Part shown: piece by piece, positions 1 through 64,000 of the stretch
Layout of the letters: the number at the start of each line of letters is the position of its first letter
How positions within the stretch are numbered: the stretch's first letter is position 1
The notes under the pieces: model-generated
Told to the model about the DNA's origin: nothing
The model's input: the letters and a program-made list of their open reading frames with translations, nothing else
Database searches by the model: none
DNA from: Planctomycetota bacterium
Lineage (GTDB): Bacteria > Planctomycetota > Phycisphaerae > Phycisphaerales > UBA1924
DNA: 64,000 bases
Direction: 5' to 3'
Assembly (NCBI GenBank): GCA_039819165.1
Contig: JBCBSM010000002.1
Location: forward strand, 233,832-297,831
Program-made: the position numbers and the translations under genes

Positions 1-777
1 TTCCAGATGTGGGCCGACGCGGGGCCCGCGCTCAACTCGGCCGAAGAGCAGAGCGTCTTCGAGGCTCGACCACACGCGGCGACGGCCAAGGCGCTGATGA
101 TCAACACCGCGACGCCCTGGCCGCTGGGCCCGCGGATCCAGCGGCTCGAGCAGGGCTGGGGCGCCGCCAACGTCGCCACGCTGCTGCGGGACCTGGACCG
201 CATGCTGGTCGTCGACGAGACCGAGGTGCTCGACGCCGTCGGCGACCTTCGCGAGTACGTCGTCATGGTGCCCGAGGGCGAGGCCGAGCTCAAGATCACG
301 CTGGCGTTCCTGGATCCGGCGGGCACGACCTCCTCGACGATCCATCGCATCAACGACCTCGACCTGGAGGTCCGCGCCCCCGATGGCACGCGGTACTTCG
401 GCAACAACGGGCTGCTCGGGCGTGCGTACTCGCTACCTGGTGGGGCCGCGAGCGACGTGGACACCGTGGAGAACGTGTTCGTTGAGGCGCCGATACCCGG
501 CCACTGGGTCGTGCGGGTGGTCGTCGAAGAGCTGAACGAGGACGCACGCCTCGAGACGCCCGAGATCGACATGGACTACGCGCTGGTCGTCCGGGGCATC
601 CGGCCGTGCCGGGGCGACTTCGATGGCAGCGGCTCGACCGACGCCTTCGACTTCCTGGCGTTCCAGAACGCCTTCGACGCGGGCGACCCGCTGGCCGACT
701 TCGACGCCGGCGGCACGCTGGACATCTTCGACTTCCTGGAGTTCGTCAACGCCTTCGTCGTCGGCTGCGAGCGGTAG
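1..777 (+). CDS. C-terminal part of a secreted subtilisin-like (S8) protease with dockerin-type tail (5' truncated by window edge)
   Basis: The frame is open from the first base, so the catalytic part lies upstream of the window. The first ~60 residues resemble the end of an S8 peptidase domain (ATAKALMINTA, then GWGAANVATLL). A beta-sandwich of the kind found after the catalytic domain of KP-43-type alkaline proteases follows (LKITLAFLDPAG, INDLDLEVRAPDG, VENVFVEAPIPGHW). The last ~55 residues hold two dockerin-like calcium-loop repeats, GDFDGSGSTDAFDFLAFQNAF and ADFDAGGTLDIFDFLEFVNAF, ending VVGCER. The same tail occurs at 39835-39996, so it is probably a sorting or anchoring module of this lineage. 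No Asp/His/Ser catalytic residues are visible here, so the protease call rests on the flanking folds. Confidence 0.7.
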   Translation, partial: FQMWADAGPALNSAEEQSVFEARPHAATAKALMINTATPWPLGPRIQRLEQGWGAANVATLLRDLDRMLVVDETEVLDAVGDLREYVVMVPEGEAELKITLAFLDPAGTTSSTIHRINDLDLEVRAPDGTRYFGNNGLLGRAYSLPGGAASDVDTVENVFVEAPIPGHWVVRVVVEELNEDARLETPEIDMDYALVVRGIRPCRGDFDGSGSTDAFDFLAFQNAFDAGDPLADFDAGGTLDIFDFLEFVNAFVVGCER

Positions 778-783
778 CGGCCG

Positions 784-1101
784 CTAGTTGCCGCGGGCGA
801 TGGGCGTGCCGCCCCTGGCCTGCTCGAGGGCACCGATGACGGCCTCGGACCCGTAGGCGTTTCGCATCCAGGGGGTGTCACCCCGGATGCCGGGCCCGTA
901 GACAGCGAGCACGGGCGGGGCCGTCTGCCCGAGCTCCTTCATGAGCGTCCATCCCGGCTGGTTTGTCGTGGTCAGGTCCGCCTCGAGCAGGACCACATCA
1001 TCGGCCTGGAGGCGAGACCGCACCGGATCGACATCGAGCACGGTGCGCTCGAGTGACTTGATGTTGATGCTCCAGTCGGCCGTGAAGTTGACGACGACGG
1101 T
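784..1101 (-). pseudogene. Decayed second thioredoxin-like domain of DsbD, cut off by an in-frame TAG
   Basis: Reading on from the dsbD stop in the same frame gives another ~105 codons that match the upstream thioredoxin domain almost residue for residue (ERTVLDVDPV, PPVLAVYGPGI, TPWMRNAYGSEAV). The TAG at 1102-1104 sits where the first copy has a Tyr TAC codon at 1492-1494, exactly 390 bp away. The redox motif WCLNCK of copy one is WSINIK here, so both active-site cysteines are lost. Apart from the TAG the frame is intact. A GTG at 1039-1041 could in principle start a short protein, but no ribosome site stands out. Most likely a recent partial tandem duplication in decay. Confidence 0.75.
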
Positions 1102-1541
1102 CTAGCCCTGGTCGCGGGCGCGAGCGAGCTTCTCCGGCGTGAAATCGTCCCATACGCCGGGGCGAGGCGTCGCGGCATCGCCGCCGAGTTCGGTGCCCTG
1201 GCCCTTGGCCTGCTCGATGGCGTTGAGGACGGCCTCGGAGCCGTAGACGTTGCGCATCCAGGGGGTGCCGCCCTGGATGCCGGGGCCGTAGACCGCGAGC
1301 ACGGGCGGGGCCTTCTGCTGCAGTTGCTCCATGAGCTGCCAGCCCGGCAGGCTCTTGGTGGTCAGGTCGGCCTTGATCATGATGACGTCATCGGCGGCCA
1401 AGCGGCTCTTGACCGGATCGACGTTGAGCACGGTGCGTTCGAGGGCCTTGCAGTTGAGGCACCAGTCCGCGGTGAATTCGACCACCACGACGTACCCCGC
1501 GTCGCGTGCCTGCTGCAGCGTCTCGGGGGTGTAGTCGTTCC
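813..1541 (-). repeat. Imperfect tandem duplication, 390-bp period, covering the DsbD thioredoxin domain
   Basis: About 813-1151 aligns to 1203-1541 at a constant offset of 390 bp with no frame change. Long stretches are near identical, for example around 864-905 and 1254-1295. The upstream copy keeps the catalytic cysteines; the downstream copy has lost them and gained a stop. Confidence 0.8.
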
Positions 1542-3231
1542 AGGTGGTGGTGATGAGCGAACCGGACGCATCCCCGAGGGCCGCGGCACGGACGAGGTAC
1601 TCTTCCTTGGCCTTGCTGGTGGTGTCCACGGCGAAGACGATGGCCGTGCCGCCCAGCACGATTGCCACGAGTGAGAAGGCGGCGCGGGGCGCGGACTTGG
1701 GCGTGATCTGGAAGGTCTTGAACATGAGCCAGACGCCCGCGGCGGCGATGAAGACCGCGGCCGCCCACCACTGCAGCTGGCCGCCGATCCAGGGCATGTC
1801 CTTGGTAAGCGCCAGGATGCCGGTGCCCACGAAGTAGGCCGCCGCGCCCAGCAGCAGCAGACCCATGACCTGCTTGACCAGCTCGCTGGCCGGGCCGGTA
1901 CGGGGCAGCACGTCGACCCACTTGGGGTTGAGCGACAGCACGAGGTAGGGCAGCGCCATGCCCACGCCGATGGCCGCGAAGATGACGAGCATGACGAGCG
2001 CCGGGATCTGCGCCGAGCTGGCGAAGAGGGCGCCGGCGACGAAGCCGAAGCAGGGCAGGCCCAGCACGCCGGTCATCACGCCGAAGACGAACGAGCCCCA
2101 CGGCGAATCGACCTTGGGATTGACCTTGTAGACCGTCTGCGGCAGCTGGATGGTGAACAGGCCCATCAGGCCGATGGACATCACGGCGATGATCAGCCCG
2201 ACGCCGAGCGTGAACCACCAGTAGCCGAAGATGGCGCCGACGGCGGTGCCCAGCACCGCGGCCGGGATGCCGATGCCCAGCCAGAACGCCACGACGCCCA
2301 GGGCCATCCATAGCCCGAGCACCAGCGACTTGCCGGGCGTGCCGGCGTGCTGCGACAGCGTCATGACCTTGATGGGGATGACCGGCAGCACGCAGGGGGT
2401 GAGGTTGAGCACCAAGCCGCCCAGGGCGGCGAGCACGGCGATGAACGCCACGCCCGCGACGCTATCCGGCGGCGGCACGGCGATGACGCCCAGGAACTTG
2501 TTGCGGGTGTCCACCTCGGCCGGCGCGGCGGGATCGGCCGCGGCATCGGCTTCCCCATCTGCGGGTGGGGCATCCGCGACGGACGCCTCGTCCTCGGGCT
2601 GCGGTGCGGCATCGAGGCCGCCGACCGCCAGCGCGATCGCGGCATCCAGCGTCGCGGCATCGAGGCCGTCCGCGATCGCCGGCGACGGGGCGGACTGGTT
2701 CCACGCCGGCAGCGACACCGAGACGGCGACGTCCTGCGGCGGGTAGCAGTAGGCCTCGTCGCAGGCCTGCAGCATGGTGGCGACCTCGATCGACAGTTCG
2801 CGGTTGGTGGCGGCGCGATCGAGCAGCACCGGCACGAAGGCGACCGCGCGGCCGGCGTAGACCGGAGCCTCGTAGGGCTGCGTGCCGCCCGCGGGATCGG
2901 GCACGGCCGCCAGCTTGGGCGAGGGCCACTGGATCCGCCCGGCGCCTAGCACGCCGTCCTGCCCGCTCGGCAGCGCGATCTCGGTGCGGATGGCGAAGGA
3001 GGCGAGATCGGCTGGCAGCACGTCCTGCTCGGCGCTGGGCCAGCTGTGCAGCGCGGGGCCGTGATCGAGGGTGACGGCGACGATGGCGATCGCCGGACCG
3101 TCGCTCGCCTGCCGCTGGGCGTACCAGGCCTCGGCCGACACGCCGACCTCGGTGCCGCCCTGGGCCCACGCCGTCGACGGGGAGGCCAGGGCCAGCAGCG
3201 CGGCGACACCATACAGGATCCAGCTTCGCAT
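1102..3231 (-). CDS. dsbD: Thiol:disulfide interchange protein DsbD
   Basis: Membrane reductase that passes electrons from cytoplasmic thioredoxin to periplasmic thiol proteins. I start it at ATG 3231 (709 aa) because a GGAGG lies 5 nt upstream and a signal peptide follows (MRSWILYGVAALLALASPSTAWA). The periplasmic alpha domain carries ACDEAYCYPP. An Ala/Asp/Glu-rich linker leads to about eight membrane segments with the two family cysteines in NLTPCVLPVIPIK and GLPCFGFVAGALF. The C-terminal thioredoxin domain has the active motif WCLNC. The protein ends ~29 residues into a second, decayed thioredoxin copy, so it carries a short foreign tail. The remaining protein has every redox cysteine pair and should be functional. 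Confidence 0.92.
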   Translation of the reverse strand: MRSWILYGVAALLALASPSTAWAQGGTEVGVSAEAWYAQRQASDGPAIAIVAVTLDHGPALHSWPSAEQDVLPADLASFAIRTEIALPSGQDGVLGAGRIQWPSPKLAAVPDPAGGTQPYEAPVYAGRAVAFVPVLLDRAATNRELSIEVATMLQACDEAYCYPPQDVAVSVSLPAWNQSAPSPAIADGLDAATLDAAIALAVGGLDAAPQPEDEASVADAPPADGEADAAADPAAPAEVDTRNKFLGVIAVPPPDSVAGVAFIAVLAALGGLVLNLTPCVLPVIPIKVMTLSQHAGTPGKSLVLGLWMALGVVAFWLGIGIPAAVLGTAVGAIFGYWWFTLGVGLIIAVMSIGLMGLFTIQLPQTVYKVNPKVDSPWGSFVFGVMTGVLGLPCFGFVAGALFASSAQIPALVMLVIFAAIGVGMALPYLVLSLNPKWVDVLPRTGPASELVKQVMGLLLLGAAAYFVGTGILALTKDMPWIGGQLQWWAAAVFIAAAGVWLMFKTFQITPKSAPRAAFSLVAIVLGGTAIVFAVDTTSKAKEEYLVRAAALGDASGSLITTTWNDYTPETLQQARDAGYVVVVEFTADWCLNCKALERTVLNVDPVKSRLAADDVIMIKADLTTKSLPGWQLMEQLQQKAPPVLAVYGPGIQGGTPWMRNVYGSEAVLNAIEQAKGQGTELGGDAATPRPGVWDDFTPEKLARARDQG

Positions 3232-3472
3232 CGCGTCCTCCGCCGGCCGTCCGGGTGCCCCGGGCCGCCGGCACCATGGCCGCGGACCGATCGACGGCCG
3301 TCTGTGCGGAGTGTAATCCCCCCGGTCGGTCGGCTGTTCCCGGGCCCGCGCGGCGTTGGATGGGTTTGTTGGGGCGGCGGGATTCGCGGACTCAAGCCGG
3401 GCGGGCGATGGCTCCGATGCTGGCGGGTGCGTCGGCGGGTGGCCGGCGGCTCGTCCTCGGGTTGGAGCCTCC

Positions 3473-4486
3473 ATGGACATCCTGGACCAGAACGAGGTCG
3501 ATGCCCTGCTTGCCGCCGTCGGCAGCGGCGAGGTCGAGGACGAGACCCACGAGGTCAAGATCTTCAGCCGCCACCGCAAGGACTTCGACGAGGTCGAGGT
3601 CCGCACGTACGACTTCAAGCGACCCGAGCGCGTCAGCAAGGACCAGATGCGGTCGCTGCAGACGCTGCACGAGCAGTTCTCGCGGAACTTCGGGGCCTCG
3701 CTCTCGGGCTTCCTGCGGACGATCGTGGAGGTCAAGGTCGCCACGTGCGACCAGATGACCTACGGCGAGTTCATCAGCGCGCTGCCCAACCCCACGTCGT
3801 TCAACCTGATCGAGAGCGACGTGCTCGAGGGCCAGATGTGCATGGAGCTCAGCCCGCTGATCATCTACCCGATCATCGATCGACTGCTGGGGGGCACCAG
3901 CCAGGACCTGTTCATCCCCCAGCGGCCCATGACGCTCATCGAGAGCCGGCTGATCGGCAACGTCACCACGCGGGGCCTCGAGGCGCTCAGCGAGGCCTGG
4001 GCGGGCGTCAAGGAGATGAATTTCCACGTCACCGCGACCGAGAGCAACCCGCAGCTGGTGCAGATCGTGCCGCCTAACGAGGTCGTGGTCGTGGTGGGCT
4101 TCGAGATCAAGATGTCCAACCGTGCGGGCACCATGAGCCTGTGCATCCCCTACAACGTCATCGAGCCGGTCATGGACGCCGTCAGCGACCAGACGTGGTT
4201 CAGTTCGGGCCAGGCCAGCCGCATCCCGGGCGTCAGCACCCGCCTGAACGAGTCGCTCTCGGCGGCGCCGGTGTCGGCGGCGGCGGTGCTGGCCTACAGC
4301 ACCATGAGCCTGCAGGACCTCTCGAGCATGGCCGAGGGCGACTTGATCCTGACCGAAACCAAGTCGGAGCGGGACGTGGTCTTCTGCGTCGAGGGCCAGC
4401 GGAAGTTCCTGGCCCGCATCGGCCAGTGCCGCGATCACCGCGCCGTGCAGATCGTGCGGCCGGTCACGCCCAAGGACCGCTTCTGA
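3473..4486 (+). CDS. fliM: Flagellar motor switch protein FliM
   Basis: C-ring protein that binds phosphorylated CheY and reverses flagellar rotation; 337 aa, normal length. The N-terminal CheY-binding helix is visible (ILDQNEVDALLAAV, residues 3-16), then the middle domain (LHEQFSRNFGASLS, YPIIDRLLGG) and a C-terminal SpoA domain with VPVSAAAVL near residue 270. ATG 3473 is preceded by GGAG at 5 nt. No other flagellar gene adjoins; fliN lies 9.5 kb away on the other strand. Upstream, 3232-3472 is the divergent region shared with dsbD, and downstream is the nusA leader. Fragmented flagellar genes are usual in planctomycetes, which fits. Confidence 0.93.
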   Translation: MDILDQNEVDALLAAVGSGEVEDETHEVKIFSRHRKDFDEVEVRTYDFKRPERVSKDQMRSLQTLHEQFSRNFGASLSGFLRTIVEVKVATCDQMTYGEFISALPNPTSFNLIESDVLEGQMCMELSPLIIYPIIDRLLGGTSQDLFIPQRPMTLIESRLIGNVTTRGLEALSEAWAGVKEMNFHVTATESNPQLVQIVPPNEVVVVVGFEIKMSNRAGTMSLCIPYNVIEPVMDAVSDQTWFSSGQASRIPGVSTRLNESLSAAPVSAAAVLAYSTMSLQDLSSMAEGDLILTETKSERDVVFCVEGQRKFLARIGQCRDHRAVQIVRPVTPKDRF

Positions 4487-4802
4487 CGGGATCGGCTGGG
4501 GCTGGTCGGCCGCGCTCGGTTGACACGATTCTGCCGCGTCCTAACATCTCCTTGCTATGAATCGCACCGGGATCGATCGCGGTCGGCTGTGCGTGCTCGC
4601 GACGCGAGCCGTGGCCGCATCGGTGCACTGGTCGATGCGTGGGTCGATGCGTGGGGATCGCCGCCGATGATGTGATCGTCCGGCACATCCCGACGCACCC
4701 GCGGTGTGCGGTTCGTGGCCGGGTCCGGGGCGCGTTGGGCGTCTCGTGGCCCGGGTTGCATTTTGGAGCCCGCCCCGCGGCGGGCGTCGGAGGACGCGGA
4801 CG
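4487..4802 (+). other. 316-nt gap between fliM and nusA: promoter, long leader, tandem 12-mer, possible 37-codon ORF
   Basis: A good sigma70-type promoter lies at 4520-4547, leaving a ~250-nt leader before nusA. An ATG at 4557, directly after the expected transcription start, opens a 37-codon frame ending at TGA 4670 that is rich in Arg and Val. Inside it TCGATGCGTGGG occurs twice in direct tandem (4632-4643, 4644-4655). rimP, which precedes nusA in many bacteria, is absent. I see no recognisable riboswitch or tRNA. Confidence 0.5.
4520..4547 (+). promoter_or_regulatory. Putative sigma70-type promoter of the nusA-infB operon
   Basis: TTGACA at 4520-4525 and TAACAT at 4542-4547, spaced by 16 bp: a perfect -35 and 4 of 6 bases at -10. 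This is the best textbook promoter I noticed in the window. Transcription would start near 4554. Confidence 0.6.
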
Positions 4803-6275
4803 TTGAACGGCCCGGAAATGCTCAGGATCCTCGACTCGATCGCCCGCGACCGCAAGGTGGAGCGATCGGTGCTGATCCACGATCTCGAGCAGGCGATGGT
4901 GAGCGCGGCGCGGAAGCACTACGGCTCGCTGGACATGGAGGAGTTCGTCTGCACCGTCGATCCGCTGAGCGGCGAGATGTCGGTGACCCGCCACGGCGAG
5001 CCGCTGGAGCTGGACCCCGAGGGCCTGGGCCGCATCGCCGCCCAGACCTTCAAGCAGGTCATGATCCAGAAGTTCCGCGAGGACGAGCAGACGAGCCTCT
5101 ACGACCGCTACCAGAACCGCGTGGGCCAGATCGTCACCGGCGCCGCCCAGCGATACGAGCGCGGCGGGCGGCTGATGGTCTCCCTGGACGCCGGCGAGGG
5201 CGAGATGCCCCGCCAGGAGCAGATCCCCGGCGAGCAGTTCGGCCCGGGCGACCGCGTTCGCGCGATGATCCTGGACGTCAAGCGGGACGGCACCGCCACC
5301 CGCGTGGTGCTCACTCGGGGGCATGAGGACTTCATCAAGCGGCTCTTCGAGGTCGAGGTGCCCGAGGTGGCCGAGCGGATCATCGAGGTCAAGGCGATGG
5401 CCCGCGAGCCCGGGCAGCGAACCAAGATCGCCGTCAGCTCGATCGACAGCCGCGTCGACGCGGTGGGCGCCTGCGTCGGCGTGCGGGGCAGCCGCATCAA
5501 GAACATCGTCGACGAGCTCAACGGCGAGAAGATCGACATCGTGCGATGGAACGAGTCGAGCCAAATCCTCATCCAGAACGCGCTCAAGCCCGCCGAGGTG
5601 GCCGAGATCAGCCTGTGCTTCGAGCTGGGACGCGCCACGGTGGTGGTCCGCGAGGACCAGCTGAGCCTGGCCATCGGCAAGCGGGGGCAGAACGTCCGCT
5701 TGGCGGCGAAGCTGACCGGCTGGGACGTGGACATCCTGACGCCCGAGGAGTTCACCAAGGGACTGGAGACCCTGTCGCAGACGCTGCAGGAGATCGAGCC
5801 CATCGACGAGCAGATGGTCGATCGCCTCGCGGCGCTGGGCATGATCAGCGTCTTCGACATCGTCGAGATCGGCGCCGACATGCTGGCGACCGAGCTGGAG
5901 ATCTCCGCCGAGCACGCGGCCAACGCCGTGGAGCTGGCCGCGGCGAAGGCCAAGATCGTCGAGGAGCAGCAGGCCCGCGAGAAGGAAGAGGCCGAGCGGC
6001 GGCGGCAGGAAGAGCAGGCGCGGATCGCCGCGGGCGAGGACCTGCTGGGCCCCGCCGACGCACCGGACGCCGATTCGGCGGCGGCGGCGATCCTCGCGGG
6101 CGGCGGCGCGACCGAGGCGCAGGCGGGCTCCGAGCCCGGGACCGCCGGCGGCGAGACGCCCGCCGGCGAGCACTCGGGGGGCTCCGGGGATTCGCCCGGC
6201 GAGGCCCAGGGTGGGGCCGCGGATAACGGAGAGAGCGACGGCGAGTCGAGGGCCGCGGAGATCCTGGGCAGCTGA
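4803..6275 (+). CDS. nusA: Transcription termination/antitermination protein NusA
   Basis: RNA polymerase-associated factor for pausing, termination and rRNA antitermination. I choose TTG 4803 (490 aa): GGAGG at 4789-4793 fits it, while ATG 4818 would be 24 nt from that site, and the resulting NGPEMLRILDSI aligns with usual NusA N-termini. The N-terminal polymerase-binding domain (1-105) is followed by an S1 domain (about 108-185), KH domains with VGVRGSRIKNIVDELNGEKI and AIGKRGQNVRLAAKLTGW, then a helical module (IDEQMVDRLAALGMISVFDI). The last ~110 residues are Ala/Glu/Gly-rich and low-complexity. infB starts 78 nt downstream in the same direction, presumably in one operon. Confidence 0.95.
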   Translation: MNGPEMLRILDSIARDRKVERSVLIHDLEQAMVSAARKHYGSLDMEEFVCTVDPLSGEMSVTRHGEPLELDPEGLGRIAAQTFKQVMIQKFREDEQTSLYDRYQNRVGQIVTGAAQRYERGGRLMVSLDAGEGEMPRQEQIPGEQFGPGDRVRAMILDVKRDGTATRVVLTRGHEDFIKRLFEVEVPEVAERIIEVKAMAREPGQRTKIAVSSIDSRVDAVGACVGVRGSRIKNIVDELNGEKIDIVRWNESSQILIQNALKPAEVAEISLCFELGRATVVVREDQLSLAIGKRGQNVRLAAKLTGWDVDILTPEEFTKGLETLSQTLQEIEPIDEQMVDRLAALGMISVFDIVEIGADMLATELEISAEHAANAVELAAAKAKIVEEQQAREKEEAERRRQEEQARIAAGEDLLGPADAPDADSAAAAILAGGGATEAQAGSEPGTAGGETPAGEHSGGSGDSPGEAQGGAADNGESDGESRAAEILGS

Positions 6276-6353
6276 TCGAGCATTCGAGGCCGCGGGTGAC
6301 GCGGCGGGATGCCGGGCGGCGGATGGTGTGCCGCCCGGCCTGTGGAGGAACGC

Positions 6354-9170
6354 TTGGCTAAGCGCGTGTTCGAGCTTGCGAAGGAACTGGGCATCGCCTC
6401 CAAGGCGATCGTGCAGAAGTGCCGCGACGAGGGCATCCCCGAGTCGGTGGTGAAGAACCACATGTCGACGGTGTCGGTCGGCCTCGAGGCGACCGTGCGG
6501 GAGTGGTTCGCCGGCGAGGAGGGCGAGGCCAAGCCGCACACCGCCGTCGAGACCGCCAAGCCGGTGGATCTCTCGAAGGCCCGGGCCAAGCCGCGTGCCA
6601 AGGCCCGCAAGAAGGCCGCAACCAAGAAGGCGGAGTCGGCCGATGCCGGCGGCGAGACCGCAACCGCGATCGCCGAGCCGCCCGCGCGTTCGAATCGCGC
6701 CGCGGCGCCCGCCGCGCCGGGCGATGACGCCCCCGCCGACGGCGACGCGAGCACGACCGACGCCGCCGCGGAGGCCCCCGCTGCTGCGCCCGAAGCGCCG
6801 GCAGCCGGTACGCCCACGGACGCACCCGCCGAAGCGCCGGCAGCGGCCACGGATGAGACCGGTGCCGGCGGGGCATCGGCCGCCGCCGCCAGTGCACCCG
6901 CGGCCGACGCGGCGCCCCCGGCCGACCAGGGCCCCATCAAGCCCGGCACGCCCGCGCCCGAGAACGTGCCCGACCGGCCCAAGGTGGTCGCGCCCGCGGG
7001 GCCGATGCTGCAGAAGAAGACGCCCGTCAAGCTGAGCGGACCGAAGATCGTCCGCGTCGAGGCGCCCGAGCAGGTCGACACCCGGCCGCGCAGCCGCGGC
7101 CCGCGGGGCGGGGGCGGCTACGGCCCGCCGGCGGGCCCGATGGACATGCCCGCGGGTCCCGGCGGCGCCGGGGGCCCGGGCGGCGGCCGCCGCGGCGGGG
7201 GCAGCACGCGTCGCCGCGGGCGGCAGGACCAGCCCACCGGCGGCAGCGGCATGTGGCGCGAGCAGGACCTCATCGAGCGGGAGGCCAAGCTCCAGCAATC
7301 GGGCGGCTACCTCAAGAAGCGCCGCCAGGACCTGGCCCGCAGCAGCGGCCAGCAGCGGCCGCAGACGCCCGCGCAGATGGGCGGCACGGTGAAGATCGCC
7401 GCGCCGTTCACCATCAAGGATCTCTCCGCCGCCACCGGCGTGAAGGCCGCCGAGATCGTCAAGAAGCTCTTCATGCAGGGCATCATGGCGCAGATCAACA
7501 GCGGCATCGAGGTCGAGAAGGCCCAAGAGATCATGATGGACTTCGACATCGAGCTCGAAGTCGCCGCCGCCAAGAGCGCCGAGGAGGCGGTCGCCGCCCA
7601 GTTCGAGGACCGCACGACCGTCGACGAGCGGGCCCGCGGCCCGGTGGTCACCATCCTGGGCCACGTCGACCACGGCAAGACCAGCCTGCTCGACAAGATC
7701 CGCAACGCCAACGTGGCGGCGGGCGAGGCCGGCGGCATCACGCAGGCCACCAGCGCCTTCCGCGTGCCCGTCAAGGTGGGCGAGGGCAAGAAGGCCTCGG
7801 AGAAGCAGGTCGTCTTCATCGATACCCCGGGCCACGAGGCGTTCACGGCCATGCGCTCCCGCGGCGCGACGGTAACCGACATCGTGGTGCTGGTGATCGC
7901 CGCCGACGACGGCGTGATGCCGCAGACGGCCGAGTCGATCAGCCACGCAAAGGCTGCCGGCGTGCCGATCGTGGTGGCGCTCAACAAGATCGACAAGCCC
8001 GAGGCCACCGACGCGCGCATCCAGGAGATCCTGGGCCAGCTGGCGGGCCACGAGCTCAACCCCGTGGACTGGGGCGGCGACACCGAGGTCATCCGCACCA
8101 GCGCCCAGACGGGCCAGGGCATCGACGAGCTGCTCGAGACCCTCGACATCCAGGCCGACCTGCTGGAGCTGAAGGCCGACCACGGCGGCAACGCCCGCGG
8201 CACGGTCATCGAGAGCCAGATGGAGCCGGGCCGCGGCGCCGTGATGAACGTCCTGCTCCAAGAGGGCGCGCTGAAGGTCGGCGACTTCATCGTCGCGGGC
8301 CGCGCGTTCGGCCGCGTCCGCGACCTGACCGACGACAAGGGCACGCGGATCAAGGAGGCCCACCCGCCCATGCCGCTGCAGGTGACGGGCATCGACGAGC
8401 TGCCCGACGCGGGCGACAAGTTCTTCGTCGCCGCCACGCTCAAGGAGGCCCAGAACGCCGCCGAGCAGCGGCGAGGCCGGGAGCGCGAGGAGCAGCTCGC
8501 CCAGCCGACCATGACGCTGGATCGGATGTTCAGCCAGATGGCCGAGGCCGAGCTCAAGGAGATCCTCGTCGTGCTCAAGGCCGACGTGCAGGGCTCGGTC
8601 GACGTGCTCAAGAGCGAGATCGAGAAGGTCTCCAACGAGGAGATCCGCGTGCGGGTCATCCACTCGGCCGTGGGCGGCGTGACCGAGAGCGACGTGCTGC
8701 TGGCCGAGGCCTCCAAGGCGGTCATCGTCGGCTTCAACGTCATTCCGTCGGGCAAGGCCCGCAAGCTGGCGGACACCAAGGGCGTGCAGATCCGCACGTA
8801 CGACGTGATCTACCACATCACCGAGGACATGCAGAAGGCCGCCGAGGGCCTGCTCGAGCCCGAGCTCCGCCAGGAGGTGCTGGGGCACGCCGAGGTCCGC
8901 GCGGTGTTCAAGGTCAGCAAGGTGGGCAACATCGCGGGCTGCTACGTCACCGACGGCGTGGTGCAGCGGGACGCGCTCATCCGCGTCACCCGCGGCGACA
9001 TCGTCATCGAGAACGACCGCAAGCTGGCCCAGCTCAAGCGATTCAAGGACGACGCCAAGGAAGTCCGCGCCAACATGGAGTGCGGCATGAAGATCGACGG
9101 CTACGACGACATCAAGGAAGGCGACATCCTCGAGTGCTACAAGCAGGTCGAGGTGAAGCGGACGCTCTAA
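6354..9170 (+). CDS. infB: Translation initiation factor IF-2
   Basis: GTPase that places initiator tRNA on the 30S subunit and helps subunit joining. The start is TTG 6354 (938 aa), 5 nt after GGAGG, giving [20 protein letters not shown], the typical first helix domain. A long Ala/Pro-rich then Gly/Arg-rich linker spans about residues 60-340. A second IF2-N domain ([20 protein letters not shown]) starts near 345. The G domain has GHVDHGKTS (about 436), DTPGHEAF and NKID, followed by domains II-IV (ending [12 protein letters not shown]). The linker is unusually Ala-rich. Both nusA and infB use TTG starts. Confidence 0.97.
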
Positions 9171-9215
9171 TCCGGCCGCGCCCCGCGATCCAGCGCTGCC
9201 CATTCGTTGCTGCCC

Positions 9216-9638
9216 ATGGTCATCGGCGTGCTCCAATTCGAACTGCTCGTACCGGGCTCGGAGTCCCTCAAGGACAAACGGGCCGTCGTACGCTCGGTGC
9301 GCGATCGGCTCAGCCGGGAGCTGCGAGTGAGCATCGCCGAGGTGGATGCGCACGACACGCTGGACATGGCGGTCATGGGCCTGGCCTGCGCCGCCCGCGA
9401 CGGCAAGCGGGCGCACGAGATTCTCGACGCCGCGTGGAACACGCTGACCAAGCTGCGAGACGGCCAGGTGGGCGCCGTCCGCCGCGAGATCATCGTGCCC
9501 AGCGAGGAGGGCGAGGCCCCGGCCGGCGAGGCCGCGGATCCGCACGATATCGACGGCGAGATGCTGGCGCACTTCTCGAACGGGGAGTCTCCGGATCGCG
9601 ACCCGAACGGCACCTCGGGCGGGACCGAGCGCCCATGA
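9216..9638 (+). CDS. ylxP: DUF503 family protein YlxP
   Basis: Small protein of the DUF503/YlxP family, encoded between infB and rbfA in many bacteria and linked to ribosome or RNA work, without a proven activity. ATG 9216 gives 140 aa beginning MVIGVLQFELLVPGSESLKDKR, the family signature, with a conserved core to about residue 95 and an acidic tail. A TTG at 9207 is possible but adds only three residues. Its stop overlaps the rbfA start as ATGA (9635-9638), so the two are probably translationally coupled. Confidence 0.88.
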   Translation: MVIGVLQFELLVPGSESLKDKRAVVRSVRDRLSRELRVSIAEVDAHDTLDMAVMGLACAARDGKRAHEILDAAWNTLTKLRDGQVGAVRREIIVPSEEGEAPAGEAADPHDIDGEMLAHFSNGESPDRDPNGTSGGTERP

Positions 9639-10054
9639 GTGCCAAGCGGGAGCGGCTGGTGTCGTCCATCGAGCGGGGCATCCAGCAGGTGCTCGCCCGG
9701 GGGCTACAGGATCCCCGCATTCGCGGCCTGATCACCATCACCAGGGTGGAGATCACGCCCGACGGCAAGTTCGCCGACGTGGGCATCTCCGTGCTGCCCG
9801 AGGAGCACCAGGAGCTCACGCTGCACGGCCTCAGGAGTGCCCGGCGGCACGTCCGCCGCGAGGTGGGCGAGCTGATCCGCACGCGGGCGATGCCCGAGCT
9901 GCGCTTCCGCCTCGACACATCGCTCAAGAAGCAGGCCGAGGTGCTCGACGCGCTCGCGCAGGTCCGCGAGGAGGACGACCCGAACACTCCCGAAGCGGAC
10001 GATGCCGAAGCTGTTGATGTCGAAGCACGCGACGCCACGGAGCCGAGGCCGTGA
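9635..10054 (+). CDS. rbfA: Ribosome-binding factor A
   Basis: 30S maturation factor with a single KH-like domain; 139 aa. Family features are RERLVSSIERGIQQVL at the N-terminus, DPRIRGLITITRVEITPD in the first strand region and ARRHVRREVGELIRTRAMPELRFRLD near the C-terminal half. The tail after residue 110 is acidic. It overlaps ylxP by 4 nt and shares GTGA with the next gene (10051-10054). Confidence 0.93.
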   Translation: MSAKRERLVSSIERGIQQVLARGLQDPRIRGLITITRVEITPDGKFADVGISVLPEEHQELTLHGLRSARRHVRREVGELIRTRAMPELRFRLDTSLKKQAEVLDALAQVREEDDPNTPEADDAEAVDVEARDATEPRP

Positions 10055-10674
10055 GCGGGCGGCCCGCGCGCTCCGGGGTCGCGGCGCGTGAGGCCGATGC
10101 ATCGGGCGCGTTGGCCGCGGCGGTCGCCGTCGACATGCCCGACCCGTCCGCGATGCTGCCGGGCCGCGTCGATCCGCCGACGGCCGATCTCGTGTTCTCG
10201 ATCCTCGCGTGCGATGCGGGCCTCGATGCCGCCGGCACCGCCGTGCAAGGGCTCCGGGATGCCTTCGTGGACCTGCACGAGGTCCGCGTGGCGCTGCCCG
10301 GGGAGATCGCCGACGCCGCCGGCTGCTCTCTGGAGCGGGCCGGGACGCTGCGCCGGGCGCTCGGGGCCGCCTACGCGTCGCGGCACCGCGTCAGCATCGC
10401 CGGGCTGCTAGAACGCCCCGCCCGCGCGGGCCGTCCCGACCTCCAGGACTTGCTGGGCGTGCCGCGATTCGTGGTCGATCGCGTGCGGCTGCTGCACGCG
10501 GATGGCCGGGACGTGCCGATCGACGATCGCCTGCTTGCAGCGCTGAAGCGGGCGGGCGTCGTCGGCGGCGACGCGGACGCGGCGGCCGCCGCCGAGCGGG
10601 CGCTTGCCGGCAGCGGCACGGATGACCCCCGCCTGGCGTACGCCCGCGTCGAGGGACTGGCCGCCGCGATCTAG
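10051..10674 (+). CDS. Uncharacterised protein with an HhH-GPD-like C-terminal half
   Basis: 207 aa, GTG start overlapping the rbfA stop. The second half (DLQDLLGVPRFVVDRVRLL, then DGRDVPIDDRLLAALKRAGVV) has the spacing of the helix-hairpin-helix and following Asp of endonuclease III/AlkA-type glycosylases (LPGVGRKTA...VDTHV). The residue where endonuclease III has its catalytic Lys is Phe, and there is no Fe-S cysteine cluster, so base-excision activity is doubtful. The first half contains a helical segment, LVFSILACDAGLDAAGTAVQGL, like the start of HhH-GPD domains. Coupled to rbfA, it may be a lineage-specific nucleic-acid-binding protein. Function unknown. Confidence 0.6.
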   Translation: MSGRPARSGVAAREADASGALAAAVAVDMPDPSAMLPGRVDPPTADLVFSILACDAGLDAAGTAVQGLRDAFVDLHEVRVALPGEIADAAGCSLERAGTLRRALGAAYASRHRVSIAGLLERPARAGRPDLQDLLGVPRFVVDRVRLLHADGRDVPIDDRLLAALKRAGVVGGDADAAAAAERALAGSGTDDPRLAYARVEGLAAAI

Positions 10675-10692
10675 CAACGCCGGCGCGTTCCG

Positions 10693-10698
10693 TATACT
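10693..10698 (+). promoter_or_regulatory. Putative -10 element of yebC
   Basis: TATACT, 5 of 6 to TATAAT, lies 19 nt after the preceding stop and 49 nt before the yebC start. The -35 region is poor (TCTAGC at 10670-10675). Confidence 0.35.
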
Positions 10699-10746
10699 CA
10701 TTCGAGAGACGCAGCCGCAGCGCCCGCGAGGGGCGAGGAGTGACCC

Positions 10747-11511
10747 GTGGCCGGACACAGCAAGTGGGCGAACATCCGCCACCGCAAGGAGCGGCAGGAC
10801 AAGAAGAAGGGCAAGATCTGGTCCAAGTGCTCCAAGGCGATCATGGCCGCGGCGCGCGCGGGCGGGCCCGACCCCGAGACCAACCTCGCGCTGCGGTACG
10901 CCATCGACGAGGCCCGCTACGCCAACATGCCCAAGGACACGATCAAGCGTGCCGTCGACAAGGGCGCCGGCGCCGCGGGCGGGGCCGACTTCGAGGAGAC
11001 CACCTACGAGGGCTACGGCCCGGGCGGCGTGGCGATCATCGTCGACGCCCTGACCGACAACAAGACCCGCACCGTCAACGACCTGCGGTTCCTCTTCAAC
11101 CGCGGCGGGGGCACGCTGGGCAACGCCGGCTCGGTCGCCTTCATGTTCGAGACCAAGGGCCAGATCATCATCGAGGCCTCGAAGACCAGCGAGGAGCAGA
11201 TCATGGAGGTCGCCCTCGAGGCCGGCGCCGAGGACATCGACGCCCCGGATCCCGATAGCGGCGAGGACGGCGGCTGGACCGTCACCACCGAGCGCACCGA
11301 GTTCCATCAGGTCAAGCAGGCGATCGAGGATGCCGGGGTGGAGATCCTCGAGGCGCAGATCACCAAGATCCCCACCACCATCGCGCAGGCCGAGGCCGAC
11401 GACGCCGCGAAGCTCATGAAGCTCATCGACGCCATCGAGGACAACGAGGACGTGCAGAAGGTCTACCACAACCTCGACGAGGATCTCGCCGAGGCGGCCG
11501 CGGAGGCGTAG
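10747..11511 (+). CDS. yebC: YebC/PmpR family protein
   Basis: Member of the YebC/TACO1 family, described in different organisms as transcription regulator or as a translation factor helping ribosomes through proline stretches. GTG 10747 is set by GAGGAG 6 nt upstream; 254 aa. The signature N-terminus MAGHSKWANIRHRKERQDKKKG is followed by YEGYGPGGVAIIVDALTDNK and FNRGGGTLGNAGSVAFMF, all diagnostic. The acidic third domain is normal. It is separated from the preceding gene by 72 nt with its own -10-like element, so it may be a single transcript. Confidence 0.95.
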   Translation: MAGHSKWANIRHRKERQDKKKGKIWSKCSKAIMAAARAGGPDPETNLALRYAIDEARYANMPKDTIKRAVDKGAGAAGGADFEETTYEGYGPGGVAIIVDALTDNKTRTVNDLRFLFNRGGGTLGNAGSVAFMFETKGQIIIEASKTSEEQIMEVALEAGAEDIDAPDPDSGEDGGWTVTTERTEFHQVKQAIEDAGVEILEAQITKIPTTIAQAEADDAAKLMKLIDAIEDNEDVQKVYHNLDEDLAEAAAEA

Positions 11512-11527
11512 CGAGGTCGGCCTCGCC

Positions 11528-11845
11528 CTAGCCCAGGCTGCGGCCGGTCTCGAGGTCCAGCAGCTTCCAGGGCAGCGCCTTTATGACCTTCATGAGCACG
11601 GGCCAGGCGATGTCCTCGTCGATGAGCGTCACCAGCCCCTGCGTCACGCGATCGATGTTGCGGGGGATCTCGACGACCAGCCCGGGGCCATGCAGCAGGT
11701 GGGTGCCCGCGCCCTCGCCCGCCGAGCCGTCCGGCGCGGTGTTGTACTCGGCCAGGGCCTCGGTGACCTCGTCGACGGTGCCCAGCGGCGGCAGGCCCTC
11801 GTCGGCCGGGCTCGACGAGACGATGACGATCTGGCGGCGACCCAT
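11528..11845 (-). CDS. Conserved-looking small protein coupled to a response regulator
   Basis: 105 aa, ATG 11845, sharing one base with the stop of the upstream response regulator (TGATG at 11847-11843). It starts MGRRQIVIVSSSPADEGLPPLG; a stretch ending HGPGLVVEIPRNIDRVTQGLVTLID follows, and then an amphipathic segment. No signal peptide or membrane helix. I do not recognise the family. The tight coupling suggests it acts with the receiver protein, perhaps as its output or partner. Confidence 0.65.
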   Translation of the reverse strand: MGRRQIVIVSSSPADEGLPPLGTVDEVTEALAEYNTAPDGSAGEGAGTHLLHGPGLVVEIPRNIDRVTQGLVTLIDEDIAWPVLMKVIKALPWKLLDLETGRSLG

Positions 11846-12246
11846 CAGCCGCCGCTCCGGCTGGCCAGCAGCGTGGCGGCGGTCTCGGTGAGCTGGCCGA
11901 GCGGCACCGGCTTGATCAGGTAGTGGTCCACGCCGAGCGACTGGGCGTACGCCTCGTGCCGCTTGCCGTCGTTGGCCGTCACCATGATGACCAGCGGGCT
12001 GTCGTCGTTGCCCTTGATCTTCTCGAGGGCCAGGAAGCCCGAGCGACCGGGCAGCATCATGTCGAGCACGACCAGATCGGGCTTGCCCTCGGCGCACCGC
12101 TCGATGGCGGCGTTGCCGTCCGAGGCGGTGATCGTCTCGGCGCCCTCGGCGCGGAAGGCCGCCTCGACGGCCGTCAGCACGTCGCGGTCGTCGTCGACGA
12201 TGAGGATGACGCTGTCCTGGAGGATGCTGGTGTCGGTGGCCGTCAC
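11845..12246 (-). CDS. Single-domain response regulator (CheY-like receiver)
   Basis: Phospho-acceptor receiver without an output domain; 133 aa from GTG 12246, with AGGGAG 8 nt upstream. The fold is clear: acidic pocket VDDDRD, phospho-accepting Asp in LVVLDMMLPG, Thr in IMVTAN, Lys in YLIKPV. It is the first gene of a two-gene unit with the 105-aa protein downstream. No histidine kinase is in the window. It could serve the flagellar switch (fliM and fliN are nearby), but the residues do not decide this. Confidence 0.9.
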   Translation of the reverse strand: MTATDTSILQDSVILIVDDDRDVLTAVEAAFRAEGAETITASDGNAAIERCAEGKPDLVVLDMMLPGRSGFLALEKIKGNDDSPLVIMVTANDGKRHEAYAQSLGVDHYLIKPVPLGQLTETAATLLASRSGG

Positions 12247-12283
12247 GTCGGTGGCTCCCTTGCGGCGAAGGCCCGCTAGATGC

Positions 12284-12317
12284 GATCGGTAGCCCGATCA
12301 CGCCCGCAATGGGCGTG
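12284..12317. other. Two adjacent perfect hairpins between doxX-like gene and response regulator
   Basis: GATCGG-TAGC-CCGATC (12284-12299) abuts CACGCCC-GCAAT-GGGCGTG (12299-12317). Neither is followed by a T tract, so they are not classic terminators. They lie in the 141-nt gap and could mark the 3' end of the doxX transcript or the leader of the regulator. Confidence 0.35.
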
Positions 12318-12387
12318 CGGGGCCATTGAAGCCGTTCGGCCGGGGGACGGCAAGTGTTCCGCCGGGTTGGCCCTCGCGGGCGAGGGG

Positions 12388-13419
12388 CTAGTCGTCGTCG
12401 CCGGGCGACCCCGACCGCCCGAACATCCAGGCGTCCAGCGAGAGGCCGCCACCGCCCGAGAACACGAGGCCCAGCGAGGCCGCCAGCAGCGCGATCTGCC
12501 ACAGGAAGGTCGAGTAGGTCCGCAGGTCCCAGGGGTCGTAGCCCTCGCCGCCGGGCAGGAAGCCGAGCACGGCATCGCCCGCCTGGATGGCGGGCCCGAT
12601 CTGGGTCATCCAGGCCGCCATCGCCATGACACCGGCGATGGCCAACGCCGACAGCCGCGTCGCGAAGCCGCCCAGCAGCAGGATGCCGCCGACGAGCTCG
12701 GCCAGCGCCGCCGCCCACGCCAGCCGCACGGGCCACGGCGGCGCACCGAGGCCGGCGGGCAGCAGCGGCATGGCGGGCTCGGCGGCGGCGCCCGCCTCGG
12801 CCTCGGTAGGCGCCGGGTTGGCGGCGGCGTGGATCGCAAGCGACAGGCCGTGCAGCGCCCGCACGTCCGAGGCGGCCGCGGGCTGGGACACCAGCACCGC
12901 CCGCACACCCGGCGCGTCGGCGGCGGTGTCGGGCGGATTCGACGAGGGCCGCGGCGTCGACGGCGGGGACTGGGGCGTCGCCGGATCCGGATCTACGGGA
13001 GCTGGTTCAGCGGGAACTGGATCGGCCGGCGGATCCTCGGGCAAGGGTGCGGGCTCGATGATCGGCGGATCCGCGGGATCGGGCTGTGGGTCGGGCTCCA
13101 GCTCGGTCGGTGGAGTCGGCTCGGGTTCTGGCGTGGGTTCTGGCGTGGGTTCTGGCTGCGGATCTGCACGGGTTGTGTCAGCTGGTGGCGATCCGTCCGG
13201 GGCGGGGTCTTCGTGGGCGGGCTCGGCGGGCGTGGCCGCGGCGGCGGACGAGAGGACCCCGGCCGCCACGAGCGCGCCGCGGTTCTGGTCGGTGACGTCC
13301 ATCGTTCCGAACACCTTGGTAACACCCGCCCAGATGAACGTCAGGGCGAGCGCCAGCCGCAGCAGCAGCGGCGTCATCGTCAAGGCCGAGCGCTGGCCGA
13401 TCGTGAGCGTGTGGGCCAT
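12388..13419 (-). CDS. DoxX family membrane protein with a proline-rich insert
   Basis: DoxX-type four-helix membrane protein of unknown physiological role; 343 aa against the usual 130-170. ATG 13419 follows GGAGGG. The first helix is LLLRLALALTFIWAGVTKVFG (residues 18-38). An Ala/Pro/Asp/Glu-rich segment of about 110 residues with PEPTPEPTPEPEP repeats follows (about 63-172). The other helices come after residue ~225 (ELVGGILLLGGFATRL, LWQIALLAASLGLVF). The insert would sit in the loop after helix one, which is normally short. Without it the helices line up with ordinary DoxX proteins. Confidence 0.75.
   Translation of the reverse strand: MAHTLTIGQRSALTMTPLLLRLALALTFIWAGVTKVFGTMDVTDQNRGALVAAGVLSSAAAATPAEPAHEDPAPDGSPPADTTRADPQPEPTPEPTPEPEPTPPTELEPDPQPDPADPPIIEPAPLPEDPPADPVPAEPAPVDPDPATPQSPPSTPRPSSNPPDTAADAPGVRAVLVSQPAAASDVRALHGLSLAIHAAANPAPTEAEAGAAAEPAMPLLPAGLGAPPWPVRLAWAAALAELVGGILLLGGFATRLSALAIAGVMAMAAWMTQIGPAIQAGDAVLGFLPGGEGYDPWDLRTYSTFLWQIALLAASLGLVFSGGGGLSLDAWMFGRSGSPGDDD
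13123..13156 (-). repeat. Tandem 12-nt repeat encoding Pro-Glu-Pro-Thr in the DoxX insert
   Basis: GGGTTCTGGCGT is repeated 2.8 times (13123-13134, 13135-13146, 13147-13156). The unit is a multiple of three, so copy-number change would alter insert length without a frameshift. Confidence 0.75.
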
Positions 13420-13574
13420 GAGTTCCCTCCGAGTCTGGGGCCACACGAGCGGCGGCCGGCCGCGGGATTGTTCGCGGCCCGATGGGCGCACGAGCCGCCG
13501 TTGGTGCGTGCCCGCATCTCGTTGGGATCCACCCCCCGCGCGTGCCGCCCGCCCTCCGCGGACATCCACGCCGG

Positions 13575-13580
13575 TACCAT
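13575..13580 (+). promoter_or_regulatory. Putative -10 box placing transcription start on the ATG of the zinc-ribbon gene
   Basis: TACCAT ends 8 nt before ATG 13589, so a transcript from it would be leaderless or nearly so. No Shine-Dalgarno sequence precedes this ATG. The -35 region is not evident. Confidence 0.3.
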
Positions 13581-13588
13581 TTCTCTGT

Positions 13589-13921
13589 ATGGTGCGGCAC
13601 GGCAACATCCCGTTGGACGACATGCCGGACGACGCGATCGAGCGGCGGGCGGCGGCGCTGCGGGGCGACGTCGCCGAGGCCCCGCCCGCGGTCCGCGAGG
13701 AGCTCGACGAGGGACCGAGCCTCGATGACCTGGAGAAGTTCTCCGGGGTCACGCAATCGTGCTGGCGCTGCGGCACCGAGCTCTACGACGACGCCACCGT
13801 GTGCTGGCACTGCAACGCGGGCGTCGGACCGGGCAGCAAGCCACGGGGCGGCACGCCCTGGTGGGCGTTCGTCGTGGCCATCCTGGCCCTCGCCGGATTC
13901 GTGCTGCTGGCTGTCTTCTAG
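13589..13921 (+). CDS. Small zinc-ribbon protein with a C-terminal membrane anchor
   Basis: 110 aa. Acidic N-terminal half, then CWRCGTELYDDATVCWHCN (about residues 57-75), two CxxC pairs that should bind one zinc, and a final hydrophobic helix WWAFVVAILALAGFVLLAVF. It would be tail-anchored with the ribbon in the cytoplasm. Divergent from the DoxX gene. No Shine-Dalgarno site; a TACCAT box 8 nt upstream suggests a leaderless transcript. ATG 13622 is an alternative start. Function unknown. Confidence 0.7.
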   Translation: MVRHGNIPLDDMPDDAIERRAAALRGDVAEAPPAVREELDEGPSLDDLEKFSGVTQSCWRCGTELYDDATVCWHCNAGVGPGSKPRGGTPWWAFVVAILALAGFVLLAVF

Positions 13922-13939
13922 CAGGCCGAAGGCCTTGGC

Positions 13940-14206
13940 CTAGCTGCCGAGCGCCCGCACGCGGTCGGCCTGGTCGCCGATGCTGGTGATCCGCAGGCCG
14001 AAGTTCTCGCCGACCTTGACGGCGGTGCCCCGCCCCGTGGTGCGGTTGTTTACGCACAGGAAGAGGTCTTCCTCTGCCGGCCGGCTCAGCTCAATGATCG
14101 ACCCGCTCTTCAGGGCCATGACCTCGCCCACGGTCATGCTGCGCTCGCCCAGCACGACGACGATGGGGACTTCCAGGCTGAGCACGGTGCGGACGTCGCG
14201 GGCCAC
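13940..14206 (-). CDS. fliN: Flagellar motor switch protein FliN (SpoA domain)
   Basis: C-ring protein that partners FliM; 88 aa, essentially a single SpoA domain. Typical residues: VLSLEVPIVVVLGERSMTVGEVM, then LKSGSIIELSRPAEEDL, VNNRTTGRGTAVKVGENFGLRI. The only possible start before an upstream in-frame stop (14240-14242) is GTG 14206, without a clear ribosome site. The core matches FliN rather than FliM or the secretion homologue HrcQ because flagellar fliM is also in the window and no type III secretion genes are. Confidence 0.85.
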   Translation of the reverse strand: MARDVRTVLSLEVPIVVVLGERSMTVGEVMALKSGSIIELSRPAEEDLFLCVNNRTTGRGTAVKVGENFGLRITSIGDQADRVRALGS

Positions 14207-14257
14207 GCAGGGGGCATCGGTCGCCGGCGGGGATGGGCTTTAGGCGGCGGACGGCCC

Positions 14258-15541
14258 CTAGCCGTCGTACGAGCCCACCACCAGGCTGACGTTGTGCCCG
14301 CCGAAGCCGAATGTGTTGTTCATGCAGTAGCGGACCGTGCGCTCGCGGGCCGTCCCGGGCACGAGGTCGAGGTCGAAGGCGTCCTCGGGCGTCTCGAGGT
14401 TCACCGTCGGCGGCACCACGCCCTCTCGGATGGCCTGGACGCAGGCGATCAGTTCCACGGCGCCCGACGCGCCCAGGGCGTGGCCGTGCACCGACTTGGT
14501 GGAGCTCATGAGCAGCGAGCCGCCCGCCGACGCGCGGGCATGGTCGCCGAAGAGCTCGAGCACCGCGGCGACCTCGGCCCGATCGCCCAGCGGCGTGGAC
14601 GTGCCGTGGGCGTTGACGTAATCGATGTCGGTGGGGTTGAGGCCCGCATCGTCGAGCGCCCAGCGCATGGCCTGCTTGGCGCCCCGGCCGGCCTCGTCGG
14701 GCGCCGTGATGTGGTGCGCATCGGCGCTGCAGGCCCATCCCGCGAGTTCGGCCAGGATGGTCGCGCCGCGGGCCTTCGCGTGGGCCTCGGATTCCAGCGT
14801 GACGGCGACGGCACCCTCGGCCAGCACGAATCCGTCGCGGGCCGCATCGAACGGCCGGCTCGCGGCCGCGGGATCTGTGGTCGAGCTGAGGGCCCGCATG
14901 GCCTGGAAGGCGCCCACGCACAGCGGGGTGATGGCCGCCTCGGTGCCGCCGGCGATCATGAGGTCGCAGCGGCCCTTGCGGATGTGCTCGACGGCCTCGC
15001 CGATGGCGTTGCCCGAGCTGGCGCAGGCGGTGGCGGTCGCCGTGGCCGGCCCGCGGAGGCCGTAGGTAATCGAGATATTGCCCGCCGACGCGTTGACCAT
15101 CAGCCGGGGCACCGTCAGCGGGCTGAGCCGCTTGGGCCCCTTCTCGAGCAGGATGCTGTGGCCGCTCTCGATGGTGGAGATGCCGCCCACGCCGGATCCG
15201 AAGGCCACGCCGGCCCGCTCGGTCTGGAGGTGCTCGGGCTGCAGGCCGCTATCGGCCACGGCGCTTGCGGTGGCGGCCATCGCGAACTGGGTCGATCGAT
15301 CCAGCCGCTTGGCCTCGCGGGCGTCGATGTGGTCGGCGGCGTTCCAGCCGCCGATCTGGGCGGCGACGTGCGTGGACCACTGGCCCTCGAACTGGTCGAA
15401 GTCCTCGCCGGTGAGCTTGGAGATGCCCGTCCGCCCGTCGCGCATGGACGCCCAGACCTCGGGCAGCGATAGCCCGATCGGCGTGACGGCGCCGACGCCG
15501 GTAACCACGACGCGATGGGGATGCTGGCTTGGGTTCGGCAT
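14258..15541 (-). CDS. fabF: 3-oxoacyl-ACP synthase II
   Basis: Condensing enzyme of fatty-acid elongation, adding two carbons from malonyl-ACP. I use ATG 15541 (427 aa), giving MPNPSQHPHRVVVTGVGAVTP; a GTG at 15595, overlapping the acpP stop as GTGA, would add 18 residues and is possible through coupling. The catalytic triad is visible: Cys in ATACASSGNA, His in NAHGTSTPLGD, His in STKSVHGHALGASG. It follows acpP closely, a common fatty-acid pairing; fabI is elsewhere (56661). Confidence 0.95.
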   Translation of the reverse strand: MPNPSQHPHRVVVTGVGAVTPIGLSLPEVWASMRDGRTGISKLTGEDFDQFEGQWSTHVAAQIGGWNAADHIDAREAKRLDRSTQFAMAATASAVADSGLQPEHLQTERAGVAFGSGVGGISTIESGHSILLEKGPKRLSPLTVPRLMVNASAGNISITYGLRGPATATATACASSGNAIGEAVEHIRKGRCDLMIAGGTEAAITPLCVGAFQAMRALSSTTDPAAASRPFDAARDGFVLAEGAVAVTLESEAHAKARGATILAELAGWACSADAHHITAPDEAGRGAKQAMRWALDDAGLNPTDIDYVNAHGTSTPLGDRAEVAAVLELFGDHARASAGGSLLMSSTKSVHGHALGASGAVELIACVQAIREGVVPPTVNLETPEDAFDLDLVPGTARERTVRYCMNNTFGFGGHNVSLVVGSYDG

Positions 15542-15591
15542 GGTGGCGTGCGGGCCCGGAGTGCTCCCGGGAGCCCGGCTGGGCGGGGGCG

Positions 15592-15840
15592 TCACTCGAT
15601 GCCGTGGGCCTGCTTGATGAAGTCGATGGCCTGGCCGACGGTCTTGATCTGCTCGGCCTGCTCGTCGGGGATGGACGTCTCGAACTCGTCCTCGAATTCC
15701 ATGACGAGCTCGACGGTGTCCAGGCTATCGGCGTTGAGATCCTCGACGAAGCTGGTGTCGCGCGAGATCTTCTCCCGGTCGGCGTGCATCTGCTCGGCGA
15801 CGATGTCGATTACCTTCGCCTCGATTTCCGATTCGGTCAC
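15592..15840 (-). CDS. acpP: Acyl carrier protein
   Basis: Carrier of growing acyl chains on 4'-phosphopantetheine; 82 aa. GTG 15840 has GGAGG 7 nt upstream. The attachment Ser is in [21 protein letters not shown], and the acidic helix-rich composition is typical. fabF follows immediately. In the mRNA leader a perfect 8-bp hairpin (CCGCCCGG / CCGGGCGG, 15857-15877) lies just before the ribosome site and could affect initiation. Confidence 0.97.
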
Positions 15841-16156
15841 CTGCGTGCCTCCGCATCCGCCCGGCCCTTCCGGGCGGGCAACTAGGGGCCCAGAAAACGG
15901 CCGCGGGCGGAGGGTCCCCCCAACGCACACCGATCCGGGTGAGCGCGATTCTACCCCGAAGCCTCCCCTGAGACGACGCGGGTGCGACCCGCCGTTCTGG
16001 GGCGTCGGTCTGTGCGGTCTGGGTGCCCCTTGCCGCGCCTGGGGGCCCGCACGCCCCGGCGACGCCGCAACGTGCGGGGCGTGGTGGATCGGCATGCACG
16101 TCATCCCGATCCCGGGGCGGACCGCGGAAGCAGCACGCGGCGGGGGGAGTTGGTCC
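15841..16156. other. 316-nt divergent gap between acpP and the DUF1444 gene
   Basis: Contains the acpP ribosome site, then a perfect hairpin with 8-bp arms (15857-15864 and 15870-15877) and GC-rich sequence. I could not pick convincing -35/-10 pairs for either direction. The DUF1444 frame stays open for some distance upstream of its ATG but without a better start. Confidence 0.4.
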
Positions 16157-16960
16157 ATGAGCATGATGCCCGACGATCCAACCGAGTTCTGCCAGCACGT
16201 GGCCCAGATCCTGCGTCGGATGCAGCCCGAGCTGGACATCGACTCGGTCCGGGAAGATGAGCTGGTCATCGCCGGCCGCCGGCTGGACCTGATCAACCTC
16301 TACCGCATCGTGCGGCACGATCCGGGCCGGGGCGTCGAGATCGTCGAGCACTACCTCGAGCAGCTCTTCGCCGGCGATCTGCTGTACGTCAACGGCATGT
16401 CGCTGGACGTGGCCCGTCCACGGATCATGCCCCGCATCCAGCCCGAGTCGATCTTCGAGCACCTCAGCGAGCGGCTGGTCGCCCACGTGCCCTTCGTCAA
16501 CGGCTCGGTCATCGTCTTCGTGCTCGATCTGCCGCAGATGACCGTGAGCATCACCACCGAGCAGCTCGTGCAGTGGGACGTGTGCGTCGACGAGCTGGAG
16601 CAGATGGCCCGCGAGAACCTCGACGCCTACGCGCCGGAGATGGACGTGCAGATGGTCGAGAGCCGCGAGGGCGGCTACGCGGCCATCCTCGCCGAGCAGG
16701 ACGGCTACGACGCCGCCCGGCTGCTGCTGGGCCAGCTCTACCCCAGGCTCGCCCCCACCCTGGGCGGCGACTTCCTGGTGGCCGTCCCCGCGCGGGACAT
16801 GTTCGTGGCCCTCTCTCGGGAGCCCGCCGAGTTCGTCGCCCGCATCCAGGACCGCGTCCGCCAGGACTACGAGCGGCTGCCCTACCCCATCACCGACAAG
16901 CTCTTCTACGTGACCCGCGACGGCGTGGCGGGCACCAGCGAGGAGAGCCAGGCCGCCTAG
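16157..16960 (+). CDS. DUF1444 family protein
   Basis: 267 aa, ATG 16157 after GGGAG at 8 nt. It resembles the YtpQ/DUF1444 family: a [13 protein letters not shown] segment, [16 protein letters not shown] and a C-terminal [29 protein letters not shown]. The family is cytoplasmic and uncharacterised. No signal peptide or helix. Its TAG shares the palindrome CTAG (16957-16960) with the stop of the convergent DUF3052 gene. Confidence 0.75.
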
Positions 16961-17361
16961 CGGTCGCGCAGGCGCCGCACGAATCGCAGCCCGGACCAGA
17001 CCTCGTCCACGGCGCAGACCTTGTTGTCCACGAGGCCGGCGGCGAGCCCGAAGGCCCGGACCGCGGCGTCGTCGAGATCGGTGGCGACGCCGCTGGCCTT
17101 CTTGGGCCAGGCGATCCACAGCCCGCCGCTCGTCGACAGCCGCGCGGCCGCGGCATCGAAGCGCCGCCGGAGCGTTGCCGCGTCCGGGCAGAACAGCACG
17201 ACGACATCGAGGGGCCTGGTGCCGCGCAGCGACGTGCGGACCTCCGCCTCGTCGGGCATTCCCCCGACCTCGAAGCCCGCCGGTGCCGCAAGCAGGCACA
17301 CCCGCGCCCCGGGCTTGATGCCCAGCTTGGTGGCGAGCGGCGTGCCCGAGTACCCGGCCAT
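16957..17361 (-). CDS. DUF3052 family protein
   Basis: 134 aa. Matches the DUF3052 pattern: MAGYSGTPLATKLGIKPGARV at the start, a central LDVVVLFCPDAATLRRRF and GGLWIAWPKKASG, ending VRRLRDR. The family is widespread and of unknown activity; the fold resembles a small Rossmann-like domain. The start codon is only 30 nt from the GTG of divergent trpG, so both promoters must overlap coding sequence or the transcripts are leaderless. Confidence 0.8.
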   Translation of the reverse strand: MAGYSGTPLATKLGIKPGARVCLLAAPAGFEVGGMPDEAEVRTSLRGTRPLDVVVLFCPDAATLRRRFDAAAARLSTSGGLWIAWPKKASGVATDLDDAAVRAFGLAAGLVDNKVCAVDEVWSGLRFVRRLRDR

Positions 17362-17380
17362 ATCCGAGGATATCGATCGC

Positions 17381-17386
17381 TACGCT
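17381..17386 (+). promoter_or_regulatory. Putative -10 box of trpG in a 30-nt divergent spacer
   Basis: TACGCT ends 5 nt before GTG 17392. The spacer to the divergent DUF3052 start is just 17362-17391. No ribosome site is present for trpG. Confidence 0.3.
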
Positions 17387-17391
17387 TCGCC

Positions 17392-18066
17392 GTGATCCTG
17401 CTGATCGACAACTACGACAGCTTCACCTGGAATCTCGTCCAGCGGCTGGGCGAGATCGAACGCGGCCTGCAGCCCGGCCGGGACCTCGTCGTCGTCCGCA
17501 ACGACGCCATCACGCCCAGCGAGGTGGAGGCGATGGCGCCGTCGGGCATCCTGATCTCGCCCGGCCCCTGCACGCCGGCGGAGGCGGGCGTCTCGCGGGC
17601 GATCATCGAGCACTTCGGCGGCCGTATCCCGCTGCTGGGCGTGTGCCTGGGCCAGCAGGTGATGGCCGACGCCGACGGCATGCGGGTCGTCCGGCACCGG
17701 GTGCCCATGCACGGCAAGACGAGCCCGGTGCACCACGACGGCCGGGGGCTCTTCGCCGGGCTGCCGAGCCCCTTCGAGGCCGCGCGATACCACTCGCTGG
17801 TGGTCGAGGCCGCGAGCATCCCCGAGCCGGTCGAGGGCCGGGACGCCTGGGAGGTCACCGCCTGGACCGACGAGCCGCTGGACGACCCGGGCGGCGGCAC
17901 CGTCCGCGTGGTCATGGGCATGCGGCGGCGCTGGGCCGACCCGGGCCGCGCGCCGCTCGAGGGCGTGCAGTTCCACCCCGAGAGCTACCTGACGGCGGAG
18001 GGGCCCACGCTGCTGGCCAACTTCTTGGAACGGATACGGGCGGGCGCAGGCCGCGTGCCCGCGTAG
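17392..18066 (+). CDS. trpG: Glutamine amidotransferase subunit of anthranilate or aminodeoxychorismate synthase
   Basis: Class-I glutamine amidotransferase that releases ammonia for chorismate amination in tryptophan or folate synthesis; 224 aa from GTG 17392. Signature ILLIDNYDSFTWNLVQRLGE, oxyanion segment SPGPCTPAEAG, catalytic Cys in LLGVCLGQQ, and His-Glu in GVQFHPES. TrpG and PabA cannot be told apart here, since no synthase subunit or other tryptophan gene is adjacent. A ~20-residue insertion with MGMRRRWADPGRAP precedes the HPES motif. Confidence 0.88.
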   Translation: MILLIDNYDSFTWNLVQRLGEIERGLQPGRDLVVVRNDAITPSEVEAMAPSGILISPGPCTPAEAGVSRAIIEHFGGRIPLLGVCLGQQVMADADGMRVVRHRVPMHGKTSPVHHDGRGLFAGLPSPFEAARYHSLVVEAASIPEPVEGRDAWEVTAWTDEPLDDPGGGTVRVVMGMRRRWADPGRAPLEGVQFHPESYLTAEGPTLLANFLERIRAGAGRVPA

Positions 18067-18069
18067 ACT
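18064..18069 (+). promoter_or_regulatory. Putative -10 box 6 nt before the ATG at 18076
   Basis: TAGACT overlaps the trpG stop and ends 6 nt before ATG 18076, consistent with a leaderless transcript. No Shine-Dalgarno site is present. Confidence 0.3.
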
Positions 18070-18075
18070 CGCCCG

Positions 18076-18555
18076 ATGCTGCACCCCGCCCCCACCACAC
18101 GCATCGATCGGCGGCTCGCCCGCGGCGTGCTCGAGGAGGTCGTGTCCGCGACCGCCACCAAGCCCGAGTTCGCCCGCATCGGCTTCCCCAACACCAGCTA
18201 CGTGCTGCACCTCCTGCCAGACGGCGACATCGCCGCGAAGCCGGGCGGCCGCATCCTGGGGCGGATCCACGCCCACGTGCGGCGGGTGGACCCCGTCGAC
18301 GCGGGCGGGCGGTACGTCGAGCCGGTGTTCGGCCGGCCCCGGCGGATCCAGGGCACCGTGGTGGCGCACGAGGGCGGCCGCATCGTCGTCGATGCCGGTG
18401 TTGCCTTCCACTGCACGCTGGCCGACGAGCGGCAGCGGGCCAGCGACTTCGCCATCGGCGACATGATCACCTGCGCCGTGCGGGACGGCGCCAGCTTCGC
18501 CGAGGAGCCCGCGGGGGAGCATCGCGGCGAGCCGAACGCATCGGCCGCGGGATAG
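18076..18555 (+). CDS. Uncharacterised protein, possible OB-like C-terminal region
   Basis: 159 aa, 9 nt after trpG. No family recognised. Residues 25-75 contain TSYVLHLLPDGDIAAKPGGRILGRIHA; the later part, GTVVAHEGGRIVVDAGVAFHCTL then FAIGDMITCAV, alternates strands as in small OB-fold beta barrels. No signal peptide or membrane helix. The next gene starts 11 nt downstream, so it may be transcribed with the ABC permease. Confidence 0.5.
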   Translation: MLHPAPTTRIDRRLARGVLEEVVSATATKPEFARIGFPNTSYVLHLLPDGDIAAKPGGRILGRIHAHVRRVDPVDAGGRYVEPVFGRPRRIQGTVVAHEGGRIVVDAGVAFHCTLADERQRASDFAIGDMITCAVRDGASFAEEPAGEHRGEPNASAAG

Positions 18556-18566
18556 CCGGGGGCCGC

Positions 18567-20003
18567 ATGGCGCTGACCAAGCCACGAGACGAGACGGTGC
18601 TGGCCATGGCGGCGCCACCCGTCCGCCGCGACAACCCGCTCACGCGGAGCGTGGCGGGCATGATCGGCTTCGCGTTCATCGCCTTCATGCTGCTGGTCAG
18701 CCTGCTGGGGCTGTTCTGGACGCTCTCGCCGGCGTCACCGAGCTATCCGGGCGTCAGCGTCAACGCCGAGGGCAAGGTCACCACGCCCCGCTACAACGCC
18801 GGCGCCGCGGAGTTCGGCCGGCTGCCCCCGTGGTGGGCCGTGGGCGAGAGCGACGCCCGCCGCCTCAACGAGCTCGTCCCCGCCGAAGAGACCGAGGAGG
18901 TCGCCGCCCGCTTCGGCGTGGACGTCCGCGAGGCCATCGACTCGACCGACGGCGAGGTCGCCGACGCGATGCGGGACCGGTGGTGCTACGACGGCAACCG
19001 GCTCGCACTCTTGCTGGGCACCGACGTGCTGGGCCGCAGCCTGCTCTACCGCGTGGTTACCGGCGGGGGCATTTCGCTGGGCATCGGGCTGGCGGCGGCG
19101 TTCATCTCGGTGCTCATCGGCACGCTCTACGGCGCCATCTCGGGCTACGCCGGGGGCAAGACCGACGCCGCGATGATGCGGATCGTCGACGTGCTCTTCG
19201 GGCTGCCGTACATCCTGCTGGTGGTGCTGCTGGCCGTGGCGAGCGACGCCGCCCTCGACGAGTTCCAGAGCCGACAAAAGGCCCGCGGTGCGTGGGCGGA
19301 GCGGTACGCGACCACCCTGGCCAATGCGAGCGGGCCGGCTTCGGACACCCAGATCCGCCAGTGGCGTGCCGCACCCTTCGATCCGGGAGGTTCCTTGGGC
19401 ACGCTCGCCGGCAAGCTGGACATGCCCGGAGTGCTCTCGCAGATCATGCAGGCTCGTGCCGAGGCCGCCAGCGCCGAGCCAATCACCAACGGCGCCGTTC
19501 TCGACGCGATGGCCCTCCAGGCCAGGCCGCCCCGCGAGATCCGGGAGCCCGTGCGGCTGGTGCTCGATCTGGTGGTGCTGCTGGTGGCGATCGGCGGCGT
19601 GAGCTGGCTGACGATGGCCCGCGTCATCCGCGGGCAGGTGCTCAGCCTCAAGAACCAGCCCTTCATCGAGGCGGCCCGCTCCATCGGCACGCCCATCACG
19701 TTCATCTTCGGGCGGCACCTGCTGCCCAACCTGCTCGGGCCGATCATCGTGTACGCGACGCTGACGGTGCCGCTGGCGATCCTGCAGGAGTCCTTCCTGA
19801 GCTTCCTGGGCATCGGCGTGAAGCCCCCGCTGCCGAGCTGGGGCAACCTCGCCGCCGACGGTCTCAACGAGCTGAACCCGTACAAATCCCTCTGGTGGCT
19901 GGTCTTCTTCCCCTGCCTGCTGCTGGGCACGACGCTGCTGGCGCTCAACTTCGTGGGCGAGGGGCTCCGCGAGGCGTTCGACCCCAAGCGCGCGCGGCGC
20001 TAG
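18567..20003 (+). CDS. Peptide-type ABC transporter permease (OppC/DppC family), first of two
   Basis: Membrane subunit of a peptide/nickel-type importer; 478 aa, longer than the usual ~300. Helix one is residues 31-53. A periplasmic stretch of ~95 residues then leads to LLGTDVLGRSLLYRVVTGGG, the family signature. Another insert of about 105 residues (225-330), mostly polar with one His-free helical region, separates two core helices. The ATPase-contacting EAA loop is EAARSIGTPITFIFGRHLLPN, and the end is EGLREAFDPKRARR. The start ATG 18567 has no strong ribosome site. It precedes the binding-protein gene and may act with it, although a second permease of the same class lies downstream. Confidence 0.85.
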   Translation: MALTKPRDETVLAMAAPPVRRDNPLTRSVAGMIGFAFIAFMLLVSLLGLFWTLSPASPSYPGVSVNAEGKVTTPRYNAGAAEFGRLPPWWAVGESDARRLNELVPAEETEEVAARFGVDVREAIDSTDGEVADAMRDRWCYDGNRLALLLGTDVLGRSLLYRVVTGGGISLGIGLAAAFISVLIGTLYGAISGYAGGKTDAAMMRIVDVLFGLPYILLVVLLAVASDAALDEFQSRQKARGAWAERYATTLANASGPASDTQIRQWRAAPFDPGGSLGTLAGKLDMPGVLSQIMQARAEAASAEPITNGAVLDAMALQARPPREIREPVRLVLDLVVLLVAIGGVSWLTMARVIRGQVLSLKNQPFIEAARSIGTPITFIFGRHLLPNLLGPIIVYATLTVPLAILQESFLSFLGIGVKPPLPSWGNLAADGLNELNPYKSLWWLVFFPCLLLGTTLLALNFVGEGLREAFDPKRARR

Positions 20004-20040
20004 GAATGCGGCGCGGAAACGGGTAAGCCACGTCCGCCGC

Positions 20041-20046
20041 TACACT
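20041..20046 (+). promoter_or_regulatory. Putative -10 box for the binding-protein gene
   Basis: TACACT 64 nt before ATG 20110, in the 106-nt gap after the first permease. The same hexamer precedes fabI at 56575. No good -35. Confidence 0.3.
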
Positions 20047-20109
20047 TCGCGCGCAGGCGACGATGCGAGGGTGCGCAGCGTTCGCGGGGTGGTTGCCGGG
20101 AGGCTCAGC

Positions 20110-22032
20110 ATGCAGAACGGCTTCGGGCTCAAGGACTTGGTCGTCATCACGCTGCTCGTGCTGGTGCTCGGGGTCGTCACGCTGGCGATCTTCGCCGAGG
20201 ACCGCCGCTGGGAGGACGTGCAGGACACCGCCGCCAAGATCGACGAGATCGAGCAGCAGATCGTCCGCCTCGAGCAACGCCTCGCCGATCGGCCCGTGGT
20301 GGTCCGGCAGCCCGTCGTGCCCGGCGCGCCCGTTCTGGACGGGGGCGGCCTCGCGGGCCCCACCTGGGCCAAGGACGGCTTCGAGGTCACCTTCAGCGAG
20401 CCCTGGGACTTCTCGAGCAATCCGTACAACCAGCAGGGCTTCCGCATCGGCGGCGAATTCCGCGAGATCTACGAGGGCCAGCCCCCCAAGATCACGCCCT
20501 TCACCTACGCCGACGTCTACGGCCGCCGCGTGGTCGATCTCGTCTGCGAGAGCCTGGGCTGGTACGACCCCAGGTCGCTCGAGATGCGGGGACGCCTGGC
20601 GGAAGCCTGGCAGTACGACCCCAACGGCGAGTGGCTCCGCGTCAAGATCCGCGACGAGGCCCGCTTCAGCGACGGCTCGCCCGTGCTGGCCGAGGACGTC
20701 CGCTGGACCTACTTCGACCTGATCTTCAACCCCGAGATCGAGGCCGAGCGCTTCCGCAGCGTGTACAACGCCATCGAGACCATCACCGTCATTGGCGACC
20801 CCGAGACGAGCCGGGTGCTGGAGTTCGGGTTCAAGGAGCCCCGCTTCGACAACGTGCAGCAGGCCTTCGGCTTCAAGATCCTGCCCAAGGCGATCTACGA
20901 GATCTGGACCGAATCGCCCGAGAAGTACAACTCGTCCACCAGCCTCACGGTCGGTTCGGGCCCGTTCAAGCTGGAGCGGGCGTCGCTGGACGACCAGTGG
21001 GCGCCGCCCGAGGACATCGTGCTCGTCCGCAACGAGCAGTACTGGGGGCCGAGGCCGCCGCTGGACTCCTACCGCATCCGGTCGATCCGCGACTCGACGG
21101 CCCGCCTGGTCAGCTACACCAACGGCGAGGCCGACATGATGCGGGCGATCCCCACGCAGTTCGTCGAGAAGCGGAGCGACCCGGAGTTCCTCGAGGACCA
21201 CGACGCCCGCGACTGGTACAACATGCGGGGTGGCTACGGCTTCATGGCCTGGCAGTGCGGCAAGCGCAACGGAGAGCGGCTGACGCCGTTCCACGACAAG
21301 CGTGTCCGCCAGGCGATGACGCTGCTGACCGATCGCGAACGGCTGCTCCGCGACATCAGCAAGAACCTCGCGCGGCTGGCGACGGGTCCCTTCCTGAGTT
21401 CGACGCCGCAGGCCAACCCCGACATCGAGCCCTGGCCCCACGACCCGAGCCGCGGGCAGGAGTTGCTCCAGGAAGCCGGCTGGTGGGATCGCGACGGCGA
21501 CGGCCTGCTCGAGAACGAGCGTGGCGACGAGTTCGTCTTCGAGATCACGTTCGGCCAGGGCAACGAGTCCACGCTCCAGCGGCTGACCTTCCTGCAGAGC
21601 GAGTACGCCAAGGCCGGCATCAAGATGGAGCTCAAGCCCATCGACTGGTCGGTGCTGGCCGACATCCTCAACCGCCGCGACTTCGATGCCATTACCTTCG
21701 CGTGGTCGGCCTCCGCCCCGGAGAACGACCCCGAGCAGATCTGGCACTCCAAGTCCATCGACAACCAGGGCGACAACTTCATCCAGTGGGCCAACGCCGA
21801 CGCCGACCGCCTGATCGAGCAGGGGCGCGCCACGCTCGACACCGCCGAGCGGATGCGGGTCTGGCACCAGCTGCACGAGGTCTTCCACGAAGAGCAGCCC
21901 TATACGTACCTCTTCGAGGTGCCGTGGTTGCGCTTCACGACCAGGCGGAGCGGCAACATCGAGGAGTACAACTCGGGCCTGGAGTACTACGAGTTCTGGG
22001 TCGGCCGCGAGTCGCTGCCATCGAACAACTGA
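20110..22032 (+). CDS. Membrane-anchored peptide-type solute-binding protein (SBP family 5)
   Basis: Extracytoplasmic binding subunit, 640 aa. ATG 20110 follows GGGAGG. The N-terminus is not a cleaved lipoprotein signal. A hydrophobic helix (LVVITLLVLVLGVVTLAIF, about 9-27) is followed by a short coiled coil (IDEIEQQIVRLEQRLAD), suggesting the protein is anchored and perhaps oligomeric. The family-5 body follows: AEAWQYDPNGEWLRVKIRDEARFSDGSPV, then VGSGPFKLE, and RVRQAMTLLTDRERLL. Substrate cannot be assigned; peptides are usual for the family. Permease and ATPase genes follow. Confidence 0.88.
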   Translation: MQNGFGLKDLVVITLLVLVLGVVTLAIFAEDRRWEDVQDTAAKIDEIEQQIVRLEQRLADRPVVVRQPVVPGAPVLDGGGLAGPTWAKDGFEVTFSEPWDFSSNPYNQQGFRIGGEFREIYEGQPPKITPFTYADVYGRRVVDLVCESLGWYDPRSLEMRGRLAEAWQYDPNGEWLRVKIRDEARFSDGSPVLAEDVRWTYFDLIFNPEIEAERFRSVYNAIETITVIGDPETSRVLEFGFKEPRFDNVQQAFGFKILPKAIYEIWTESPEKYNSSTSLTVGSGPFKLERASLDDQWAPPEDIVLVRNEQYWGPRPPLDSYRIRSIRDSTARLVSYTNGEADMMRAIPTQFVEKRSDPEFLEDHDARDWYNMRGGYGFMAWQCGKRNGERLTPFHDKRVRQAMTLLTDRERLLRDISKNLARLATGPFLSSTPQANPDIEPWPHDPSRGQELLQEAGWWDRDGDGLLENERGDEFVFEITFGQGNESTLQRLTFLQSEYAKAGIKMELKPIDWSVLADILNRRDFDAITFAWSASAPENDPEQIWHSKSIDNQGDNFIQWANADADRLIEQGRATLDTAERMRVWHQLHEVFHEEQPYTYLFEVPWLRFTTRRSGNIEEYNSGLEYYEFWVGRESLPSNN

Positions 22033-22082
22033 ACGTCCGGATCGTCGACCCGCTCTTTCGGCTGCCCACGCGATAGCACCCC

Positions 22083-23657
22083 ATGGTCACCTACGTCATC
22101 CGACGCCTGCTGCTGATGATCCCGACCATCATCGGGATGACGATGCTGATCTTCTTCCTGATCGCGCTGAGCCCCGGCGGCATCGGCGCGGCGCTGCAGT
22201 TCAGCGGCGGCGGGCAGGTCGACTCGGGCAGCGTCGCGCTCCAGCGGGCCTACCTCGAGGATCGCTACGGGCTGGACTCGCCCATCATCGTGCAGTATGG
22301 ACGCTGGCTCGGCCGCGTCAGCCCGGTCAAGTTCGGCGACCGCGACCAGGTGCTCAATGGCGAGCGGATCCGCAGGCCGCGGGGGATCGAGGAGCCGCCG
22401 CTCTGGACGTGGTTCGCCGATGAGCTGCCCGACGCCGACGAACCATTCCCCGACTCGGGCGGCGATCCGTTCGCCTTCGAGGGCCGCACCTTCGCCGACG
22501 ACCAGGAGCGCTCGGAGGCGGTGTCCCGCGTGTATCGCCGCGTGCGGGGGCTGTACTCAAGGGCCCGGGCCGCGCACCTCGCGGCGGTCACCCGCTTCGA
22601 GATCGCTATGGGCGACGTCGCCCGCCAGCTGGGCGAGGGCGGCGCCGTCGAGGACCGCGGGCAGATCAAGCCGTCGTCGGCGCGACGCATCGGCCGCGAG
22701 GCCTTCGAGGGCGAGGCCGAGCTGTACGCGATCGCCGAGGCCCGCGCGACCGAGATGCTGGCGACCTACGACGACCTGCTCGATCGCTCGGCCGAGCTCG
22801 AGGCCGTGTTCGACGCCAGGGTGTTCGCGCAATCGGGGCTGCCGGTGATCCCCGGCGTCGTCTCGCTCGACACGCCCGACCTCGGCACGTCCTTCGCGCG
22901 GTCGCAGCCCGTGGGCGTGCTGATCCAGCGGGCCTTGCCGGTCACGCTGCTGCTCAACCTCGTGGCGATCCCGATCATCTACCTCGTGGCGATCCCCTCG
23001 GGCATCCTGGCGGCGAGCCGGCAGGGCAAGCTGCTCGACGTCGGGCTCGGCGCGCTCTACGTCGCGCTGTGGTCGATCCCCGTCGTCTGGGCGGGCGTGC
23101 TGGCGATCGGCTTCCTGGCCGACAATGACTACCTGGGCGCCTTCCCGGTCACGGGGCTGCACGCCGTCGAGGCCGAGAAGATGACGATGCTGCCCTCCCG
23201 CGACGCGAGCGGGGCGTGGGTGCGGGGCTACCTGCTCGACACGCTGTGGCACATGGTGCTGCCGGTGGCGTGCCTGACGTACACGGGCTTCGCGGTGCTC
23301 AGCAAGCAGACGCGGGCGGCGATGCTCGAGAACTTCAACGCCGACTACGTGCGGACGGCCAAGGCCAAGGGCGTCAGCCGCAAGGACGTGGTCTTCCGCC
23401 ACGTCTTCCGCAACAGCCTGCTGCCGCTGATCACGCTGTTCGTGTCGATCTTCCCCGCGATGCTGGGCGGCTCGGTGGTCATCGAGCGGATCTTCAACAT
23501 CCCGGGCATGGGCAGCCTGATCATCGAGGCGATCATCCTGCGGGACCGCGAGTTGCTGCTGGCCAACGCGCTGATCGTGGGCATCGTGAACATGCTGGCG
23601 CTGCTGCTGGCCGACATCCTGTACGCCCTGGCCGACCCACGGATCTCCTACGACTGA
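22083..23657 (+). CDS. Peptide-type ABC transporter permease (OppB/DppB family) with ~180-residue loop insert
   Basis: 524 aa where the family has about 310. The usual N-terminus VIRRLLLMIPTIIGMTMLIFF and DSPIIVQYGRWLG run to residue ~80. An acidic, helical insert spans about 81-262. The core then resumes at LGTSFARSQPVGVLIQRALP and ends with the EAA loop YVRTAKAKGVSRKDVVFRHVFRNSLLPL and IIEAIILRDRELL. The insert falls in the first periplasmic loop, so it would face the binding protein. The stop overlaps the next start as TGATG (23655-23659). Confidence 0.87.
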   Translation: MVTYVIRRLLLMIPTIIGMTMLIFFLIALSPGGIGAALQFSGGGQVDSGSVALQRAYLEDRYGLDSPIIVQYGRWLGRVSPVKFGDRDQVLNGERIRRPRGIEEPPLWTWFADELPDADEPFPDSGGDPFAFEGRTFADDQERSEAVSRVYRRVRGLYSRARAAHLAAVTRFEIAMGDVARQLGEGGAVEDRGQIKPSSARRIGREAFEGEAELYAIAEARATEMLATYDDLLDRSAELEAVFDARVFAQSGLPVIPGVVSLDTPDLGTSFARSQPVGVLIQRALPVTLLLNLVAIPIIYLVAIPSGILAASRQGKLLDVGLGALYVALWSIPVVWAGVLAIGFLADNDYLGAFPVTGLHAVEAEKMTMLPSRDASGAWVRGYLLDTLWHMVLPVACLTYTGFAVLSKQTRAAMLENFNADYVRTAKAKGVSRKDVVFRHVFRNSLLPLITLFVSIFPAMLGGSVVIERIFNIPGMGSLIIEAIILRDRELLLANALIVGIVNMLALLLADILYALADPRISYD

Positions 23658-25867
23658 TGGAACGCCCGCCCCGATCATCGCCCGACGAGTCGGCCGTGCC
23701 CGCGCACGACCGCGACCCCGTGCTCGACGCCGACAAGGCGGTCGCGAGCGAGAAGCCGGCCGCGGCGATGAACGCCGACCAGCTCACCGCCGTCACCGGC
23801 GTGCAGCTGATGCAGGGCATCGGGCATCGGCCGGCCGAGGGATTCTGGACCGAGGCGTGGGGCCAGGTGCTCAAGCGGCCCGCGGCCGTCGCGAGCCTCG
23901 CGTGGGTCGGCCTCGTCGCGTTCTTCTCGGTGTTCGCGCCGCTCATCGCCAGCGGCCACCCGCTGCTGCTCGTGCCGGCGAGCGTCGCCGATGCCGGCCC
24001 GCTGGCCGCGCTGCTGGCCGCGCTGCCCGATGCGGCGGCTTCGCCCGACGGGCTCCGCATCGTGCTCTTCACCGGCGTGTGGATGGCCGCGTGGGTGCTC
24101 GCGCCGTCGAAGCTGCCCTCGGCCGCGCGGCTGTGGCTGGGCGTCGCCGCGACCCTGCCCTTCGCGATCCGCGTGTTCGGCCAGTTCATCCAGACGGCAA
24201 ACCCCGAGACCCAGCAGGGGCTGCACGCCGCCTCGGTGTTCATCCTGGGCGGCGAGCACATGGCCTTCCAGATCCTGGTCGACATCGGCGTCGCCGTCGG
24301 GCTGGTGTGGGCCGCGGGCACCTTCGGGCTGAGCCGCCCCGTGCGCGCGTGGACGGCGGCGCTGCTGCCCATCGGCGCGATCGGCGCGCTGGTGGGCGCC
24401 GCCGGCGCCGAGGCCGAGGTGTCCTCGCCCTTGATCCGCAACCTGTCGGCCGTCGACCTGGCGCTGATGGCCGGCGCCGTCGGGATGCTGCTCGTCGTGC
24501 TGCCCCGCTGGAATGGCACGCGTTCGGGCCGGGGCCGCGTCGTGCTGACCGCCGCCCTGCAGGCGGGTCTGGTCCTGCTGATCTACACCGTCGCGAAGGG
24601 CTTCGTCGATGCCCGCGACGCCAGCGACCTCGTCCGCACCGCGCAGCAGCACCCGGCCTTCGAGGCCATCACCGCGATGGTCATCGTGATCGCGGCGTCG
24701 CTGCCCTTTGCCTTCGTGCACCCGACGTCGAACCTCACGCGGAGCTTCGGCGTCGCCGCCCTCGTCGGCGTCACGCTCTTCGGCATCCTCGCGGTGCGCT
24801 GGACCACGCCGCTGCCCAACTTCGACTACGTCGGCCGCGAGGCCCGCGGCGAGATCCGCGCGATCTACGCGCCCATCCCGTGGTCGCCCCAGCAGGGCGG
24901 GTCGGCCGTCGACCTGCTGCGGCCGGGGTCCAACCTGTTCGGCCAGGTCGAGAAGGGCGTCGATCTAGAGCTGGGGCAGGCCACCGCGGCCGCCGGCCTG
25001 GAGCTCGAACAACGCCCGCTCGACGACGCCGTGCTCGCCGAATTCGAGCGGCAGATCGGCTTCGCGTCGGCCAACCTGCCCGCTACCACCGAAGAAGCCT
25101 TCGGCGCGATCGTCAGCGCCTACGACGCGGGCGAGGCCACGACGATCGGCGATGCGTTCGCGGTGCTCGAGTCGCTCGAATCGCCCGGCTACGCGCTCGG
25201 CACGGATTCCATCGGCCAGGACGTGCTCAGCCAGATGCTGCACGCCTGCCGGCTGTCGATCTCGATCGGCCTGGTGTCGACCGCCATCGCGGTCGCCATC
25301 GGCGTGACCATCGGTGCGCTGATGGGCTACTTCGGCGGCTGGGTCGACATGCTGCTGTACCGCGTCGTCGAGGTCTTCATGGCCGTCCCGCTGCTGTTCC
25401 TGCTGATCGTGGCGGCGGCGGTGCTGCCCAAGAACACCTACGTGATGATGGCGGTCATCGGCTGCGTGACGTGGACGGGCGCTGCGCGCTTCATCCGCGC
25501 CGAGTTCTACAAGCTGCGGGGGCAGGACTTCGTGCAATCGGCCCGGGCGGTCGGCCTGCCGCTGCGGAGCGTGCTGTTCAAGCACATGCTGCCCAACGGC
25601 GTGACGCCGGTCCTCGTCGACGCCTCGTTCGCAATCGCTGCGGCCATCCTCGCCGAGGCCATCTTGAGCTACCTGGGCCTCGGGCCCGCGAACCAGGCGA
25701 GCTGGGGGCGGCTGCTCAGCGACGCCACCAATCAGGTGGGCGACTTCGTGTGGTGGCTGGCGATTTTTCCGGGCCTGGCCATCTTCCTGACGGTGCTGAG
25801 CTACAACCTCATCGGCGAGGCCCTCCGCGACGCCATCGATCCCAAGCTCAAGAAGGCCCGCGTGTGA
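23657..25867 (+). CDS. Peptide-type ABC transporter permease (OppC/DppC family) with a large extra membrane region
   Basis: 736 aa, more than twice the family length. The canonical permease occupies roughly the last 220 residues: YALGTDSIGQDVLSQML, then the EAA loop QSARAVGLPLRSVLFKHMLPN, and SYNLIGEALRDAIDPK at the end. The first ~400 residues hold the family's initial helix (VASLAWVGLVAFFSVFAPLI) and then about seven additional hydrophobic helices, followed by a ~110-residue soluble loop. The extra helices are not part of known OppC proteins. Coupled to oppB-like by a TGATG overlap. Confidence 0.85.
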   Translation: MERPPRSSPDESAVPAHDRDPVLDADKAVASEKPAAAMNADQLTAVTGVQLMQGIGHRPAEGFWTEAWGQVLKRPAAVASLAWVGLVAFFSVFAPLIASGHPLLLVPASVADAGPLAALLAALPDAAASPDGLRIVLFTGVWMAAWVLAPSKLPSAARLWLGVAATLPFAIRVFGQFIQTANPETQQGLHAASVFILGGEHMAFQILVDIGVAVGLVWAAGTFGLSRPVRAWTAALLPIGAIGALVGAAGAEAEVSSPLIRNLSAVDLALMAGAVGMLLVVLPRWNGTRSGRGRVVLTAALQAGLVLLIYTVAKGFVDARDASDLVRTAQQHPAFEAITAMVIVIAASLPFAFVHPTSNLTRSFGVAALVGVTLFGILAVRWTTPLPNFDYVGREARGEIRAIYAPIPWSPQQGGSAVDLLRPGSNLFGQVEKGVDLELGQATAAAGLELEQRPLDDAVLAEFERQIGFASANLPATTEEAFGAIVSAYDAGEATTIGDAFAVLESLESPGYALGTDSIGQDVLSQMLHACRLSISIGLVSTAIAVAIGVTIGALMGYFGGWVDMLLYRVVEVFMAVPLLFLLIVAAAVLPKNTYVMMAVIGCVTWTGAARFIRAEFYKLRGQDFVQSARAVGLPLRSVLFKHMLPNGVTPVLVDASFAIAAAILAEAILSYLGLGPANQASWGRLLSDATNQVGDFVWWLAIFPGLAIFLTVLSYNLIGEALRDAIDPKLKKARV

Positions 25868-25943
25868 TGCGCAGCACCGCGACCGCAATCGAGACAGCTC
25901 CGCCTGAAATGACCCAAGCCGAGTCGATCCAGAGGAATCCAGC

Positions 25944-25947
<4 letters not shown>
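25867..25947 (+). CDS. Possible 26-residue ORF bridging permease and ATPase genes
   Basis: ATG 25867 overlaps the permease stop (TGATG), and the TGA at 25945-25947 overlaps the ATPase start (GTGA), so ribosomes could read through the gap without a break. Its codons (GCA, ACA, GCT, CCT, AGG, AAT) are less GC-rich than the neighbours, which argues against a selected peptide. The sequence also carries AGAGGA, the likely ribosome site of the ATPase gene. It may be only a coupling device. Confidence 0.3.
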
Positions 25948-27092
<1,145 letters not shown>

Positions 27093-27145
27093 CGGCGTAA
27101 GCCGGACACGCGGCGCGCCGGCCGGAGCCGCCGGGAGGTGCCATC

Positions 27146-28231
27146 GTGGCCTCGGCCCTGATCATCGCGGACGCGGGCTTCGCATCGCGGGAGCGCGACA
27201 TGCTCGCGCGGCTGGAGGTCGGCCTCGCCGCCGAGGGCGCCCGCGTCGTGCACGCCGTCCCGGGCACGCTGCCCGAATTGCTCGACGGCCGCGTCTTCTC
27301 GACCGCCATCGCCTACGAGCCCCACGGGCCGCTGCCGCCCTTCGGCGTCCGCGCCGAGAACCTCGCCGAGCGGGCCCTCGAAGCGACGGCGCGGATCGGC
27401 GTCGTGCACGCCTTCGGCTCGGCCGCATGGCGGCTCGCGATCGCCACCAGCCGGTTGCTCGAGTCCGTCCTCGTGCTGGAGGTGTGCTCGGCCGCCCAGG
27501 CCGACGCGCTCGCCGAGCCGGCCGTCCGCACGGCGCTCCGCGATCGCGAGATGGTCGCGTCGGTGCCCGGCACGGGGCTGGAGCACCGGTGCCTTGCGCA
27601 CAACCTGGCAATGCCGCTGCGGCTGATCCGCTGGGGCGTCCATTCCGAGGCGATGCGCCGCGGCACGCTCGCGGGGGGCGATCGGCCTGCAGTGCTCCTG
27701 GCCGGCCCGGGCCGCGAGCGCGCCGCGTGGCACGCCGCCGTGCGCTGCATCGCATCGACCGAAGCACCGGGCGGCGCGCGGCCGCTGCTGCTCATCGACG
27801 CTGATGCGGCCGAGCACGTACACCTGCACCCGCTGCTCGACGAACTCGACCTGGGCGAGCACGCCAGCCTCGTACCCGGCGTCGAGGCGCGTCGCGAACC
27901 GGCGCTGCACGCCGACCTCCTGGTGCTGCCCGACGCCGCGGGCGAGCACCGCAGCCTGGCGCTCGACGCACTCGCCCGCGGCATGATTGTCACGACCGCC
28001 GGCGATCCGCTGATCGACGAACTCGGCGAGAGCTACGGCGTCGTGCCCTTCGAGCCCGCGCACCCGACGGAGCTCGCCGCCACGCTCGCGGCGTTATGGG
28101 ACGGCGCGCCCGCGATCGAGGACCTCCGCGCGCGTGGCCGCGATGCGATCGGGCGGCGCCACATGGCGAGCCGCCACGTCGCCGGCGTACTCGAGCTGCA
28201 CGCGTCGCTCGCCGGCGATCGGTCCGCATAA
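27146..28231 (+). CDS. Glycosyltransferase-like protein (GT-B-like), uncertain
   Basis: 361 aa; GTG 27146 after GGGAGG at 8 nt. Two Rossmann-like halves: LIIADAGFASRERDMLARLEVGL at the N-terminus and, in the second half, PLLLIDADAAEH then DLLVLPDAAGEHRSLALDALARG and FEPAHPTELAATLAALWDG, the order seen at the C-terminus of GT-B glycosyltransferases. The nucleotide-sugar Glu of family GT4 is not clearly placed. It starts 53 nt after the ABC ATPase and may be co-transcribed. The function is tentative. Confidence 0.5.
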   Translation: MASALIIADAGFASRERDMLARLEVGLAAEGARVVHAVPGTLPELLDGRVFSTAIAYEPHGPLPPFGVRAENLAERALEATARIGVVHAFGSAAWRLAIATSRLLESVLVLEVCSAAQADALAEPAVRTALRDREMVASVPGTGLEHRCLAHNLAMPLRLIRWGVHSEAMRRGTLAGGDRPAVLLAGPGRERAAWHAAVRCIASTEAPGGARPLLLIDADAAEHVHLHPLLDELDLGEHASLVPGVEARREPALHADLLVLPDAAGEHRSLALDALARGMIVTTAGDPLIDELGESYGVVPFEPAHPTELAATLAALWDGAPAIEDLRARGRDAIGRRHMASRHVAGVLELHASLAGDRSA

Positions 28232-28283
28232 GCGCGCGGTGTTCTACATCTTGAACGGAAAAGTGTGCCGCGCGCATAAAAGC

Positions 28284-28312
28284 TTGAACTCGATGGATTT
28301 ACGCCTTCTAAT
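28284..28312 (+). promoter_or_regulatory. Putative sigma70-type promoter of the secreted-protein gene
   Basis: TTGAAC (28284-28289), 17 bp, TCTAAT (28307-28312) in an AT-rich island unusual for this window. A second, weaker pair overlaps upstream (TTGAAC 28251-28256, CATAAA 28275-28280, 18 bp). A short GC hairpin (GGCCC CTCC GGGCC) follows near 28323-28336. Confidence 0.55.
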
Positions 28313-28367
28313 GGGAATTGCAGGCCCCTCCGGGCCCGCGTGCAGGGCAAACAAGAGAGCCGAGAAC

Positions 28368-29156
28368 ATGAAGAACCGAATCCGCAGTGCGATCGTGCTC
28401 GTTGGCGTCGCGGCCGCGACGGCCGCCGGCCAGCAGCAGCTCCAGCCGCTCTCCAACGTCCGCGTGGTCGATGGCAACCTGCCGGTGCCCGCGGGCACCT
28501 GGCAGTCCGCCACCGGCGCGCAGTCCTCCGAGGCGTCCCGCTACGGCGCCGCCGGCCTCGAGGACCTCCGCATCACCGTCGAGGTGCCGACCCGCGAGCG
28601 GCTCCGGCCGTTCCGGCAATTCGTTATCAATCCGTGGGAGCGTCAGAACGATCCGGCGCGCTTCGAGATCCGCGGCGGCGGCACGCAGGGCGACATCCGC
28701 AACTACAGCCGCGTGACCAACCCGTTCTTGCGCAACTTCCGCTTCACCGCCGACCGCCTCGAGGAGGCGCGGCAGGCGTGGCTGCGCGACAACGGATACG
28801 TCGGCGGCGTGCGGAGCTTCGGCGGCAGCGCCGAGACCGCGACCTCGGAATTGCCCCAACCCCGCGCGACCATCCGCATGCCGGCTGGAAGCAGCGGCTC
28901 GGGTGGCTATCGTGTGCGGCTTCCGGATCGAGAGCACTCGGTGCTTCGAGCCATGATCGCTAGGATGCACGAGGAACGGGTGCAAGCGAGGAAGAACGCA
29001 GCGGATCAGAGTGCGACCGAGTCGCAGGATGCAGAGCGGGCACCCGCAGTTCAGAAGATCCAGTTCAACGAGGCACGAGCGGACACGGAGACGAAGCCGG
29101 CGGACGACGCGGATCGGAAAACCACGATCGCCCGCGCCGGAAACACCACCGAGTAG
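28368..29156 (+). CDS. Secreted protein of unknown function
   Basis: 262 aa. Signal peptide MKNRIRSAIVLVGVAAATAAG with probable cleavage before QQQLQPL. The mature protein has an Arg-rich central region (VPTRERLRPFRQFVINPWERQND, NYSRVTNPFLRNFRFTADRLEEARQAW) and a highly polar Ala/Glu/Asp-rich tail. No catalytic motif or known domain seen. An upstream in-frame ATG at 28311 would destroy the signal peptide and overlap the promoter. The gene stands alone between its own promoter and a strong terminator. Confidence 0.7.
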   Translation: MKNRIRSAIVLVGVAAATAAGQQQLQPLSNVRVVDGNLPVPAGTWQSATGAQSSEASRYGAAGLEDLRITVEVPTRERLRPFRQFVINPWERQNDPARFEIRGGGTQGDIRNYSRVTNPFLRNFRFTADRLEEARQAWLRDNGYVGGVRSFGGSAETATSELPQPRATIRMPAGSSGSGGYRVRLPDREHSVLRAMIARMHEERVQARKNAADQSATESQDAERAPAVQKIQFNEARADTETKPADDADRKTTIARAGNTTE

Positions 29157-29191
29157 ATCCTTCGTATCACCGATGTTCTCCTTCTTTGCCC

Positions 29192-29225
29192 GGGGGCCCC
29201 GCGACTTTGCGGGGTCCCCTTTTTT
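29192..29225 (+). terminator. Rho-independent terminator after the secreted-protein gene
   Basis: GGGG-CCCCGC stem, loop GACTTT, GCGGGG-T-CCCC, then TTTTTT. A ten-pair GC stem with one bulged T and a six-T tract, 36 nt after the stop codon: the clearest intrinsic terminator in the window. Confidence 0.9.
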
Positions 29226-29288
29226 GCCTTCGTTGCCCAAGCACGTAGAGCGATGCACCGATGCGTCGCTCACGCGGCGCAGCAATGC

Positions 29289-29294
29289 GATAAT
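29289..29294 (+). promoter_or_regulatory. Putative -10 box placing transcription start on the xseA ATG
   Basis: GATAAT (5 of 6) ends 8 nt before ATG 29303. No ribosome site precedes that ATG, consistent with a leaderless mRNA. Confidence 0.35.
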
Positions 29295-29302
29295 GCGAGA
29301 GC

Positions 29303-30796
29303 ATGCCACGCCCGCTCTTTGATCCCGCAAGGATGGCCGCGAAGTCCGCCACCGATGCTGGGGACACCGTGCGCGAGAGCGACGGCGTGGTCCGCGTCCG
29401 CGAGCTGGCGGCACTCGTCGATGCGGCGCTGAAGCGCGGGGTGCCCGCACCCGTCCGCGTGCTGGGCGAGGTGAGCGGCCTGCGCGAGCGGACGCACCTG
29501 TACTTCGATCTCAAGGACGGTGACGCCGTCGTGTCGTGCGTCGTCTTCGCCAGCATCGCCCGCAAGCACCAGCTACGGCTCCGCGACGGGCTGGAGGTCG
29601 TCGTCTCGGGCGGCATCGAGTTCTACGCGAAGCAGGGCAAGCTCTCGCTCATCGCCAGGAGCGTGCGGCTCGTCGGCGAGGGCGCGCTGGATGCGGCATT
29701 CCGCGCACTGTGCGATGAGCTCCGCGGCCGAGGCTGGTTCGATGACGCCCGCAAGCGCCCCGTGCCGGCGTTCCCGCGGCGCATCGCCGTGCTCACCAGC
29801 CGCAGCGGCGCCGCGCTGCAGGACGTCATCGATACGATGCGGCGGCGATGCCCGTCGGTCGAGCTGCTGCTGATCGACTCCCGCGTGCAGGGCGAGGCCG
29901 CCGCCGGCGAGCTGCGGCGGAAGCTCGTGGCGATGTCGCGCCGCCACCGAGAGCTCGGCGTCGACGCGGTGCTCATCACGCGGGGCGGCGGATCGGCCGA
30001 GGACCTCTGGGCGTTCAACGACCGCGATCTGGCCGAGGCCATCCTGAAATGCCCGGTGCCGGTGGTCGCGGCGATCGGCCACGAGACCGACACCACCATC
30101 GCCGAGCTCGTCGCCGACGTGCGAGCCTCGACGCCCACGCAGGCGGCCATGCGGCTGACGCCCGACGCCGCCGCGCTGGCCGAGCAGATCGACCTCGCCG
30201 GCGCGCGGCTCCGCGGCGCCGCGGCACGGAGACTGGCCGACGCCCGGGCGTCGATCGAGCGGCTCGGACGGCGGCGGACCATCGCGCAGCCGCGGTCGCT
30301 GGTCGCCCATGCAGACGAGCGGCGGCGACGGGCCGCCGACGATCTGCGTCGTGCGGTGCGAGATCGGCTGCGGTCGGCCCGCGCGGGGATCGACCGCGCG
30401 GCGTCGCGGCTCGAGCGCCGGCGGCCCGCGGCGGAGCTGGCGCGGCGGGAGCAGCGGCTCGACGACGCGCGTGCTCGACTGGCGGCGGCCATGGCCGGCC
30501 GCGTGCGGCGGGAGGCCGAGCGGCTCGATGCCCGCCGGCAGCGGCTGCGGGCCGTTGGTCCGCGGGCGGTCCTCGCCCGGGGCTTCTCGTACACGACCCT
30601 GGCCGACGGACGGCTCGTCCGCGGCACGGGCGACGTGCGGGCGGGCGACACGCTGGTGACCACGCTGCACGACGGCGAGGTGCGCTCTACCGTGCCGGGG
30701 CGGCAACCGCCCCCGCCCGCGAAGCCGGCCGCGGCGCGGACGAGCCGCCGGCCGCGCGACGACCAGCCCGGGCTCTTCGAGCAGGACGAACACTAA
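29303..30796 (+). CDS. xseA: Exodeoxyribonuclease VII large subunit
   Basis: Catalytic subunit of the single-strand-specific exonuclease VII; 497 aa, slightly long. N-terminal OB domain (about 30-125: VRVLGEVSGLRERTHLYFDLKD, VVSGGIEFYAKQGKLSL). The catalytic domain follows with PRRIAVLTSRSGAALQDVI, VLITRGGGSAEDLWAFND and VAAIGHETDTTIAELVADVRASTPTQAA. After it comes a long Arg-rich coiled coil and a C-terminal beta segment (LARGFSYTTL). The stop overlaps xseB by one base (TAATG). Confidence 0.95.
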   Translation: MPRPLFDPARMAAKSATDAGDTVRESDGVVRVRELAALVDAALKRGVPAPVRVLGEVSGLRERTHLYFDLKDGDAVVSCVVFASIARKHQLRLRDGLEVVVSGGIEFYAKQGKLSLIARSVRLVGEGALDAAFRALCDELRGRGWFDDARKRPVPAFPRRIAVLTSRSGAALQDVIDTMRRRCPSVELLLIDSRVQGEAAAGELRRKLVAMSRRHRELGVDAVLITRGGGSAEDLWAFNDRDLAEAILKCPVPVVAAIGHETDTTIAELVADVRASTPTQAAMRLTPDAAALAEQIDLAGARLRGAAARRLADARASIERLGRRRTIAQPRSLVAHADERRRRAADDLRRAVRDRLRSARAGIDRAASRLERRRPAAELARREQRLDDARARLAAAMAGRVRREAERLDARRQRLRAVGPRAVLARGFSYTTLADGRLVRGTGDVRAGDTLVTTLHDGEVRSTVPGRQPPPPAKPAAARTSRRPRDDQPGLFEQDEH

Positions 30797-31056
30797 TGGC
30801 CAAGGCGCAGCAGGATGCCACGCCGCCCGAGGACGGCCCGAGCTTCGAGGACGCGATGGCCGAGGTCGAGGCCATCATCGAGCGGATCGAGACCGGCGAG
30901 GCGGGGCTCGAGCGATCCATCGGAGACTACGAGAAGGGCATGCGGCTGCTCAAGCGGTGCCGCTCGCTCATCGAGAAGGCCGAGCAACGGATCGAGGACG
31001 TCACCAGCCGGCTGGAGGCCGACGACGCCGCGGAGCCGAGCGATGTGGTCGATTGA
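30796..31056 (+). CDS. xseB: Exodeoxyribonuclease VII small subunit
   Basis: Small structural subunit that binds the XseA coiled coil; 86 aa. Core residues are typical: SFEDAMAEVEAIIERIETGEAGLERSIGDYEKGMRLLKRC. The C-terminus is acidic. Start at ATG 30796, inside the xseA stop TAATG, so equal-stoichiometry coupling is likely. Confidence 0.93.
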   Translation: MAKAQQDATPPEDGPSFEDAMAEVEAIIERIETGEAGLERSIGDYEKGMRLLKRCRSLIEKAEQRIEDVTSRLEADDAAEPSDVVD

Positions 31057-31109
31057 CGCCCGAGGCGGCATCGGCCGATAGCACCCCCGGAGTTGCCCGC
31101 CACCCCCAC

Positions 31110-32648
31110 ATGCCCCACGAGTTCTACATCCTGCTGCCCCGCCTGGCGTGGCTCTGCTTCGTGTTCGCCGTGGGCGGGTGCGTGGGCTCGTTGATCAACG
31201 TCCTGGCGTACCGGCTGCCCCGCGGCATCGGCGTGGTGACGCCCGCGTCGCGGTGCCCCTATTGCGAGACCAAGCTCCGCTGGAAGGACAACATCCCGAT
31301 CGTCGGCTGGCTCTTCCTCCGTGGACGATGCCGCTACTGCCGAACGCCCATCTCGCCAGAGTACCCGCTGATCGAGCTGGCTGTCGCGTGCCTGTTCGCC
31401 GGCTTCTACGTGTTGTGGTACATGATCCCCGAGAACCGCGGCACCACGCCGGGCTTCGAGGTGCTGGGGCTGGACCTGGGCGCGATCCGTCCCGAGTGGA
31501 CGCTCGTCGATCGCTTCAACGGCGTGCCGATGCAGTCCGCGCCGCTGTTCTTCGTGCTGCTGCTGCTGCTGGGCACGCTCTTCGCCATGACGCTGACGGA
31601 CCTGAAGACCACGATGATCCCGCTGGTGCTGCCGTGGTTCGCCACGCTGGTGGGCATCGCGGGGCACACCGCGTATGCGGGCTACATGAGCCTCCAGGAC
31701 GAGGAGCTCGCACGCGTCGCCGATGGCGCACGCTGGTCCATCCCCACCTACGGCTGGACGGGGCTGGGGCTCGGCGCGGGCGGCGTGCTGGGCATCGGGG
31801 TGTCGCTCGTGCTCCTCAAGCTCGGACTCATCCGTCGCAGCTTCGCCGACGCCGAGTCCTGGGAGGCGCAGCACCGCGAGGAACTCGGGCTGGGGGCCTC
31901 GGACTCCAACGCGGCCGAAAACGGCGACGCCAGTGAGACCGGCCAGTGGAAGCCTGGGCGCGGCTGGATGCGCACGCCGCTGGTCATCGTTGCGAGCACT
32001 CTGGCGTGCGCCGTCGCGGGCGGGATCGTCGCCGGCGCGCTCGGTACCGCACCGGGCGTTGGCGTGATCATCGGAACCGCCGCCGGCCCGGTCGTGGCGG
32101 GCGTCCCGCTGCGGCTGCTCACCCCGGCGCCGCCAAAGGCCGATCAGCCCACGGACGCCGAGGTCTGGACCGCCTACCCGCACGCCCGCCGCGAGATGGT
32201 CAAGGAGCTGGCCTTTCTCGCGCCACCGGTCGCCCTCGCGTGGCTGGGCTACGTGCTGGCCGGCCGGGCGGAGGGCCTCATCCCGCTGTGGCTCGACGTG
32301 CTGGGCGGCGCCCTGCTGGGCTACCTCGTCGGCGGCGGCGTGGTCTGGGCCATCCGCATCGGCGGGTCGCTGGGCTTCGGCAAGGAGGCGATGGGCCTGG
32401 GCGACGTGCATCTGATGGCCGCCGTCGGCGCCTGCCTGGGCTGGATCGACGCGACGCTAGCGTTCTTCCTGGCGTCCCTCGTCGGCATCCTGCTGACGAT
32501 CTACACCCTCGCCCTGAGCCGCAGCGTGGCCCGCGCGATGCCCTTCGGCCCGGCCCTGGCGATCGCCACCGTGCTGGTGCTTCTGGGCAAGCCGGCGATC
32601 GAGCACGGCCTCACGCTCATCACGGGCCGGGGCATCGACCTTCCCTGA
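31110..32648 (+). CDS. pilD: Prepilin peptidase (type IV leader peptidase, A24)
   Basis: Inner-membrane aspartic protease that cleaves and often methylates type IV prepilins or pseudopilins. ATG 31110, 512 aa against the usual 250-290. The N-terminal domain has the zinc cysteines in CPYCETKLRW and CRYCRTPIS. The first catalytic Asp is in MTLTDLKTTMIPL and the second in GLGDVHLMAAVG. Between these lie ~220 residues with extra membrane helices and a polar loop (about 230-370) not found in standard PilD. No pilin genes are in the window. Confidence 0.9.
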   Translation: MPHEFYILLPRLAWLCFVFAVGGCVGSLINVLAYRLPRGIGVVTPASRCPYCETKLRWKDNIPIVGWLFLRGRCRYCRTPISPEYPLIELAVACLFAGFYVLWYMIPENRGTTPGFEVLGLDLGAIRPEWTLVDRFNGVPMQSAPLFFVLLLLLGTLFAMTLTDLKTTMIPLVLPWFATLVGIAGHTAYAGYMSLQDEELARVADGARWSIPTYGWTGLGLGAGGVLGIGVSLVLLKLGLIRRSFADAESWEAQHREELGLGASDSNAAENGDASETGQWKPGRGWMRTPLVIVASTLACAVAGGIVAGALGTAPGVGVIIGTAAGPVVAGVPLRLLTPAPPKADQPTDAEVWTAYPHARREMVKELAFLAPPVALAWLGYVLAGRAEGLIPLWLDVLGGALLGYLVGGGVVWAIRIGGSLGFGKEAMGLGDVHLMAAVGACLGWIDATLAFFLASLVGILLTIYTLALSRSVARAMPFGPALAIATVLVLLGKPAIEHGLTLITGRGIDLP

Positions 32649-32663
32649 GCAGGGTGGTCGAGA

Positions 32664-32720
32664 CGGTTTTTGATCGGGCTTATGCGCAGGATCAACGCGG
32701 CCGGCGGATTCTGCCGATAT
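32664..32720 (+). promoter_or_regulatory. Composite upstream motif CGGTTTTT ... GCCGATAT
   Basis: CGGTTTTTGATCGGG at 32664 and GGCCGGCGGATTCTGCCGATAT ending 32720, upstream of the OmpA-domain gene. GCCGATAT matches the -10 box of flagellar sigma28 (GCCGATAA) in 7 of 8 positions; TCAACG at 32692 is a weak -35 candidate. The same two elements recur at 57632-57681. Transcription from the -10 would give a ~37-nt leader. Confidence 0.4.
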
Positions 32721-32763
32721 CTCTCCGGCATCTGGCATTGCGCAGATACCGGAGGATCCGACC

Positions 32764-33411
32764 ATGCCAAACGTCTCGCTCCCGAATCGTGCCGCCCGCC
32801 GCGCCCTTGCCTGCGGCGTGGCCGTGCTGACCGCATTGGCCGGCGTTGGATGCGCGGGCGGCGGCGCCAACCCCGACGATGCCCTGGTGCTCGAGAACCA
32901 GGAACTCCGCCGCGAGAAGGAGGGCCTGCAGCAGGCCCTGCTGGACGCGGAGGGCCGCTACGCCGCACTCGACGAGCAGAACCGCTCGCTGGCCAGCCAG
33001 CTGGCCGGCAGCGGAAGCGACACCGGCTTCGAGGGCGTGGACGGCGCGGGCGTGAGCCGCCGGCCGGGCGAGGTCGTGGTCGACATCGCCGGCTCGGTGC
33101 TCTTCGCCTCGGGCTCGATCGAGATCCGCAAGGACGCCCGGGCGGTGCTCGACCAGGTCGCCCGCGTGATCCAGCAGCGGTACTCGGGCCGCGAGATCCG
33201 CGTCGCGGGGCACACCGACGGCGACCCGATCCGCAAGAGCGACTGGAAGACCAACGAGCGGCTCGCCGCCGAGCGGGCGATGGCCGTCGAGGGCTACCTC
33301 GTCAGCAAGGGCATCGACAACGACCGCGTCCACTCGGCCAGCTACGGGCCGGCCAAGCCCAAGGGCAGCAAGGCGCAGAGCCGCCGCGTGGAGATCATCA
33401 TCCTGGAGTAG
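32764..33411 (+). CDS. OmpA/MotB-domain outer-envelope protein
   Basis: 215 aa, ATG 32764 with GGAGG 9 nt upstream. Signal peptide with Cys at residue ~30 ([11 protein letters not shown]), possibly a lipoprotein, though the box is imperfect. A coiled coil follows ([27 protein letters not shown]), then a C-terminal peptidoglycan-binding domain ([61 protein letters not shown]). The HTDGDPI pattern resembles MotB, but there is no membrane helix for a stator. With a sigma28-like upstream box, a flagellar or cell-wall anchoring role is possible. Confidence 0.8.
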
Positions 33412-33802
33412 TCAATCCGGGCCAGCCTGGTCCGCGACGCAGCCGGATGGGACCGCGTGCCGTGGAGGGGTCCACGACGCGGCCTTCTTGCGTGATCTCG
33501 AGGGCGCCCCTCGCAACGAGGCGCCGCGCCGCCGCCCTCGCCCGCTCCATCAAGTCACGCCAGCCCTCCGCATCCACGGCGCGGGCGGCCTCGGACGGGC
33601 AGATGCTCGCATCCTTCGCCCGGGCGCCGAGCAACTCGAGGATGGCCGCCTCGAGCGCGCGGTCCGTCGAATCCGGCTTGGCCCTGCGGCACCGGTCCGA
33701 GCAGTAGCGGACGTCCTCCCAGTTGCGCTCCCACTTCTTGCGCCACTCGATGGAGCGGCCGCACGCGACGCAGGTCTTGGTATCGCCCGCCTTGCCCGGC
33801 AC
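33398..33802 (-). CDS. DUF2256 and DUF3253 domain protein
   Basis: 134 aa from ATG 33802. The N-terminal DUF2256-type zinc module has [20 protein letters not shown] and [12 protein letters not shown]. The C-terminal DUF3253 winged-helix-like part contains [27 protein letters not shown] and [13 protein letters not shown]. The pairing of these domains is known in proteobacteria and others; function unknown. Its 3' end overlaps the convergent OmpA gene by 14 nt, a coding-sequence overlap in both directions. Confidence 0.85.
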
Positions 33803-33817
33803 GCCCGTCCTCTGGCC

Positions 33818-35518
33818 CTAGCCGATGATGCTCCGCCTGCGGCTGACGTAGTCCCACAGCACGAAGCGGTCGACGTCGCTGCCGCCGGTGAAGAGGACGC
33901 GGCCACCGGTGTTCTCGGCCATGCGATGCGCGAATCGGACGTCCTCTTCGGTCTGGCTCCAGTTGGGCAGCAGGAAGGTGTTGATGACGATGTTCTCGCG
34001 GCGGCAGGCCTCGGCCTCGCGCATGGTTGCGTGCTCGGTTCGGGAGGCCGCGGGGTAGAGCAGGTACAGCGTGCTGCCCTCGAAGTGGGCCGTGGGCAGG
34101 CCATCGGTCAGCAGGACGATCTGGCGGTTGGGCGTGTCCTGCGCCGCCAGGATCCGCCGCGCCAGGCTCAGGGCGTGCTGGATGTTGGTGAAGTGCGGCG
34201 GCACCTGCCACTCGGTGATGTCCGGATCGCTCATGTCCGCGCTCAGCCGCACGACCGGGCTGCGGATGGTCACGGGCTTGGGCATGATCTCGGGCAGCTC
34301 GGCGATCGTGCGGAGCTTGGCGAAGGTGTACATCTCGATGAAGCGGAGCACGTCGCCCGGATACTCGCTGCGGATCAGGCCGTCGAGGGCGAGCGCCATC
34401 CGCTTGGCGTGCACGTACTGGCCGCCGTACCGCATGGAGCCCGACATGTCCATGATGACGACGGTGGCGCATTTCGGGTTGTTGCGGGTCTCGTGCACCT
34501 CGAGATCGGTCGTGCGCAGCCGCGGCTTGCCGGTGCCGCGATCGAAGTCGGCGCGTGCGAAGGCGTTGAGCACGCTGCCGGGCGCATCGAGGTGGGCGGC
34601 CGAATCACCGAACTCGAAGGCTCGCGTGCGGGGCGTCTCGACCGGGCCGTCCCCCACCACCGGCCCGCGGTGGCGGCCCGAGCGGGCGGCCTCCAGCTCG
34701 CCGAAGATCACCTCCAGCAGCTTGCCCTGGAAGAGCTTGTAGGCCTTGGGCGACAGGCGATAGCCGTCGGCCGACTGGTCGACGCCCTGCTGCTGCGCAA
34801 GCTGCTCGACCATCTCCCGCACCTGGTCGGCCAGATCCTGGAGCCGCTGCACGTCGGCCTCGTCGGCGAAGCGGGACAGCGCCTCCAGATCGATGATGGC
34901 GACCTTGGCGTTCTTCCGCGCCTCGCGGAGCTGCTCGAGCAGCTCGTCGATCGCGTCGAGCTCCTCGCCGATGGCGATGGCCTCGTCCACGTCCATCTTC
35001 TGGCGGCCCGTGAACGGCCGCTTGGCGTCGAGCTTCTCGATGGCGTACTTCCGCTCGAGCGCCGCGAGCGCCCGCATGACGCGATCCGAGAACGGATCGC
35101 GATCGGGCACGTGCATGTAGAGCGCCTCCATCTCGCGGAGCTGCTCGCTGCGGCTGGCGCGGCGGAAGAACTTGGCGAACTGCTCCGGTGGGTCGGCGGC
35201 CTGGACCGCGCCCGCGTAGTCGCCCGACGACAGCGCGAGCGCGTGGCCGGTCTCGTAGGTCTGGAGGATCTTCCGCTTGCGCTCCTCGAGCATGGCGATG
35301 AGCGAGTCGAGGCTCGGGCCCAGCCCGGCGATCTGCTCGGGATCGATCTCGACGGCGTCGGCCAGCTCCTCGGGCGTCAGCGAGCGGGTCTCGCCGAAGC
35401 GGAGCATGTGCTCGAAGGCCGCCGAGGCGACGTCGGCGGGGGGCTGCGTGGGCGAGGGGAAGCGGACGGGGTCGTAGCCCTGGTAGGTGTGGATGATGCC
35501 GCCCGGCCGCCTCCGCAT
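33818..35518 (-). CDS. VWA-domain protein
   Basis: 566 aa from ATG 35518. A long helical first part (residues 1-300) includes DPEQIAGLGPSLDSLIAMLEERKRKIL and LEQLREARKNAKVAII. The C-terminal von Willebrand A domain has the metal site MDMSGSMRYGG, then a conserved IVLLTDGLPTAHFEG and FLLPNWSQTEEDVRFAHRM. No signal peptide, so cytoplasmic. Such VWA proteins often accompany MoxR ATPases, but none adjoins. There is no Shine-Dalgarno site; an upstream alternative start at 35596 exists but the N-terminus MRRRPGGIIHTYQGYDPVRF looks natural. Confidence 0.8.
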   Translation of the reverse strand: MRRRPGGIIHTYQGYDPVRFPSPTQPPADVASAAFEHMLRFGETRSLTPEELADAVEIDPEQIAGLGPSLDSLIAMLEERKRKILQTYETGHALALSSGDYAGAVQAADPPEQFAKFFRRASRSEQLREMEALYMHVPDRDPFSDRVMRALAALERKYAIEKLDAKRPFTGRQKMDVDEAIAIGEELDAIDELLEQLREARKNAKVAIIDLEALSRFADEADVQRLQDLADQVREMVEQLAQQQGVDQSADGYRLSPKAYKLFQGKLLEVIFGELEAARSGRHRGPVVGDGPVETPRTRAFEFGDSAAHLDAPGSVLNAFARADFDRGTGKPRLRTTDLEVHETRNNPKCATVVIMDMSGSMRYGGQYVHAKRMALALDGLIRSEYPGDVLRFIEMYTFAKLRTIAELPEIMPKPVTIRSPVVRLSADMSDPDITEWQVPPHFTNIQHALSLARRILAAQDTPNRQIVLLTDGLPTAHFEGSTLYLLYPAASRTEHATMREAEACRRENIVINTFLLPNWSQTEEDVRFAHRMAENTGGRVLFTGGSDVDRFVLWDYVSRRRSIIG

Positions 35519-35568
35519 GGTGAACGCTAGACGGCCCCGGCGGAGCGAAAGCCCGCGCCAGGGAAGCC

Positions 35569-35574
35569 TATAAA
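35569..35574 (+). promoter_or_regulatory. Putative -10 box of the secreted repeat protein gene
   Basis: TATAAA, 5 of 6 to consensus, 37 nt before ATG 35611; a GAGGGAG ribosome site lies between. The -35 is weak. Confidence 0.4.
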
Positions 35575-35610
35575 GCGCGGCAAGGGACTCCAGCACGAGG
35601 GAGAATGACG

Positions 35611-36378
35611 ATGCTTGTAACCGCCACGACCGCGCTGGCCGCCGCCGCGCTAGCCCTGTCCGCCAACGTTACCCCGCCCGCCGCGGCGACCCAGGACCAA
35701 GACCAACCCCAGGCGCAGCCCGCGGCCGTGGCGGCTCCCGATCCTGGGTACATCCACCTGCCCGAGGGCACGCACGGCTTCCGGGGCTTCGACCGGCTGG
35801 TGCTCGGCGATTACCGCAAGGCAGCGGGGGGCGACGCGGCGTCGCTCGCATCGGCTATCGCGACGTGCGAACGGGCGATGGCCGCGGACGCAACGAACGC
35901 GGAGGCCCGGGCGTGGCGGGGTGCGCTCAGGGTGCTCGAGGCGGGCCAAGCCTACCAGCAGGGCGACCTGAACGCGGCGCTCGATCTCCTCGGTGCCGGG
36001 ATGGCCGACATGGAGGCCGCCAAGCAGGCCGAGGAGATGAACCCTGGCGTGATGCTCATCCGGGGGTCGGTCCTGATCAATGTCGCGCAGCAGTACCCCG
36101 ACCCCGACATCGCCGCCGATTATGCACGACGCGGCGTCCACGACGTCAGCAACGGACTGCTGCGCCTGCACGACGATCCGGAGGACTGGGCCAAGCAGCC
36201 CGCCAGCCTCAAGGGCCCGATGCTGCTCGCGGCGGCGCAGGGCTACGAGTTGCTCGGCAACCGATCATTCGCCCGCGACTACTACAACCGCGTCATCGGC
36301 GCGGTGCCGGGGACGCAATGGGGCAAGGCGGCGCAGGACTGGATTCGCGCAGAGCAACGCCGGGATCGCGAGCTCTAG
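35611..36378 (+). CDS. Secreted tetratricopeptide-like protein
   Basis: 255 aa. GAGGGAG at 35597-35603 is too close to ATG 35605, so ATG 35611 is the better start. Signal peptide MLVTATTALAAAALALSANV, then a Gln/Ala-rich spacer. The mature part is helical with TPR-like pairs (LASAIATCERAMAADATNAEARAWRGAL, GPMLLAAAQGYELLGNRSFARDYYNRVIGAVPGTQWGKAA). Probably a periplasmic scaffold. Function unknown. The next gene begins 34 nt downstream with its own -10-like box. Confidence 0.65.
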   Translation: MLVTATTALAAAALALSANVTPPAAATQDQDQPQAQPAAVAAPDPGYIHLPEGTHGFRGFDRLVLGDYRKAAGGDAASLASAIATCERAMAADATNAEARAWRGALRVLEAGQAYQQGDLNAALDLLGAGMADMEAAKQAEEMNPGVMLIRGSVLINVAQQYPDPDIAADYARRGVHDVSNGLLRLHDDPEDWAKQPASLKGPMLLAAAQGYELLGNRSFARDYYNRVIGAVPGTQWGKAAQDWIRAEQRRDREL

Positions 36379-36400
36379 CGGATGCTCCGCCCGTCGGCCA

Positions 36401-36406
36401 TAGAGT
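36401..36406 (+). promoter_or_regulatory. Putative -10 box 6 nt before the PLP-enzyme ATG
   Basis: TAGAGT ends 6 nt before ATG 36413, with no ribosome site between. Same spacing as boxes before 18076 and 37557. Confidence 0.25.
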
Positions 36407-36412
36407 CCGCCG

Positions 36413-37525
36413 ATGGACGCCGACGTTTCCCCCGAGACCTGGGTCGTGCTAGCGGGTCGCGCCGAGCACGCCGGTGCACCGCTGAACATCCCCATCACGC
36501 CGGCGTCGAACTTCCTGCTCGGCGCGGACCGATCGTACAGCCGTTCGGATTCGACGCCGGGGTGGGAGGCGCTCGAGGCGATCGTCGGCGGACTGGAGGG
36601 TGGCGAGGCGGTGGGCTTCGCCTCGGGCATGGCCGCCGCGGCCGCCGTGCTGCGGACGCAACGGGACGGCGCTCGCATCCTGCTGCCGACCGACTGCTAC
36701 CAGGGCGTCGCCGGGCTGGTCGACGACGGCGTCGCCCACCGGGGCTGGTCGTGCACCCGGCTGGACGTGGCGGACACGGCGGCGTGGACGGCCGCGATGG
36801 CCCATGCAGACGTCACCTGGCTGGAGTCGCCCACCAACCCGCTGCTGGACGTGGCCGACCTGCCCACGCTCGGGGCGGCGCCGCGGAAACCCGGCTCGCT
36901 TCTCGTCGTGGACAACACGCTCGCGACGCCGCTGAACCAGCGGCCGCTGGACCTTGGCGCCGACGTGGTGATGCACGCGGCCACCAAGTTCATGGGCGGG
37001 CATTCGGACCTGCTGGCCGGCGTAGCGGTCGCACGAGACGCCGACCTCGTAGCGCAGCTCCGGCGCGCACGCACGCTCGGGGGCGGCACGCCCGGCGCGC
37101 TCGAGGCCTTCCTGGCCGTCCGCGGGCTGCGGACGCTCGCGGTACGGCTCGCCGCCTGCCAGCGCAGCGCCGCGGTGATCGCTGAGCGGCTGGAGGCCCA
37201 TGCTGGCGTGGCGCGGGTCCGCTACCCGGGGCTGGCAACATCGCCAAGCCACACCGTCGCGTCGCGGTTCATGCGGGGCTTCGGCGCCGTGATCAGCTTC
37301 GAGGTCGAGACCGCCGAACACGCCGACAGGCTGTGCGCCGCACTCCGCGTCGTGCACCACGCTACGAGCTTCGGCGGCGTGGAGTCGACCATCGAGCGGC
37401 GGGCGGCCAACGAGGGGCAGGAGCACCTGCCGCAGGGCCTGCTCCGGCTGAGCATCGGCTGCGAGCACGCCGAGGATATCTGGGCCGACCTCGAGACCGC
37501 CATCGACGCGTCGGCCGGCGGCTGA
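36413..37525 (+). CDS. Cys/Met-metabolism PLP-dependent enzyme (cystathionine gamma-synthase-like)
   Basis: Fold-type I PLP enzyme of the trans-sulfuration family; 370 aa, a little short. Features: EAVGFASGMAAAAAVL before the cofactor pocket, WLESPTNPLLDVADL, the Asp that holds the pyridine N in VVDNTLATPLNQRPLDLGAD, and the Schiff-base Lys in HAATKFMGGHSDLLAG. SFGGVESTIERR and LRLSIGCEHAEDIWADL close the domain. Whether it makes cystathionine, or acts as a lyase or O-acetylhomoserine sulfhydrylase, cannot be told from this. A leaderless start is suggested. Confidence 0.88.
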   Translation: MDADVSPETWVVLAGRAEHAGAPLNIPITPASNFLLGADRSYSRSDSTPGWEALEAIVGGLEGGEAVGFASGMAAAAAVLRTQRDGARILLPTDCYQGVAGLVDDGVAHRGWSCTRLDVADTAAWTAAMAHADVTWLESPTNPLLDVADLPTLGAAPRKPGSLLVVDNTLATPLNQRPLDLGADVVMHAATKFMGGHSDLLAGVAVARDADLVAQLRRARTLGGGTPGALEAFLAVRGLRTLAVRLAACQRSAAVIAERLEAHAGVARVRYPGLATSPSHTVASRFMRGFGAVISFEVETAEHADRLCAALRVVHHATSFGGVESTIERRAANEGQEHLPQGLLRLSIGCEHAEDIWADLETAIDASAGG

Positions 37526-37545
37526 CCGACCGGCCACGGACCGCA

Positions 37546-37551
37546 TACAAC
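37546..37551 (+). promoter_or_regulatory. Putative -10 box 5 nt before the sulfotransferase ATG
   Basis: TACAAC ends 5 nt before ATG 37557. No ribosome site is present. Another member of the leaderless set. Confidence 0.25.
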
Positions 37552-37556
37552 CCGCG

Positions 37557-39065
37557 ATGCCCCGCCCGACGTCACCGCGACCCGACCGCCGGCCCAAGGC
37601 CCGGGATCGCATCATCGCCACCGCGCGTGGGATGCTGGCCGACGGCCACGCGACCGAGGCCGAGGCGGCGCTCGCGCAGCTCGGTCCGCGGCGACGGACC
37701 GACCCCGAAGCGTTGTTCCTGGAGGCGGCCGTGCTCGAGCGGCGGCACCGCCACGCAGAGGCCGTCGACCGGGCGCAGCGGTCGCTGGAGATCTACCGGC
37801 ACCCCGAGGCCGTCGCGCTGCTTGCCCGCAACGCCCGCGCCGCGGGCATGACCGAGGCCGCACTTGCGGCGTGCGATGAATTGGCGCATCTCGGCCACCC
37901 GAGCGCGGCGGTGCTGCGGGCGGGCACGCTCGAGGAAGCCGGCCGATTCGATGAGGCCGAGGCCGTGCTTGCGCCAATGGTCGAGGACCTGCTGTCCCGC
38001 GGCGAGCCGCTGCCCCCGCCCGTGCGGATCGAGTGGTCCAAGCTGCTGGTGCAGACCAAGCGGCACGACGAGGCCATCGATCTCATCGACGACACGCTGG
38101 CCGACGCCGCGTTGCCCGACGAGCTGCGGCGGGCCCAGCTGCACCTCAAGGCCAAGGCCGCCGACCGCGCCAAGCGCTACGACCTCGCGTTCGACGCCGC
38201 CGAGGCCGCCAACGCGATCGATCGCATCGAGTTCGACCCGCGGCTGTACGCGGAGCAGGTCGACGCGCTCGTCGAGAACTGGTCGGCCGAGCGAATGGCC
38301 GAATTCCCGCTGTCGTCCTGCGAGAGCGAGGTGCCGGTGTTCGTGGCGGGCATGCCGCGATCGGGCACGAGCCTGATCGACCAGATCATCGATGCCCACC
38401 CGCTGGCGGCGGGCGTCGGCGAGCTGAACGCCATCGAGCAATTCGCGATGCAGCTGAGCGCGGCCTGGGACCCCGACGCGCCGCCTGGCAAGCGATTCGG
38501 CCGCTACGACGCGCGGCGGTGGACGCGCGTCGCGAAGGACTACGTGAAGCAGATCGAGGCCCTCGCGCCGCCGGGCGCAGAGCGCATCGCCAACAAGGCG
38601 CTGGGCAACAACAAGCTGGTCGGCCTGCTCGCTCGGCTCTTCCCGAGGACCAGGATCATCCACGCCATACGCGACCCGCGGGACGTGGCGATCAGCTGCT
38701 TCATGGGCGGCTTCAACAACCGGCTGCACGCCTGGACCACCCGGCCCGAGTGGGCGAGCCACGCCTGGAGCCAGTCCCGTCGCATGATGGAGCACTGGCG
38801 GGCGACGCTCGATGTGCCCATCCTGGACGTGCACTACGAGCGGCTCGTGGCCGACCCCGCCCGCGAGTTCCCGCGGATCATCGAGTTCCTGGGCCTGCCC
38901 TGGGACGAGGCGTGCAATCGCTTCTACGAGAGCCGGCGGACGGTGCGGACGCTGAGCTACGACCAGGTGAATCGACCGCTGTACACGTCCAGCTCGGGCC
39001 GGCACGCCAACTACGCCGACCGGATCGAGGACATCGCCTTCGAGCCATACGACGCCCGCGGGTGA
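37557..39065 (+). CDS. TPR-sulfotransferase fusion
   Basis: 502 aa. The first ~240 residues are helical repeats (EAEAALAQLGPRRRTDPEALFLEAAVLERRH; RPHEAIDL-like units), and the rest is a sulfotransferase. The 5'-phosphosulfate loop is VFVAGMPRSGTSLIDQI (about 262-278). The 3'-phosphate region is IIHAIRDPRDVAISCFM. It would move sulfate from PAPS to an unknown acceptor, perhaps a glycan or protein, in the cytoplasm. Such fusions are frequent in planctomycetes and marine bacteria. No signal peptide. Confidence 0.85.
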   Translation: MPRPTSPRPDRRPKARDRIIATARGMLADGHATEAEAALAQLGPRRRTDPEALFLEAAVLERRHRHAEAVDRAQRSLEIYRHPEAVALLARNARAAGMTEAALAACDELAHLGHPSAAVLRAGTLEEAGRFDEAEAVLAPMVEDLLSRGEPLPPPVRIEWSKLLVQTKRHDEAIDLIDDTLADAALPDELRRAQLHLKAKAADRAKRYDLAFDAAEAANAIDRIEFDPRLYAEQVDALVENWSAERMAEFPLSSCESEVPVFVAGMPRSGTSLIDQIIDAHPLAAGVGELNAIEQFAMQLSAAWDPDAPPGKRFGRYDARRWTRVAKDYVKQIEALAPPGAERIANKALGNNKLVGLLARLFPRTRIIHAIRDPRDVAISCFMGGFNNRLHAWTTRPEWASHAWSQSRRMMEHWRATLDVPILDVHYERLVADPAREFPRIIEFLGLPWDEACNRFYESRRTVRTLSYDQVNRPLYTSSSGRHANYADRIEDIAFEPYDARG

Positions 39066-39222
39066 CCGCGGAATCCAGAGAGCCCAGGCGGCCACGTCCG
39101 ATACCACCCGCGCACCATCGATCTTGCATTGCCACCCAGTATCGATTAGGGTGCCGATGGCTGGCGGCCCGCGTGGGTCCGCACCATGGCTCACGACCTC
39201 TGGAGTAGGGGAGACCGAAGAG

Positions 39223-39996
39223 ATGCAAAACACCAGGACGTGCTTGTTCGGCGGCGCCCTGCTGGCCGCAGGGCTCAGCGCCGAGGTCGCGAACGCCCAG
39301 GAATTCGTGCCCGAGCCCTACGGCGGCCCGGGGACGTTCATCTCCTACTTCGGCGTGAGCGCCACGGATGGAGCGTCGTACCAGTACTCATACGGCTACG
39401 CCTACACGCCGGCCGAAGCGTTCTCGGTGCACGAGGCCGAGACGCCCTCGGGCTGGCAAGGCCGCACATTCTGGGAGCCCACCGCGGCAGGTGCGAGCAG
39501 CACGACGACGACGGCGGCCTACCTGGGCGGCGCATACGCCTACGGCTACATGGGCGGCTACTTCACGGTCAGCGAGGACGCCACGCTCCGCGTGAGCTGG
39601 GACTTCGCCGACGATCCCGCCAGCGGCCTGATCAGCGGCTTCATATTCATCGACGAGGTGGACGGGGCCAGCCTGCTCTTCGTCGATTCGGGGTCGAGCC
39701 CGAGGCAGGGCAGCGTCGACGTGCTGCTGACCGAGGGCATCAGCTATCGCATGAACATCGACACCTTTATCTTCGGCGTCGCCGATACCTCGATCTCCAT
39801 CGATCTCGAGATCGTCGATTCGGATCCATGCCTGCCCGACATCGACGGCGATGGCGAGTTGACGATCTTCGACTTCCTCGGGTTCCAGAACTTGTTCGAC
39901 TCGGGCGACCTGGCCGCCGACTTCGATGGCGACGGAGAGCTCACGATCTTCGACTTCTTGGAGTTCCAGAACCTCTTCGACGTCGGCTGCGGCTGA
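39223..39996 (+). CDS. Secreted protein with GC-type dockerin tail
   Basis: 257 aa. Signal peptide QNTRTCLFGGALLAAGLSAEVANA. A Tyr/Gly/Ser-rich beta domain of about 180 residues follows (FISYFGVSATDGASYQYSYGYAY, TFWEPTAAGASSTTTTAAYLG). Two dockerin-like calcium loops, DIDGDGELTIFDFLGFQNLF and ADFDGDGELTIFDFLEFQNLF, end in DVGCG. The tail nearly repeats that of the protease at 1-777, so both probably use the same cell-surface sorting route. Start at ATG 39223 after AGGGGAGA. Function of the beta domain unknown. Confidence 0.8.
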   Translation: MQNTRTCLFGGALLAAGLSAEVANAQEFVPEPYGGPGTFISYFGVSATDGASYQYSYGYAYTPAEAFSVHEAETPSGWQGRTFWEPTAAGASSTTTTAAYLGGAYAYGYMGGYFTVSEDATLRVSWDFADDPASGLISGFIFIDEVDGASLLFVDSGSSPRQGSVDVLLTEGISYRMNIDTFIFGVADTSISIDLEIVDSDPCLPDIDGDGELTIFDFLGFQNLFDSGDLAADFDGDGELTIFDFLEFQNLFDVGCG

Positions 39997-40114
39997 CGCG
40001 ACCAGCCTCGAGCCCGACGAAGGACCTTATCAAAACCCGTTCAAACTAGCCTCGAAGCGATGGCGCGCCTAAGCTCGCCGTTTCGCGCGAGCGTGTCTTG
40101 TTTCGGGAGTTTCG

Positions 40115-41548
40115 ATGCTCGGACGGGTTTTCAAGGCGTACGACATCCGGGGTACCTACCCCGACCTGCTGACCGATCGGATGGCCTGGCAGATCGGCGT
40201 GGGCTCCGGGCGGCACCTGCTCGAGATCGCCGCCGCCGCGGGCGAAACGACCCCGATGATGCGGACAGTCGTCGTCGGCCGCGACATGCGGCAGAGCGGC
40301 CCCAAGCTCACCGAGGAACTCATCGACGGGCTGACCCGCTCGGGCGCCAGCGTCATCGACCTGGGCCTAGTCGACACGCCGATGATCTACTTCGCGGTCA
40401 ACCACCTGGGCTGCGCGGGCGGCATCATGGTCACCGCCAGCCACAACCCGCCGGAGTGGAACGGCTTCAAGATCGCCGGCCCGGGCGCCAAGCCCATCGG
40501 CGAGCAAACGGGCCTGGCCGACATCCGCAAGCACGCCGCGATGGCCGACCCCAGGACCATCGATCCGCCCACCGGCCGCGTCGAGCAGCGAGACCTGTGG
40601 GGGCCCTACGGCAAGCACGTGCGGCACTGCATGCGGCTGGACGGCAAGAGCAAGCGGTCGCTGCGGGTCGTGGTCGACGCCAGCAATGCGATGGCCGGCA
40701 CGATGTGCCCGCAGGTGTTCGGGCCCAAGGGGCAGCTGCTGGCCGACGCCGGCGACGGCATCGAGATCGTCGAGCTGAACTTCGACAACGCGAGCGGCGA
40801 GTTCGTGCATCCGCCCAACCCGCTCGTGCGGTCCAACATGCGGATGACCCAGGAAGCCGTCGTCGAGCACAAGGCCGACGTGGGCTTCTGCTACGACGGC
40901 GACGCCGACCGCTGCATGGTGGTCGACGACGAGGGCCAGATCGTGGGCTGCGACCACCTGACGGCGCTGCTCGCCAAGGACGCACTGGCCCGCAATCCCG
41001 GGGCCGCCATCGTGTACGACCTGCGATCGAGCAAGGCGGTGCTCGAGGACGTGAAGGCCGCCGGCGGCACGCCCGTCCGCAGCCGCGTGGGCCACGTCTT
41101 CATGAAGCAGGCGATGGCCGAGCACAAGGCGGCCTTCGGCGGCGAGCTCTCGGGCCACTTCTACTTCAGCGAGAACTACAACGCGGACTCGGGCGCCATC
41201 GCGATGGCCACCGTGCTCGGGCTGCTGCTGCGGGGCCGCCAGAGCCTCTCGCAGCTCATCAAGCCGATCGCGCGGTACACCCAGTCGGGCGAGATCAACT
41301 TCCAGAACGAGGAGCCCGACGAGGCGCTGGCCAACCTAGAGGAAGAGATCGCCGGCGAGACCGCCATCGTCGACAACCTCGACGGCGTCACCATCGATTG
41401 CTTCGACGAGGACGGCTGGTGGATCAACGTCCGCAAGAGCAACACCGAGCCGCTGCTCCGCTTCAACGGCGAGGCGAGCGACCGCCAGACGCTCAACCGC
41501 CTCGTGGACCGCATCGCACCGCTGCTCGGCAAGCGGGTCGACCATTAG
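40115..41548 (+). CDS. manB: Phosphomannomutase/phosphoglucomutase
   Basis: Interconverts hexose 6- and 1-phosphates for nucleotide-sugar synthesis; 477 aa, family length. N-terminal FKAYDIRGTYP, phosphoserine site TASHNPPEWNGFK (Ser near 109), metal loop CYDGDADRCMVVDDEG, sugar-binding GGELSGHFYF, and phosphate-binding SNTEPLLRF at the C-terminus. ATG 40115 follows GGGAG. It stands alone. The product could feed GDP-mannose or cell-surface polysaccharide. Confidence 0.93.
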   Translation: MLGRVFKAYDIRGTYPDLLTDRMAWQIGVGSGRHLLEIAAAAGETTPMMRTVVVGRDMRQSGPKLTEELIDGLTRSGASVIDLGLVDTPMIYFAVNHLGCAGGIMVTASHNPPEWNGFKIAGPGAKPIGEQTGLADIRKHAAMADPRTIDPPTGRVEQRDLWGPYGKHVRHCMRLDGKSKRSLRVVVDASNAMAGTMCPQVFGPKGQLLADAGDGIEIVELNFDNASGEFVHPPNPLVRSNMRMTQEAVVEHKADVGFCYDGDADRCMVVDDEGQIVGCDHLTALLAKDALARNPGAAIVYDLRSSKAVLEDVKAAGGTPVRSRVGHVFMKQAMAEHKAAFGGELSGHFYFSENYNADSGAIAMATVLGLLLRGRQSLSQLIKPIARYTQSGEINFQNEEPDEALANLEEEIAGETAIVDNLDGVTIDCFDEDGWWINVRKSNTEPLLRFNGEASDRQTLNRLVDRIAPLLGKRVDH

Positions 41549-41624
41549 CGACACGAATCGCCGCGTGGATCGCCATCCCGGCTCCCGCTAGGCTCCGCCG
41601 GCACCGTCGCCGCGGGAGTCCGGC

Positions 41625-43163
41625 ATGAACCTCGGCCAGTTCTTCGAGCACTGGAAGATCTCGGAGAATCCCTTTCGCGGCGAGGAGGCACGGCACGACT
41701 CAGTGCTCGCCAGGCTCGCGCTGCATCCCGGCGTCAACGGCCGCACCCCCGCCGGCGCACGCCACTCCGACTTCGAGAAGATCCTCGGCGAGCTCACGCG
41801 GCCCTCGACATCCATCGTCTTCGGCGAGAAGGGCAGCGGCAAGACCGCGTTGCGGCTGCAGATCGAGGCCCAGCTCCGCGAACGCAACAAGGACCGCCCC
41901 GACGATCGCATCCTGCTGATCCCCTACGACGATCTCAACGGCGTGATCGATCGCTTCCACGCCCGCAGCGGCAAGGCCGACCCGCTCGAATCGCTGCGGC
42001 TCTTCCGGCTGGTCGACCACATCGACGCGATGCTGCTGTGGGTCGTGCCCCGGCTGGTCGACGGCGTGCTGCAGACCGGCGGGCCCGACGCCCTGGAGCT
42101 CTCACCCGGCGGCAAGCGCGGGCTGCGGAAGCTCGATGCGTCCACGCGGCGGGACCTGCTGCTGCTGCAGACCGTGTACGACCGGCCCGAGTCGGCCGAC
42201 CTGCGGACCGGGCGGCTCCGAACGCTGCTGGGCCTGCCGCGGGGCGGCGGGCGGCGTGTGCTCGACCTGCTGGTGTACGCGGGATGGGTGCTGCCGCTGC
42301 TGCCGCTGCTCGGGCTGTTCGCGTCGTCGGCGATCCCCATGGAGGGCTGGCTCGCGTTCAGCGGAGTGCTGCTCATCGCCTGGCTCGGCGTCGCCGCCAA
42401 GCGGCTGCTGATCGATCCGGCCTCGATGCGTCGGATGGGCCGCAGGCTCCGCCGCCAGATCCGCGTCAGCGTTCGCACCGATCGCTCCTACGGCGCCTCG
42501 CTCGAGCAGCTCGAGCCGGTGGTGGTCGATGGCCAGTCACTGCCCCTCACCGACTCCGAGGACGCCCGCTACGCGATGACCGAGCGCCTCCGCCGAATCC
42601 TGGCGCCCTTCGGGTTCACCGGCGTGCTCGTGGTCGTGGACCGCGTGGACGAACCCTCGCTGATCAGCGGCAACCCCGAGGCCATGCGGGCCGTGGTCTG
42701 GCCGATGCTCCGCAACAAGTTCCTGCAGATGGACGGCCTGGGCGTCAAGATGCTGCTGCCGATCGAATTGCGGCACGCGCTATACCGGGAATCCAATGCC
42801 TTCTTCCAGGAGGCCCGGCTCGATAAGCAGAACCTCGTCGACCGCCTGAGCTGGACCGGCGCGATGCTCTACGACCTGTGCGACGCCCGGCTGAAGGCCT
42901 GCCTCGCCGACGGCGCCGAGCCCATCGCGCTGGTGGACCTCTTCGCCGAGGACGTCGCGATCCGCGACGTGGTCGACGCCCTCGACCAGATGCACCAGCC
43001 GCGGGATGCCTTCAAGTTCATCTACCAGTGCCTGGCCGAGCACTGCTCCAACGTGACCGCCGAGCAGCAGGAGTGGCGCGTGCCCCGGCTGGTGCTCGAC
43101 CAGGTGCGCAAGCAGCAGGCCGACCGCGTGCAGCAGCTCTACCGGGGGATCAGCCCGGCCTAG
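41625..43163 (+). CDS. KAP-like membrane P-loop ATPase
   Basis: 512 aa, ATG 41625 after GGGAG. Starts FFEHWKISENPFRGEEA, like AAA-type NTPases with an ExeA/KAP opening. Walker A is FGEKGSGKTALRL (about 66-78). Two adjacent membrane helices are inserted inside the ATPase (about 215-262: LLVYAGWVLPLLPLLGLF, GWLAFSGVLLIAWLGV), the hallmark of KAP NTPases. Walker B is VLVVVDRVDEPSL (about 335-347). A C-terminal helical domain follows (WSRVPRL-like VRKQQADRVQQLY). KAP proteins are scattered and sometimes linked to plasmids or phage defence, but no such partner is adjacent here. Confidence 0.7.
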   Translation: MNLGQFFEHWKISENPFRGEEARHDSVLARLALHPGVNGRTPAGARHSDFEKILGELTRPSTSIVFGEKGSGKTALRLQIEAQLRERNKDRPDDRILLIPYDDLNGVIDRFHARSGKADPLESLRLFRLVDHIDAMLLWVVPRLVDGVLQTGGPDALELSPGGKRGLRKLDASTRRDLLLLQTVYDRPESADLRTGRLRTLLGLPRGGGRRVLDLLVYAGWVLPLLPLLGLFASSAIPMEGWLAFSGVLLIAWLGVAAKRLLIDPASMRRMGRRLRRQIRVSVRTDRSYGASLEQLEPVVVDGQSLPLTDSEDARYAMTERLRRILAPFGFTGVLVVVDRVDEPSLISGNPEAMRAVVWPMLRNKFLQMDGLGVKMLLPIELRHALYRESNAFFQEARLDKQNLVDRLSWTGAMLYDLCDARLKACLADGAEPIALVDLFAEDVAIRDVVDALDQMHQPRDAFKFIYQCLAEHCSNVTAEQQEWRVPRLVLDQVRKQQADRVQQLYRGISPA

Positions 43164-43207
43164 GGGCGTCTATCTTGCAGCCGGCCGGCCGGGATGGGCC
43201 GATGCAC

Positions 43208-43213
43208 TATGCT
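43208..43213 (+). promoter_or_regulatory. Putative -10 box of the symporter gene
   Basis: TATGCT, 4 of 6, 45 nt after the ATPase stop. The 5' region down to ATG 43352 is very GC-rich with local palindromes (near 43216-43240). Low certainty. Confidence 0.25.
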
Positions 43214-43351
43214 GCACGCCCCGGGCGGCCCCGCGGGCCGATGCGGTTGCATTCCGAGCCGCAATAGGGGAAGATGCTGGGCACCGGGGCGCAGGCCTCC
43301 GTTCGCCGTTTGTTCCTGGGCCCGCCGGCCCCGCACGCCAAAGGATCGCAC

Positions 43352-45580
<2,229 letters not shown>

Positions 45581-45620
45581 GCCGATCGACCCGGACTGAG
45601 GCGCCGAGGGAGGACCCGGC

Positions 45621-46190
45621 ATGCTGGACTGGCTGTTCGCCGACGGTGGAGCATGGTTCAGCGTGCCGGCGCTCTTCGGGACCGGCCTGTTCGTCATCCA
45701 GATCGTGCTGGGCGAGCTCGGCGGCGATCTGGACCTCGACGGGGACGTGGACCTGGCGGGCGACGTCGGCGGCGCGGGCGACATCCGCCTGCTCAGCCTG
45801 CAGACCATCGCCGCGTTCTTCGTGGGCGCGGGCTGGATGGGCATCGTCGCCTACCGCGTGGCGGACGCCAGCTTCCTAGTCGCCTCGCTCATCGCGCTCG
45901 CCTCGGGCGTCGGGGTGGGCTGGCTGGCGGCGTGGCTCATGGCCCAGCTCTACAAGATGCAGCGCTCGGGCAACATCTCGATCGCCGGCGCCATCGGCCT
46001 GACCGGCAGCGTCACGGTGGTCGTGCCGCCCGCCGACGAGGGCCGCGGCGCCGTGTCGCTGGTCATCGACGGGCGGCGGCGGGAGTTCGACGCCGTGCAG
46101 GCCGGCGGCGAGTCGCTCCGTACCAACGCCAGCGTGCGGGTGGCGCGGGTGGACCGGGAGAACAACACGCTGGTGGTCGAGCCGGCGTAG
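45621..46190 (+). CDS. NfeD-like membrane protein
   Basis: 189 aa. Three helical stretches (FGTGLFVIQIVLGELGGDL, IAAFFVGAGWMGIVAY, FLVASLIALASGVGVGWLAAWLMAQL) and a C-terminal OB-like domain (GNISIAGAIGLTGSVTVVVPPADEGRG, then ASVRVARVDRENNTLVVEPA). An Asp-rich loop (DLDLDGDVDLAGDVGG) sits after helix one. NfeD-type proteins pair with flotillins; a flotillin gene begins 54 nt downstream, so the two likely form one membrane assembly, as in the YuaF-YuaG pair of Bacillus. Confidence 0.85.
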   Translation: MLDWLFADGGAWFSVPALFGTGLFVIQIVLGELGGDLDLDGDVDLAGDVGGAGDIRLLSLQTIAAFFVGAGWMGIVAYRVADASFLVASLIALASGVGVGWLAAWLMAQLYKMQRSGNISIAGAIGLTGSVTVVVPPADEGRGAVSLVIDGRRREFDAVQAGGESLRTNASVRVARVDRENNTLVVEPA

Positions 46191-46243
46191 CCTGCGACGA
46201 TTGATGGGGCGGCGAGCGGCGCAAGCCGCGGAGGAGACGGGCC

Positions 46244-47917
46244 ATGCTCGGGGGCGTGCTAGCGAGTTCTTCGGGGGGCATCGGCGGCGCGTCGGCGGTC
46301 CTGCTCTTCGTGGCGATCGGCATCGCCCTCTTCGTCTCGCTCATCGTCATCTGGTTCCTCGCCAGCCGCGTGCAGCGGTGCCCGCCCAACCGCGTGCTGG
46401 TGATCTGGGGCCAGGCCGGCCGCGGCGGCCGCAAGTGCTACAACGGCGGCCTGAAGATCGTGCTGCCGGTCGTGCAGCAGCACGCCTATATGAGCCTCGA
46501 GCCCCTCGTGATCGACATCCCCCTGGAGGGGGCGCTGTCGCTCAACAACATCCGCGTGAACGTGCCCGCGACGTTCACCGTCCGCGTCTCGCCCGATTCG
46601 GTGCTCATGGAGGCCGCCGCCGAGAACCTGCTGGGCAAGCCCCCGCAGGCGATCCGCGAGCTGGCGCAGGACATCATCCTGGGCCAGCTGCGCCTCGTGA
46701 TCGCGACGCTGTCGATCGAGGAGATCAACAAGGATCGCGAGAAGTTCGAGAGCCTGATCCGCGAGAACGTCACCCAGGAGATCAACAAGATCGGCCTCGA
46801 GCTGATCAACGTGAACATCCGCGACATCACCGACGAGAGCGGCTACATCCGCGCCATCGGCCAGCGGGCCGCCGCCGACGCGATCAACAAGGCCAAGGTC
46901 GAGGTCGCCCAAGCCGACCGCGACGGCGCGACGGGCGAGGCCATCGCCAACCGCGAGAAGGCCGTGAGCGTCGCGCAGGAGCAGGCCGCAGCCACCGAGG
47001 GCGAGAAGTCGGCCGAACGCCAGATGCGCGTCGCGGTGAGCCAGCAGGAGGCCGAGGCCGTGTCGGGCGAGGCCGAGGCCCGCCGCGACCAGGACATCGC
47101 CGTCGCCGAGCGGACCGCCGAGACGGCCGCCGCCAGCAAGCGGGCCGAGCAGCAGCAGCGCGTCGCGGTGGCCGACGCCGAGGCCCGCGCGGTCGAGGGC
47201 GAGAACACCAGCCAGGGGCAGATCGCCGAGTACAACGCCAAGCTTGCCGAGGTACGCGCCGAATCGACCCGCCGCGCCGACGTCGCCGAGGCCGAGGCGC
47301 AGGAGGCCATCCTGCGGGCCGAGCGCGAGCAGGAGCTCGCCCGCCTCGCCAAGGAGGAGCTGGCGCCCCAGGAGATCGAGAAGCAACGGATCGAGATCGC
47401 CGCCGAGGCGGAGGCCGAGAAGCAGCGCCGCGAGGCGCGGGGCGAGGCCGACGCGGTGCTCGCCCGCTACCAGGCCGAGGCCGAGGGCGTGCAGAAGGTG
47501 CTCGAGGCCAAGGCCGAGGGCTACCGCAAGCTGATGGCCGCCGCCGCCGACAACCCGCAGGTGGCCCCCACGCTGCTGCTCATCGAGCAGCTGCCCGAGC
47601 TGGTCGCCCAGCAGGTCAAGGCCATCCAGAACCTGCGGATCGACAAGATCACCGTGTGGGATTCGGGCCGCGGCGGCGGGCGACCGGGCGGCACCATCGA
47701 GGGCAAGGACGGCGTGGGCGGCGCCACCAGCGACTTCCTGGCGGGCTTGATTGGCTCGCTTCCGCCCGTGCACGAGCTGGCCAGGCAGGCCGGCATCGAG
47801 CTGCCGAGCGCCCTGGGACGCGTGCAGCACGAGCCCCGACCCCACGCACCCGGACCCCGCGACCACAAGTCCGATCCCGATCAGCCCGATGCAGGCGATG
47901 AGCCCGCCGCGACGTAG
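46244..47917 (+). CDS. floT: Flotillin (SPFH protein)
   Basis: Membrane scaffold protein of ordered microdomains, 557 aa. One N-terminal helix (VLLFVAIGIALFVSLIVIWFLA), then the SPFH domain (PPNRVLVIWGQAGRGGRKCYNGG, LSLNNIRVNVPATFTVRVSP, LGQLRLVIATLSIEEINKDREKF). A long heptad-rich coiled coil with repeated AEAEA/GEAEAR patterns covers about 210-450. The C-terminal segment PTLLLIEQLPELVAQQVKAIQNLRIDKITVWD is typical. It ends in a Pro/His-rich tail. In tandem with the NfeD-like gene. Confidence 0.93.
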   Translation: MLGGVLASSSGGIGGASAVLLFVAIGIALFVSLIVIWFLASRVQRCPPNRVLVIWGQAGRGGRKCYNGGLKIVLPVVQQHAYMSLEPLVIDIPLEGALSLNNIRVNVPATFTVRVSPDSVLMEAAAENLLGKPPQAIRELAQDIILGQLRLVIATLSIEEINKDREKFESLIRENVTQEINKIGLELINVNIRDITDESGYIRAIGQRAAADAINKAKVEVAQADRDGATGEAIANREKAVSVAQEQAAATEGEKSAERQMRVAVSQQEAEAVSGEAEARRDQDIAVAERTAETAAASKRAEQQQRVAVADAEARAVEGENTSQGQIAEYNAKLAEVRAESTRRADVAEAEAQEAILRAEREQELARLAKEELAPQEIEKQRIEIAAEAEAEKQRREARGEADAVLARYQAEAEGVQKVLEAKAEGYRKLMAAAADNPQVAPTLLLIEQLPELVAQQVKAIQNLRIDKITVWDSGRGGGRPGGTIEGKDGVGGATSDFLAGLIGSLPPVHELARQAGIELPSALGRVQHEPRPHAPGPRDHKSDPDQPDAGDEPAAT

Positions 47918-47952
47918 CGAGCGGTTCATCGGCCCCGTCGGAGCACGATCCC

Positions 47953-48930
47953 ATGTCGACTTTCCGGACCTTCCTCGCGGTGGCGTGGACGCTGGCATGC
48001 GGCGCGCACGCCCAGGATGCGAGCCATGGCCAGGCTCCGACGCAGGCATCCCAGACCGACGCGACCCAGATCTCCGTGCTGCAGCCCGGGCAGGATCCGC
48101 AGCCCGTGCGCTACCGCTTCGAGCAGGGCGCGACGGCGCACCTGCGGATCGTCCTGGAGGTCGAGTCGCACGTGGACATGGGCTTCGATCAGGCGGGCGG
48201 GCCGCACCCCACGCTCGAGTACATCCTGGCCATCGAGCCCGTCGCGGTCTCCGAAGATGGTGCCGACATCCGCGCCACGATCGCCTACGCGGGCGTGCGC
48301 GACCGAAAGGGCGTGGAGCCCGCGCTGCGGAACGCCATGGGCGAGCAGCTGGCCGCCTTCCGCGGCGCGGCGCTCGCGTTCGCCATGAGCACGACGGGGC
48401 AGATCACCGACGCTCGGATGGAGGGCTGGGGATCGAGCCCCCAGCAGCTGCCCGGCCTCGAAGTCCAGCTGGCCGAGGCGTTGCAGGCGGCCTTCCCCAT
48501 GCTGCCGGCCGATCCGATCGGCGCCGGCGGCGCGTGGACCGTCGTCCAGCCCCGTGGCGCCAAGGGCATCGCCATGCAGAGCGACACCCATCACCGGCTG
48601 GTGAGCACCCTCGACGATGGCCGGCTCCAGATCGAGTCCGCGATCGAGTTCTCCGCCGAGCCGCAAGAACTCGACATCGACGGCATGCCTCCGGGTGCAC
48701 GAGCGTCGCTCGATTCGGTGTCGGGCGCCGGTGCCGGGCAGACGTTCGTCGCGCTGGGCAGCCTCGCGGCCGAGGCAACGATGACGCAGAGCACCACGAT
48801 CTCGATCAAGATCCTCGACGGCGGGCAACAGATGGACATGGGCCAGATGATGCTGGTCAAGACCATCGTGCAGCCCATCGATGAGGACCAGATCCCGCGT
48901 GCGTCGGCCGCCACCGCCCGCGTCCGCTAG
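47953..48930 (+). CDS. Secreted protein of unknown function
   Basis: 325 aa. Signal peptide STFRTFLAVAWTLACGAHA. The mature protein begins with a Gln/Thr-rich stretch and then beta-rich sequence: VRYRFEQGATAHLRIVLEVESHVDM, LEYILAIEPVAVSEDGADIRATIAY, GAGGAWTVVQPRGAKGIAM, and TISIKILDGGQQMDMGQMMLVKT. The layout resembles secreted DUF6263-type proteins of planctomycetes, but I am not sure. It lies 35 nt after flotillin and may be in that operon. Confidence 0.6.
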   Translation: MSTFRTFLAVAWTLACGAHAQDASHGQAPTQASQTDATQISVLQPGQDPQPVRYRFEQGATAHLRIVLEVESHVDMGFDQAGGPHPTLEYILAIEPVAVSEDGADIRATIAYAGVRDRKGVEPALRNAMGEQLAAFRGAALAFAMSTTGQITDARMEGWGSSPQQLPGLEVQLAEALQAAFPMLPADPIGAGGAWTVVQPRGAKGIAMQSDTHHRLVSTLDDGRLQIESAIEFSAEPQELDIDGMPPGARASLDSVSGAGAGQTFVALGSLAAEATMTQSTTISIKILDGGQQMDMGQMMLVKTIVQPIDEDQIPRASAATARVR

Positions 48931-48999
48931 AGGAGGGCGGCCACCGGCCGATTTCGGGCTGCTCTCGCCCCGCCGCCTACCCCGCTGTCGCAAGCCCGC

Positions 49000-49005
49000 A
49001 ATAAT
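49000..49005 (+). promoter_or_regulatory. Putative -10 box of tRNA-Cys
   Basis: AATAAT 33 nt before the mature 5' end of the tRNA, in an otherwise GC-rich gap. Confidence 0.3.
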
Positions 49006-49038
49006 CCCTACCCGGCGGATGACGCGCCGGGCAGCCCC

Positions 49039-49123
49039 GGGCGTGTGCCAGAGTGGACTAATGGGGCGGATTGCAAATCCGTTTGGCGAAAGCCAATCGT
49101 GGGTTCGAATCCCACCGCGCCCT
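49039..49123 (+). tRNA. tRNA-Cys (GCA) with a long, class-II type variable arm
   Basis: 85 nt. Acceptor GGGCGTG/CGCGCCC, D stem CCA/TGG, anticodon stem GCGGA/TCCGT with loop TTGCAAA (anticodon GCA at 49073-49075), variable region TTGGC-GAAA-GCCAA-TC (49083-49098), T arm GTGGG-TTCGAAT-CCCAC. The discriminator is T (U73), the main identity base for cysteinyl-tRNA synthetase, so Cys identity is likely. CCA is not encoded. Ordinary tRNA-Cys has a 4-5 nt variable loop; this one has 16 nt with a perfect 5-bp stem and GNRA-type loop, like tRNA-Ser or -Leu. Confidence 0.9.
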
Positions 49124-49147
49124 CTCCGATCGCCCTTGCGGCTCCCG

Positions 49148-49579
49148 CTACTCGGGGTGCCGCACCTCGATCTCGTAGACCGTCGACGCCCAGGCGACGC
49201 ACGCACGTGCGGCGCCATCCCCGTCGAGCGAGACAACATGGCCCTCGCCGAGCAACGGCGGCTGGTCGACGTGCCGCGACCACAGGAAACCGCCGTCGTC
49301 GTCGACGGCACGGAAGGCGAAGGTAAAACCCGGCGTCGACCAGTCGACGAACTCCCACGCGGGATCCTCGTCGAGCTTCGTCTCTCGGACGAGCGACGTC
49401 GGGTTCGGCCGCAGCGACCGGCGATCGACGCCGGGCGGCCACCGGTCAAACACGACGTGGGCGGTCTGCCGGAGCGACTCGGCGAGGTACGCAGCTCCCT
49501 GCGATCCGATCGCCAGCACGCCTCCCTCGTCCGTCGCCCGCAGCCGGTGAATCGCGACGAGGTCGGGTTGGGGCGTCAT
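49148..49579 (-). CDS. Uncharacterised protein, 143 aa
   Basis: ATG 49579 is taken because it gives TPQPDLVAIHRLRATDEGGVLAIG; the frame stays open ~129 nt further upstream without a convincing start. Sequence alternates short strands (FDRWPPGVDRRSLRPNPTSLVRE, PGFTFAFRAVDDDGGFLWSRHVDQPP, VYEIEVRH). No signal peptide, helices or known motif. It is convergent with the tRNA-Cys gene, 24 nt away. Unknown. Confidence 0.5.
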   Translation of the reverse strand: MTPQPDLVAIHRLRATDEGGVLAIGSQGAAYLAESLRQTAHVVFDRWPPGVDRRSLRPNPTSLVRETKLDEDPAWEFVDWSTPGFTFAFRAVDDDGGFLWSRHVDQPPLLGEGHVVSLDGDGAARACVAWASTVYEIEVRHPE

Positions 49580-49772
49580 CCGTCGCGTGATGCGGAGGCG
49601 AGCGCGTAGCGCGCTCGCGGCATGGGATGCGATGCGTCTGCGGTCGCGGAGGCCGCGGCACCACCGCTGCCCGCGATGCTCACGATGGGCACCAGCACCA
49701 CCGAACACACAAGCAAGAAGATACTGGTCCGCACCGTCGCGGGATCCAGCGGCAGCCGGACCGGCCGCACCG

Positions 49773-50255
49773 CTACCAGTCGCACCCCTTGCGGTACCAC
49801 CGGTGATAGTGCCGCGTGTGCCGGTGCGACTCCTTCTCGATGATGATCGTCCGGGTCACGGGCTTCTCGATGATCACGGTCTCGCGGACCGGCTCCTCGA
49901 TAACCACCGTCTCCCGCACCGGCCGCTCGACCACCACCGTCTTGGTCCGGGGCGGCGAGACGATCACGGTGTCGTGGTGCCGCGAGGTCGAGTAGCCGCG
50001 GCGATCGGCGCGGCGGTTCTGGTCGCCGATCGTCGCACCAGCGCCCGCGCCGATCAGAGCGCCCGCGGCGGCGCCCTTGCCGGCATCGCCCGTGAGCGAG
50101 CCGAGGCCGAAGCCGATCAGGCTGCCCAGCGCCGCGCCGCTGAAGGCCCCCTCGGGGCCGTTGCTGCAGCCCGAGGAGACGGCGAGCGGCACGCACACGA
50201 GGGCGGCCAGGGTCGCCTTTATCGAGAATCGCCTTGCGTTTATAAGCGTCGCCAT
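49773..50255 (-). CDS. Glycine-zipper outer-membrane-type lipoprotein
   Basis: 160 aa from ATG 50255; the ATG at 50261 is only 1-3 nt from GGGAG, so the second is preferred. Signal peptide ends VPLAVSSGC, possible lipidation Cys. The glycine-zipper segment is SGAALGSLIGFGLGSLTGDAGKG AAAGALIGAGAGATIG (written in two parts), typical of proteins that thread the outer membrane. After it come repeated VERPVRETVVIEE, EEPVRETVIIE and EKPVTRTIII units, then a His-rich end. The repeats may be a periplasmic beta stalk. No partner is adjacent. Confidence 0.75.
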   Translation of the reverse strand: MATLINARRFSIKATLAALVCVPLAVSSGCSNGPEGAFSGAALGSLIGFGLGSLTGDAGKGAAAGALIGAGAGATIGDQNRRADRRGYSTSRHHDTVIVSPPRTKTVVVERPVRETVVIEEPVRETVIIEKPVTRTIIIEKESHRHTRHYHRWYRKGCDW

Positions 50256-50300
50256 GTGCATGCTCCCTGGGATGTCTTGGGATCGGCTGTCCGGCACAGC

Positions 50301-50314
50301 TTAGCTGACGCTAA
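50301..50314. promoter_or_regulatory. Inverted repeat TTAGC-TGAC-GCTAA upstream of the glycine-zipper gene
   Basis: Perfect 5-bp arms, 4-nt spacer, in an AT-rich patch. A TTGCAA at 50321-50326 (minus-strand -35) and TAAGCT (-10, plus 50298-50303) could be its promoter with a 17-bp spacer that contains this repeat, so it may be an operator. Both elements are weak. Confidence 0.3.
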
Positions 50315-50377
50315 CTAGCTTTGCAAGACTTTTTTACGGCCTTCCGATCGGGTTTCCGGTCTCGCCGAGCCGCCCGT

Positions 50378-50395
50378 GGGCCCTCTGGAGGGCCC
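50378..50395. repeat. Perfect palindrome GGGCCCTC-TG-GAGGGCCC
   Basis: 18 nt, 8-bp arms, 2-nt spacer, between the glycine-zipper gene and tRNA-Lys. No T tract, so not a normal terminator. Could be a protein-binding site. Confidence 0.35.
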
Positions 50396-50473
50396 TAGAG
50401 GCCACCGAGGGGCAGCAGGGCGGGTTCAGGGGACGCTCGTTCCGGCGGCTGGCCGGGGCCACGATCCGGCGGA

Positions 50474-50479
50474 TACAAT
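50474..50479 (+). promoter_or_regulatory. -10 box of tRNA-Lys
   Basis: TACAAT, 5 of 6 to consensus, 9 nt before the mature tRNA start, about right for a start near 50486. No clear -35. Confidence 0.45.
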
Positions 50480-50488
50480 GACAACGAC

Positions 50489-50561
<73 letters not shown>

Positions 50562-50879
50562 TTCGCCATGGTCGGCGGCGTGGCGACCACGCCTGCCCAC
50601 GAGAGCCTCGCGCTCCGCGAGCACCTCGGCCGCCATCGTCTTGCTCACTCGCTCGGACCGCACCCGACGCGTTGGGCTCGCGGGCCAAAGCGACCCCCAG
50701 ATCGGGTGATGCCGGCTCGCGATCTCGGCGTCGTCGAAGCCACATTCTGCTCTTTCTTCGTTGCTTCTGGTTCTTTCCGCGGCTGCTCCGGCCTCGTCCG
50801 TGGCATGCTGTGCGGCGTCCATGCACTTGCCGTGGACGCGCAGCGCTCTGGACCCGCGAAACCACGAGGGCACGACGAG
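50562..50879. other. 318-nt gap between tRNA-Lys and the lipoprotein gene
   Basis: I see no gene here. The plus frame of the lipoprotein gene is open throughout, but its upstream translation is Arg/His/Pro-rich and unlike a protein. A pyrimidine-rich patch lies at about 50743-50779. No terminator or promoter stands out. Confidence 0.4.
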
Positions 50880-51743
50880 ATGAGCGGACGATCGACGATG
50901 GTGCGTGCCGGCTTGATCATCTGCGTCCCGGCCATAGCCGGATGCGCCGCGATCCAGTCGGCGACCGAGGCCGTGGTCTCGGCTGCCGGCGATGCGATGG
51001 GCGCCATGCACTCGGCGTTGAGCGGCTCTTCGAGCAGCGGGGCGGACGAAGAGACCATCGCGCTCGCCGGCAACGTCGAGAAGCGCGAGGTGGACATCTC
51101 CCCGGCGGCACACGAGCGAGCGGGGCTCGAGCCGCTGCACGTGTACATCGAGTCCGCCGAGGAGCAGGTGCAGGTGAGCATCGGACGCTTGTCGGGCTCG
51201 GCCGACGAGGCCCTCCGCAACGCTCTTGCCGAGGCGGTGCTCGCGGTCGTCGTGGGCCAGTCGTTCGGGGATCGGATGGACAGCTATCGGCCCGTGGTCG
51301 TCGTCGATGATCCGGGCGGTGCCGAGCGATGCGATGCCTATGCACGCGTCGCGGTCACCAGCCTGAGTTTCCAGGAATCCAGCGAGAGCCGCCAAGGCCA
51401 GGGGTCTTCTGGCGCCCATGGCGGCTCGGCGAGCAGCGAGGTCGACGTGGAGCAGCTCGCGGTAGAGGTCCGTGTACGATTCTATGAACACGGCACCGAC
51501 CGGCTCATCGCGACGGGATACGGCCGGGCCGTGCGGGAATCACAGACCGGGCGCAGCGATGCGAGCGGTCGCGGCGGAAGCCACGCCGGCAGCGGCAGCC
51601 AGAGCACCGCGCGCAGCAGCATCCTCAGCGGGCCGAACGCGATGGACCTCTCCGGGAGGGCCGCGTCGGCCGCCATCATCGACGCGCTCGAGGACCTGGA
51701 CGCCCGCTTCTGGCCGGTCGACGACCAGACCGCCGCGGGGTAG
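50880..51743 (+). CDS. Putative lipoprotein of unknown function
   Basis: 287 aa from ATG 50880 (GAGGG upstream at ~10 nt); ATG 50898 is an alternative. Signal with lipobox: VRAGLIICVPAIAGCAAIQSA, Cys near residue 20. The mature part has VEKREVDISPAAHERAGLEPLHVYIE, then SIGRLSGSADEALRNALAEAVLAVVV. A Gly/Ser-rich loop precedes the C-terminal helical segment AASAAIIDALEDLDARFWP. No family identified. It may be an outer-membrane or periplasmic assembly protein; the N-terminal region looks soluble. Confidence 0.6.
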   Translation: MSGRSTMVRAGLIICVPAIAGCAAIQSATEAVVSAAGDAMGAMHSALSGSSSSGADEETIALAGNVEKREVDISPAAHERAGLEPLHVYIESAEEQVQVSIGRLSGSADEALRNALAEAVLAVVVGQSFGDRMDSYRPVVVVDDPGGAERCDAYARVAVTSLSFQESSESRQGQGSSGAHGGSASSEVDVEQLAVEVRVRFYEHGTDRLIATGYGRAVRESQTGRSDASGRGGSHAGSGSQSTARSSILSGPNAMDLSGRAASAAIIDALEDLDARFWPVDDQTAAG

Positions 51744-51841
51744 GTGTCCATCCCGTCCGGCGCGGCCCGCCGGCGGCGGGATCCGGGCCGGATTCGGGGC
51801 GACAAAACCCGCGAAGGCTCGGCCCCGGCGGCCGTGCCATC

Positions 51842-51847
51842 TATGAT
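51842..51847 (+). promoter_or_regulatory. -10 box of the pyrophosphatase gene
   Basis: TATGAT, 5 of 6, 35 nt before ATG 51883; GGAGGGG follows at the proper place. Confidence 0.45.
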
Positions 51848-51882
51848 CGGCCCTTTCTCTGAGCCTTGTGGAGGGGCCGCCG

Positions 51883-54732
51883 ATGCCAGTGGATTCGTTC
51901 GCACCCGTCACGCTCGCCTCCATCGGCGACATCCCCCCGCCCTACTACGTGGCGCCGGTCGCGGGCGTGGCCGCCCTGGTGACCGCGGCCTACCTGCGTT
52001 CGAGCGTCATGTCGCGGTCGGAGGGCGAGGGCGACACGGTCCGGATCGCCCAGGCCGTCCGCGAGGGGGCGATGGCCTACCTCAAGAGCCAGTACAAGGT
52101 GGTCGGGCTGGTCTTCGTGGCCCTGGTGCTCGTGCTGGCCTTGATGGTCTACGCCGAGCTCGAGCCCGTCTGGGCGATGGTCGGCGTGCCCATCGCCGGC
52201 TTCCTGAGCGGCCTGGCGGGCTGGTTCGGCATGCGGATGGCCACCAACGCCAGCGCCCGCACCGCGACGGCGTGCAAGACGAGCCTCAACGGTGGCCTCA
52301 CCGTCGCCTTCCGCTCGGGCGCGGTGATGGGCCTGACGTGCGTTGGGCTGGCCATCCTCGACCTGAGCTTCTGGTACTTCTTCTTCATCGGCTTCGGCGA
52401 CCAGCTGGGCATGTTCAGCCTGGGCGAGGACGACAACCGCGAGAGCCTGCTGACCGCGATGGTCACGGTGCTGATCTCCTTCAAGATGGGCGCCTCGCTG
52501 CAGGCGCTCTTCGCCCGCGTGGGCGGCGGCATCTTCACCAAGGCCGCCGACGTGGGCGCCGACCTCGTCGGCAAGGTCGAGGCCGGCATCCCCGAGGACG
52601 ACGCCCGCAACCCGGCGACCATCGCCGACAACGTGGGCGACAACGTCGGCGACGTCGCGGGCATGGGCGCCGACCTGTACGAGAGCTACTACTCGAGCAT
52701 CATCGCCGCCATCGCCCTGGGCGTGTCGGCGGCGTTCAGCGTCACGCTGCTGCGAGGCGAGCCGGGCGGCTTCGACCTGGCGATGAAGGTCGGCACGCTG
52801 CCCATCGCGCTCGCCGGCGTCGGCATCCTGGCATCGATCATCGGCGTCTTCGCCGTCCGCACCAAGGAGGACGCGGGCTTCAAGGAGCTGCTCAAGAGCC
52901 TGCACACGGGCGTGTGGCTCGCGTCGGCCATCCTCGTCCTGGCCGCCTTCGCGGTGCCCTACCTGCTGGTCGGCCGCGACCCCGAGGACGGCAACACCCT
53001 CGGCGTGGCGTGGTGGCAGTTCGGCCTGTCGATCTGTTCGGGCCTGATCAGCGGCCTGGTCATCGCCTGGTGGACCGAGTACTGCACGAGCTACGAGCAC
53101 CCGCCCACGAGGCGGATCGCGCGGCAGGCCATCACCGGACCCGCCACCGTCATCATCTCGGGCATCGCCGAGGGCATGAAGAGCACCTGGCTGTGCATCG
53201 GCGCCGTGGTCGTGGCCATCCTGCTGGCCTTCGGCTTCAGCGGCGGCAACGAGAACCTGCTGATGGGCCTCTACGGCGTGGGCATCGCCGCCGTCGGCAT
53301 GCTGGCGACGCTCGGCATCACGCTGGCGACCGACGCCTACGGCCCGATCGCCGACAATGCCGGCGGCAACGCCGAGATGAGCGGCCAGCCCCCCGAGGTC
53401 CGCGAGCGGACCGACCTGCTGGATTCCATCGGCAACACGACGGCGGCCACGGGCAAGGGCTTCGCCATCGGGTCGGCGGCGCTGACGGCGCTCGCGCTGC
53501 TGGCCGCCTACGTGCAGGTCGTCCAGTACCACGTCGACAAGCAGACGACCAAGTTCGCACGGGAGCAGGCCGCCCTGGTCGCCGACGCCGGGCCATCGGC
53601 GAGCGCGACGGCCGTGTACGAGGGCAACCGCCGCTTCGGGCTCTACTCCATCGATTACTACGAGGCCGACACCGAGACCGGCGAGGCCCGCGACTACACG
53701 GGCGGGGCGATCATCCTGGATACCTTCCAGTTCGACGACATCGCCGAGCGCGGCCACTTCGGCTCGGGCGGCTTCCTATCGACGATCGAGCGCGGGCAGG
53801 AGTTCGTCGTTCAATGGGACGGCGATCTCGAGACCGCCCGCGACCTGACGCTCATCGGCCGCACGAGCCACGGCGACCACTTCCACCGCGTCGAGATCCG
53901 CGCCGTCGCGACCGGGCAGATCACGATCTCGGACATCCTGACGTTCTACAACGTCTCGATGACCAGCCCCACGCTGCTGGGCGGGCTGTTCATCGGCGTG
54001 ATGCTCACGTTCCTTTTCTGCGCCTTGACGATGGACGCCGTCGGCCGCGCCGCCAACATCATGATGCAGGAGTGCCGCCGGCAGTTCGCCGAGATGCGGA
54101 CCATCCTGCGCGGCAAGGGCGCGAGCGAGGAGGTCATCGACGACCCCGAGCAGTGGCCCACCGAGATGGAGGGGCCCGCCGGCACGTTCCCCGATTACGC
54201 CAAGTGCGTGACCATCGCCACCAATGGCGCCCTCAAGGAGATGGTGCTGCCCAGCCTGCTCGCCATCCTCGTGCCCGTGGGCACGGGCCTGGTGCTGGGC
54301 GTGAGCGGCGTGATGGGGCTGCTGGCCGGCGGCCTGATCACCGGCTTCGCCGTCGCCGTCTTCATGGCCAACGCCGGCGGCGCGTGGGACAACGCCAAGA
54401 AGCTCCTGGAGAGCTACGGCCGCATCACCGCAACGCAGGCCATCAACGATGCATCGGCCCGCGAGAAGATCCCCGCCGAGATCCGAGGCGACCTGATGAA
54501 GCGGGCCGAAGAGATGGTCGAGGCCGGCCACGGCGAGGACTACATCTACGGCAAGGGCAGCGACGACCACAAGGCGACCGTCGTCGGCGACACCGTGGGC
54601 GATCCATTCAAGGACACCTCCGGTCCGTCGCTGAACATCCTCATCAAGCTGCTGTCGTCGGTGGCGGTCGTGTTCGCGGGCGTGGTCGTCAAGTTCGCGC
54701 CCGACATCGGCGCAGCGCTCGGCCTGAGCTAG
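51883..54732 (+). CDS. hppA: Membrane-bound proton/sodium-pumping pyrophosphatase, K+-dependent type, with loop insert
   Basis: Hydrolyses pyrophosphate and pumps H+ or Na+. 949 aa against the usual 660-770. Start ATG 51883 after GGAGGGG. The substrate/metal site has DVGADLVGKVEAGIPEDDARN and IADNVGDNVGDVAGMGADLYES (about 222-268). GNTTAATGKGFAIGSAALT has Ala rather than Lys at the key position, as in K+-dependent enzymes. A further metal site is GDTVGDPFKDTSGPSLNILIKL at the C-terminus. Residues ~545-685, between AAYVQVVQYHVDKQ and TSPTLLGGLFIG, form a ~140-residue beta-rich insert absent from standard enzymes. H+ or Na+ specificity cannot be read with certainty. Confidence 0.93.
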   Translation: MPVDSFAPVTLASIGDIPPPYYVAPVAGVAALVTAAYLRSSVMSRSEGEGDTVRIAQAVREGAMAYLKSQYKVVGLVFVALVLVLALMVYAELEPVWAMVGVPIAGFLSGLAGWFGMRMATNASARTATACKTSLNGGLTVAFRSGAVMGLTCVGLAILDLSFWYFFFIGFGDQLGMFSLGEDDNRESLLTAMVTVLISFKMGASLQALFARVGGGIFTKAADVGADLVGKVEAGIPEDDARNPATIADNVGDNVGDVAGMGADLYESYYSSIIAAIALGVSAAFSVTLLRGEPGGFDLAMKVGTLPIALAGVGILASIIGVFAVRTKEDAGFKELLKSLHTGVWLASAILVLAAFAVPYLLVGRDPEDGNTLGVAWWQFGLSICSGLISGLVIAWWTEYCTSYEHPPTRRIARQAITGPATVIISGIAEGMKSTWLCIGAVVVAILLAFGFSGGNENLLMGLYGVGIAAVGMLATLGITLATDAYGPIADNAGGNAEMSGQPPEVRERTDLLDSIGNTTAATGKGFAIGSAALTALALLAAYVQVVQYHVDKQTTKFAREQAALVADAGPSASATAVYEGNRRFGLYSIDYYEADTETGEARDYTGGAIILDTFQFDDIAERGHFGSGGFLSTIERGQEFVVQWDGDLETARDLTLIGRTSHGDHFHRVEIRAVATGQITISDILTFYNVSMTSPTLLGGLFIGVMLTFLFCALTMDAVGRAANIMMQECRRQFAEMRTILRGKGASEEVIDDPEQWPTEMEGPAGTFPDYAKCVTIATNGALKEMVLPSLLAILVPVGTGLVLGVSGVMGLLAGGLITGFAVAVFMANAGGAWDNAKKLLESYGRITATQAINDASAREKIPAEIRGDLMKRAEEMVEAGHGEDYIYGKGSDDHKATVVGDTVGDPFKDTSGPSLNILIKLLSSVAVVFAGVVVKFAPDIGAALGLS

Positions 54733-54740
54733 AACGTCTT

Positions 54741-54817
54741 TGAGCGCTCCGTAGCGACCATCTGGCCGCACACTCGCTGTGGTACGGCCGCGCCGGAGTA
54801 CACCCGGCGGCCCTAGG
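54741..54817. repeat. Dispersed repeat, copy A (downstream of hppA)
   Basis: About 77 nt, matching 57457-57534 through shared blocks TGAGCGC/GGAGCGC, CCGTAGC, GGCCGC, CACTCGC, GTACGGCCGCGCCGGAGT, CCGGCGG and CCTAGG. Inverted repeats inside it are less perfect than in copy B. Its end overlaps the birA stop codon. Confidence 0.6.
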
Positions 54818-55607
54818 GGCGCGGCGAGACCAGGTGCGCGTGCGCCGCGTCGATGCGGGCCCGCGCACCGTCTTCGCGCTCCAGCACCAATCGCCACTGC
54901 GCATCGATGTCCGCGACGAGTCCACGCACTGGCCGTCCGTCGACGAGGAACTCGCAGCGCTGGTGCAGCAGCGTGCCGTGCTCCCGCCAGGCGCGGCGGA
55001 GCGCGTCCTCGCCGAGCGCCAGGCTTGCCGCGATGCCCCGCAGCACGGCCGCGGCGGCATCGGGCCGCGTGGCATCGCCGCCGAGCTGGCGGAGCGAGAC
55101 CGCGACGCCGGCGAGGTCCGGCGGCCAGTCGCCGCCCGCGTGCCCGACGTTGACCCCGATACCGACGATCGCGACGCCGCCGGCGGCCTCGATCAGCACG
55201 CCGGCGAGCTTGCGGCCCGGCCCGGAATCGCGGCGCGGGCGCTCAACGACATCGTTGGGCCATCGCAGCCCGAGCGGCACGCCGGACACCAGCTCCTGGA
55301 GGCCGTTGCGGACGCCCAGCCCCACCGCGATGGACAGCCCGGCGGCCGTCCTCGGCGGCACGCACACGCTCATCGCGAGGCTTGCGTCGGGAGCGTCGTG
55401 CCACGCCCGCTGCTGGCGGCCGCGGCCGGCGATCTGCCGCTCGGCCACGACGACGAGCCCGGGCCGCCCGCACGCGAACGTCCGCGCCTCGTCCTGCGTC
55501 GACGCGACCTCGCCCGCGGCGTGCAGCCGATCGAAGGGGCCGTCGCCGGCGAGCAGGCCATCGACCGCGCGGGCCAGGCTCTCCCGCCACCGTGCGCTCG
55601 CGATCAC
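54813..55607 (-). CDS. birA: Biotin-[acetyl-CoA-carboxylase] ligase
   Basis: Attaches biotin to the carrier domain of acetyl-CoA carboxylase; 264 aa without an N-terminal DNA-binding domain. GTG 55607 overlaps the nadC stop as GTGA, so coupled. Motifs: STQDEARTF, the biotinyl-AMP loop QIAGRGRQQRAWHD, LRWPNDVVERPRR, and KLAGVLIEAAGG. The C-terminal SH3-like domain is present (LVDGRPVRGLVADIDAQWRLVLE). The stop lies at the end of repeat A. Confidence 0.93.
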   Translation of the reverse strand: MIASARWRESLARAVDGLLAGDGPFDRLHAAGEVASTQDEARTFACGRPGLVVVAERQIAGRGRQQRAWHDAPDASLAMSVCVPPRTAAGLSIAVGLGVRNGLQELVSGVPLGLRWPNDVVERPRRDSGPGRKLAGVLIEAAGGVAIVGIGVNVGHAGGDWPPDLAGVAVSLRQLGGDATRPDAAAAVLRGIAASLALGEDALRRAWREHGTLLHQRCEFLVDGRPVRGLVADIDAQWRLVLEREDGARARIDAAHAHLVSPRP

Positions 55608-56527
55608 CCCGCGACGTCCAGCCCCACGTCGAGCCAATCGGCGTGGTGGGTGATGGCCCCCACCGCGATCCGCTCGACGCCGGTCCGCGCAATCTCGGCG
55701 ACGGTCTCCAGGCTGACGCCGCCCGAGGCCTCGAGCTGGGGCTTCGCGGCGCTGGCGTCGCGACGCGAGACCGCGTCGCGCATCGCGGCGGCATCCATGT
55801 TGTCCAGCAGCACGATGTCCACCACGCCGGCATCGAGCGTGAGGACCTCGTCGAGCTGCTCGAGCGTGTCGACCTCGACCATGACGAAGGCCGGCGAGTG
55901 CCGCTCGCGGGCCACCCTCGCCGCGTCGGCCACGGCGGCGGCCAGGCCGCCCGCCGAGAGGCCGGCCAGGTGGTTGTCCTTGATGAGCGCCGCGTCGTGC
56001 AGCCCCAGGCGATGGCCGTGCCCCCCCCCGCAGCGGACGGCGTACTTCTCGAGCACCCGCATGCCGGGCGAGGTCTTTCGGGTATCAACAATTCGGGCGG
56101 CCGTGCCCTCGACCGCGCGCACATAGCGGGCGGTCTCGGTCGCGATGCCGCTCAGCCGCCCGATGACGTTCAGCAGCGTCCGCTCGGCCGCCAGGATCTC
56201 CCGCTTGGGCCCGAGCAGCGCCCCCAGCCGGGTGCCCGCCTCGATCGTGGTACCGTCGCTCATAACCTCGCGGAAGAGCGTGGCGGGCGCCAATTCGTCG
56301 AGCACGGCACCGACGACCTCGAGCCCCGCCACGACGCCCGGCTCGCGGGCCACCAGCCAGGCATCGCACCGCTCGTCGGCGTCGACCATGACCGAGGAGG
56401 TGATGTCGACGCCGTCGGGACCGAGATCCTCGTCGCGGCAGAGTTCCACCAGCCGGCGGACCAGCGCGGGCCGCACGATCTCCTGGTAGACCTCCTTCAT
56501 CGACGCATTCGCGGGCTTCTCGGCCAT
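55604..56527 (-). CDS. nadC: Nicotinate-nucleotide pyrophosphorylase (quinolinate phosphoribosyltransferase)
   Basis: NAD synthesis: converts quinolinate and PRPP to nicotinate mononucleotide. 307 aa from ATG 56527. Core motifs: EDLGPDGVDITS, RTLLNVIGRLSGIATETARYV, DTRKTSPGMRVLEKYAVRCGGGHGHRLGLHDAALIKDNHL, written here in parts: RVLEKYAVRCGG, then HRLGLHDAALIKDNHL. EVDTLEQLDEVL and LEASGGVSLETV follow. Transcribed with birA. Divergent from fabI with 133 nt between starts. Confidence 0.95.
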   Translation of the reverse strand: MAEKPANASMKEVYQEIVRPALVRRLVELCRDEDLGPDGVDITSSVMVDADERCDAWLVAREPGVVAGLEVVGAVLDELAPATLFREVMSDGTTIEAGTRLGALLGPKREILAAERTLLNVIGRLSGIATETARYVRAVEGTAARIVDTRKTSPGMRVLEKYAVRCGGGHGHRLGLHDAALIKDNHLAGLSAGGLAAAVADAARVARERHSPAFVMVEVDTLEQLDEVLTLDAGVVDIVLLDNMDAAAMRDAVSRRDASAAKPQLEASGGVSLETVAEIARTGVERIAVGAITHHADWLDVGLDVAG

Positions 56528-56574
56528 CGGCGATCGTACGGCGACGGAGCCGCGGGGATGGCCGACTCGGGGCG

Positions 56575-56580
56575 TACACT
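56575..56580 (+). promoter_or_regulatory. Putative -10 box of fabI
   Basis: TACACT, 4 of 6, 80 nt before the ATG. Same hexamer as at 20041. No strong -35. Confidence 0.3.
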
Positions 56581-56660
56581 CGCCCTTCGACGAGCGGCCG
56601 CGGCGTCGACCCGCGTCCCCCCCGCGACGCGTACCGCTCGCAGCGATTGATGGAGGTTCC

Positions 56661-57449
56661 ATGGGCCTGCTGGACGGCAAGACGGCGCTGATCGTCGGCA
56701 TCGCTAACGAGCGGTCGTACGCGTGGCACATCGCCCGCGCCCTGCTCGAGCACGGCGCCACGTGCGCCTTCACCAGCCTGCCGGGCGAGAAGAATCAGCG
56801 TCGGACGCAGCGGGCCGTCGAGGCGCTGCCCGGCGTAGGCGAGCCGCTCGTTGCGCCCATGGACGCGGGCAGCGACGAGGACATCGACGCCGCAGTCGCG
56901 GCCTTCGAGCAGCGGCACGACGCGATGCACGTGCTGGTGCACTCCATCGCCTTCGCCGACCGCGAGTACCTCTCCCCCGGCGCGTTCGTCGAGACGCCGC
57001 GGCAGGCCTTCCTGCAGGCCATCGACATCTCGGCCTATACGCTGCTGGGCCTGGCGCGGCGATGCCGCGGTGCGCTCGCCGCCGCGGGCTCGAGCTCGGT
57101 GATGGCCATGAGCTACTACGGCGCGGAGAAGGTCGTGCCGGGGTACAACGTCATGGGCGTCGCGAAGGCGACGCTCGAGGCCACCGCACGCTACCTAGCG
57201 GCCGACCTGGGCGGCGCGGGCGTCCGCGTGAACACCATCTCGGGCGGCTACCTCCGCACGCTCGCGTCGTCGGCCGTCGGTGGCACCGATCGCATCACCG
57301 AGCACAACCTCGAGCGGGCCCCGCTCAAGCGGAACGTCGAGGGCGGCGACGTGGGCAACACCGCCGTCTGGCTTGCCAGCGACCTCAGCGCGGGCGTCAC
57401 CGGCGAGAACGTCTACGTCGACTGCGGCGTCAACACCATCGGCGTGTAG
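56661..57449 (+). CDS. fabI: Enoyl-ACP reductase (NADH)
   Basis: Last step of each fatty-acid elongation cycle; 262 aa. ATG 56661 with GGAGG 4 nt upstream. Short-chain dehydrogenase fold of the FabI type: ALIVGIANERSYAWHIARAL at the nucleotide site, VHSIAFADREYL, catalytic Tyr and Lys in MSYYGAEKVVPGYNVMGVAK (Tyr of YNVMGVAK and Lys), NTISGGYLRTLASSAV. Length and motifs match. Dispersed repeat B follows directly after the stop. Confidence 0.95.
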   Translation: MGLLDGKTALIVGIANERSYAWHIARALLEHGATCAFTSLPGEKNQRRTQRAVEALPGVGEPLVAPMDAGSDEDIDAAVAAFEQRHDAMHVLVHSIAFADREYLSPGAFVETPRQAFLQAIDISAYTLLGLARRCRGALAAAGSSSVMAMSYYGAEKVVPGYNVMGVAKATLEATARYLAADLGGAGVRVNTISGGYLRTLASSAVGGTDRITEHNLERAPLKRNVEGGDVGNTAVWLASDLSAGVTGENVYVDCGVNTIGV

Positions 57450-57456
57450 AGCCGCT

Positions 57457-57534
57457 TGGAGCGCCCCGTAGCCGCCCGCCGGCCGCTCACTCGCCCTCGT
57501 ACGGCCGCGCCGGAGTGAGTCCGGCGGGCCTAGG
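57457..57534. repeat. Dispersed repeat, copy B (downstream of fabI), strong hairpin
   Basis: Shares ordered blocks with 54741-54817. Here arms CCCGCCGG and CCGGCGGG, plus CTCACTC and GAGTGAG just inside, pair to give a long hairpin around GTACGGCCGCGCCG. No T tract follows directly. Compensating and non-compensating changes relative to copy A can be seen. Position right after a stop codon in both cases suggests a 3'-end element. Confidence 0.65.
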
Positions 57535-57619
57535 CGGACGCACACGCGGCATCGGGATCGATTCTGGGCCGGGGCATGCCCTCGGGCCTGTGTGGAGCCT
57601 GCAACCTGGATGGCTGCCG

Positions 57620-57639
57620 CCGATATCTGATCGGTTTTT
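57620..57639 (+). terminator. Weak terminator-like hairpin with T5
   Basis: CCGAT-ATCTG-ATCGG followed by TTTTT. A 5-bp stem only. It overlaps the first GCCGATAT box (57619-57626) and may instead be part of the upstream regulatory region of the next gene. Confidence 0.3.
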
Positions 57640-57682
57640 CTTCGGTAATTGATGGAGCCGGGCCGCCGGCGTTGCCGATATT
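57632..57682 (+). promoter_or_regulatory. Composite motif CGGTTTTT ... GCCGATATT, second copy
   Basis: CGGTTTTTCTTCGG at 57632-57645 and GGCCGCCGGCGTTGCCGATAT ending 57681. Compare 32664-32720. The GCCGATAT resembles a sigma28 -10; its end is 7 nt from ATG 57689, so a transcript would be leaderless. Another GCCGATAT lies at 57619-57626. Confidence 0.4.
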
Positions 57683-57688
57683 CAGACC

Positions 57689-57967
57689 ATGAGCAGCTTC
57701 TCCGCCGCCAATTCGGCGACGGTGCTGGCCTCGACGGCGGCCGCCTCCGACCGGGCCCGCACCGTGCAGGAATCCGCACGCCGCAGCGACCGCGCCCGCG
57801 AGGCCTCGGCCACGCGGCAGGCGACCGACATGGTGGTGCTCAGCGCCGAGGCCGTGCGGGCCACGGACACGGCCACCGACGACCAGCGACGCCCGCAGCA
57901 CGAGCAGCAGCCCAACAAGCACCGCGAGGACGGCGACACCGGCACGCTGATCGACGTCGAGGGCTGA
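57689..57967 (+). CDS. Small hydrophilic protein of unknown function
   Basis: 92 aa. Ser/Ala/Arg-rich N-terminal half with a helical repeat (SSFSAANSATVLASTAAASDRARTV, then RRSDRAREASATRQATDMVVL), polar His/Gln/Glu-rich tail. No signal peptide or membrane helix. No ribosome site precedes the ATG. The upstream motif is shared with the OmpA-domain gene and resembles a flagellar promoter, so a link with motility is a guess. The composition could also suggest chance, but the frame and promoter agree. Confidence 0.5.
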   Translation: MSSFSAANSATVLASTAAASDRARTVQESARRSDRAREASATRQATDMVVLSAEAVRATDTATDDQRRPQHEQQPNKHREDGDTGTLIDVEG

Positions 57968-58005
57968 GCGCTATCTCGAAACCCAACCCTTGCGTAGCTT
58001 GGCGG

Positions 58006-59397
58006 CTAGGCCGCGGCCCGTAGGCCGGGCTGCGAGAGCGCCTCGATCACCCGCAGCAGGCCCTCCTGCTCGTCGGGGTTGCTCTGCAGCCAGGGCGCCG
58101 AGGCGATCTCGTCCCGCAGGTCGTCGAGCACGTAGGGCACCCGCTCGGGCTCGACCAGCGCCGTGGCGAAGGCGATGCCGGCGGCCACGCGGCCGAAGAC
58201 CTCGCCGCCCTCGCGATTGAACGCGATGTCCGAGAGCGCGAACTCGAGCGTCTCGCCGTCGTCGTGCGAGCCGCCCCGGGCGATGTGCTGGTGGCCGGTG
58301 AGCAGCAGGTCGTAGCCCAGCACGTCCCGCCCGCTGGCGAACGCGGCGGCGGACGCCCGCAGCAGCGTCTCTCCCTCGGGGGCGTCGAGCCGGCCGATGA
58401 GCCGGGCGGCCGCACCCCGTGCGCCGGGCTCGAGGCCGCACGCCGGCAGCGCGAGGTAGCTCGCCAGGGCGCGCATCATCGGGGCGCCGGCGGCCTCGGG
58501 GCCCGCCGCCTCGAGGACGGCCAGCAGGTTCGCCATCGCGGCATCGAGCGCAGGATCGGACACCATCCGCGTGCCCAGCAGCAGCGCCAGGGGCGGCCGG
58601 CCCCGCCAGCGATCGGTCCGGCCGAGCCTCGCGGGGTGCCGGCCCAGCAACGCCGCGACCTCCGCGGTCGCGCGGACCAATTCGACCGACTCATCGGCGG
58701 ACCATTGCACGTCGGCGAGCGTCACTCGCTCGGGGTCGAAGCGGATCGGGAACAGGCCCGCATAGCTGCGGGGCAGCGGGCTGGCCCAGTCCCGCCAGGC
58801 CGCCGGCTTGCCATCCCGGACGGCGATGTGCAGCCGCAGCGGCCCGCCGCGCTCGGCCTGCTCGATGATGCCGTCCAGCCCCGTTGACCGCCAGAAGGGC
58901 CCGTCGAGGGTCTGCGGCCCGCGGACGGGCACGAAGTCGGCCGGCAGCGCCCCGCTGGTCCGCTCGAGAGCGTGCTGCGTATCGGCGTCCGCGGCGACGC
59001 CGATGCGCAGCGGCCGGCGGAAGGCCTCGCCCGGCGTGCCCCCCGTGTTCTCGCCGTCGGGCGCCGCGGCGTCGAGCACGCGTTCGGCGACGGAGGCGAC
59101 CCGCTCGGTCGCGCCCGCCAGCACGACGCCGATCCGGGGCGGCTGGTCCTCGCTGCTCCGTCGGACGCTCTCTACGCCTTGATCAAGAAGCGGGCCGTTG
59201 ATCAGCCACCGCCCGCCGAGCACGCCGAGGATGATCCACAGGCCCGCGGGCAGCCCGAGCACGCCGGCGGCCAGCCAGCCCGCCCCGAGCACCCACGCCG
59301 TGAGCACCACCGAGCACACGCCGACGGCCCAGGCGAGCCCGCCCACGCCGCCCTCGCCGACCGATCGAAAGGAGCGTCCGTCCCGCACATCCACCAT
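58006..59397 (-). CDS. Uncharacterised membrane-anchored protein
   Basis: 463 aa; ATG 59397 with GGGAGG 7 nt upstream. Two N-terminal helices (LAWAVGVCSVVLTAWVLGAG, GVLGLPAGLWIILGVLGGRWL), then a long soluble part. Conserved-looking pieces: RIGVAADADTQHALERTSGALP, PFWRSTGLDGIIEQAERGGP, YDLLLTGHQHIARGGSHDDGE, YVLDDLRDEIASAPWL. Probably cytoplasmic after two helices. No family identified. Confidence 0.6.
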   Translation of the reverse strand: MVDVRDGRSFRSVGEGGVGGLAWAVGVCSVVLTAWVLGAGWLAAGVLGLPAGLWIILGVLGGRWLINGPLLDQGVESVRRSSEDQPPRIGVVLAGATERVASVAERVLDAAAPDGENTGGTPGEAFRRPLRIGVAADADTQHALERTSGALPADFVPVRGPQTLDGPFWRSTGLDGIIEQAERGGPLRLHIAVRDGKPAAWRDWASPLPRSYAGLFPIRFDPERVTLADVQWSADESVELVRATAEVAALLGRHPARLGRTDRWRGRPPLALLLGTRMVSDPALDAAMANLLAVLEAAGPEAAGAPMMRALASYLALPACGLEPGARGAAARLIGRLDAPEGETLLRASAAAFASGRDVLGYDLLLTGHQHIARGGSHDDGETLEFALSDIAFNREGGEVFGRVAAGIAFATALVEPERVPYVLDDLRDEIASAPWLQSNPDEQEGLLRVIEALSQPGLRAAA

Positions 59398-59593
59398 GCT
59401 CTCGCCTCCCGCCGCCTCCGGCGATCGGCCGGCCCGCTGGCAGGCGGTCTATCGGCAGGCGGTGGAACCGGCGGCGGCCCGCGGTCGCCGCGCTCGGCAT
59501 CGCGGGCCGCCGGACGGGCCTGTGCCGTCTGGTGCGGCGGCGCCCAGATCCCCGCGTAGTTACCCGGCTGGTTACCCGCTTCGGGCCGGGCGA

Positions 59594-60400
59594 TCACCCG
59601 CCGAGGGAGCCCAGCGCGTCGACGACGTCCTGCGGCTCGGCGCGGTTCCGGTAATCGGCATCGAGGAACGCCCAGCGGATCGCGCCGTCGCGGTCGATGA
59701 CGTAGGTCGCCGCCAGAGGCAGTTCGCCCGACTCGTCGCCGTTGTGCGCGTGCAGGCCGAAGGCCTGCTCGTAGTTTGCGTGCACGCCCTCGGTCAGCTC
59801 GAAGACCACCCCGTAGGCACGGGCGACGGCGTTGCCCGGATCGCTGAGCACCTGGAAGCCCAGCTCGTTCTTCTCGGCGGTGCTCAGCGACTGATCGGGC
59901 ACCTCCGGCGTGATCGCCACGAGCGTCGCGCCGAGCTCGTTGATCTCGTCGAGGCGATCCTGGTAGGCCTTCAGGGTGAGATTGCAGTAGGGGCACCAGC
60001 CGCCACGGTACCACAGCAGGACGACGGGACCTTCGCCGAGCAGCCCGGCAAGCGTCACGTCCTCGCCGCTCTGATTCGCGAGCGAGAAGCCCGGGGCCTC
60101 ATCGCCGACGCTCTTGGCCTGGCCCACGACGCCCGAGTCGACGACCGCTTGGATGCCGTCGGCATACAGGACCTTGACGTCGTCGGGCAGGTAGCCGGCG
60201 GACTTGGCCTTCTGCTCTTCGAGCGAGACGGACAGCGTGGTCGCGGATGTGGTCTGGGCGTCCTGGCTCACGGGGGCCTCCTGGGAAGAACTCTGGGTCG
60301 GCGTGGTGGGGCCGGTGGATTCCTCGGCCTGCTGATCGCAGGCCGTCAGCAGGCCGGCGGCGGCGATCGCAGCGACCGAGATGGGCAAAGCGGTTCTCAT
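59594..60400 (-). CDS. Peroxiredoxin-like lipoprotein (AhpC/TSA family)
   Basis: 268 aa from ATG 60400, GGAGG 7 nt upstream. Lipobox AAGLLTACDQQ, Cys at about residue 21, so anchored outside the inner membrane. After a Ser/Thr/Gln-rich spacer the AhpC/TSA domain follows: VGDEAPGFSLANQSGEDVTLAGLL, then WYRGGWCPYCNLTLKAYQDRLDEI. WCPYC holds two cysteines like PRX-like2 proteins. Possibly an extracytoplasmic peroxidase or thiol oxidoreductase that DsbD could reduce, though this is inference. Confidence 0.85.
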   Translation of the reverse strand: MRTALPISVAAIAAAGLLTACDQQAEESTGPTTPTQSSSQEAPVSQDAQTTSATTLSVSLEEQKAKSAGYLPDDVKVLYADGIQAVVDSGVVGQAKSVGDEAPGFSLANQSGEDVTLAGLLGEGPVVLLWYRGGWCPYCNLTLKAYQDRLDEINELGATLVAITPEVPDQSLSTAEKNELGFQVLSDPGNAVARAYGVVFELTEGVHANYEQAFGLHAHNGDESGELPLAATYVIDRDGAIRWAFLDADYRNRAEPQDVVDALGSLGG

Positions 60401-60504
60401 GGATGGTCCTCCTCTGGAAACACGACGAACGCACGCGGCCACCGGAGCATTCCGCGATCCGTGATTTCGCCGCGACGCGCTCGCCGGGAGGACGCGCCGG
60501 GGAT

Positions 60505-61308
60505 CTATCGCCGGAACCAGGACGCAATCGCGTGGAGGGTTACCGAGCGGCCCATGGCGGAGATGGACTCGGTCAGCGGGATGTGCTTGGGGCAGACCTT
60601 GACGCAGTTCTGGGCGTTGCCGCAGTCGCTCACGCCGCCCGGCCCCATGAGGGCGTCGAGACGCTCGCCCTTGAGCTGCTTGCCGGTCTCGTGCTCGTTG
60701 AAGAGCCGCGCCTGGCTGATGGCGTGGGCACCGATGAAGGCGGTGTCCCAGTCGGCCTCGTCTTCCTCGAGGTTGAATTGCGGGCAGGCCTCCAGGCAGC
60801 AGCCGCAGGACATGCACGTCGACAGGACGTAGCGGGTGCCCTGCTTCTCGGGGGCCTCCTTGGGGCCCGAGCCCAGGTTGTACGTGCCGTCGATGGGCAC
60901 CCAGGCCTTGACCCGCTTGAGGTTGTGGAACACGCGCTCGCGGTCGACCCACAGGTCCCGAATGACCGGGAACTTGGTCATGGGCTCGAGCGTCACGACG
61001 TCGCCGTCCCCGGGCGCGATCACGTCGATGAGGGCCGAGCACGACTGGCGGACGCGGCCGTTGATGACCATGGTGCAAGCGCCGCAGACCTCCTCGAGGC
61101 AGCCCGAATCCCAGACGACCGGCGTCGTCTTCTCGCCATCCACGGTCGTCGGGTGGGCGGCGATCCACTGCAGGCACGAGATGATGTTCGAGCCCGGCTC
61201 GATGGGCACGTCGAAGCTCTGCCAGTAGCTGGCCTTGCCGGGTCCGTCGCACCGCTTGATCTTGAAGCGGACGGTGCGGCCCTGGACGGCCTGGTTCGAT
61301 GCGATCAT
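60505..61308 (-). CDS. sdhB: Succinate dehydrogenase/fumarate reductase iron-sulfur subunit
   Basis: Electron-transfer subunit of complex II, 267 aa. [2Fe-2S] ligands in WDSGCLEEVCGACTMVINGRVRQSC (shown in parts: SGCLEEVCGACTMV and RVRQSC), [4Fe-4S] and [3Fe-4S] in CMSCGCCLEACP and CGNAQNCVKVCPKHIP. Start ATG 61308, 24 nt after the sdhA stop. Order sdhC-sdhA-sdhB on the minus strand, as in the b558-type enzymes of Bacillus and related groups. Confidence 0.95.
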   Translation of the reverse strand: MIASNQAVQGRTVRFKIKRCDGPGKASYWQSFDVPIEPGSNIISCLQWIAAHPTTVDGEKTTPVVWDSGCLEEVCGACTMVINGRVRQSCSALIDVIAPGDGDVVTLEPMTKFPVIRDLWVDRERVFHNLKRVKAWVPIDGTYNLGSGPKEAPEKQGTRYVLSTCMSCGCCLEACPQFNLEEDEADWDTAFIGAHAISQARLFNEHETGKQLKGERLDALMGPGGVSDCGNAQNCVKVCPKHIPLTESISAMGRSVTLHAIASWFRR

Positions 61309-61332
61309 GCGAACTCCTCGGATTCAAGCGGG

Positions 61333-63345
61333 CTACGCACTGACTGGTTCGGCACCCCGCGAGGCCGCTCCCGCCGGCTCGGCCGGCTCCTTCTCGACCT
61401 TGCCGTAGGTCCTCGGACGTGGCTTCACGAGATCGGTCTGCACCGGCCTGTACTCGACCGAATGCTGCTCGACGCCGCCCTTGGTCGCATCGAAGGCCGC
61501 CACCGTGGTCTTCAGGAAGCGCTCGTCGTCGCGATCGGGGAAATCGAGCCTGTAGTGCGATCCCCGGCTCTCCTCCCGCAGCAGGCTGCACTTGGCGATC
61601 ATCTCGGCGAGGATCAGCATGTCGCCCACGGCGCGGCTGTAGCTGAGCGACTGGTTGGTCCACGCCGCCGGGTCGGGCAGGCGGGCCCGGCCGTAGCGTT
61701 CGCGGAGTTCGGCCAGCTTGTCGAGGCACTGCCGCAGGCGCTGATCGGTCTTGACGACGGTGCAGGCCGCCTCCATCTCCTGGCCCATCTCGCGGCCGAT
61801 GAGGTACGGATTGGTGTCGTCGGCGGGCTCGGCGCCCTCGACGGTATCGAGCAGGCGATCGACCTTGGCCTGCTCCTGCTGGACGACGTGGTCGTAGATC
61901 GACTGGTCGACCTGGTCGATGGGCCGCTCGGCCGGGCTCTCCTGCGTGACGTAGCTGGCCACGCTCTGGCCCGAGAAGAGGCCGTCGAAGATGCAGCTCA
62001 GCAGCGCGTTGGCGCCCAGCCGCGTCGCGCCGTGGAACGCAAAGTTGACCTCGCCAAAGGCGTACAGCCCCGGGATGTTGGTCATCATGTTGTTGGGCGC
62101 GCCGACACGCATGCCCCGGCCGACCTCGCTATCGATCGGCGGGGCCATGCCCGGCTTGTGCTCGTGCCAGGGCTGCTCGGGCTCGTAGGTGCCCGGGGTG
62201 AACTGGGTCCACACGCCGCCCATCGAGTAGTGGACCGCCGGGAAGATGCGCATGGGCGCGTGGCGGGGATCCTCGCCGGCGAACTTCTCGTAGATCTCCA
62301 TGATGCCGCCGAGCTTGCGGGTGAGGTACTCGGGGTCCTTGTGCGTCAGGTCGAGGTAGACCTGGTTCTGCCCGCCGATGCCCATGCCATCGTTGACGCA
62401 GACGTCGAAGATCTCGCGGGTGGCGATGTCGCGGGGCACGAGATTGCCGTACTTGGGGTATCGCTCCTCGAGGAAGTACCACCGCTCGTTCTCGGGAATG
62501 TCGGCTGGCGTGCGATCGTCGCCCTTCTTCTGGGGCACCCAGACGCGGCCGCCCTCGCCCCGCGCACTCTCGCTCATGAGGCGGCACTTGTCGGCACCCG
62601 GGATGGCCGTGGGGTGCACCTGGATCATCTCGCCGTTGCCGTACCACGCGCCGGCCTGGTAGCAGCGACTGGCGGCGCCGCCGGTGCAGATGACGCTGTT
62701 GGTGCTCTTGCCGAAGACCAGGCCGCAGCCGCCGGTGGCCATGACGACCGCCGCCCCGCGGAAGGCCCGGATCTGCATGGTCCGCATGTCCTGGGCCACG
62801 ATGCCCACGCAGCGGCCGTCTCCCTCCAGCCCGTGGACCTCACCCTCGATGACCGGCCAGAGGAACTCCCAGAACTCGTACTTCTTGACGAGCCCGGCGG
62901 CCTCGTGCCGCCGCGTCTGCTCGTCAAGGGCGTAGAGCAGCTGCTGCCCGGTGGTCGCGCCGGCGAAGTGCGTCCGCTTGAACAGGCTGCCGCCGAAAAG
63001 CCGAAGGTCGCGCTGGCCCTCGCCGGTGCGGTTGAAGGGCACGCCCATGCGGTCGAGCAGGTCGATGACCTTGGGCGCGAAGTTGGCCATCTCGAGCACG
63101 GGGCCCTGGTCGGCCAGGTAGTCGCCGCCGTAGATGGTCTCGTCGAAGTGCTGGTACTCGCTATAGCCCTGCTGCCTCGCAACCTCGTTGCAGGCGTTGA
63201 TGCCGCCCTGTGCGCAGACGCTGTGGCTCCGCTTGACGGGCACCATGCTGAACAGGTCGACCGGGATGCCCGCCTCGGCGATCCGCACGACCGCCGCGAG
63301 GCCCGCGAGCCCGCCGCCAACGACGATGACGCGTTGCTGCTGCAT
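61333..63345 (-). CDS. sdhA: Succinate dehydrogenase/fumarate reductase flavoprotein subunit
   Basis: FAD subunit of complex II, 670 aa. FAD-binding VIVVGGGLAGLAAVVRIAEAG, SHSVCAQGGINACNE, active-site HPTAIPG, RLMSESARGEGGRVW, and VHYSMGGVWTQF, GLYAFGEVNFAFHGATRLGANALLSC (written in two: AFGEVNFAFHG, TRLGANALLSC). It is of the larger b558-linked type. The start overlaps the sdhC stop by one base (TGATG). The C-terminal end is Pro/Ala-rich. Confidence 0.96.
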   Translation of the reverse strand: MQQQRVIVVGGGLAGLAAVVRIAEAGIPVDLFSMVPVKRSHSVCAQGGINACNEVARQQGYSEYQHFDETIYGGDYLADQGPVLEMANFAPKVIDLLDRMGVPFNRTGEGQRDLRLFGGSLFKRTHFAGATTGQQLLYALDEQTRRHEAAGLVKKYEFWEFLWPVIEGEVHGLEGDGRCVGIVAQDMRTMQIRAFRGAAVVMATGGCGLVFGKSTNSVICTGGAASRCYQAGAWYGNGEMIQVHPTAIPGADKCRLMSESARGEGGRVWVPQKKGDDRTPADIPENERWYFLEERYPKYGNLVPRDIATREIFDVCVNDGMGIGGQNQVYLDLTHKDPEYLTRKLGGIMEIYEKFAGEDPRHAPMRIFPAVHYSMGGVWTQFTPGTYEPEQPWHEHKPGMAPPIDSEVGRGMRVGAPNNMMTNIPGLYAFGEVNFAFHGATRLGANALLSCIFDGLFSGQSVASYVTQESPAERPIDQVDQSIYDHVVQQEQAKVDRLLDTVEGAEPADDTNPYLIGREMGQEMEAACTVVKTDQRLRQCLDKLAELRERYGRARLPDPAAWTNQSLSYSRAVGDMLILAEMIAKCSLLREESRGSHYRLDFPDRDDERFLKTTVAAFDATKGGVEQHSVEYRPVQTDLVKPRPRTYGKVEKEPAEPAGAASRGAEPVSA

Positions 63346-64000
63346 CAGTTTGCCTCCGTTCGCAGGGCCGTCAAGACGCCCTCGGGCTCCTCGGGCCGGA
63401 CGCTCTCGGCCGGCTTGGGGATGCCCTTCTTCTGGATGTAGCCCTCGTACTCCGCCTCGCCGTGGTCCTCGACGTACAGCTCCCGCTCGACGGCGTGGGC
63501 CTCGCCGTAGTCGAGGGTCATGGCCGCGAAGAGGGACGACCACGCCGCCAGCATGAGCATGGCGCCCAGCCCGGCGCAGGCCACGCCCCAGCGACGCTGG
63601 GCGTTGGCCGAGATCGTCAGCCCCCAGGTGATGGCGGCGGTCCACATGCCGTTGGCGAAATGGAACACCAGCATGGTTACGCCCAGCATGTACAGCACGG
63701 CGACGCCGATGCCCGCCAGCGTCCAGCCCTCGGGGGAGCCCTGGATGGCCGCCGCGAGCGTCGAGGCCGAGAAGCTGTGGCTCCACTTGGTGCCACCCGG
63801 CACCAGCCACGTCCACCCCCACCGCAGCGTGGCCACATGGTAGAAGACGAACAGGATGCCGATGTATCCGCTCCACCGCTGCAGCGTGTACCGCCAGTTG
63901 TCCTGGTAGCCGTAGCGGGCGACGTTGGCCCTGCCCGTCGTCGCGTAGTAGATGCCCAGGATGCTGTGGAACGCGATGGACACCCACAGCGTGATCTCGA
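63345..64000 (-). CDS. sdhC: Succinate dehydrogenase cytochrome b558-type membrane subunit (5' end beyond window)
   Basis: The frame is open to the window edge, so the N-terminus is missing; about 217 residues are visible. Four membrane segments are apparent (WSGYIGILFVFYHVATL, LAGIGVAVLYMLGVTMLVFHFANGMW, CAGLGAMLMLAAWSSLFAAMTL and one at the edge). Likely haem His in FYHVATL and FHFANG. The soluble tail (EDHGEAEYEGYIQKKGIPKPAESV) is longer than in Bacillus SdhC. It starts the sdhCAB unit. Confidence 0.88.
   Translation of the reverse strand, partial: EITLWVSIAFHSILGIYYATTGRANVARYGYQDNWRYTLQRWSGYIGILFVFYHVATLRWGWTWLVPGGTKWSHSFSASTLAAAIQGSPEGWTLAGIGVAVLYMLGVTMLVFHFANGMWTAAITWGLTISANAQRRWGVACAGLGAMLMLAAWSSLFAAMTLDYGEAHAVERELYVEDHGEAEYEGYIQKKGIPKPAESVRPEEPEGVLTALRTEAN

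Follow-up and report, generated by a model that had tools for sequence, protein, structure and literature searches.

A tRNA-Cys gene with a long variable arm, apparently the only tRNA-Cys of a Phycisphaerales bacterium, and the repeated change of its structural class among related genomes

According to our analysis, the tRNA gene at positions 49039–49123 of the window (the whole stretch of 64,000 nucleotides analyzed here, from a bacterium of the order Phycisphaerales, phylum Planctomycetota) is very probably the sole working tRNA-Cys of its genome; its sequence features suggest that the long variable arm is tolerated by an ordinary CysRS and that UGY codons are decoded as cysteine. The arm is a lineage trait of the order, yet an unstable one. 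Such an arm on a tRNA-Cys had been called unusual in an earlier note on this DNA, in agreement with the statement that tRNA-Cys is a class I tRNA (PMC4810241). No earlier report of a class-II tRNA-Cys with a 7/5 fold was found in the open literature (subscription papers and tRNA databases were outside the scope of the search), and this form is absent from the passages of published accounts that were examined.

Structure of the tRNA-Cys Gene

The earlier note had placed at these coordinates a complete tRNA-Cys with a GCA anticodon, U73, and a 16-nt variable region holding a 5-bp stem capped by GAAA; ARAGORN, the Rfam tRNA model, and the reading of the gene by segments all bear out this description. 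The parts of the gene are listed below, with position labels (G9, G13, A22, G15) in the standard numbering, as assigned in this analysis.

49039–49123, + strand: tRNA-Cys (GCA), a 7/5 cloverleaf of 85 nt, CCA not encoded (ARAGORN, Rfam tRNA model, segment reading)
49039–49045, + strand: 5' strand of the acceptor stem, GGGCGUG (segment reading, fold)
49046–49065, + strand: positions 8–26 including the D arm, with a 3-bp D stem, G13.A22, G9, and G15
49066–49082, + strand: anticodon arm with the loop UUGCAAA (ARAGORN, segment reading)
49073–49075, + strand: anticodon GCA (ARAGORN)
49083–49098, + strand: long variable region of 16 nt (segment reading, covariation, fold, arm-geometry routine)
49083–49087 paired with 49092–49096, + strand: variable-arm stem of 5 bp, UUGGC/GCCAA
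49088–49091, + strand: variable-arm loop GAAA, followed by a 2-nt linker UC, the C of which is C48
49099–49115, + strand: T arm with a 5-bp stem (Rfam model, segment reading)
49116–49123, + strand: 3' strand of the acceptor stem, CGCGCCC, and the discriminator base, U73 at 49123

Written out by segment, the gene reads GGGCGUG / UGCCAGAGUGGACUAAUGGG / GCGGA / UUGCAAA / UCCGU / UUGGCGAAAGCCAAUC / GUGGGUUCGAAUCCCAC / CGCGCCC / U, where the sixth segment is the variable region and the seventh is the T arm. On the window, ARAGORN called a tRNA-Cys (gca) at 49039–49124. The Rfam tRNA model spans 49039–49123 from end to end with 54.6 bits (E 5.5e-9; gathering score 29), and the additional nucleotides form a variable-region insert relative to this model. 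The acceptor, D, anticodon, variable, and T stems are all present in the minimum-free-energy fold, whose energy of -36.7 kcal/mol corresponds to a z of -2.48; 2 of 200 shuffled sequences were equally stable. A short D stem accompanies an acceptor stem of 7 bp and a T stem of 5 bp without a bulge.

The gene thus has the GCA anticodon, U73, the 7/5 fold, the 20-nt segment of positions 8–26, the order's T and anticodon arms, and the position as the sole tRNA-Cys found in common with ordinary bacterial tRNA-Cys of class I. The difference lies in the variable region, which is a loop of 5–6 nt in the ordinary forms of the order and a region of 12–18 nt with a stem in the long-arm forms. With 16 nt and a 5-bp stem, the window tRNA-Cys falls outside the 4–5 nt by which a class-I variable loop is recognized.

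A Single tRNA-Cys and the Synthetases of the Genome

The genome to which the window belongs (G000; 35 contigs totalling 3.14 Mb, with a completeness given as 100%) gave 46 matches to the Rfam tRNA model, 44 of them good, and the window gene is the only tRNA-Cys among them. No second tRNA-Cys was found in this genome with the Rfam tRNA model, and a pattern covering both the long-arm and the short-loop forms matched one place. The absence of another tRNA-Cys from the window, noticed earlier and reproduced with ARAGORN, therefore holds for the whole genome by the Rfam model. Since no other tRNA-Cys was found, every UGC and UGU codon should be read by the window tRNA, which should not be dispensable; the ordinary second copy that would make it so according to the earlier note was not observed. 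Two weak tRNA matches in the same genome (C1:669291-669354 and C1:592129-592189; L144 and L145) are shortened pieces with Met-like and Ala-like loops.

A single strong CysRS match was obtained in the genome (TIGR00435, 310.6 bits; the next match has 37.5 bits). The cut-off of this model is 340, and 25 of the 61 genomes compared, G000 included, have no match above it. SerRS is likewise represented by a single strong match (370.9 bits; next 26.2). No SepRS match above the cut-off was present in the genome (best 21.3 bits vs. a cut-off of 380.65), and a SepRS-dependent tRNA-Cys was rejected on this basis. No tRNA-Sec was found with RF01852 among the 150 of 610 candidates that were scored; the sole match above the cut-off among these (47.5 bits) was a tRNA-Ser(UGA).

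These results bear on the likeness to tRNA-Sec-like or allo-tRNA forms that was drawn earlier, and on a special role of the tRNA in charging or decoding. Allo-tRNAs have 8/4 or 9/3 acceptor/T stems and a Ser-type identity. The window tRNA resembles them in carrying a long arm outside the Ser, Leu, Tyr, and Sec set, but it has a 7/5 fold and not their longer acceptor stem. tRNA-Sec has a UCA anticodon and long acceptor and D stems, whereas the anticodon here is GCA, the fold is 7/5, and the D stem is short; the match to the tRNA-Sec model RF01852 is weak (40.5 bits) and lies below the cut-off of 47. A further resemblance is to the selC* tRNA-Cys, which combines GCA, U73, and a long variable arm in the same way. 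According to PMC7609411 (on Mukai et al. 2017), however, the selC* forms have an 8/4 fold with a bulged A51a, occur in anaerobes, and are accompanied by selB*/cysS* in some of them. The window tRNA is a 7/5 tRNA without a bulge, its genome yielded no other tRNA-Cys, and no cysS* (second CysRS) was detected there, the next CysRS match being the one of 37.5 bits. A selC*, allo-tRNA, or tRNA-Sec identity was rejected based on the stem lengths and the tRNA-Sec model score, and we consider a special role of this kind extremely improbable.

Distribution of the Long Arm

Among 61 genomes studied by BLAST with the gene, segment reading, and a repeated search by pattern, 24 have the long arm, 36 have the short loop, and one has no tRNA-Cys match. 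At the BLAST step, 24 genomes showed a variable region of 12–18 nt and 31 a loop of 5–6 nt; of the six re-searched by pattern, five show the short spacing, and G024 (92% complete) gave no match. The earlier note had reasoned that the arm would be a known lineage trait if all tRNA-Cys of the clade carried it. The arm does recur among the relatives as a lineage trait, but not all of them carry it.

When the long-arm tRNA-Cys pattern was applied to 392 genomes sampled from the phylum, it matched 13, all belonging to the order of the window. Twelve of these matches are the tRNA-Cys described here, and the thirteenth (L158) is an extra tRNA beside a short-loop tRNA-Cys. A scan of named genomes yielded at least 118 stretches, 94 of which contained a tRNA-Cys by ARAGORN, and 75 long-arm forms were kept for comparison. 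Most of the scanned genomes are titled MAG, so assembly error is possible in single cases. The lineage labels of 71 of the 75 forms are Phycisphaerae, Phycisphaerales, Phycisphaeraceae, Phycisphaera, Algisphaera, or Planctomycetota/Planctomycetes/Planctomycetaceae; the other four are L199, L231, L236, and L263, the last of which, labelled Leptolyngbya sp. PLA1, is taken for a misnamed bin.

Conservation of the Arm and of the tRNA Core

The comparison set comprised 95 distinct tRNA-Cys, 67 with the long arm and 28 with the short loop. The arm stem is kept by covariation, beyond chance, in the sets with variable regions of 14 and 16 nt. In the 20 distinct arms of 14 nt, 59 of 60 cells are paired in the three core pairs, a number reached by none of 1000 shuffles, and standard pair types of three or four kinds occur at each of these pairs; only 10 of the 20 also form a fourth pair, at the arm base. 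For the 13 distinct arms of 16 nt, 47 of 52 cells are paired (0 of 1000 shuffles). The paired cells were not above shuffles in the eight distinct arms of 15 nt (26 of 32; 164 of 1000 shuffles) and in the four of 12 nt (8 of 8; 253 of 1000). GNAA is the sequence of most arm loops.

The discriminator is U73 in 66 of the 67 long-arm forms (the exception is L276) and in all 28 short-loop forms, and G15 together with C48 is found in 95 of 95, long and short alike, as is the length of 20 nt of the 8–26 segment. The minimum-energy fold of one form, L005, is not a cloverleaf.

Arm geometry was determined with one scoring routine for Cys, Ser, Tyr, and Leu arms. In 59 of 67 Cys arms it gave 2–5 bp with 2–3 nt on the 3' side, and other pairings in the remaining eight. 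All eight Ser arms have 6–7 bp and 1 nt on each side, and the five Leu arms of G000 have 5–6 bp with flanks of 0 and 1 nt. The six Tyr arms have 3 bp each, flanked by 1 and 3 nt in two and with a shifted pairing (0 and 1) in four; by eye, GGC/GCC with flanks of 1 and 3 also fits these four. Many Cys arms of 14 nt look like tRNA-Tyr arms. The window arm (5 bp; flanks of 0 and 2) is in this comparison intermediate between the Tyr and Leu types and unlike the Ser type.

Origin of the tRNA Body

By descent, as judged from the sequence comparison, and by its identity elements, the window tRNA is a member of the order's ordinary tRNA-Cys lineage. Outside the variable region, the mean identity of the long-arm bodies is 0.865 to short-loop tRNA-Cys, 0.757 to tRNA-Tyr, 0.683 to tRNA-Ser, and 0.574 to tRNA-Leu, the references for the other isotypes being six tRNA-Tyr and eight each of tRNA-Ser and tRNA-Leu (those of equal length, from a mixed sample). 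For each of the 67 long-arm bodies, the nearest short-loop tRNA-Cys is closer than the nearest of the six tRNA-Tyr.

The class-II tRNA-Tyr of bacteria nevertheless deserves consideration as a source, in the sense that a tRNA-Tyr could have been remoulded (GUA to GCA, A73 to U73) and have replaced the old tRNA-Cys. Its arm stem is short as well (3 bp in 6 of 6), and within the order some Tyr arms, such as TGGCGAAAGCCTAC, are near in their letters to some Cys arms, such as TGGCGAAAGCCTTC; the D arms, moreover, are about equally near to Tyr (0.75) and to short-loop Cys (0.77). On the other hand, tRNA-Tyr differs from the window tRNA in the anticodon, the discriminator base, and the body, and the preference for short-loop Cys given above extends to 67 of 67 bodies. 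The identical bodies of a long-arm and a short-loop gene within one genus, described below, also argue against such a replacement, which we regard as very unlikely; remoulding was rejected for the body by whole-body identity. It is possible that only the arm was acquired from tRNA-Tyr.

The descent from ordinary tRNA-Cys is illustrated within the genus of the window. G002, with a loop of 5 nt, and G006, with an arm of 16 nt, are identical at all 68 other positions compared, and the window tRNA-Cys differs from that of G002 at one body position. Furthermore, G002 and the long-arm genomes G003, G004, and G005 have both 1.5-kb flanks in common (75–79% upstream, 88–90% downstream), while G002 has only the downstream flank in common with G006 and G001 and neither flank with G000. 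From the identical bodies and the common flanks it follows that the arm was gained or lost in place within this genus. The class-I loop is the usual form and not an identity element; it varies within one genus.

Pieces of tRNA-Cys from the anticodon arm to the 3' end were observed apart from the intact gene in three relatives: G045:C20:473-529 (L112) and G057:C7:710-760 (L123), which keep the long arm, and G017:C50:31782-31827 (L122), which has the short loop. Integrating elements can leave such copies. By eye, no integrase was evident among the ORFs listed near the pieces of G045 and G057, and there was no obvious one in the clusters listed downstream of tRNA-Cys, where 85 places were clustered by the longest ORF of at least 150 aa within 2.5 kb. 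Mobile elements as the cause of class switching are a guess.

Changes of Structural Class on the Synthetase Tree

A quick tree based on CysRS and SerRS was built for 59 genomes, 54 of them with an assigned class, after G042 (no usable match) and G059 (a distinct second cysS) had been dropped. At least 12 class changes are required on this tree, and six of them are forced by starred (well-supported) branches. A change count as low as the observed one was reached by 2 of 500 label shuffles. The count was still 12 when four more genomes were classed as short, and the single-gene trees gave 11 (CysRS alone) and 10 (SerRS alone). A tree constrained to keep all long-arm genomes together as a clade is worse by 1297 log-likelihood units and is rejected (p-AU 1.45e-51). 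A single class change is thus excluded, although the exact number is soft, given a quickly built tree of two synthetases. Parsimony as used here cannot separate gains of the arm from losses, and the direction of each switch is inferred.

With regard to the synthetases themselves, G059 has two full-length cysS matches (C31:19755-21251 and C120:1781-3292; 463.7 and 385.9 bits), a state restricted to this genome among the matches listed for the 61 genomes. Extra-long CysRS were observed at G023:C22:108057-110372 (L366) and G025:C45:100314-102395 (L364), with 693 and 611 residues, respectively, within the stretch extracted, compared with about 540 in many others; in these two genes the family match comes in pieces.

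The core of the tRNA shows some relation to the class of the variable region. At positions 9 and 13, 60 of the 67 long-arm tRNA-Cys have G/G and 22 of the 28 short-loop ones have A/A, and the two positions agree with the arm class in 47 of 54 genomes. Over six independent pairs on the tree (starred branches), G9/G13 went with the arm in the same way in 4.2 on average and the opposite way in 0.0 (median p 0.125). This is suggestive of an adjustment of core positions 9 and 13 to the arm, and the arm is accordingly not plainly neutral.

For each synthetase alignment, the 12 column/residue entries with the strongest class bias were followed over six pairs on the tree. The best of the 12 CysRS entries went the same way in 1.5 and the opposite way in 0.3 of six pairs; in SerRS, columns 272 (2.9 vs. 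0.3) and 274 (2.8 vs. 0.4) stood out among the 12, not significantly. Indifference of CysRS to the arm is thus not proven, and a response of SerRS is possible; six pairs can hardly show more.

These data are also relevant to the view that the arm is selected for use, being contacted by the order's CysRS, a modification enzyme, an RNase, or EF-Tu. Such a function would agree with a stem kept by covariation while its sequence changes and with the recurrence of the arm across the order. However, the close relative G002 lacks the arm on a body identical to that of G006, no tested CysRS residue tracks the arm, and the kept fold could also be due to the avoidance of misfolding, all of which makes selection for use unlikely. 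Near neutrality of an arm tolerated by the synthetase, as proposed below, would account for the repeated switching between long arm and short loop in the order.

Predicted Charging and Decoding

We propose that in some members of the order the variable loop grew in place to form a short hairpin, in many cases with a GNAA loop and with 2–3 nt between the stem and the T arm. The lone ordinary CysRS would charge the window tRNA through GCA, U73, and the tRNA core, and the charged tRNA would read UGC and UGU as cysteine only. CysRS is a class-I synthetase. With the exception of TyrRS and TrpRS, class-I synthetases bind the acceptor stem from its minor-groove side (PMC7373986). With CysRS approaching from this side, the arm would stay clear of the synthetase and would thus be tolerated and near neutral; as U73 and GCA are present, the arm should not hinder CysRS.

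U73 and GCA are the major Cys determinants in Escherichia coli and yeast, and the G15-G48 pair is a further strong determinant in E. coli (PMC9976931). The window tRNA-Cys has U73, GCA, and G15-C48; this last pair, common to the order, differs from the G15-G48 of the E. coli tRNA-Cys.

As for SerRS, for which a long variable arm is an important discrimination element (PMC7373986), the presence of such an arm could be taken to permit partial serylation, with UGY read as a mixture of cysteine and serine. The few SerRS columns that lean with the class (at best the 2.9 vs. 0.3 of six pairs) would point in the same direction. The serine tRNAs of G000, however, have G73, a longer arm, and a hinge other than that of the tRNA-Cys, and those of the order carry an arm of 6–7 bp flanked by 1 nt on either side, in contrast to U73, a 5-bp stem, and a 3' linker of 2 nt in the window tRNA. 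An ambiguous identity of the only tRNA-Cys would be expected to do harm as well, and yet the long-arm form occurs in many genomes. Decoding of UGY as a mixture is accordingly highly improbable, and charging by SerRS appears unlikely in view of U73, the GCA anticodon, and the shorter arm with its different hinge; the arm would be too short and its hinge too different for serylation. We infer that CysRS charges the tRNA, that SerRS rejects it, and that the arm is close to neutral.

Implications

A wider reading of our results, which we regard as possible but rather doubtful, is that the structural class of a tRNA is modular and quickly reversible: within this one order, the arm of the only tRNA-Cys would be gained, lost, or exchanged as a unit, with small changes at positions 9 and 13 and with CysRS indifferent to it. 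Exchange of the arm could perhaps proceed through recombination with stray 3' copies of tRNA-Cys such as those in the three relatives. If this reading is true, the class-I rule for tRNA-Cys reflects history and not need. The set of long-arm tRNAs (Ser, Leu, Sec, and bacterial Tyr) is treated as near fixed, and it is drawn on in discussions of how the code originated and of the avoidance of mischarging by SerRS. An apparently sole canonical tRNA-Cys with an arm, together with a sister species whose tRNA is the same save for the arm, makes these ideas directly testable; the long/short pair could be used to examine the arm needs of SerRS, the disregard of the arm by CysRS, and the adaptation of the core. 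The repeated gain or loss of the arm among relatives represents a natural experiment on tRNA identity, and the long-arm tRNA-Cys may serve as natural templates for the design of orthogonal tRNAs. Isotype checks that rely on arm length could misjudge long-arm tRNA-Cys genes.

Other GCA tRNAs With Long Variable Regions

Several further GCA tRNAs were noted in the course of the searches. A second GCA tRNA with U73 and a 17-nt variable region (T GGGCC GAT GGCCC CGC) is found at L158 (1501-1561) and L165 (Phycisphaera sp. RI_212, G048). Its body is unlike the long-arm tRNA-Cys family of the order, and the ordinary short-loop tRNA-Cys of the genome is L121. In L195 (JAIEOW010000202.1), a long-arm and a short-loop tRNA-Cys lie about 260 bases apart on the minus strand (6040 and 6301), and the short-loop copy has a mismatch in the anticodon stem.

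Candidate long-arm GCA tRNAs with U73 were also seen in bins of other phyla (L160, L181, L182, L183, L197, L201, L205, L220, L240, and L255), among them an Armatimonadetes and an Actinomycetota. A pattern for tRNA-Cys of either class matched just that one place in, e.g., G437, G439, and G441, and the short-loop spacing too was present in, e.g., G440 and G442.
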